Shown one piece after another: positions 1 to 24,731 of a stretch of 24,731 bases of DNA; positions within the stretch are counted from its first letter, which is position 1; every line of letters starts with the position of its first letter. The translations under genes were made by a program, and so were the position numbers. The stretch comes from a virus, in the IMG/VR virus record IMGVR_UViG_3300032316_000580, positions 1 through 24,731 of that record. One strand, given 5' to 3'. The notes beneath the pieces are model-generated. The model ran no database searches. It saw only the letters and a program-made list of their open reading frames with translations, and had not been told where the DNA came from.

Positions 1-224
1 ACGGCTCCGGCTCCGGCAGCGGCTACGGCTCCGGCTCCGGCAGCGGCTACGGCTCCGGCTCCGGCAGCGGCTACGGCTCCGGCTTAGGCAGCGGCGACGG
101 CTCCGGCTTAGGCAGCGGCGACGGCTCCGGCTTAGGCTTAGGCAGCGGCTACGGCTCCGGCTTAGGCGACGGCTCCGGCTTAGGCGACGGCTCCGGCTTA
201 GGCGACGGCTCCGGCTCCGGCTAA
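1..224 (+). CDS. 3' end of a gene with a (Gly-X)n repeat tail (partial)
   Basis: Frame 3 is open from the left edge to a TAA at 222-224 and gives 73 residues in which every second residue is Gly. The alternating residues are Ser, Tyr, Asp or Leu, in blocks such as GSGSGSGY, GSGLGSGD and GSGLGD. The other two + frames read Arg/Leu/Gln-rich or Thr/Ala/Pro-rich peptides; the latter stops early at a TAG, so frame 3 is the natural one. The start and any folded domain lie upstream of the window. Such a tail is probably disordered and flexible, but no function can be assigned. The gene ends 147 nt before recT. The coding reading is inferred from the open frame and the stop placed exactly at the end of the repeat array; a non-coding repeat remains possible. 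Confidence 0.5.
   Translation, partial: GSGSGSGYGSGSGSGYGSGSGSGYGSGLGSGDGSGLGSGDGSGLGLGSGYGSGLGDGSGLGDGSGLGDGSGSG
3..218 (+). repeat. GGCNNN hexamer tandem array with 24-nt and 18-nt higher-order units
   Basis: There are 36 consecutive hexamers, each beginning GGC: GGCTCC, GGCAGC, GGCTAC, GGCGAC or GGCTTA. They group into larger units. Three identical 24-mers (TCC,TCC,AGC,TAC after GGC) come first, then two 24-mers with TCC,TTA,AGC,GAC, one 30-mer, and three 18-mers (TCC,TTA,GAC). The nesting indicates growth by slippage or unequal crossing-over. No spacers are present, so it is not a CRISPR array. Confidence 0.9.
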
Positions 225-315
225 CTTCTCGGCGGTTCCGAGCATAAACCCAACCCTACGACGCCGCTGGTGGCGGTGCGAAAATACGCCAGCAACTATT
301 TCCCGAAACGGAAAA

Positions 316-341
316 CCCTCCGGCCAACGACGACCGGAGGG
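316..341 (+). promoter_or_regulatory. Perfect 8-bp inverted repeat in the recT leader
   Basis: CCCTCCGG (316-323) and CCGGAGGG (334-341) form a perfect GC-rich stem around a 10-nt loop, 30 nt before the recT start. On the + strand no T-run follows. On the - strand the stem is followed by TTTTCCGTTT, which resembles a terminator for leftward transcription. The rest of the 225-371 gap shows no clear promoter. Confidence 0.45.
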
Positions 342-371
342 CAACACACGAAACACACACAACGATACAAC

Positions 372-1016
372 ATGGACACCAACGTAAAAACAGAGATCGC
401 GGTCACAGAGACCGCCACCAAAGCACCGATTCAGTTCGGCCAACACGGCGTGCAATTGCAGAGCATCGACGAGGCTTTCCGCTTCGCTCGCGCCGTAGTC
501 GCATCGGGCTGGGCACCGAAGGGGATGGAAAAGCCTGAGTCGGTCATGATCGCCATCCAGTTCGGCATGGAGATCGGGCTGACGCCGATGGCGGCGCTCC
601 AAAACATGGCCGTGATAAACGGTCGCCCGGCAATCTACGGCGACGCGGCGCTGGCACTTGTCCGCTCCAGCGGGCTGCTAGTCTCCTACAAGGAGACCGA
701 GGTCGGCGAGCCAGGCAAGGACACGCACGGCTTCACCGTCACGGTGCAGCGCCGAGGATTCGATGCAGCCTCGGAAACCTTTACAGTGGGCGACGCCAAG
801 GCCGCGAAGCTCTGGGGCAAGGCCGGACCTTGGACCGACTACCCGAAGCGCATGATGAAATTCCGCGCACGCGGTTTTCTTCTCCGCGATCAGTTCGGCG
901 ACATCCTCAAGGGACTGCGCACGGCCGAGGAAGCGCGCGACATGCCGAGCGAGATCAACGTCACGCCGCTTGCCGACAAGCTCGCGTCAGGACTTAGCGA
1001 CGCAATCAACAACTAA
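372..1016 (+). CDS. recT: RecT-family single-strand annealing protein
   Basis: The 214-residue product resembles phage RecT/Redbeta-type annealing proteins, which bind single-stranded DNA and pair complementary strands during phage recombination. The core motif reads MIAIQFGMEIGLTPMAALQN followed by INGRPAIYGDAALALV, the family's typical helix and strand block. The conserved WTDYPKRMMKFRARGFLLRD segment follows near the C-terminus. The ATG at 372 is chosen because the upstream in-frame extension from 270 would translate through the leader hairpin and is low in conserved character. No clear Shine-Dalgarno site is visible; the leader is A/C-rich and ends ACAACATG. The stop overlaps the next start (TAATG). 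The RecE-like nuclease two genes downstream supports a RecE/RecT-type pair. Confidence 0.9.
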   Translation: MDTNVKTEIAVTETATKAPIQFGQHGVQLQSIDEAFRFARAVVASGWAPKGMEKPESVMIAIQFGMEIGLTPMAALQNMAVINGRPAIYGDAALALVRSSGLLVSYKETEVGEPGKDTHGFTVTVQRRGFDAASETFTVGDAKAAKLWGKAGPWTDYPKRMMKFRARGFLLRDQFGDILKGLRTAEEARDMPSEINVTPLADKLASGLSDAINN

Positions 1017-1237
1017 TGACTAAACCACGCGAGAGAACATCAGGAATTCCGACCCGCCGCAAAGACGTGCACGTCGAGATCGCGAAGCCGAAGCGGAGGC
1101 AGGCCGTCGATGAGACGACTTACAGCCGAAACAAAATGGGCATCGCGGTGGACAGTCGCGGGCGATTCATCGGGCGGCGCGACATCGAAAAAGGCGCGGC
1201 ACATTTCTGGGACTCACGAAGGAGCAAAAACACATGA
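1016..1237 (+). CDS. Small basic hypothetical protein
   Basis: This 73-residue, strongly basic protein (many Arg and Lys) starts in a TAATG overlap with recT and ends in an ATGA overlap with the next gene. I do not recognise a family. The C-terminal half has a short segment, GIAVDSRGRFIGRRD, that looks like a small beta-hairpin, and the N-terminus is probably unstructured. Its place between recT and the recE-like gene and its tight coupling suggest an accessory role in recombination or DNA binding, which is inference from position and charge only. Confidence 0.7.
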   Translation: MTKPRERTSGIPTRRKDVHVEIAKPKRRQAVDETTYSRNKMGIAVDSRGRFIGRRDIEKGAAHFWDSRRSKNT

Positions 1238-1530
1238 GCAACGATAACGACACAAAACAGACAGCCATCATCAACGCGGCGACGGAACAATTCCGCGCGC
1301 TGCTCGAAACCAACTTCCGATCGATCGCCAAGGCCGCGCAAGACGGATTCATCGAGGACGAGGACCAGACGGAACCAAAGGCGAAAGCCTCGTTTACCGT
1401 CGAGTGGGACAGCCTCGCGCAAGCGCCGACGGTCGGCGTGAAGATCGCGTGGTCGGTCCGCTTCAAGGACGAGTCAGAGACGGAGATCGATCCGCTGCAA
1501 AGCAAGCTCGGGCTGGAGGAAATCAAATGA
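1234..1530 (+). CDS. Hypothetical protein in the recombination module
   Basis: The 98-residue product is translationally coupled on both sides by ATGA overlaps. AAGGAG at 1219-1224, nine bases before the ATG, supports the start. The first 50 residues look helical, with an acidic stretch (DGFIEDEDQTEP). The second half is beta-rich and alternates hydrophobic and charged residues (FTVEWDSL, VGVKIAWSVRFKDE). I do not recognise the family; small proteins of this kind are often found between recT and recE-type genes in phages, and no function is claimed. Confidence 0.75.
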   Translation: MSNDNDTKQTAIINAATEQFRALLETNFRSIAKAAQDGFIEDEDQTEPKAKASFTVEWDSLAQAPTVGVKIAWSVRFKDESETEIDPLQSKLGLEEIK

Positions 1531-2357
1531 GCGCCGAAACGATCGAACAATACCACGCCAATCCGGCGATCTCGCACTCGAAGCTTGAGTGCTACCGGCG
1601 CAGGCCGGCGCTCTACTTCAAGAAATACGTGGCCCGCACGTTGCCTCAGCCGGAAGAGACCGGCGCGTTTCGACTCGGCAGCGCGGTGCATTGCGCGGTG
1701 CTCGAAGAAAAGGAATTCGCCTCGCGCTACATTCTGCGGCCGGACTGCGACCGGCGCACGAAGGAGGGCAAAATCCAGTTCGCGGAGTTCTCGGCACAGC
1801 ACGCGGACAAGACGCTGCTCGACGCCGACGAGATGGCGCAGGTCGTTGCGATGCGCGAGGCGGTGGCGGCGCATCCGATCGCGTCGCAGTTGCTCTACGA
1901 CGGCCACGCCGAGATGACTTGGCGCAAGGATCAGCCGAACGCACTCGGCGCGCTGCAATGCCGGACGGACTGGTTCAGCTCCTTCGGCTGCGAGGTTACC
2001 AACGGCGAACCCTACGCGCTGGACCTTAAGACGGTCGAGAGTCTCGACAGCGACGCGTTCCGAAACTTCGAGCGTGCCGCGTTCTCCTACGGCTACCACC
2101 GACAGGCGGGCTTTTATCTGCCGCTGATCAACGAGATTTACCAGCGGCCGGTCTCGCGGATGTATTACGTCGCCGTCGAGAAGGTCGAGCCGTTCGGCGT
2201 GGCGGTTTACACGCTGAGCGACGATGCGATTGCGCGAGGGCAGGACGAGAACATCGCGGACCTTGTGCGGCTCAAGCGCAGTCTGGAAATGAACGAGTGG
2301 CCGAACATCGAGCCGACCGTCCATGAGTTGAAACTGCCGGCGTGGTATGCGAAATGA
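1527..2357 (+). CDS. RecE/DUF3799-like PD-(D/E)XK exonuclease
   Basis: The 276-residue product looks like the exonuclease VIII/DUF3799 branch of the PD-(D/E)XK nucleases, which resect double-stranded ends so that a RecT-type protein can load. An N-terminal ISHSKLECYRRRPALYFKKY helix precedes the LGSAVHCAVLE motif (about 50-60). Candidate catalytic residues are Asp148 in QCRTDW and Asp166/Lys168 in ALDLKT. They are followed by YGYHRQAGFY (188-197), the Q-Y motif typical of this fold. The start at 1527 is preferred over longer in-frame options because GGAGG lies at 1515-1519 with seven bases of spacing and the ATGA overlap couples it to the upstream gene. It pairs functionally with recT in this cluster. 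Confidence 0.85.
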   Translation: MSAETIEQYHANPAISHSKLECYRRRPALYFKKYVARTLPQPEETGAFRLGSAVHCAVLEEKEFASRYILRPDCDRRTKEGKIQFAEFSAQHADKTLLDADEMAQVVAMREAVAAHPIASQLLYDGHAEMTWRKDQPNALGALQCRTDWFSSFGCEVTNGEPYALDLKTVESLDSDAFRNFERAAFSYGYHRQAGFYLPLINEIYQRPVSRMYYVAVEKVEPFGVAVYTLSDDAIARGQDENIADLVRLKRSLEMNEWPNIEPTVHELKLPAWYAK

Positions 2358-2521
2358 AAACGAACCTCAAATATAACTGGAGAATCACGCTCGGAGCGCC
2401 GGGTCACTCGATCAGCGCGATCAAGTTCTGCACGCTCGAACAGGCTTTGCTCGCGGCGGACGAACTCGAAACCGAGGTCGAGTGGATCGTGACCAGAATT
2501 TCAATCCACCACGAAATATGA
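2354..2521 (+). CDS. Small hypothetical protein (55 aa)
   Basis: A 55-residue open frame starts in an ATGA overlap with the nuclease gene and ends in another ATGA overlap with the next gene, so it tiles the gap exactly. The sequence has a beta-like N-terminus (LKYNWRITLG), a helical middle rich in Leu, Ala and Glu (TLEQALLAADELETE) and a hydrophobic end. It looks like a compact alpha/beta peptide, but I do not recognise a family. The double overlap is the main support for it being real. Confidence 0.6.
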   Translation: MKTNLKYNWRITLGAPGHSISAIKFCTLEQALLAADELETEVEWIVTRISIHHEI

Positions 2522-2748
2522 ACGACCTCCTAATCCTTTCAGCGGTTTGGCTTCTCGCTATCACGCCATTCTTTTATATCACCGGTTACTTGCTCGGCAA
2601 ACGCCGAGGGCGCGACGAGCAATGGGTCGAGAACTACCTTGCAAACGAACGCAAAGCACAGGCCGGACGGGACAAGCTCGGACGGTTCAAAAAACGAAAG
2701 GCACAATATGGTAAGATCAAAATCCCAGCACCAAAAAACGAATCATGA
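2518..2748 (+). CDS. Small single-pass membrane protein
   Basis: The 76-residue product begins with one clear membrane segment (about residues 3-26: LLILSAVWLLAITPFFYITG, then YLLGKRRGRDE). A highly basic cytoplasmic tail follows, with Lys/Arg clusters including GRFKKRK. The positive charges right after the helix predict an outside N-terminus and inside C-terminus. The ATG at 2518 is chosen over the upstream GTG at 2482 because it gives the ATGA coupling seen across this cluster and leaves the hydrophobic segment at the N-terminus. Its place among recombination genes does not suggest a holin. Function unknown. Confidence 0.65.
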   Translation: MNDLLILSAVWLLAITPFFYITGYLLGKRRGRDEQWVENYLANERKAQAGRDKLGRFKKRKAQYGKIKIPAPKNES

Positions 2749-2923
2749 GATCGACCGGCGGCTGCTCGAAATGCAGTCACCGCGCGAGATCGTCCGAGTC
2801 ATGCGAGGCGCGACGCTCAGCAACGTCCACGCACGGGCGCGGCGGCTCGGACTGGCGCTGCACCGCATCACGCCGGCCGAGCGGGACCATCTCGTCTGGC
2901 TTAGGAAGGGATCGAAGAAATGA
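2708..2923 (+). CDS. Small basic putative helix-turn-helix protein
   Basis: The 71-residue product overlaps the preceding gene by 41 nt and ends in an ATGA overlap with rusA. AAAGG six bases before the ATG supports the start. The segment EIVRVMRGATLSNVHARARR followed by LGL resembles the recognition half of a Myb/GcrA-like helix-turn-helix, where the 'xxxRARRLGL' end is typical. The frame beginning at 2745 is rejected because it is Ser/Arg/Cys-rich without structure and overlaps rusA heavily. DNA binding is inferred from this motif and the high basic content. Confidence 0.6.
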   Translation: MVRSKSQHQKTNHEIDRRLLEMQSPREIVRVMRGATLSNVHARARRLGLALHRITPAERDHLVWLRKGSKK

Positions 2924-3381
2924 ACACCTTCATTTTCGGCGACCCAAAAGGACAGCCGCGGGCGCGAGCTTTCGCTCGGAAGATGGGATCGAAGCACGTC
3001 GCCAGAATGTATGATTCAGACGTGGCCGACGCGTGGAAGCGCGCGGTGGACCTCGGGATCGAGCGCGAGCACAGGGCGCAGCCGATCGTCAGCGATCCGG
3101 TTGGAGCGTTCGAGGTGAAGCTGACGTTCTTTTTCCGCCGGCCGAAGTCGCACTATGGCAAGGGCGGACACGTAAAGGCGAGCGCGCCGGTCTGCCACGT
3201 CTCGAAGCCGGACGCCGACAATCTGGCGAAGCTCGTGCTCGACCGCATTACGCGGGGTGGGCGGATTTGGCGGGACGATTCGCAGGTGGCGAAGCTAAGC
3301 GTGCACAAGTTCTGGGCGATCACCGACGCGCGGATTGGCGTTTATCTCAGCGTGGAGCGATTTGAGGCGAGCGGGGCTTGA
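2920..3381 (+). CDS. rusA: RusA-like Holliday junction resolvase
   Basis: The 153-residue product matches the RusA family of dimeric, metal-dependent nucleases that cut four-way junctions. The acidic catalytic motif is KPDADNLAKLVLD (Asp98 and Asp100), followed by IWRDDSQVAKLSVHK (Asp119/Asp120). The N-terminal strand FIFGDPKGQPRARAF and the central VKLTFFFRRPKSHY are also typical. Length is slightly above the usual 120-140 residues. It starts with ATGA coupling to the upstream gene and has AAGGGA upstream. In context it would resolve recombination or replication intermediates before packaging. Confidence 0.92.
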   Translation: MNTFIFGDPKGQPRARAFARKMGSKHVARMYDSDVADAWKRAVDLGIEREHRAQPIVSDPVGAFEVKLTFFFRRPKSHYGKGGHVKASAPVCHVSKPDADNLAKLVLDRITRGGRIWRDDSQVAKLSVHKFWAITDARIGVYLSVERFEASGA

Positions 3382-3522
3382 CGCGGGGAGCGGATACGAT
3401 AAACAACAACTAGGCCGTAGAAAGCCTAAGATATGGAACCAAAAAATTACATCCGTCAGTCTGCGCGAGGCGTGTTTCATCGCCAATTTCTACCGCGTGG
3501 GCTGGCGGATGTTTTTTGATTT
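3382..3522 (+). other. Gap between rusA and the initiator gene; possible mini-ORF 3433-3519
   Basis: This 141-nt gap is visibly more A/T-rich than its neighbours. It holds a weak 5-bp hairpin (TAGGC/GCCTA around 3411-3428) and a 28-codon ATG frame at 3433-3519 that begins MEPKNYIRQS. A competing frame ends at 3526 in an ATGA overlap with the next ATG, but its start would lie inside rusA. Neither frame shows a recognised motif. The A/T content and the lack of coupling here suggest a promoter or leader for the replication genes, but no convincing -35/-10 pair is seen. Confidence 0.3.
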
Positions 3523-4230
3523 ATGAGTAAACGATTTACAGAAACAACTAAATGGTCCGACCCTTGGTTCCGTTCGCTATCGACGCGTCAGAAGGCGCTT
3601 TGGCAATGGATGCTCGACAACTGCGATTGCGCCGGAGTGCTCGGCGAGATCGACTGGGGGCTGGTCTCATTCCAGATCGGCGAGACGTGCGGCGAGAACG
3701 ACATGAGCGCCTTCGCTGGGCGGGTTGAACCGTGCGGCAAGGGCTGGTGGGTGACGAAGTTCGTCGTGTTCCAAGTCGGCTACGTTGAGGCGGAAACGCT
3801 ATCGAAACCGCATCGAGGTGTTTTGAAAGCGTTGGCCAAGGCTTCGATTCCGTTGGATAAAGCAATGCAAAGCCTTTCCAAACCCTTACCAAAGGGTTTC
3901 CAAACCCTTAAGGATAAGGATAAGGATAAGGATAAGGATAAGGAGATCGTGTTGCCGGAAAAACTGAATACGCCAGAATTCGCCGACGCATGGAAAGACT
4001 GGGTTGCCTACCGCAAGGAACGCGGCCAGACGCTCAAGCCAACGACGATCAAAGCGCAGCTCGCCAAGATGCAGGACTGGGGCGCGTCCGATGCCGTCGC
4101 AGCGATCCGGCAAAGCATCATGAACGGCTGGCAAGGCATCTTCGAGCCTCGCAGCAACGGCCAGCCGAAGAAACCGGGCGGAACATCAACCTACGAACTG
4201 GAGGCACGCGCACATGGTTACACGCTCTGA
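3523..4230 (+). CDS. Phage replication initiator-like protein
   Basis: The 235-residue product has the layout of phage replisome organisers. A winged-helix-like N-terminal region (about 10-115: WSDPWFRSLSTRQKALWQWM, LDNCDCAGVLGEIDW) is followed by a Lys-Asp repeat linker (130-141). A C-terminal helical domain (about 150-208) carries FADAWKDWVAYRKERGQ and AIRQSIMNGWQGIFEP, typical of initiator C-terminal modules that contact the helicase loader. It lies directly before a DnaC-like ATPase gene and overlaps it by 17 nt, the usual initiator-loader order. No Shine-Dalgarno site is seen. The linker-coding DNA contains iteron-like repeats that may be the origin. Alternative: an O-like or DnaD-like protein; the exact subfamily is not clear. 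Confidence 0.75.
   Translation: MSKRFTETTKWSDPWFRSLSTRQKALWQWMLDNCDCAGVLGEIDWGLVSFQIGETCGENDMSAFAGRVEPCGKGWWVTKFVVFQVGYVEAETLSKPHRGVLKALAKASIPLDKAMQSLSKPLPKGFQTLKDKDKDKDKDKEIVLPEKLNTPEFADAWKDWVAYRKERGQTLKPTTIKAQLAKMQDWGASDAVAAIRQSIMNGWQGIFEPRSNGQPKKPGGTSTYELEARAHGYTL
3875..3944 (+). repeat. Iteron-like direct repeats, dyad and TAAGGA array (candidate origin)
   Basis: Two perfect 14-nt direct repeats TTTCCAAACCCTTA lie at 3875-3888 and 3897-3910, 22 nt apart. Between them AAACCCTT (3880-3887) and AAGGGTTT (3892-3899) form a perfect 8-bp inverted repeat around ACCA. Six TAAGGA hexamers follow at 3909-3944. The block codes for the linker between the two domains of the initiator. Lambda's origin, by known precedent, also consists of iterons inside the initiator gene O. 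Origin function here is inference. Confidence 0.5.
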
Positions 4231-5086
4231 AACGCCATTTGGCGAGATGCAGGCTCGCAACGTCGCCCGTCTGACCGGGCTGAAGTGCGAGTTCAACCCG
4301 GCCGCTCGCACACGCTGGGAGACCCGGCTTGCAAACACCTGGGGCGCGGGAACCCGCGAAGAGTGGGAATTCGGTCAACCCGTCTGCCGAGGCTGCGCTC
4401 AGCATCTCGACGCGACGCCGACGCAGCACGAGCTGCTCGGGTCGGTCGTCACGCTGCCCGTCTCGGTCTGCGATGACTGCATGGAACTGGTCCAAATTCA
4501 CTACGATGGCGCGGCGCACGAGCAAATGGCGACGAGCGCGACACCGAAGTGGGATGAGGTTTGCCCGGCCAAGCTCCGCGAGGCGATCTTTGGCGCTTTG
4601 CCGGCCAACGTGGACAGGGCGGCGTTCGAGCGAGTCAAGGCGTGGCGTCCGAGCAACGGCAAAGGCATCGCGATGAAAGGGCCAAGCGGCAGCGGCAAAA
4701 CGACGGCTTACTGGGCGCTTGCGCGGGAGCTTGAGCGCGAGGGACGCGCACCGGTCACGCTCAACGCGGTCGAGCTAGGCCGGATTCTGAGCAAGGCGGC
4801 ACGCGACATCGAGCAGGTCGAATGGCTCTGCGGCTGCTCGGTGCTCATGATTGACGACCTCGGGAAGGAGAAGAGCACGCCGGCGATGGCTGCGCTGCTC
4901 TGGGAAGTGCTAGACAAGCGCTACGGGCGCGGCTTGCCGGTCGTGCTCTCGACGCGGTTCACTGGCGCGGAACTGCGCGGACGATTCGGCGAGGAGTGCT
5001 TGGGCGATGACATCCTGCGGCGGCTGAACGAGCTTTGCTCGGCCGTGATTTTCCGACTGCCGGAGCAGATCGCAACGCGTTCGTGA
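4214..5086 (+). CDS. DnaC-like helicase loader ATPase with N-terminal Cys motifs
   Basis: The 290-residue product has an AAA+ ATPase core. Walker A is GPSGSGKTT (156-164), Walker B is VLMIDDLGK (210-218), a sensor-1-like LSTRFT lies at 245-250, and a C-terminal LGDDILRRLNELC carries candidate arginine-finger residues. Ahead of it, Cys58/Cys61 (CRGC) and Cys86/Cys89 (CDDC) form a likely zinc-binding site, as in DnaC-type loaders that use a Cys cluster to touch single-stranded DNA or helicase. GGAGG at 4200-4204, nine bases before the ATG, fixes the start. It overlaps the initiator gene. No phage helicase is visible in the window, so it probably recruits the host replicative helicase. Confidence 0.85.
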   Translation: MVTRSETPFGEMQARNVARLTGLKCEFNPAARTRWETRLANTWGAGTREEWEFGQPVCRGCAQHLDATPTQHELLGSVVTLPVSVCDDCMELVQIHYDGAAHEQMATSATPKWDEVCPAKLREAIFGALPANVDRAAFERVKAWRPSNGKGIAMKGPSGSGKTTAYWALARELEREGRAPVTLNAVELGRILSKAARDIEQVEWLCGCSVLMIDDLGKEKSTPAMAALLWEVLDKRYGRGLPVVLSTRFTGAELRGRFGEECLGDDILRRLNELCSAVIFRLPEQIATRS

Positions 5087-5127
5087 TTGACTCGCAGCGC
5101 AATCCGTTAAAAGCGATGGGGCAACAC

Positions 5128-5400
5128 ATGACGACGACACAAAAACACGACCAAGATCAGGGAGAACTTGAGGCTCTGCGCTTCTCTGCAAGGGCGGCGC
5201 GAGCCATTACGACGCTTGAGATGCAGCGCAAGACCATAACTCGGGAATACGGTGAACGCATCAAAAAGATTCGGGCGCTGATTCTCATTCTGCAACAGCG
5301 CGAGAGCATCGGTCAGCTCGGCATCGACGGCATCAACGCAGTCGAGATTTCGCCGGAGCTTCGAAAGCTGATTCACAACCCGGTCGGTGACCTGACGTGA
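5128..5400 (+). CDS. Small helical hypothetical protein
   Basis: The 90-residue product is predicted to be mainly helical, with a likely coiled coil (about 15-65: ELEALRFSARAARAITTLEM, then QRKTITREYGERIKKIRALI). A short conserved-looking C-terminal end follows (VEISPELRKLI). The ATG at 5128 is preferred over the one at 5116 because GGGG at 5118-5121 has six bases of spacing and the CACATG context matches many other starts here. It ends in a GTGA overlap with the next gene. I do not recognise the family; position suggests a replication accessory role, but nothing in the sequence proves it. Confidence 0.65.
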   Translation: MTTTQKHDQDQGELEALRFSARAARAITTLEMQRKTITREYGERIKKIRALILILQQRESIGQLGIDGINAVEISPELRKLIHNPVGDLT

Positions 5401-5807
5401 TTACGGCGACATACGACCGCGCTGCGACCTTCGATGCGTCTTACGACGGCGCACGGTCGGATGCGGGTCGGTTATCGGCTGAGATCATGGAGCGGCTCGT
5501 TGAGCTGCACGAGCTGCGGATGACGAGTGCGGCCGACCTATGCCGCAGGCTGGGCACGCTGGCAGACCTTTCGCCGACGATGTTTCTCGTCACGCTGCGG
5601 CTGGGGTCGGGCGATGTGTCGGCGGTCAGGCAGTCGTTCGGCGAGATGGCGGCGAAGACGGGGCGAACACGTCAGGCGCTGCATTACGAATGGGCGCACG
5701 AGATCGAGCGGGTCAGGCTGGTGTTCCCGGCGTTGGCGCAGCTGATGACCGATTACAGGCAGGCGACCGACGAGGCGGACAAGCCGGAACGGGAGGCGGG
5801 GACGTGA
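5397..5807 (+). CDS. Putative helix-turn-helix protein at the end of the replication module
   Basis: The 136-residue product starts at a GTG overlapping the previous stop (GTGA). Residues about 78-104 (RQSFGEMAAKTGRTRQALHY and on to EWAHEI) resemble a sigma-region-4 or terminase-type helix-turn-helix. Two helical stretches precede it (LSAEIMERLVELHELRMTSA). It is the last confident gene before a 200-nt structured non-coding region and the modification/packaging genes, so a role in controlling later transcription is an attractive but unproven idea. Family not recognised. Confidence 0.65.
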   Translation: MITATYDRAATFDASYDGARSDAGRLSAEIMERLVELHELRMTSAADLCRRLGTLADLSPTMFLVTLRLGSGDVSAVRQSFGEMAAKTGRTRQALHYEWAHEIERVRLVFPALAQLMTDYRQATDEADKPEREAGT

Positions 5808-5923
5808 AAACGGGGTTTGCAGCGTTCTTCGGATGCCTCGCCAAACGCCGTTCTGTGCGATTTAAGGCGATTTGGCGGCTTTTGAGGGTCAAGACACAGG
5901 GGGAGGGGGCGCGGGGGAGGTAG
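5804..5923 (+). CDS. Possible 39-aa basic peptide in the leader region
   Basis: A GTG at 5804 overlaps the previous stop in GTGA fashion and opens 39 codons ending TAG at 5921-5923. The peptide is very basic (about ten Arg/Lys, for example LAKRRSVRFKAIWRLLRVK). The DNA also forms a hairpin and G-runs, so the frame may be accidental. The coupling is the only positive support. Confidence 0.3.
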   Translation: MKTGFAAFFGCLAKRRSVRFKAIWRLLRVKTQGEGARGR

Positions 5924-6007
5924 AAGACTTCTAGGGTTAGGGGCGGGTCGCGGGTTAAGCGACCTAGCGCAAAAAAACCCATTTCGTTTTTTGAGCCATA
6001 TTGACAC
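5808..6007 (+). promoter_or_regulatory. Structured intergenic region with hairpins, G-runs and operator-like dyads
   Basis: This 200-nt region without a confident gene holds several elements. First, an imperfect hairpin pairs CGCCAAACGCC (5839-5849) with GGCGATTTGGCG (5866-5877). Second, three G5 runs lie at 5899-5917. Third, a dyad TAGAAG-A-CTTCTA lies at 5921-5933. Fourth, G-runs at 5934-5936, 5940-5943, 5945-5947 and 5952-5954 fit a four-tract quadruplex motif. Fifth, a 6-bp stem GGTCGC/GCGACC lies at 5946-5964. Sixth, an A-tract/T-tract dyad CAAAAAA/TTTTTTG lies at 5970-5993. It divides the replication genes from the modification and packaging genes, so transcription control is likely; no standard -35/-10 pair is seen. 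Confidence 0.5.
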
Positions 6008-6604
6008 ATGCAACTAACAACGACCAAAATCACCGAGCTTTCGCTCGACCCAAGCAACGTCCGCAAACATTCGCGCCGGAACCTCGACGCGATCAAAGCG
6101 AGCCTGCGCAAATTCGGTCAGCAGAAACCAATCGTGGTGGACGCTAAAGGCATCGTGCTTGCCGGCAACGGCACGCTGACCGCTGCGCAGGAACTCGGCT
6201 GGACCGAGATCCAGATCGTGCGCACCGAGCTTGCGGGCGTCGAGGCGACGGCGTTTGCAATCGCGGACAACCGGACGGCGGAACTGGCGGAGTGGGAGGA
6301 TTCGCTGAACGACGTTTTGAAATCGCTACAAGACGAGGGCGTTGACTTGGCCGATCTTGGCTACTCGCCGGAAGACCTCGGACAATTTGCGGCCAACGCG
6401 GTCGGGATGCCGGAACTCGCAAGCGGGGACAAACAGCCATTCCAGCAAAAGACGTTCACGCTTCACGATGAGCAGGCCGAGGACGTTGACGCGGCGATTG
6501 CCAAGGCGAAGCAAATGGGCCACGGCGAAAGCGGCGTGAATGAAAACAGCAATGGCAATGCGCTGGCGTTCGTTTGCCAATCCTTCAACCGGGCGAATCC
6601 GTGA
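6008..6604 (+). CDS. ParB-like nuclease-domain protein
   Basis: The 198-residue product has the N-terminal ParB/Srx-like fold. LDPSNVRKHSRRNLDAIKAS (13-32) is followed by FGQQKPIVVD, then GNGTLTAAQELGW (53-65, the GxxR/T-type nucleotide-binding box) and AIADNRTAELAEW (84-96). Phages often carry this domain alone or fused to DNA methylases, where its exact role is unclear; partition is not implied. The remaining C-terminal part (about 130-198) is low in recognisable motifs. It is coupled by a GTGA overlap to the mom-like gene, so the two probably act in one modification pathway. No Shine-Dalgarno site; the start context is GACACATG. Confidence 0.85.
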   Translation: MQLTTTKITELSLDPSNVRKHSRRNLDAIKASLRKFGQQKPIVVDAKGIVLAGNGTLTAAQELGWTEIQIVRTELAGVEATAFAIADNRTAELAEWEDSLNDVLKSLQDEGVDLADLGYSPEDLGQFAANAVGMPELASGDKQPFQQKTFTLHDEQAEDVDAAIAKAKQMGHGESGVNENSNGNALAFVCQSFNRANP

Positions 6605-7386
6605 CCGCAAAAGAGATTGTCGTGAAGCCGATCAGCTCGCAGGACGCGTCGCGGATTGTGAAGGCGTGCCACTATTCTGGCAAAACGGCGTTTGGCTCGT
6701 TTCTCCACTTTGGAGTTTTTATTGGTGAAAAATGCGGAGGCGTCATGCAATTTGGTCCGCCGGTTGATAAAAGAAAGATTCTTCCGCTGGTTAAAGACAC
6801 GGGATGGAATGGATTTTTGGAACTCAACCGGATGGCGTTTGCCGATTGGCTTCCCAGAAATTCAGAAAGCCGGGCAATCGCCGTTGCAATGCGGCTCATT
6901 CGTAAGGCTTACCCGCACATCGAATGGGTCGTCAGCTTTGCGGATGGAACGCAATGCGGAGACGGCACGATTTATCGGGCGAGCGGGTTTTACCTGACGC
7001 AGATAAAAGAAAACCGATCAATGGGGCGAACAAGCGGCGGGGAAATTGTCGCAGACTTTGTTTCCCGACAGCTACAGGGAGAAAACACCCGCAAGCGAAT
7101 CGGTTTTAGGATGGGGGAAAGTTGGTCGGATTTTGTCAGACGAACCGGAGCGAAGAGGCTTCCCGGCTTTCAACTCCGCTACCTTTACTTTCTCAACCCG
7201 ACCGCCCGCGCTCGCCTGACCGTTCCGATCTTGCCATACAGCGAGATTGACCGGCGCGGCGCGGGGATGTATAAGGGCAAGCAGAGAATCCAATCACGCG
7301 CCGGAGGTGACACCACGGACACGCCAGTCTTCCAGACTGGAGAGGGCGGCTCGACACCGACCTCGGCGCTCCAATCTTCTGAATGA
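6601..7386 (+). CDS. mom: Mom-family adenine hypermodification enzyme
   Basis: The 261-residue product resembles Mom-family proteins. Phage Mu Mom, a GNAT-like enzyme, converts DNA adenine to N6-carbamoylmethyladenine and so blocks restriction. Recognised motifs are CHYSGKT (23-29), GGVMQFGPPVDKRKI (46-60), FLELNRMAFADWLPRNSESR (72-91), WVVSFADGTQCGDGTIYRAS (109-128) and GAGMYKGK (220-227). A GTG at 6601 overlapping the ParB-like stop is the likely start. The gene is visibly richer in A/T than its neighbours, suggesting separate acquisition. The conserved domain ends near residue 230. The last 29 residues are encoded by a tRNA-Gly-like sequence, and the gene then overlaps the small terminase start by ATGA. 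No clear Com-type regulator is present. Confidence 0.85.
   Translation: MTAKEIVVKPISSQDASRIVKACHYSGKTAFGSFLHFGVFIGEKCGGVMQFGPPVDKRKILPLVKDTGWNGFLELNRMAFADWLPRNSESRAIAVAMRLIRKAYPHIEWVVSFADGTQCGDGTIYRASGFYLTQIKENRSMGRTSGGEIVADFVSRQLQGENTRKRIGFRMGESWSDFVRRTGAKRLPGFQLRYLYFLNPTARARLTVPILPYSEIDRRGAGMYKGKQRIQSRAGGDTTDTPVFQTGEGGSTPTSALQSSE
7298..7373 (+). tRNA. tRNA-Gly(UCC)-like sequence within the 3' end of mom
   Basis: The element is 76 nt with an encoded CCA. The acceptor stem GCGCCGG (7298-7304) pairs with TCGGCGC (7363-7369), six Watson-Crick pairs plus one G-U, followed by T and CCA (7371-7373). The D-arm has a 3-bp GTG/CAC stem. The anticodon arm is perfect: CCAGT/ACTGG around loop CTTCCAG, anticodon TCC, with U33 and a purine at 37. 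The T-arm GGCGG (7345-7349) pairs with CCG-CC across a bulged A at 7360, and its loop CTCGACA keeps T55-C56-R57-A58. Departures from consensus are A at position 8, a short D-stem and the T-stem bulge. It could be a working phage tRNA, a decayed one, or a tRNA mimic or attachment remnant. Confidence 0.55.
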
Positions 7387-8018
7387 GCGACGCCGCGCAG
7401 TCACCGAGCGAAATCCTCGCGCGCCGCAACGTCCAGAACATCGCGGTAAAGCTCAAGGCCGGCAAGACGCTGACGACCTCCGAGCGCAAGGCGCTGAACG
7501 AGTTTCAAGCCGAGCAGACCGGCGGCTGGGTGAAAGACCTGAGCGCACTCGCGAAGGAGCTGGGGATGTCGCGGCAGGGCATTTACGACGTTCGCAATCG
7601 CTTTCCCGACGCACCTAAAAAGCACGATGACGGCAAGCGCGAGAACCTGACGGCGTGGCAAGCGTTCTGCGCCGAGCACTTGATCGGCAAGGACACGGCG
7701 ACGAAGAACCTCGCCGACCTAAAAGCCGAACTCATGCGCGAGCAAATCCGCCTTGCTCGGTCGAAGAACGAGCGCGAGGCCGGCGACGTGATTGATCGGG
7801 AAGTGGTCGAAGCGATGCTGGTGACGCTTGGTCAAAAGCTGGACCTGCTTTTGCGTCTCAAGCTGACCATTGAACTCGGTCCGCGCGGCGTCGGCATGAA
7901 CGCGGCGGAGTTGAACGTGGAGGGCGGCGTGATCTTGTCCGAGATCCGCGAAGTCGTGAACGCGAACATCGCGACCTTCGAAGCTGAGGCGCTGGACCGG
8001 TCGAGAGGAAGCGCATGA
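7383..8018 (+). CDS. Terminase small subunit (Nu1-like)
   Basis: The 211-residue product has a helix-turn-helix at about 52-78 (LSALAKELGMSRQGIYDVRN) that would bind the packaging site. A helical region follows (LADLKAELMREQIRLARSKN, then EREAGDVI, about 110-140) that resembles lambda Nu1-type small subunits. The C-terminal part carries the remaining helices for oligomerisation and contact with the large subunit. It starts in an ATGA overlap with mom and ends in an ATGA overlap with the next gene. Its partner, the GpA-type large subunit, lies one gene downstream. The cohesive-end or pac site is expected nearby but could not be identified by eye. Confidence 0.8.
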   Translation: MSDAAQSPSEILARRNVQNIAVKLKAGKTLTTSERKALNEFQAEQTGGWVKDLSALAKELGMSRQGIYDVRNRFPDAPKKHDDGKRENLTAWQAFCAEHLIGKDTATKNLADLKAELMREQIRLARSKNEREAGDVIDREVVEAMLVTLGQKLDLLLRLKLTIELGPRGVGMNAAELNVEGGVILSEIREVVNANIATFEAEALDRSRGSA

Positions 8019-8494
8019 CCACAAAATCTGTGACTATCGAATCATCAGAGGGTGCAGCCTGGTCATTCATCGCGACCCGTGGTTGGGTTGGTTTTTGCTC
8101 TAAATGCTTCGCTGAAATAACAAGAGAAAGCGCGCCACTGCCGTGCCATCAAAATCGTATGCGATGCAAGAAATGCCGTAATGAGAGCCGGCGCAAAGCT
8201 CGCGCCAACTGGATCGCAAAAAACCCAGAACCAGAACGCAAGCACCGCAGAAAATGCATTAGAAGAAATACAGAGAAAAAGCGGGCCAGATCCCGCGAAC
8301 TAGCCGAAAGCACTGGTGCGAGATGGAGCGGAGAGGAGGAGTCGTTTTTGCTGCGCAACATAGGAAAAATGACACAGGAGAAAATAGGGATCGCGCTAGG
8401 CAGGAGTTTTTCATCAATCGAGGTGAAGCTGTGGCGACTTAGATCTGCCTTGTCTAAAAATGCTGATACGCTTTCCGAGCGCGTCGGACTATAA
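8015..8494 (+). CDS. Zinc-ribbon plus Myb/SANT-like protein inserted between the terminase genes
   Basis: The 159-residue product has two Cys pairs, Cys28/Cys31 (FCSKC) and Cys51/Cys54 (RCKKC), then a very basic middle (about 58-97, many Arg and Lys). A Myb/GcrA-like domain follows at about 104-145 (WSGEEESFLLRNIGKMTQEK and IALGRSFSSIEVKLWRLR). The N-terminal part resembles the zinc ribbon that opens many HNH homing nucleases, but no HNH motif is present. The gene is visibly A/T-richer than its neighbours and sits between the two terminase genes, like a recent insertion. AGAGGA six bases before the ATG supports the start. DNA binding is likely; a regulator or a decayed homing-nuclease relative are the main options. 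Confidence 0.65.
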   Translation: MTTKSVTIESSEGAAWSFIATRGWVGFCSKCFAEITRESAPLPCHQNRMRCKKCRNESRRKARANWIAKNPEPERKHRRKCIRRNTEKKRARSRELAESTGARWSGEEESFLLRNIGKMTQEKIGIALGRSFSSIEVKLWRLRSALSKNADTLSERVGL

Positions 8495-8496
8495 CG

Positions 8497-10287
8497 GTGA
8501 CGGATTCCGACTCTCTACTTTCGACCCTGCGCCTTCCGCAGCCTGACCTCTCGCCGATCTACGAGTGGGCGCGGAAGCACATCATTCTGCCGGAGAGCTA
8601 CGCGACGCCCGGACCGTTCAACGTGAAGATCTCGCCGTGGTTGATACCGATCTTCGACGCGTTGCAGAATCCGCTCGTCAGGCGCGTGCACTTTCGGAAA
8701 GCTGTCCAAATCGGCGGCACGCTAGTCGCTGACATTTGGGTGCCGTGGCTGATTTGCAACGACGCCGGGCCAATCTCGTGGACGATGCAGACCGACGAGA
8801 TGATTGACCGGCACGCGAAGAGCCGGCTGAACCCGATCTTCGAGAGCTGCAAGCCGGTGGCGGCGATGTTGCCGCGAGTCGGGCCGCACCGGACGACGAC
8901 CGAGATTTATTTCGGCGGCTTCTTTTTTCTGCTCAACCCGGCGAACCTTTCGAGCCAGCAATCGCAGTCCATCCGCTACAAGATCAACGACGAAATCTGG
9001 CTTCCGAAGTGGCAGGAGGTTTACGGCCACGCCGTCGCCCGCGTCTCGCGCTTCGAGGAAGTCGGTCGCTCAAAGATTTACAACACAAGCCAAGCGCCGA
9101 TTATGGACCTGGAGACCGGCAACGTTGAGGACACGAGCTTCCGCCAGGGCACCCAGCAGGAGTGGAGCACCGAGTGTCCGGCGTGCCACAAGGTTCACCC
9201 GCTCGCGTTCGCGCTGGACAAGAACGACGAGACCGGGCTGCGCGGCGGCGTGGTCTGGGACGCGGCGGCGAGGCGCGATGACGAGACGTGGGACGTTGCG
9301 CGAGCCGTCGAGTCATGCCGGTTTCGTTGCCCACATTGCGGCCACGAGTCACCGGACACGGACACGACGCGGACGGGCTGGAAGCGGGCCGGGCGGTTCG
9401 TTTCGCTCAACCCGGCGGCGCCGGCCGAGATTCAGAGCTTTCGTGTCGAGTCGCTGGTGAGCCGTCCGATGCGGCTGCTCGTGGAAGAATTCTGCGAGGC
9501 CGACAATCATCACGTGCGGCAAGGTGACGACAAAATGAAGATCGAGTTTCGCACGAAGCGCGAGGCGCGGCCGTGGATTGTCGAGAAGAAAGTCGTCAAC
9601 CTATTCGTGCAGGCCAGCGACTACACCGTCGCCCAGTTCTCCAACGGCGAGGCAATCGACGGCGAGGTCATCCGGTTCATGGCAATCGACCGCCAGCAGG
9701 ACCATTGGTGGGTCGAGATCGGCGCTTTCAGCTCGGCGACCGGGCCGACCTACCGGCAGCTCTATTTCGGGCGCGTCGAAACGCGGGACCAACTTCGCCA
9801 GTTGCAGCACCGTTACAAGGTGCAGGACGCGTGCGTCGCGCAGGACCGCGGCTACCGGCCGGCCGACGTGGACCGAGATTGCGCGGAATTCGGCTGGCGC
9901 GGAATGCGCGGTTACGCTCGAAAGACTTGGACGATGAGGGACGAGGCGAGCGACAAGCTGATTAACTTCCCGTTCAGTGAGCCACGCGTGAGCGACTACC
10001 GGGGCGGCGACGTGTTTTATTACGATTGGTCCGGCGACTATTTCAAGGACCTGCTCGCGAACGCGCTGGAAGCGAAGGGCGATCTGAAATGGCTACTGCC
10101 GAAGGACGTGAACCCGCTCTACCTCGAACACCTCAAGGGCGAGTCCAAGGTCGAGATCCGCACCGGCGTCTGGGAGTGGCGTGAAGTGAAAAGCAACGCG
10201 CCGAATCACGGTCTCGACACCTCGGCGATGCTACTTTGCATGGCTACGATTGCGAACGTCATCCGCTACGCAGCGCCGAAGGACTAA
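8497..10287 (+). CDS. Terminase large subunit, GpA family
   Basis: The 596-residue product matches the lambda GpA terminase family, which packs DNA with an N-terminal ATPase and cuts it with a C-terminal nuclease. The P-loop region is FRKAVQIGGT (Lys68), which lacks the usual GKT lysine but aligns with lambda gpA's deviant KSARVGYSK. Walker B is YKINDEIW (Asp165/Glu166). A zinc site is formed by CPAC (Cys227/Cys230) and CPHC (Cys278/Cys281). The nuclease region contains IRFMAIDRQQDHWWVEIGAF and the later CVAQDRGYRPADVDRDCAEF. Length is close to the usual 600-640 residues. A GTG at 8497, two bases after the previous stop, is the start. The joiner and portal genes follow as in lambda. Confidence 0.92.
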   Translation: MTDSDSLLSTLRLPQPDLSPIYEWARKHIILPESYATPGPFNVKISPWLIPIFDALQNPLVRRVHFRKAVQIGGTLVADIWVPWLICNDAGPISWTMQTDEMIDRHAKSRLNPIFESCKPVAAMLPRVGPHRTTTEIYFGGFFFLLNPANLSSQQSQSIRYKINDEIWLPKWQEVYGHAVARVSRFEEVGRSKIYNTSQAPIMDLETGNVEDTSFRQGTQQEWSTECPACHKVHPLAFALDKNDETGLRGGVVWDAAARRDDETWDVARAVESCRFRCPHCGHESPDTDTTRTGWKRAGRFVSLNPAAPAEIQSFRVESLVSRPMRLLVEEFCEADNHHVRQGDDKMKIEFRTKREARPWIVEKKVVNLFVQASDYTVAQFSNGEAIDGEVIRFMAIDRQQDHWWVEIGAFSSATGPTYRQLYFGRVETRDQLRQLQHRYKVQDACVAQDRGYRPADVDRDCAEFGWRGMRGYARKTWTMRDEASDKLINFPFSEPRVSDYRGGDVFYYDWSGDYFKDLLANALEAKGDLKWLLPKDVNPLYLEHLKGESKVEIRTGVWEWREVKSNAPNHGLDTSAMLLCMATIANVIRYAAPKD

Positions 10288-10293
10288 CGCCGG

Positions 10294-10314
10294 TTTGACG
10301 TTCCGAGCAGTGGT
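10294..10314 (+). promoter_or_regulatory. TTTGACG-N14-ATG motif, copy 1
   Basis: TTTGACG at 10294-10300 is followed by TTCCGAGCAGTGGT and the ATG at 10315. The same heptamer lies exactly 14 nt before the ATG at 22271 and 15 nt before the ATG at 17838; a related sequence follows the capsid terminator. There is no Shine-Dalgarno site here. Its role, in transcription or translation, is unknown. Confidence 0.35.
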
Positions 10315-10551
10315 ATGCTCGACAACCCATTTCTCGGACTGGACACCGCGACGCTGACGGCGCTCAAGACCAAGACGATTGACGCGATTCAGGCCGTGCT
10401 CCTTAACCAAAGTTACAGCCTCAACGGGAAAAGCGTGAGCCGGGCGGACCTGAACGCGCTCAACAACATGCTCGGCAACTTGCAGGACGCATTGACCGAC
10501 GCAGCCGGATCGTCAACGGATCAGACATTCGTTAGCTTCACCGGCAACTAA
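10315..10551 (+). CDS. gpW-like head-tail joining protein
   Basis: The 78-residue product lies between the large terminase and the portal, exactly where lambda W lies. The sequence is compatible with the small gpW fold: a helix (LTALKTKTIDAIQAVLLN), a short strand-turn (SYSLNGKSVSRADL) and a second helix (NALNNMLGNLQDALTDA). gpW fills the portal channel after packaging and gives the tail its docking site. The protein is about ten residues longer than lambda gpW. The call rests on this pattern and on gene order; a generic small connector is the alternative. Confidence 0.7.
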   Translation: MLDNPFLGLDTATLTALKTKTIDAIQAVLLNQSYSLNGKSVSRADLNALNNMLGNLQDALTDAAGSSTDQTFVSFTGN

Positions 10552-10557
10552 TCACAC

Positions 10558-12726
10558 ATGAGCACCGACTTTTTCGACGCGTCAAAACTGGTCGCGCAAA
10601 AACCTTGGATTGACCGAGCGCTTGAGAACATCGCGCCGACATGGGCGTTGCGTCGCCTCGAAGCTCGCGTGCAGAAGTCACTTTTTGAATACAACGCGGC
10701 ACGGACAAACCGGATGTATTCGCCGAAACAATACACGCAGCCGGCCGAGAGTTCGCAGAATCAGCGCGACCGCGTGGTCATGATGTATGAGGCGCGGGAC
10801 TTGGTAGACAATTTTCCCGAGGCTCGGGAAATCTCGCGAAAGTTCGGTCTTTACCTGACTCCGCACGAATACTCACCGACAACCGGCGATCGGGACTACA
10901 ATCAAATCGTCTCGGACTATTTCCACGCGTGGTGCAAAAACTGCGACGTCACGAACCGGCACAGCTTTAAGAAGCTCGTGCAGCTCGCAGCCGAGGAACG
11001 ACCGATTGACGGAGACTGCGGTTTCGTGATCCGTCGCAGCGGCGAGGGACTCAAGCTCCAACTCGTGCCGGCCACGCGCATCGGCAACCCGAACGAGACG
11101 GCCGTCGCCTCAAACAATTACTTCCAAGGGATTATCACGAATGACTTCGGCCAGCCGGTCGCTTACCGCATTTTCCGAGTCACGCGTGACGGCGTTTATT
11201 TCGGCGCCGAGGACATTCCGGCGAATCAGTTCTGCCACTACTTCGACCCATTCCGTGTTGATCAATATCGCGGCGTCACCGACCTGCACAGCGCGATTCA
11301 GACGGCGCGGATGCTGCACGAAATATTGCAGGCGGAAAAGGCCGGCGTTCGTTTCTCGTCGCAGCAGGCGGCGCTGATCTTCAACGACCGAGGCACGGCC
11401 AACCCGCGCAACCTTTTCCAGCCGAATCCGACGATGGGATTGCCGAACGGGCAGACTCAGAAAAACGAGCTGACCGAGGTCGGCATGATTCGATATTTCC
11501 AGAACAGCGACCGCGTGGAGGTCATGCCGTCGCGTCCGTCGCAGGCGTTCACCGGATTTGTGCAGCACCTTATGCACGAGATCGCGCTCGGCGTCGGCGT
11601 TCCCGAGGGCGTTCTATTCGGCACGCAGGACTACAAAGGGCCGAGCGTCCGCGCAGAATTCGCTGCGGCCGACCGAGTATTTACCAACAAGCAGGGGGTT
11701 CTGGTCGACAAGGTTCTCGACCCGATCAAAGACGCCGTGATTCTCGACGCCATCGCACGCGGCGAGATCGCACCGCCTCCGCTGCTCGCAGGCGAGACAA
11801 TGGTTCAAGCGCTGCGCCGGGCGACCAAGGGCGAGTGGCGTTTCCCAGCCAAGCTCAGCATCGACGTCGGCCGCGAGTCAGCGGCGAACATGAACGAGAA
11901 TCGGCAGGGCGCAAAGTCGCTGCAAGAGATCGCGGCCGAGGAAGGCACCGACGCTTTCTCGCGGCTCGAACAGATCGCAATCGAGGCCGGCTTCGTCAAG
12001 GAGTTGGCGGTCAAATACGGCGTGCCGGAGACGGCGATTCGCCTTACGACGACCTCACTCCCAAGCACGCCAGCAGCCGCAGCCGCAGCAGGCGACGCGG
12101 TGGGCGCAAGCGCAGCCGAGGCGCAGGCGGCGAGCGTCGCAGCGGCGCCGGTCGCAATCGAGCCGGTCGAGCATATCCAGAACGACTCAAATCTCGTGAC
12201 GATCAACTTCGCCGACGGCTCCTACATTCCGACCGACGCGATGGCGGACAACGCTCGGCGCGCACTTGAGATCCGCGAGAAGAAGCCAATGTCACAGCGC
12301 GGCATGACTAGCGTCGGAATCGCCCGGGCGCGTGACCTCATGAACAAGCGGCCGATGTCCGAGGACACCGTGCGCCGGATGAAAGCATTTTTCGACCGGC
12401 ACGAAGCCGACAAGCAGGGCGAAACGTGGGATGAGCAGGGCAAGGGCTGGCAGGCGTGGATGGGCTGGGGAGGGGACGAGGGCTATTCGTGGAGCACGGC
12501 CATCGTTGAGCGGCTGAACAAGCAGGCGGAGAAAAAAGACCTCTCCGTCGCGGCCGCAGAAGTGCAGCATCAGTTTTCGCGCAACACGCCACTCGCAGCC
12601 GAGGACTGGCTGGACGCGGTGCAGAAATACCGGGCGAAGCAGATGACGACGATCCAAGAGACAAAGCAAAGCGTGACCGGCGACCAGAGCATCATCGAGC
12701 TGAGCAAACCGAAGCGCAAAAAATAA
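10558..12726 (+). CDS. Portal protein (lambda gpB family) with an added C-terminal domain
   Basis: The 722-residue product begins with the lambda-type portal core (about 1-490), including RDLVDNFPEAREISRKFGLY, SRRSGEGLKLQLVP-like strands and the VGVPEGVLFGTQDYKGPSVR region. The portal is the dodecameric ring through which DNA enters. Lambda gpB is 533 residues, so this one is about 190 longer. An Ala-rich linker (about 500-535) joins a second domain (about 558-650) with GIARARDLMNKRPMSEDTVR, FFDRHEADKQ and WMGWGGDEGYSW. That motif set is one I associate with small domains attached to portal or protease proteins in other phages. A Lys-rich tail ends the protein. The start lacks a Shine-Dalgarno site and has the CACATG context. 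The next gene begins five bases after the stop. Confidence 0.88.
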   Translation: MSTDFFDASKLVAQKPWIDRALENIAPTWALRRLEARVQKSLFEYNAARTNRMYSPKQYTQPAESSQNQRDRVVMMYEARDLVDNFPEAREISRKFGLYLTPHEYSPTTGDRDYNQIVSDYFHAWCKNCDVTNRHSFKKLVQLAAEERPIDGDCGFVIRRSGEGLKLQLVPATRIGNPNETAVASNNYFQGIITNDFGQPVAYRIFRVTRDGVYFGAEDIPANQFCHYFDPFRVDQYRGVTDLHSAIQTARMLHEILQAEKAGVRFSSQQAALIFNDRGTANPRNLFQPNPTMGLPNGQTQKNELTEVGMIRYFQNSDRVEVMPSRPSQAFTGFVQHLMHEIALGVGVPEGVLFGTQDYKGPSVRAEFAAADRVFTNKQGVLVDKVLDPIKDAVILDAIARGEIAPPPLLAGETMVQALRRATKGEWRFPAKLSIDVGRESAANMNENRQGAKSLQEIAAEEGTDAFSRLEQIAIEAGFVKELAVKYGVPETAIRLTTTSLPSTPAAAAAAGDAVGASAAEAQAASVAAAPVAIEPVEHIQNDSNLVTINFADGSYIPTDAMADNARRALEIREKKPMSQRGMTSVGIARARDLMNKRPMSEDTVRRMKAFFDRHEADKQGETWDEQGKGWQAWMGWGGDEGYSWSTAIVERLNKQAEKKDLSVAAAEVQHQFSRNTPLAAEDWLDAVQKYRAKQMTTIQETKQSVTGDQSIIELSKPKRKK

Positions 12727-12731
12727 TTCCC

Positions 12732-15700
12732 ATGATCCACACCCAGACAGAAATCGATAACCTTGTTGAGTTGGCTATCATCCAGCGCGCCGAGCTGAAA
12801 AAGCTGGTGGAGTCGCTGCCGCAGTTGCGCGACCATTTGTCGTCGGAGATTGAGCGCAACCTCGAAGAGATCGAGCCGGCGATCCGCAGCGAGCTGGAGC
12901 AGCTCGTCATCGCCCGCGCACAGGACGCGCACGCGCAATCCAGCGCAGCGCTGACCGCAAAGCTGGACGAACTCGGGAAGGCTTTGGAAGTCACGACGGC
13001 GGCGCGTTACTCGGTGCTTATGACCGAGCGCGAGCAAAACGCAACGCTGCTCGAAAAGGCAGAGGCGCGTATCGCTGAGGCAGCGTCGGCTTTGCCGAAC
13101 GCAGTTAAAAGCATCGTCACCGATGAACTCTCGCGCTTTCCACGTGCGGGCGAGATCGAGCAACTGCGGAAAGAATTCGCCGAACCTCGCGGGCTGAACC
13201 CTCGCGGCAAGTGGACGCCGAACGATACGTACCAAAAGTTGGACCTCGTGACGTTCAACGGCGATTCGTTCGTGTCGAACATTAACGACAACCGCGAGCG
13301 GCCGGGCCGGAACGCGACGAACTGGACGCTGAGCGCAGCACGCGGACACGGCGGCGGCGGGCCGAGCGTTGCGTCAATTACCGACCTGATTCCAGCGCCA
13401 AGCGACGGACAAATTCTTGGAAGTGTCGGGCCGAACTACGTCCCGAAGAATCTAGTCGCCGGCGCAAACATCACGATCAACCAGACATCGACTGACATCA
13501 CGATTATCGGCAACGAGGGACAGATTGAGCTTACCGATGGAACCGAAGCGGCGCCATCCCTCTTCTTCGTCAGCGACACCAATACCGGCATGTATCGCCC
13601 GGCAGCGGACACGGTGGGAATCGTCGGAGGCGGCAACGACATCGTGCGACTGACCGGAGTGGCGAGCGCGACGGATTACATTGAGATTAAGAACGGGACC
13701 GGCGTCGGAAACCCGCTCCACGTTCTGGCCGAGGGCGCGAGCACGAACATCGGCGTGCATTTGCAGCCGAAGGGCAGTGGACTTTTTACGATCAGCGACG
13801 GAACTGACTTTAACAAAGGCATCCGCTTTCGCAGTTCGTCCAGCGCTGCAAGCGCGGTGACTTTGATTGACGCCGTTTCGACAGCCGGCCGCGTGGTGAC
13901 TTTGCCTGACGCGACCGACACTCTGGTCGGACGTGCGACCACGGACACGCTGACGAACAAGACGCTGACGAGCCCGACAATGACCGCGCCCGTTCTCGGC
14001 ACTCCTGCAAGCGGCAACCTTGCGAACTGCACGTTCCCGACTCTCAACCAATCCACGACCGGCAACGCGGCTACGGCAACGGCGTTGCAGACCGCAAGAG
14101 CGATCAACGGAGTCAACTTCGACGGCACGGCAGCGATCACCGTCGCAGCCGCAGCCGGCACGCTTACCGGCGCAACGCTGGCGTCAGGCGTGACCGCATC
14201 GAGCCTGACAAGTGTTGGCACTCTCGCGGGTCTGACCGTCACTGCGCCAATCACGGGCAGCGTGACGGGATCGAGTGGGAGCACGACGGGCAACGCAGCG
14301 ACCGCGACCGCTCTGGCGACTGCACGCGCCATCAACGGCGTAAACTTCGACGGCACGGCAGCGATTACCGTCACGGCGGCGGCCGGCACGCTCTCGGGGA
14401 CAACGCTCGCGGCCGGCGTCACCGCATCCTCGCTGACCTCGCTCGGAACGATTACGAATCTCACCGCGACGGCCGGCACGATTGCGACTACGCCGAGCGG
14501 ATCGACCGACATCGCCAACAAGCTTTACGTCGACACCGTCGCGCAAGGACTCGACGCGAAAGCCTCGTGCGTCGCAGCGACCACGGCGGACATTACGCTG
14601 AGCGGAGCGCAGACAATCGACGGCGTGAGCATCGTCGCGGGCAATCGCGTGCTGGTGAAGAACCAATCGCTCTCGCAGAACAACGGAATTTATCTTTGCG
14701 CCTCGGGATCGTGGACTCGCACGAGTGACGCGAACACGTGGGACGCTCTGACCTCGGCTTTCACCTTTATCGAGCAAGGCACGGTCAACGCCGACACCGG
14801 CTACGTCTGCACGGCGAACGCAGGCGGCACGCTCGGCACGACCGCTCTGCCGTGGTCGCAGTTCTCGGGCGCAGGCACGTTTACGGCCGGCACCGGGCTG
14901 ACGCTCACCGGATCGGTCTTCTCGCTCACTTCGCCCGTCGCAGTCGCCAACGGCGGCACCGGGCTGACGAGTCTCGGCTCTGGCGTTGCGACGTTTCTCG
15001 GAACGCCGTCGAGTGCGAATCTTGCGGCGGCGGTCAGCGACGAAACGGGATCGGGTGCGCTGGTGTTTGCGACGAGTCCAACCTTGGTCACGCCAGCTCT
15101 GGGCACTCCCTCGGCTCTGGTAGGCACGAATATAACGGGAACGGCTTCGGGACTCACGGCGGGCAACGTCACGACAAACGCCAATCTAACCGGCGCAATT
15201 ACGTCGGTCGGAAACGCCACGTCGCTCGGTTCGTTCTCTTCGGCTAATTTGGCCTCTGCGCTCACCGACGAAACCGGCAGCGGCGCAAACGTGTTCGCCA
15301 CGTCTCCAACCCTCGTCACGCCAATCCTTGGAACACCTCAGAGCGGCACCCTGACGAGCTGCACGGGCCTGCCCATCAGCACGGGCGTGTCTGGTCTCGG
15401 CACGGGCGTTGCAACGGCTTTGGCGGTTAACACTGGCAGCGCGGGTGCTCCGGTGCTGTTCAATGGTGCGCTGGGCACTCCGACAAGCGGCACGGTCACG
15501 AACCTGACGGGCACGGCCTCAATCAACATTAACGGCACGGTGGGAGCCACGACGCCGAGCACGGGCGCGTTTACGACGTTGAGCGCGACGGGAAACCTGA
15601 CCCTAAGCGCAACCAACTCCAATATCCTCGGCGGCACAACAACTGGTTCGTCGTCAATTTACAATTCAACGGGAGCTGCGGGCTTTACCATTTACGGGCC

Positions 15701-16577
15701 AACCCACGCGACAAAAGCCAATCATATCGACGTTTTTGCTGGCCTCTTAGGGCACACGTTCAATTCTTCCGGATTTGCTCTTTCCGGCGCATTTACCGCG
15801 ACGGGAAATGGCACTTTTGGCGGAGGCGGCGTGTCTGGAACGTTGCTGGCGAGCAACGCTGGTGTTGACACGACGGCATACACCGCAGGCTCCTACAACG
15901 CCAACCACAGGCTGTGGCTTGGCACCGGCAACGCTACAAATGCTTATGCCGCCATCCGGTTCTCAGGTTCTGGCGGGGTGCATGAAGGGTTGTTTGGAAC
16001 CGTGCAAAATGCTTCCGGCAATGCTGAGTTTTTCTGGAACCTATACAGCGGCTCCAGCTACACAGAAAGGTTGCGTCTGTCATCTACCGGCCTTGCCGTC
16101 ACCGGTCAGATAGGCAACTCGTTCACCGGAGCAAACGGCCAGTATGCGCTTTCGTCGGACAATACGAGCAGCGCAAATTTTCATGTTTTTTACAACAGCG
16201 CGTCGGTGGCAATAGGCTCCATCAACCGCGTCACGACCACCAACGCCGTCGCCTACAACACCACCTCCGACAGGCGCATCAAAGAAAACTTCGGCCTACT
16301 CACTGAATCGGGCCGACTCATTGACTCGCTCACGCCGCGCACGTTCGACCGCAAAGACGGCACCGACAGCGATCGCAAGGGCTGGCTCGGTTTCGTGGCG
16401 CAGGAAGTCTATGCTGCGGACCCCGTTTTTGCCCGCATTGGCTTCGTGACCGTAGGCGACGACGATCCAACGGAAGTCAAAAAAACGTGGGGCGTCAGCT
16501 CCTCGCCCATCGATGCCATTGTTGTCGCCGAGCTTCAATCCCTCCGCGCCCGTGTCGCCGCTTTAGAATCCAACTAA
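12732..16577 (+). CDS. Tail fibre/spike with S74 autocleaving chaperone
   Basis: The 1281-residue product reads as a trimeric fibre. Residues 1-150 look like a long coiled coil. Residues 154-205 form a carbohydrate-binding-like module (PRGKWTPNDTYQKLDLVTFN). A Gly-rich hinge is followed by shaft repeats, including DTNTGMYRPAADTVGI near 283 and two copies of INGVNFDGTAAITV 76 residues apart. A module at about 600-700 has the GAQTIDGVSIVAGNRVLVKN pattern common in fibres. The last 103 residues are a Peptidase_S74 intramolecular chaperone. SDRRIKE places Ser1179 and Lys1184 at the five-residue spacing of the known Ser/Lys dyad, so cleavage before Ser1179 is predicted. Its place between portal and protease is unusual; such genes normally sit with the tail genes. 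Confidence 0.88.
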   Translation: MIHTQTEIDNLVELAIIQRAELKKLVESLPQLRDHLSSEIERNLEEIEPAIRSELEQLVIARAQDAHAQSSAALTAKLDELGKALEVTTAARYSVLMTEREQNATLLEKAEARIAEAASALPNAVKSIVTDELSRFPRAGEIEQLRKEFAEPRGLNPRGKWTPNDTYQKLDLVTFNGDSFVSNINDNRERPGRNATNWTLSAARGHGGGGPSVASITDLIPAPSDGQILGSVGPNYVPKNLVAGANITINQTSTDITIIGNEGQIELTDGTEAAPSLFFVSDTNTGMYRPAADTVGIVGGGNDIVRLTGVASATDYIEIKNGTGVGNPLHVLAEGASTNIGVHLQPKGSGLFTISDGTDFNKGIRFRSSSSAASAVTLIDAVSTAGRVVTLPDATDTLVGRATTDTLTNKTLTSPTMTAPVLGTPASGNLANCTFPTLNQSTTGNAATATALQTARAINGVNFDGTAAITVAAAAGTLTGATLASGVTASSLTSVGTLAGLTVTAPITGSVTGSSGSTTGNAATATALATARAINGVNFDGTAAITVTAAAGTLSGTTLAAGVTASSLTSLGTITNLTATAGTIATTPSGSTDIANKLYVDTVAQGLDAKASCVAATTADITLSGAQTIDGVSIVAGNRVLVKNQSLSQNNGIYLCASGSWTRTSDANTWDALTSAFTFIEQGTVNADTGYVCTANAGGTLGTTALPWSQFSGAGTFTAGTGLTLTGSVFSLTSPVAVANGGTGLTSLGSGVATFLGTPSSANLAAAVSDETGSGALVFATSPTLVTPALGTPSALVGTNITGTASGLTAGNVTTNANLTGAITSVGNATSLGSFSSANLASALTDETGSGANVFATSPTLVTPILGTPQSGTLTSCTGLPISTGVSGLGTGVATALAVNTGSAGAPVLFNGALGTPTSGTVTNLTGTASININGTVGATTPSTGAFTTLSATGNLTLSATNSNILGGTTTGSSSIYNSTGAAGFTIYGPTHATKANHIDVFAGLLGHTFNSSGFALSGAFTATGNGTFGGGGVSGTLLASNAGVDTTAYTAGSYNANHRLWLGTGNATNAYAAIRFSGSGGVHEGLFGTVQNASGNAEFFWNLYSGSSYTERLRLSSTGLAVTGQIGNSFTGANGQYALSSDNTSSANFHVFYNSASVAIGSINRVTTTNAVAYNTTSDRRIKENFGLLTESGRLIDSLTPRTFDRKDGTDSDRKGWLGFVAQEVYAADPVFARIGFVTVGDDDPTEVKKTWGVSSSPIDAIVVAELQSLRARVAALESN
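14055..14466 (+). repeat. 228-nt tandem duplication in the fibre shaft
   Basis: The segments at about 14055-14238 and 14283-14466 code for closely similar peptides (TGNAATATAL, ARAINGVNFDGTAAITV, AAAGTL, GVTASSLTS) with a 76-codon period. The copies differ at many third positions, so the duplication is not recent or has been kept at protein level only. A shorter pair, DETGSGA-xVFATSPTLVTP, recurs near 15040 and 15270. Confidence 0.8.
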
Positions 16578-16578
16578 C

Positions 16579-16719
16579 ATGACCACCGAACAAGCACTCC
16601 AGAACCTCTATACAGCCGCCCGCCTTGCCCAATTAAAGGCCGACGACCACGATCTTGTCCGCAAGTGCGCGGAGCAGATTGCCGAGGCGTTAAAGCCAAA
16701 GGAACCGAAGGTCGAATGA
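16579..16719 (+). CDS. Small hypothetical protein (46 aa)
   Basis: A 46-residue frame starts one base after the fibre stop and ends in an ATGA overlap with the next gene. It is predicted to be a single helical hairpin (QALQNLYTAARLAQLKADDH, then LVRKCAEQIAEAL) with a Lys/Glu/Pro tail. The helical pattern resembles small fibre-assembly or head accessory peptides, but I do not recognise a family. The position between two coupled genes and the ATGA overlap make it likely to be real. Confidence 0.65.
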   Translation: MTTEQALQNLYTAARLAQLKADDHDLVRKCAEQIAEALKPKEPKVE

Positions 16720-17246
16720 GCGAAACGGCGGACACGAATTGGCGCAGCTACGTTGGGCCGCAAGACAACGGGCTGAAGGTGGACGCGGCTGAGTGGCAGG
16801 CTCCGCTTGATCCAGAGAACTACGACGATCTGGTCAAGGGCTCCAACGTGTCGCACCTTTGCGTGTCAGGTCTCACTATTCCAGCCTCGCAGGAGGACTC
16901 GATAGACTTCGTGCGCGGCAAAGATTATGTCGTGCAGCATTGCATCGTTCAGGGGTCGATTACTGCCAAGGGCTCTATTGACGGGCTGTCGCTCTACGGG
17001 TGCTCCATCAGCGGCACCATTGAGCTGGGGCAATATGACAACTATTGGACCAAAGGCCGCGCTCCCACGCGCAACGTGTCTATTCTCGACTGCACCTCAC
17101 CAGACGGCTCGCCGATTCGCGTGAAGCTCTGGGATGCGGAGATGCCGCTGGTGCAGAATACCGACGTCAAGGTGACGCGAATCCCAAAGTGGGTCTGGCT
17201 TCCCTACTTTATTTTCCGCCGTTTGACGAATCCGAAGAAGGTATAA
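16716..17246 (+). CDS. Hypothetical beta-rich protein after the fibre
   Basis: The 176-residue product starts in an ATGA overlap with the 46-aa gene. Its middle has a regular pattern of short strands (VSHLCVSGLTI, VVQHCIVQGSITAKGSIDGL, SLYGCSISGTIELGQYDN) like rungs of a parallel beta-helix. The C-terminus has an aromatic, hydrophobic stretch with basic ends (IPKWVWLPYFIFRRLTNPKK) that could be membrane-binding. The beta-helix look and the position after the fibre suggest a virion accessory or fibre partner; position before the holin also allows a lysis-related role. No family recognised. Confidence 0.65.
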   Translation: MSETADTNWRSYVGPQDNGLKVDAAEWQAPLDPENYDDLVKGSNVSHLCVSGLTIPASQEDSIDFVRGKDYVVQHCIVQGSITAKGSIDGLSLYGCSISGTIELGQYDNYWTKGRAPTRNVSILDCTSPDGSPIRVKLWDAEMPLVQNTDVKVTRIPKWVWLPYFIFRRLTNPKKV

Positions 17247-17249
17247 CCT

Positions 17250-17657
17250 ATGTTTCCTCTCGCTGAAATTCTAGGCATCGGCACAAAGCTGATCGACAAA
17301 CTGATTCCGGACCCGGAAGCAAAGGCGAAGGCGCAGATGGAACTTGCGGCGCTCGCGCAGTCCGGCGAGCTGGCGAAGATGAACGCGGATCTTGAGGCCT
17401 ACAAGACCGAGCAGAGCAACCTGACCGACCGGCTTAAAGCGGACATGTCGTCGGATTCGTGGATGTCGAAGAACGTCAGGCCGCTGACGCTCGCGGCGAT
17501 TCTTGTCGGCTATTTCACCTTCGCGATGATGTCAGCCTTCGGGCACAACGCCAACGAGTCGTATGTCGCACTGCTCGGACAGTGGGGTATGCTTATTATG
17601 AGCTTTTACTTTGGCGGCAGGACGCTCGAAAAAATCATGGAGATGCGCAAAAAATGA
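17250..17657 (+). CDS. Holin, 3TM GTA-type-like
   Basis: The 135-residue product has an N-terminal helical part (about 10-70) and hydrophobic segments near residues 78-96 (LTLAAILVGYFTFAMMSAFG) and 105-123 (VALLGQWGMLIMSFYFGG). The DSWMSKNVRPLTL motif before the first segment is typical of the 'holin of 3TMs' family known from gene-transfer agents and phages. Such proteins open the inner membrane at the end of infection. AGAAGG eight bases before the ATG supports the start. It is followed by a second small membrane protein; no endolysin is seen in the window, so lysis genes may be split. Confidence 0.75.
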   Translation: MFPLAEILGIGTKLIDKLIPDPEAKAKAQMELAALAQSGELAKMNADLEAYKTEQSNLTDRLKADMSSDSWMSKNVRPLTLAAILVGYFTFAMMSAFGHNANESYVALLGQWGMLIMSFYFGGRTLEKIMEMRKK

Positions 17658-17815
17658 ACCCGAACCAAGCCAAAGACCTTGCCACCGCTGCGACTCCGGT
17701 CGTCGCCTTCACCTCGCTTTCGCAGGTGAACGACGTGGCGGCGCTGATTGGCACGTTGCTTGGCATCGCGTTCTTGCTTTGGCGCTGGCACCGCGAGGCG
17801 ACGAAAGAACCGTGA
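17654..17815 (+). CDS. Small single-pass membrane protein after the holin
   Basis: The 53-residue product starts in an ATGA overlap with the holin gene. It has one membrane segment (about 28-45: VAALIGTLLGIAFLLWRW) followed by His, Arg, Glu and Lys residues, so the C-terminus is probably inside. The first 20 residues contain ATAATPVVAFTSLSQVND. The coupling suggests a holin partner or antiholin-like role, which is inference. The longer frame from 17459 only shadows the holin gene. Confidence 0.65.
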   Translation: MNPNQAKDLATAATPVVAFTSLSQVNDVAALIGTLLGIAFLLWRWHREATKEP

Positions 17816-17837
17816 TTTGACGGCCATCGCTTAGGCG
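17816..17837 (+). promoter_or_regulatory. TTTGACG-N15-ATG motif, copy 2
   Basis: TTTGACG at 17816-17822, right after the stop of the small membrane gene, lies 15 nt before the protease ATG at 17838. The intervening GCCATCGCTTAGGCG contains GCCATCGC/GCGATGG-type complementarity around the start codon, so a small hairpin could cover the ATG. No Shine-Dalgarno site is present. Confidence 0.3.
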
Positions 17838-18779
17838 ATGGAACCCGTTATCACATTTGCAGCCTCCGCCGGCGTCATAGATGCCGAGGCCGGTATCATT
17901 CGCGGCGTCTCGCTGATCACTAAAGGACCGGCGCTGGGCCACGGCGTCATGATTGACGACAAGACGCTGGCACAGGTGAAGACCGCCGCCGAGCAATACG
18001 CGGGCGGGCTCAAGGTGAAGCTGAACCACAGCGGCGGCGCCGGCGACATCGTCGGTTACATCGACGCGCTGCGCATTAGCGGGGAAAAGCTGCTCGGCGA
18101 TTTGCACCTTCTGCAAACCTCGCCGCATCGCGCTTACATTTTGGAGATCGCCGAGCGGATTCCCGACACGTTCGGGCTCTCGATCGCGTTCTCTGGTCCG
18201 TCCGAAAAGAGCGCGGACAAACTCACGACTTTGCAACGGTGCTCGGAAATTTACTCGGTCGATCTCGTCAGCGAACCCGCTGCGAACCCGAACGGATTTT
18301 TTGCGCGCAAACTCAAACAATTTGAGAGCGACGCCAGCGAGTCGCCGGAAGCAGAAATCAAAATCGAAATTCCTATGAACGACGAAATGAAAAAGGCCAT
18401 CGAAGGCATGATTCAGTCTGCCATGATGAGCATGAATGAGAAAGTCGCGAAGCTCGAAGCAGCTCTCGCTCCGAAAGAAGACAAGCCTGCCGCCATGAGC
18501 GCGCAGAACGAAGTCGTGCAGCTCGCCGCGAACACCGCTGCGCTCGCTGCCGTCAAAGAATTTGCCAAGTCGTTCGGTGCGCCAGCCGCTCCGATTGCCT
18601 CGGCCGAAGCAGTCAAACCAGTCGCAAAGGTCGAGAAGTTCGAGGATGTCGTCGCCGCAAAAGCCACCGAGCTGAAGGGCAACAAATCCGAGGCCATCAC
18701 CTTCGCGATCAAAAACCATGCCGATCTCTACGCTGCCTACCGCGCACGCGTTCAAGCCGGCGAACTCGTCAAACTCTAA
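17838..18779 (+). CDS. Prohead protease fused to scaffold
   Basis: The 313-residue product has a protease-like N-terminal half. Its conserved-looking segments are IIRGVSLITKGPALGHGV (20-37), VKLNHSGGAGDIVGYIDALR (60-79, His64), FGLSIAFSG (112-120, Ser115) and EIYSVDLVSEPAANP (137-151, Asp142). Together they make a plausible His/Ser/Asp set of the S78-like prohead proteases. The second half (about 180-313) is helical, charged and Ala/Glu/Lys-rich like a scaffold. A fused protease-scaffold before the decoration and capsid genes matches the lambda C/Nu3 arrangement. The protein would act inside the procapsid and then cut itself and the scaffold. The start is set by frame; no Shine-Dalgarno site. 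Confidence 0.8.
   Translation: MEPVITFAASAGVIDAEAGIIRGVSLITKGPALGHGVMIDDKTLAQVKTAAEQYAGGLKVKLNHSGGAGDIVGYIDALRISGEKLLGDLHLLQTSPHRAYILEIAERIPDTFGLSIAFSGPSEKSADKLTTLQRCSEIYSVDLVSEPAANPNGFFARKLKQFESDASESPEAEIKIEIPMNDEMKKAIEGMIQSAMMSMNEKVAKLEAALAPKEDKPAAMSAQNEVVQLAANTAALAAVKEFAKSFGAPAAPIASAEAVKPVAKVEKFEDVVAAKATELKGNKSEAITFAIKNHADLYAAYRARVQAGELVKL
18375..18779 (+). CDS. Possible nested scaffold protein (internal start)
   Basis: An in-frame ATG at codon 180 of the protease gene begins MNDEMKKAIEGMIQSAMMSM and would give a 134-residue scaffold alone. The preceding bases (GAAATTCCT) resemble other starts in this phage that lack Shine-Dalgarno sites, such as AACCTATG at 17250. The protease-scaffold boundary lies exactly here. 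Lambda makes Nu3 from a nested start in C by the same logic. Direct evidence of initiation is absent. Confidence 0.4.
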   Translation: MNDEMKKAIEGMIQSAMMSMNEKVAKLEAALAPKEDKPAAMSAQNEVVQLAANTAALAAVKEFAKSFGAPAAPIASAEAVKPVAKVEKFEDVVAAKATELKGNKSEAITFAIKNHADLYAAYRARVQAGELVKL

Positions 18780-18791
18780 TCTAAACCTACC

Positions 18792-19142
18792 ATGGCCACT
18801 TCATTTAACCACACCGGCACTTTCTTGGCGAACTCGGCGATCACCGCGTTTCGTCTCGTGTCGATTTCCAGCAACCGAGGCGTCGGTCTTGCAGCCACCG
18901 CCTCTCTGCCTGACGGCGTTGCAACGATTGACGCCGCTTCCGGCGATCAAATCACCGTCGAATTCCTCGGCGGCACCACCATCAAAGCAACCTTGCTCGC
19001 CGGTCCAGTGACCGTCGGCGACACGCTTTTCTCCACCGCCAACGGAACCGTTGCCATCACCGGCACGATCACGGTCGGCAAATCTCTGAGCACCGCTTCG
19101 GACGCATCTACGATTATCGAGATGCTTCCCAAGAACATCTAA
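18792..19142 (+). CDS. Head decoration protein
   Basis: The 116-residue product lies between the protease and major capsid genes, the lambda D position. It is beta-rich and Gly/Thr/Ala-rich. The pattern FLANSAITAFRLVSIS, GDQITVEFLGGTTIKATLLA and VTVGDTLFSTANGTVAI resembles DUF2190-type capsid cement proteins that trimerise on the expanded shell. It begins MATSFNHTGTF. The gene starts 12 bases after the previous stop in the context CTACCATGG, without a Shine-Dalgarno site. Confidence 0.75.
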   Translation: MATSFNHTGTFLANSAITAFRLVSISSNRGVGLAATASLPDGVATIDAASGDQITVEFLGGTTIKATLLAGPVTVGDTLFSTANGTVAITGTITVGKSLSTASDASTIIEMLPKNI

Positions 19143-19161
19143 TCCTTAAAAATAAATTACC

Positions 19162-20127
19162 ATGTATTCAAATTCCGCAGCCATTTTCCGTGGCGACATC
19201 GCTGGCGTAGTTGAGCAGGCAAAAGACTTCGAGGCCGGACTGATCGGCACCGCCGTCATGCCAATCCTCGACGTGCCAGTGCGCGCCGGCCAATATCCAT
19301 CGTTTGTTCTCAAAGAGGGTCAGCTCCTCAAGAGCGACGTGAAGAACCGTGCTCCATACAGCGATTACGCTCGTGGCACCCGCGCCTTCACCCAAGACAC
19401 CTACACCGCTCTGGAATACGGCTACGAGGAGGCGGTTGACGATACCGTCACCCTCGACGTTGCCCGCTTCTTCGATGCCGAGGTGATGGCCGCAAAACTC
19501 GCCAAGCGCAAACTCTTGCTCGCGCACGAGCTTCGCGTCGCCGCGAAAATCTTCGATACCGGCGCGTTCACCTCGACCAACTCCGGCACCGCCTACACCG
19601 TTGCCAATTTGGCCACGTTCGACGTCGGTCAAGACGTTCAAGAGGCTCTCGACCGGATGCTTGCTCGCGGCGAGTCCACGACCAACACCCGCGTTGTCAT
19701 CCCATACCCAGTCTGGACCCGCCTGCGCGCTTCCACGAAATTCCAAAACCGTTTGCGCGGCACCGGTCTTTCGTCTGACACGATCTTGAACGCCAGCACG
19801 CAAGCTGCCGCTGAAGTCTTCGGCGTCGCCGAGGTTCTGATCGGTCGCGCTTCCTACGACAGCGCACCCGAGGGCATCGCCTTCTCCGCCGCAAACGTCT
19901 GGGCCAACACCTATATTTGGGTCGGCTCGGTCACGCAGGCTTCGGCTGGCTACTTCGGTGGCGGCGCAGGCTTCACGCTAAACTGGTCCGAATACGGTCC
20001 AGCAATCGGCGTCTCGACCTACCGCGAAGAGAAGATCAAATCGAACATCGTTCGCGCCTCGCAATATACCGCCGAGAAGATCGTGAACTCGAACGCTGGT
20101 CAGCTCATCGCAACTCAGTATTCCTAA
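19162..20127 (+). CDS. Major capsid protein (lambda gpE-like)
   Basis: The 321-residue product is in the lambda E position and has the family's pattern. It opens with an N-terminal FRGDIAGVVEQAKDFEAGLI arm, followed by RAPYSDYARGTRAFTQDTYT and YGYEEAVDDTV. A helical spine follows (VMAAKLAKRKLLLAHELRVA), then a P-loop/A-domain region (RVVIPYPVWTRLRASTKFQN) and a Gly-rich segment (GYFGGGAGFTLNW). It ends with KIKSNIVRASQYTAEKIVNS, close to the usual HK97-fold C-terminus. Length fits the 330-350 residues typical of the family. A terminator follows 23 bases after the stop, so transcription of the head operon probably ends or drops here. The leader is A-rich. Confidence 0.88.
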   Translation: MYSNSAAIFRGDIAGVVEQAKDFEAGLIGTAVMPILDVPVRAGQYPSFVLKEGQLLKSDVKNRAPYSDYARGTRAFTQDTYTALEYGYEEAVDDTVTLDVARFFDAEVMAAKLAKRKLLLAHELRVAAKIFDTGAFTSTNSGTAYTVANLATFDVGQDVQEALDRMLARGESTTNTRVVIPYPVWTRLRASTKFQNRLRGTGLSSDTILNASTQAAAEVFGVAEVLIGRASYDSAPEGIAFSAANVWANTYIWVGSVTQASAGYFGGGAGFTLNWSEYGPAIGVSTYREEKIKSNIVRASQYTAEKIVNSNAGQLIATQYS

Positions 20128-20150
20128 TCTTAACTAGGTTCGGAAAAACA

Positions 20151-20185
20151 GCCTCACGCTTCACGGCGTGGGGCTTTTTTGTTTT
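20151..20185 (+). terminator. Rho-independent terminator after the capsid gene
   Basis: GCCTCACGC (20151-20159) pairs with GCGTGGGGC (20166-20174) around loop TTCACG, nine pairs with one G-U. TTTTTTGTTTT follows at once and an A-run precedes it. This is the clearest terminator in the window and separates the capsid gene from the glycosyltransferases. Confidence 0.9.
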
Positions 20186-20208
20186 GACCGGTCCGAGCGT
20201 TGGTCAAG
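20183..20208 (+). promoter_or_regulatory. Operator-like dyad downstream of the terminator
   Basis: TTGACC (20184-20189) and GGTCAA (20202-20207) form a perfect 6-bp inverted repeat separated by 12 nt. The block TTTGAC-CGG-TCCGAGC-GTTGGT is close to the motif before the gpW-like gene (TTTGACGTTCCGAGCAGTGGT). It sits 27 nt before the glycosyltransferase ATG. A promoter is plausible, but no -10 element is clear. Confidence 0.4.
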
Positions 20209-20233
20209 ACCTGACGCACACAACACAACGACC

Positions 20234-21619
20234 ATGATACTTTCGCTTTGCGTAATTACGGGAAACGAGGCGGCACAAATCGGCGAGATGCTCGACAGCT
20301 TCGACGGCGTGATTGACCAGGTCTCGCTCGTTCGCGCCATCGGCTCGCAGGAACCGGACGAGACCGAGCAGATCGTGCGCGACTGGTGCATGGAGCACTC
20401 GGTCGGATTCATCTTCTCGGAATACAAGAACGGCGCCACGGCGCAGGCATGGAAGCACGTGGATTCGTTCGCCCGAGCGCGCAATCAAGCGTTCGCGCAG
20501 GCGTGCGGCGACTGGCTGATCTGGGCCGACTGCGACGACGTGATTGCCGACGCCGAGAAGCTGCGGGACCGGCTCGGCGAGCTATCGGACGACGTGCTCA
20601 TGATTCGTTGTCCATACGACGTGCGCGGGACCGGGAAGAAACTGCACCGCGAGCGCATCGTTCGGCGCAGCGCGTTTGCAAGCGGGCGCGTCTGGCACCA
20701 CGACGTGCATGAGAACCTGCTACTACTTCCGAACGACCGCCATTTCGACTGGGCGACGCCGGTCTGGCATCATCAGCCGATTGCGATCAAGCAGGACAAC
20801 CGCAAACGAAACTTGGCGATCCTCGGGCGCAGCGTCGCCGAGTCCGCGACCCAGTATTTTTATATCCACCAAGAGCATTATTGCGCCGGCAACAAGACGG
20901 CGGCGGAGCAGTTCGGCCGGATCGCGCTGAGCTTCCCAAACCTTGACGACAGCTTCCGCTACGAGGTGCAGCTCAACCTTGCGCGACTCGTCGCTTCCCG
21001 ACGCGAGGCGATCCAGTTCGCGATGTCGGCGCACGGCGTTTTCCCGTGGTGCCGCGAGGCGATTGCGTCGGTCATCCTCTTGGCGTTCGAGCGCAACGAC
21101 GGCAAGCGGGCGAGCTTCTGGGCGTCGCGGATGCTGAGCCTCGCCGAGCCTAAGGAGAAAGATCGGCCGTGGACTCACGAAGTAAAATGGTATGGGTGGG
21201 CTGGGCACGACCTTGCGGCGCGTGCCTACCGTCTCGCCGGCTATCTGGACGACGCGGCGGCGATGCAGCTCGTGTTTCACAAGCACACCGCACCGAAGAT
21301 CCGCATTACGCAAAAGACGCTGGGCAACTCGACCAAATCGGTCGCCTTCCGCGACGCGTGGCTCTCGACGGCGGCGCAGCCGGATCGCATCGATCACCGC
21401 TTTCTTGTGCGCGCCGACGACGCCGAGACGATGGGGATGGCGAAGCAGTTCCTGCACGACGTAGGCGAGCCGAGCGCATCCGAGCCGGGCGTGATTCAGA
21501 TCAACGCAGAGGACGGCATGGTGGCACCGCACGGCTGGGACGAGCGAATCTTGGCGAGCGGCTGCACGTTGATTGACGCCGAGAACATCGAGCAAATTCT
21601 GGGAGCAAAAAAGGCATGA
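20234..21619 (+). CDS. Glycosyltransferase, GT-A/GT2-like, with long C-terminal part
   Basis: The 461-residue product starts with the GT2 strand MILSLCVITGNEAAQIGEML, followed by a Val/Arg loop and the metal-binding motif WADCDD (Asp99-Asp102). Later segments include RIVRRSAFASGRVWHHDVHE and WATPVWHHQPI, expected of an acceptor-side helix and His-rich loop. About 220 further residues are helical, with TPR-like repeats (YEVQLNLARLVASRREAIQF), and may bind the acceptor. The GTG at 20168 is rejected because it lies in the terminator stem. The ATG at 20234 follows a CACACAACACAACGACC leader. The enzyme may sugar a virion protein, modified DNA or a host glycan; its place between capsid and tail genes favours a virion target. 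Confidence 0.78.
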   Translation: MILSLCVITGNEAAQIGEMLDSFDGVIDQVSLVRAIGSQEPDETEQIVRDWCMEHSVGFIFSEYKNGATAQAWKHVDSFARARNQAFAQACGDWLIWADCDDVIADAEKLRDRLGELSDDVLMIRCPYDVRGTGKKLHRERIVRRSAFASGRVWHHDVHENLLLLPNDRHFDWATPVWHHQPIAIKQDNRKRNLAILGRSVAESATQYFYIHQEHYCAGNKTAAEQFGRIALSFPNLDDSFRYEVQLNLARLVASRREAIQFAMSAHGVFPWCREAIASVILLAFERNDGKRASFWASRMLSLAEPKEKDRPWTHEVKWYGWAGHDLAARAYRLAGYLDDAAAMQLVFHKHTAPKIRITQKTLGNSTKSVAFRDAWLSTAAQPDRIDHRFLVRADDAETMGMAKQFLHDVGEPSASEPGVIQINAEDGMVAPHGWDERILASGCTLIDAENIEQILGAKKA

Positions 21620-22254
21620 TTCCCGAGCCGGCCATCGTCGTCTGCACGACCAACGCAAGGTGTCTCGACGTGCTCAAGGCGTCGGTGAAGGCCTACGTGC
21701 CGCGGGAGGTCCGCACCTACTATTTCCACGGCGTCGGGGCGACGTTCGGCGAGGCTTACAACCACGCGGCAGAAATAGCTTTCAAGGAGCACGACCAGAT
21801 CGTCGTCTGCAACGATGACATCGTGTTCACGCCGACGACGTGGCGCGATCTTCTCGCGGACGTGCAACTGATCAAAGAACATTGCGATAACGTCGGCTAC
21901 GTCGCAGCCCGGTCGGACTACGCACGCGGGGCGCAGAACATCAGATGCGGCAGCGGGCGCTTGGACTTCCTGCGATTCGAGTCAGAGCGCAGCATCATTG
22001 AGACTCCGGTCATCGCGCCGATTTGCGCATGGATTCACCGAGACGCGTGGGTCGATTTCCCGCCGATCAACTGGTTTTCCGATGACGTGCAATGCGCCGA
22101 CATGAAGCGCCGGCACTTCGTCTCCCGAGCCTACGTGCATCACGTCGGCTCTCAGACGTGCGGCAACGACGCCGCCAAGTGCATGGCCGATGCTGAGCCG
22201 TGGCTGCGGGAGAACCGGCCTGCGCTGCACGCGATGCACTTTCCCGCGGTTTGA
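21616..22254 (+). CDS. Second GT2-like glycosyltransferase
   Basis: The 212-residue product begins with a strand typical of GT-A folds (PAIVVCTTNARCLDVLKASV). The FGEAYNHAAEIAF helix (about 44-56) and the acidic motif VCNDDIVF (Asp67/Asp68) follow, in the position of the DxD metal site. APICAWIHRDAWVDFPPINW (about 135-154) and DVQCADMKRR look like the acceptor and base regions. It is short, near the minimum for a GT-A domain. The ATGA overlap with the first glycosyltransferase implies a two-step or paired pathway. Its own stop lies inside another TTTGACG motif. Donor and acceptor are unknown. Confidence 0.7.
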   Translation: MIPEPAIVVCTTNARCLDVLKASVKAYVPREVRTYYFHGVGATFGEAYNHAAEIAFKEHDQIVVCNDDIVFTPTTWRDLLADVQLIKEHCDNVGYVAARSDYARGAQNIRCGSGRLDFLRFESERSIIETPVIAPICAWIHRDAWVDFPPINWFSDDVQCADMKRRHFVSRAYVHHVGSQTCGNDAAKCMADAEPWLRENRPALHAMHFPAV

Positions 22255-22270
22255 CGATTCGCGCAATTGT
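22250..22270 (+). promoter_or_regulatory. TTTGACG-N14-ATG motif, copy 3
   Basis: TTTGACG at 22250-22256 is followed by ATTCGCGCAATTGT and ATG at 22271. The spacing of 14 nt equals that at the gpW-like gene, and nine of the following 14 bases match. The TGA of the motif is the stop codon of the glycosyltransferase. Confidence 0.35.
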
Positions 22271-22591
22271 ATGGCCGCCGTTCGAGACTTTGACCCGACG
22301 CAGATCAACTCCGACTTCTCCGCGATCTTGGAGCAGGCCGGCATTTCGTTCACGTATCAGGGCGCAAGCATCACGGGTGTCTGGTCATCTTCGCGCAACG
22401 CGTTCGCTGAGTTCGAGGACCAACGCCGGGACGACTCGCGCTTCACCGTGTTCCTGCTTACGACGAGCGTGAGCGCCGTGCCGCAGGTAACGCAGACGCT
22501 TTCCCGAGCCGGCATCACCTATTTCATCGACCGAGTCATGCTCGACGCCGAGGGCGCGGGATGTGAACTCGAGGTGCAAAAATCGATATGA
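22271..22591 (+). CDS. Putative head-tail joining or head-completion protein
   Basis: The 106-residue product lies between the glycosyltransferases and a gpZ-like gene, where lambda has FII. It has an N-terminal helix (RDFDPTQINSDFSAILEQAG), then a mainly beta second half (GASITGVWSSSRNAFAEFED, RFTVFLLTTSVSAVPQVTQT, ITYFIDRVMLD). That beta pattern fits FII-like head-tail joiners that attach the tail to the filled head. It starts 16 bases after the previous stop and ends in an ATGA overlap with the next gene. The assignment rests mostly on gene order and size. Confidence 0.6.
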   Translation: MAAVRDFDPTQINSDFSAILEQAGISFTYQGASITGVWSSSRNAFAEFEDQRRDDSRFTVFLLTTSVSAVPQVTQTLSRAGITYFIDRVMLDAEGAGCELEVQKSI

Positions 22592-23385
22592 TCGAGATCG
22601 AGGCCAGTTTCTCGCGGCTAGAATTCCAACTAGCAAAGCTCGCCAACGCGGCGAAAGTGGACCTCGGACTGGTCATCAAAGAAGAGGCGAAATACGCGAT
22701 CCAAACCATCGTCAAATTCACGCCGCCGAAGAGCAAGCAGCAGGGCGCGAACGCGGTGCGGGCTGATTTTTCTAGACTGGCGGAGCCGCTGGTTTACCAA
22801 GACCTGCAAGCCAAGGCCACGAAGGGCGGATTCTACACATCTATGGCGCGCTACGTGCGCAACCGCCAGGTCGAGAAACTGCGGACGCTTCTGCGAAACC
22901 CTAAGCTCTCGCACTACTACGGCATGAGACTTTTGGAGAACGAAGACGCGCTGCGCCTCGAACATCGGCGCAAACAAAACGCTCGCGGGAGAATCACCGG
23001 CAAGCCGGACCAACTCGCTTTCGGCGGCGACTACAAAAAGTATCGCAACGAGATTGAGGGCCGCGTCGGCTGGACCGTCTCGGGCTGGAACTCGTCGGCA
23101 AAAGTGACCGGTGCGCGCTACAAGAAATTCAGCGACAAGCTCAAGCCGCAGGCGAGCGGCAACAAGCTGTTCGGCTCGGTGCGATCCAGCTTCGGTCCGC
23201 AGCCTTTCATCAAGGCGACGGCGCACAACGTGAAGATCCCAAATTATCAGCGAATGATTGACGGCGCGATCAACTCGCGGATTCAAACGACCGTCAAAAA
23301 GATTGAGGCGATACGTGCAAATGCAGCGGTCAATTTGGGTTTCATAAGAGTTAAAGGAATGATGCCACTTAAAACCGCAGCATGA
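22588..23385 (+). CDS. gpZ-like minor tail/connector protein
   Basis: The 265-residue product is in the lambda Z position, coupled by ATGA on both sides. Its N-terminal segment (FSRLEFQLAKLANAAKVDLG and VIKEEAKYAIQTIVKFTPP) is the typical opening of the HK97-gp10/gpZ group, which stabilises the tail end at the head. The middle is rich in Lys/Arg, with SHYYGMRLLENEDALRLEHR and LFGSVRSSFGPQPFIKATAH. It is longer than lambda gpZ (192 residues) by about 70 residues, mostly in the basic middle. The call comes from order and the N-terminal pattern. Confidence 0.65.
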   Translation: MIEIEASFSRLEFQLAKLANAAKVDLGLVIKEEAKYAIQTIVKFTPPKSKQQGANAVRADFSRLAEPLVYQDLQAKATKGGFYTSMARYVRNRQVEKLRTLLRNPKLSHYYGMRLLENEDALRLEHRRKQNARGRITGKPDQLAFGGDYKKYRNEIEGRVGWTVSGWNSSAKVTGARYKKFSDKLKPQASGNKLFGSVRSSFGPQPFIKATAHNVKIPNYQRMIDGAINSRIQTTVKKIEAIRANAAVNLGFIRVKGMMPLKTAA

Positions 23386-23813
23386 GCACCCGCACAAACA
23401 TCCGCAACGCCACCGCCAGCGCATTGACCGGCGCTCTCGTCGTTCCGACGGCGAACATTCTGCGCGGGCGCAACAACACGATTGCGAGCGTCAGCTTTCC
23501 GGCCGCTGCCGTTTACGCAGTCAGCGAGCAGATCGAAGTGCGAACGCTCGGGCCGAGCAACCGCACGCAATACCGGCAGCTGCAGCTCGTAGTCGATTAC
23601 TTCATTGCCGAGAGCGGCACCTACCTCATCGACGATCTTTTCGACACCGGATCGGCAGCGGTCGAGGCGGCGGTGCTCGCGGACGTTACGCTGGGCGGGC
23701 AGTGTCAAGACCTGCATTTGACGTCCGTCGAATATACGATTGAGCCAGACGAGGACCGGCGCTTCGGCTCGGCTCGGCACACTTTCAACTGCATTTATTT
23801 TTCAACCGACTAA
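23382..23813 (+). CDS. gpU-like tail terminator protein
   Basis: The 143-residue product lies between the gpZ-like and tail-tube genes as lambda U does. It opens with a short helix (IRNATASALTGALVVP), then alternates beta strands (NNTIASVSFPAAAVYAVSEQ, QYRQLQLVVDYFIAESGTYL) and a helix (TGSAAVEAAVLADVTL), and closes with a strand pair (DLHLTSVEYTIEPDEDRRFG, HTFNCIYFSTD). This matches the alpha/beta fold of gpU-like caps that stop tail-tube growth. Length is close to gpU (131 residues). It begins in an ATGA overlap with the previous gene. Confidence 0.7.
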   Translation: MSTRTNIRNATASALTGALVVPTANILRGRNNTIASVSFPAAAVYAVSEQIEVRTLGPSNRTQYRQLQLVVDYFIAESGTYLIDDLFDTGSAAVEAAVLADVTLGGQCQDLHLTSVEYTIEPDEDRRFGSARHTFNCIYFSTD

Positions 23814-23822
23814 CCTCATTTT

Positions 23823-24209
23823 ATGGCAACCAAACTCGGCCGCGAAGGCTTAATCAAATTATCCAGCACGACCATCGGCGAGCTGCGCAACTACGCTCTG
23901 ACCCACACCTCCGACACCGTAGAAGATTCGGTCATCGGCGACACCTACCGCACCCGGCTCGCGTCCATGAAATCGTTCTCGGTTTCTGGTGACCTTTACT
24001 GGGACGAGACCGACGCCGGCCAGCTTCTGATCACCATCGGCTCGCAGGTCACGCTGAACCTTTACCCAGAAGGCGGCAGCACCGGCGACGTTTACTATTC
24101 CGGCGCCGCCATCGTGACCCAGTTTAACGTCTCCGCGTCATTCGACGGCATTATCGAGGGCTCCATCGCCTTCGAGGGCAACGGTCCGCTGAGCACGCTC
24201 ACGGCTTAA
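23823..24209 (+). CDS. Major tail tube protein
   Basis: The 128-residue product is in the lambda V position. It resembles single-domain tail tube proteins: MATKLGREGLIKLSSTTIGE, then strands NYALTHTSDTVEDSVIGD and RLASMKSFSVSGDLYWDETD, and a C-terminal FNVSASFDGIIEGSIAFEGN signature of this fold. Hexamers of it would stack to form the tail tube. It begins nine bases after the previous stop in the context CATTTTATGG, with no Shine-Dalgarno site. Lambda's extra Ig-like domain is absent. Confidence 0.82.
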   Translation: MATKLGREGLIKLSSTTIGELRNYALTHTSDTVEDSVIGDTYRTRLASMKSFSVSGDLYWDETDAGQLLITIGSQVTLNLYPEGGSTGDVYYSGAAIVTQFNVSASFDGIIEGSIAFEGNGPLSTLTA

Positions 24210-24237
24210 TTTTGCAGGCAAAACACACAACACACAC

Positions 24238-24561
24238 ATGGACGCAATCGACCTAGTCAGAGAACATTTCGCATCGCTCGGCACGCGTAAAATCGACGTG
24301 CCGGAGTGGAAGCTAGTCGTGCACGCAACGCCGGTAACGCTCTCGGAAAAGAACCGGCTTTATCGTCGCAGCAAAGAGAACGACATGGAGCTTCTCGTCG
24401 ATATTTTGATCATGAAGGCCACCGACGAGCACGGCGTGAAACTCTTCACGATCGAGCATAAGCCGACGCTGTTGAACAAGGCGGACAGCAACGTCGTCGG
24501 CCGCGTCGCAAACGCCATACTCGCCGATGACGCGCCGAAGGTGGACGACTTAAAAAACTAA
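24238..24561 (+). CDS. Tail assembly chaperone, G-like short product
   Basis: The 107-residue product lies between the tail tube gene and the next long gene, in the lambda G position. It contains LVREHFASLGTRKIDVPEWK and VHATPVTLSEKNRLYRRSKE, the pattern of G-like chaperones that bind the tape measure during tail assembly. It ends DDLKN followed by TAA; the last codons hold the slippery heptamer for -1 frameshifting. The leader, AAAACACACAACACACACATG, is A/C-rich without a Shine-Dalgarno site and resembles those of recT and the first glycosyltransferase. Confidence 0.8.
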   Translation: MDAIDLVREHFASLGTRKIDVPEWKLVVHATPVTLSEKNRLYRRSKENDMELLVDILIMKATDEHGVKLFTIEHKPTLLNKADSNVVGRVANAILADDAPKVDDLKN

Positions 24562-24719
24562 TCTACGGCGGGGAGGCGGCAGACCTCCTCGCCGTTTACG
24601 CGCTCGCGGATCGTCTGCACAAATTTGCCCACGAGGTGCTCGCGATGCCAGCTCAGGAACTGAACGGCTGGCTCGCTTACATCGAACACCAAAACCGAAA
24701 ACTTAAACAACATGGCTGA
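24238..24719 (+). CDS. GT-like frameshift product of the tail chaperone
   Basis: If ribosomes slip by -1 on A-AAA-AAC, reading continues from CTA at 24558 for 53 codons to TGA at 24717-24719, giving a 160-residue fusion. The added part is well formed (LIYGGEAADLLAVYALADRL, then HKFAHEVLAMPAQELNGWLA and YIEHQNRKL) and has no ATG of its own near its start, so frameshifting is the natural way to make it. Lambda makes gpGT by the same type of slip; gpT binds the tail tube protein while gpG binds the tape measure. The stop overlaps the next ATG. Confidence 0.8.
24552..24595 (+). promoter_or_regulatory. Programmed -1 frameshift signal (slippery heptamer plus stem-loop)
   Basis: The heptamer A-AAA-AAC lies at 24552-24558 in the correct 0-frame phase (TTA AAA AAC TAA). 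Six bases later ACGGCGGGGAGG (24565-24576) pairs with CCTCCTCGCCGT (24584-24595), 12 pairs including one G-U, around loop CGGCAGA. Heptamer, spacing and stem all fit known -1 frameshift stimulators. Confidence 0.85.
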
Positions 24720-24731
24720 GGCAACATTCAC
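24712..24731 (+). CDS. Start of next tail gene, probably tape measure (partial)
   Basis: An ATG at 24712 overlaps the stop of the frameshift extension (ATGGCTGA). It codes for MAEATF before the window ends. By lambda order the gene after G/GT is H, the tape measure protein. Too little is present to confirm it. Confidence 0.5.

Follow-up and report, generated by a model that had tools for sequence, protein, structure and literature searches.

A candidate replication origin of helically phased iterons and TAAGGA hexamers within a phage initiator gene

In the current study, we examined a 24,731-nt stretch of viral DNA (positions 1 to 24,731 of IMG/VR record IMGVR_UViG_3300032316_000580, referred to here as the window), in which an initiator-like gene is followed by a helicase loader gene and carries a block of short repeats between its two predicted domains. 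The features of this locus are as follows.

3523..4230, plus strand: initiator gene (open reading frame of 235 aa), the C-terminal part of which matches phrog_678, 'replication initiation O-like' (E=2.4e-13)
3523..3840, plus strand: predicted winged-helix N-terminal domain, the presumed iteron binder (AlphaFold pLDDT mostly >90; VIA-align)
3869..3876, plus strand: iteron 1, AAAGCCTT (assigned by the 11-bp register)
3880..3887, plus strand: iteron 2, AAACCCTT (11-bp register and exact-match count)
3892..3899, minus strand: iteron 3, inverted, reading AAGGGTTT on the plus strand (register and match count)
3902..3909, plus strand: iteron 4, AAACCCTT, sharing one base with the hexamer array
3909..3944, plus strand: (TAAGGA)6 array, encoding a Lys-Asp linker; presumed unwinding or helicase-entry side, judging by low GC content and position
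3958..4185, plus strand: C-terminal domain, O-like/DnaD-like (phrog_678 and phrog_18589; weak 2zc2 match)
4214..5086, plus strand: DnaC-like helicase loader gene (phrog_50, E=1.9e-18; IstB_IS21, E=7.8e-12)

The phrog_678 match is confined to residues 131-220 of the protein, and residues 154-214 align weakly with the DnaD-like structure 2zc2 (Z 3.8, rmsd 2.9 over 58 residues). The best VIA-align matches of the N-terminal domain reach modest Z values (4-6) and are for the most part DNA-binding proteins of the winged-helix type; 4pta, 'Structure of MDR initiator', is among them (Z 5.6, rmsd 3.7 over 78 residues). Pfam gave no match for the protein (RepA_N included), a Foldseek search of the PDB gave nothing with an E value below 1, and comparison with named phages gave partial matches only. 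The initiators of relatives match replication-initiation, primosomal, replisome-organizer and DnaD-like PHROGs, and other members of the group that we designate A2 match DnaD-like loader PHROGs. RecT-like, exonuclease VIII-like and RusA-like genes lie upstream, and the neighborhood is that of a phage replication module. The first-pass annotation had placed the repeats in the interdomain linker of an initiator gene, a placement borne out by the PHROG matches, the predicted domains (winged helix on one side, O-like/DnaD-like on the other) and the neighboring loader gene. Elsewhere in the window, a Mom-family protein (6574-7386; PF25680, E=6e-51), preceded by a ParB_N-like open reading frame that falls below Pfam's cutoff, suggests phage DNA modification and hence that the genomic DNA is modified, and a tail-fiber-like open reading frame of 1281 aa (12732-16577) contains many internal repeats (ATALATARAINGVNFDGTAAITV...).

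The block comprises four sites of about 8 bp (3869-3909) in an 11-bp register, joined without a gap by the hexamer array; the exact inverse at iteron 3 lies 1 bp off the strict 11-bp grid (site 3891/3892). Two perfect 14-mers, TTTCCAAACCCTTA, occupy 3875-3888 and 3897-3910, 22 nt apart from start to start, and an 8-bp inverted repeat, AAGGGTTT/AAACCCTT, links them at 3892-3899/3902-3909. These direct repeats and the dyad, together with the six hexamers (all perfect, 3909-3944), had been recognized in the first-pass annotation and are all present; its outline of the block missed the fourth site upstream, AAAGCCTT at 3869-3876, and the 11-bp register. The array is 33% GC, which places it in the lowest 0.6% of 36-mers by GC content in a window of 60% GC, and the 70-nt block is in the lowest 0.35% of 70-mers. 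There is no second copy of the array elsewhere in the record.

This arrangement is not a product of chance. The exact sequence AAACCCTT occurs three times in 24.7 kb (expected, 0.35), always in the block, and none of 100 shuffles contained three copies. The four-site cluster score of 29/32 is the window maximum for period 11, six Markov shuffles having reached 25-26. A higher-scoring cluster of period 12 at positions 1-222 was rejected as an unrelated GC-rich tandem repeat that would encode Gly-Ser; its 24/48-bp units (CGGCTCCGGC...), cut by the contig start, would form a Gly-Ser-rich tail closed by a TAA near 222-224. Nor does the encoded peptide suffice to account for the repeats, as had been argued from the low complexity of the linker: no synonymous recoding of the block peptide in 20,000 reached a cluster score of 29/32, and none in 20,000 yielded a perfect 14-mer repeat at 22 nt. 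GC skew shows no clear turn at the block in the window, which is a genome fragment. For the complete phage Pan5, the detrended skew minimum lies at 28.8 kb and the corresponding element at 36.2 kb, a mismatch that is uninformative because all annotated genes are on one strand.

Comparison of seven closely related sequences (the window, L036, L066, L006, L100, L112 and L119) showed that the DNA of the iterons is kept while the peptide around them changes. Variable columns number 3/32 in iterons versus 5/12 in spacers (p = 0.025), and variable codon third positions 0/11 versus 3/4; in the N-terminal domains of the same seven sequences, 19-43% of codons for the same residue differ synonymously. 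In the last spacer, the encoded residues change from GFQTL to GLETL between unchanged iterons. This is the opposite of the outcome that had been named as refuting an origin, namely relatives that keep the peptide while losing the repeats. The number of array units also differs between close relatives.

The same layout recurs widely with different iterons. An exact 23-nt array string matched at least 119 stretches in IMG/VR viral contigs, and among the matches listed, most lie in the linkers of initiator-like genes belonging to two N-domain families (49 and 40 members) that BLAST does not join, the second being DUF6291. In 34 and 22 representatives of these families, respectively, the 66 nt upstream of the array show 11-/22-nt periodicity with z = 14.0/10.4 and 9.5/8.7 over a synonymous null, values that are descriptive only, given that the sequences are related to each other; control regions of the same genes were flat at both periods. 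Since 11 is not a multiple of 3, peptide constraint is not the source of this period. Taken per locus against a synonymous null, the 11-bp score had a p value of <0.05 at 35 of 63 array-bearing loci, and of the 28 that were not significant some fit a spacing of 10 or 12 bp. Iteron sequences vary among phages (AAACCCTT, AAGCCCCT, GAAGCGAA, AATGATT, GACCTCAA and others) while the layout stays constant. Iteron similarity partly follows N-domain identity (Spearman 0.31, a descriptive value from nonindependent pairs), and no clear columns emerged when iteron type was compared with recognition-helix residues. A 53-row alignment of N-domains proved too divergent for scanning. A degenerate Lys-Asp scan brought in further N-domains, including DUF1376 and Phage_rep_org_N; among cultured phages, a comparable layout is found near 36.2 kb in Pseudanabaena phage Pan5 and, with TACAGA-type units, in Pseudomonas phage PfAn1. 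Sets gathered by means of the array overstate its frequency, and the contigs are fragments.

A set of 95 initiators with a KRFT-type N-domain was gathered independently of the array. An array of at least three units lies within the open reading frame in 37 (in L263 and L305 possibly at a place other than the linker) and only outside it in 10; the remaining 48 have no strict array, and in many of these an iteron cluster is followed by a degenerate purine-rich stretch. The 10 outside loci form a single KRFTDTDKWKKGF clade, and so represent one evolutionary event and not ten. Both the Lys-Asp linker and the iterons are missing from their initiator gene; the element is intergenic, 2.3-5.4 kb upstream of that gene, with no open reading frame of 40 aa spanning the array, and reads AACCCTT / AACCCTT / AGGGTAT / ATACCCTT (direct-direct-inverted-direct) in an 11-bp register, plus TAARGA units. 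Noncoding copies of iterons with (YAARGA)n occur in several settings; G002 pairs an intergenic element with an initiator lacking the linker, and G006 has both an in-gene and an intergenic copy with a common GGGGC core. Given the intergenic element of the KRFTDTDKWKKGF clade and the matching iterons of the two G006 copies, constraint acts on the DNA and not on the peptide. When entire contigs were scanned for further perfect arrays, each of 16 records proved to have a single array site; the pattern used passes over imperfect copies, of which the in-gene copy of G006 is an example. Judging from such paired copies, some phages may have two origins. In L136, L210, L211, L179 and L180 (the last being the G006 contig, with its extra in-gene copy of the same core), intergenic iteron and hexamer elements lie immediately upstream of terminase-like genes. 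In L299 (5440-5640) and its relatives, an apparent Bacteroidota-type promoter (TTTG...TATCTTTG) was seen by eye just after the intergenic element.

Codon usage indicates which bases of the hexamer are favored. Across 50 initiator-type genes, GAT makes up 0.88 of the Asp codons in the arrays versus 0.73 of those elsewhere in these genes (p = 4e-5), and Lys codons are used without bias; neither codon is biased in 43 other genes with Lys-Asp repeats, a contrast weakened by the simple motif rule that made the split and left some initiators in the second set. A bias at Asp without one at Lys means that the favored unit is TAARGA, with R free. The exact hexamer is dispensable, since in many relatives the only arrays are degenerate (KEKEK, MDMDK); it is strongly favored without being obligatory. 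The array is presumed to be the unwinding side from its position and low GC content. One possibility, which we advance tentatively and regard as somewhat doubtful, is that many otherwise unrelated phage initiators have coupled their private iterons to one widespread signal for strand opening or helicase entry, (TAARGA)n, which a common factor (a host protein or the initiator C-domain) reads in single-stranded form; such a signal would move in and out of coding sequence and would be the reason that Lys-Asp linkers are so frequent in phage initiators.

Several other explanations of the block deserve consideration. Initiator binding sites frequently serve as operators too, and the iterons might be an array through which the initiator autoregulates its operon, with the origin elsewhere. 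This dual use and the apparent promoter of the intergenic clade speak for such a role, and the iteron clusters could be autoregulatory in addition. As the whole explanation we consider it improbable: the block is mid-gene in the window, a search nearby for promoters of the sigma-70-like type found none, the adjoining hexamers are left unexplained, and kilobases separate the element from the initiator gene in the intergenic clade. Low complexity that is neutral or of use to the protein, with slippage extending a flexible and charged (Lys-Asp)n linker and the repeats arising incidentally, would agree with the Lys-Asp repeats of noninitiator proteins and with unit numbers that vary between close relatives. 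It would not explain a periodicity out of codon phase, a cluster score that none of the 20,000 recodings reached, invariant iteron third positions or a T bias at GAT seen in initiators only, and the intergenic copies largely contradict it; we regard it as very improbable.

Packaging is another function to be weighed, whether at a cos/pac site or some other terminase-linked recognition site, and the copies just 5′ of terminase-like genes would suit it. Yet the usual site is inside initiator genes, the terminase genes of the window are at least 3.4 kb from the block, and the partial tracking of N-domain identity by the iterons points to the initiator; this explanation, too, has very little probability. 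Least credible, in our judgment, is that the AAACCCTT/AAGGGTTT dyad folds in RNA into a hairpin or terminator. A perfect 8-bp stem is possible, but a search for a terminator-like site at the block found none, and many relatives, such as those with DUF6291-type GAAGCGAA arrays, have direct repeats only and no stem.

We consider it probable (roughly 0.8) that the block at 3869-3944 is a phage replication origin inside the initiator gene; binding, melting, helicase loading and origin activity are inferred. The winged-helix N-domain would bind the four iterons, which, 11 bp being one helical turn, would share one face of the double helix. Once formed, this complex would open the adjoining low-GC (TAAGGA)n array, and the C-domain and the DnaC-like loader would then bring in the host helicase. 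Origins inside rep genes are familiar from phages of Gram-positive bacteria. For uncultivated phages, origins are seldom known, and if helically phased iterons joined to a hexamer array, within or close to an initiator gene, serve as a signature, both origins and initiator specificities could be read from sequence. Such a signature would also explain a widespread low-complexity linker by dual coding and would provide natural pairs of in-gene and intergenic origins for probing the role of the hexamer. Full-text searches of open-access papers found no description of the hexamer module.

Parts of this anatomy have counterparts in known systems. The Rac prophage of E. coli is described as possessing an active origin, oriJ (PMC3945230), and its initiator-like YdaU protein (DUF1376; annotated as primosomal protein I) has linker repeats followed by TAAAGA/TACAGA units; L357 (1450-2520) contains such a Rac-type YdaU linker, with GTGTTCAAACA / TGTTTGAACA repeats ahead of the TAAAGA and TACAGA units. 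The Rac-type block is a possible candidate for the oriJ site, although its N-domain is from a different family than that of the window and its hexamers are degenerate. In the DnaA-trio and other repeat-containing unwinding elements, short repeats adjoin the duplex sites of the initiator on the side that unwinds (PMC10797057), as they presumably do in the window, where the unit is instead six bases long and the initiator viral. We rejected a DnaA-trio element as such: the array does not form a run of 3′-[G/A]AT-5′, and, by inspection, only every other trinucleotide (TAA) of (TAAGGA)n fits.

The closest parallels are two origins that lie within initiator genes. The rep gene of pSK41 (RepA_N) carries four Rep boxes mid-gene, bound by the N-domain, the encoded linker being dispensable, and both Rep domains are structurally DnaD-like (PMC5703833). 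The window likewise has four boxes mid-gene with a domain on either side; its N-domain matches 4pta at a modest Z, and its C-domain resembles DnaD weakly in structure. It differs in having no RepA_N Pfam match, sites of about 8 bp at intervals of 11 bp, an array of hexamers and a phage-borne DnaC-like loader gene. The O origin is also mid-gene, with four iterons in lambda and six in Stx phages, a flanking AT-rich tract needed for unwinding and the gene for a replication partner adjacent (PMC7466680). The lambda-like placement proposed in the first-pass annotation holds for the window, whose block lies inside the open reading frame at 3523-4230 and sets four sites beside a 36-nt tract of 33% GC. 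Unlike those of lambda, its sites are short, helically phased and in one case inverted; perfect TAAGGA hexamers replace a plain AT-rich tract, O-like similarity is C-terminal only, alongside the weak DnaD-like match, and the loader is DnaC-like and not P. Given this restricted O-like similarity and the lack of a RepA_N match, membership in the lambda O-type or RepA_N family is not established. By anatomy, the best reading is that the block works like the lambda O or pSK41 rep origins.
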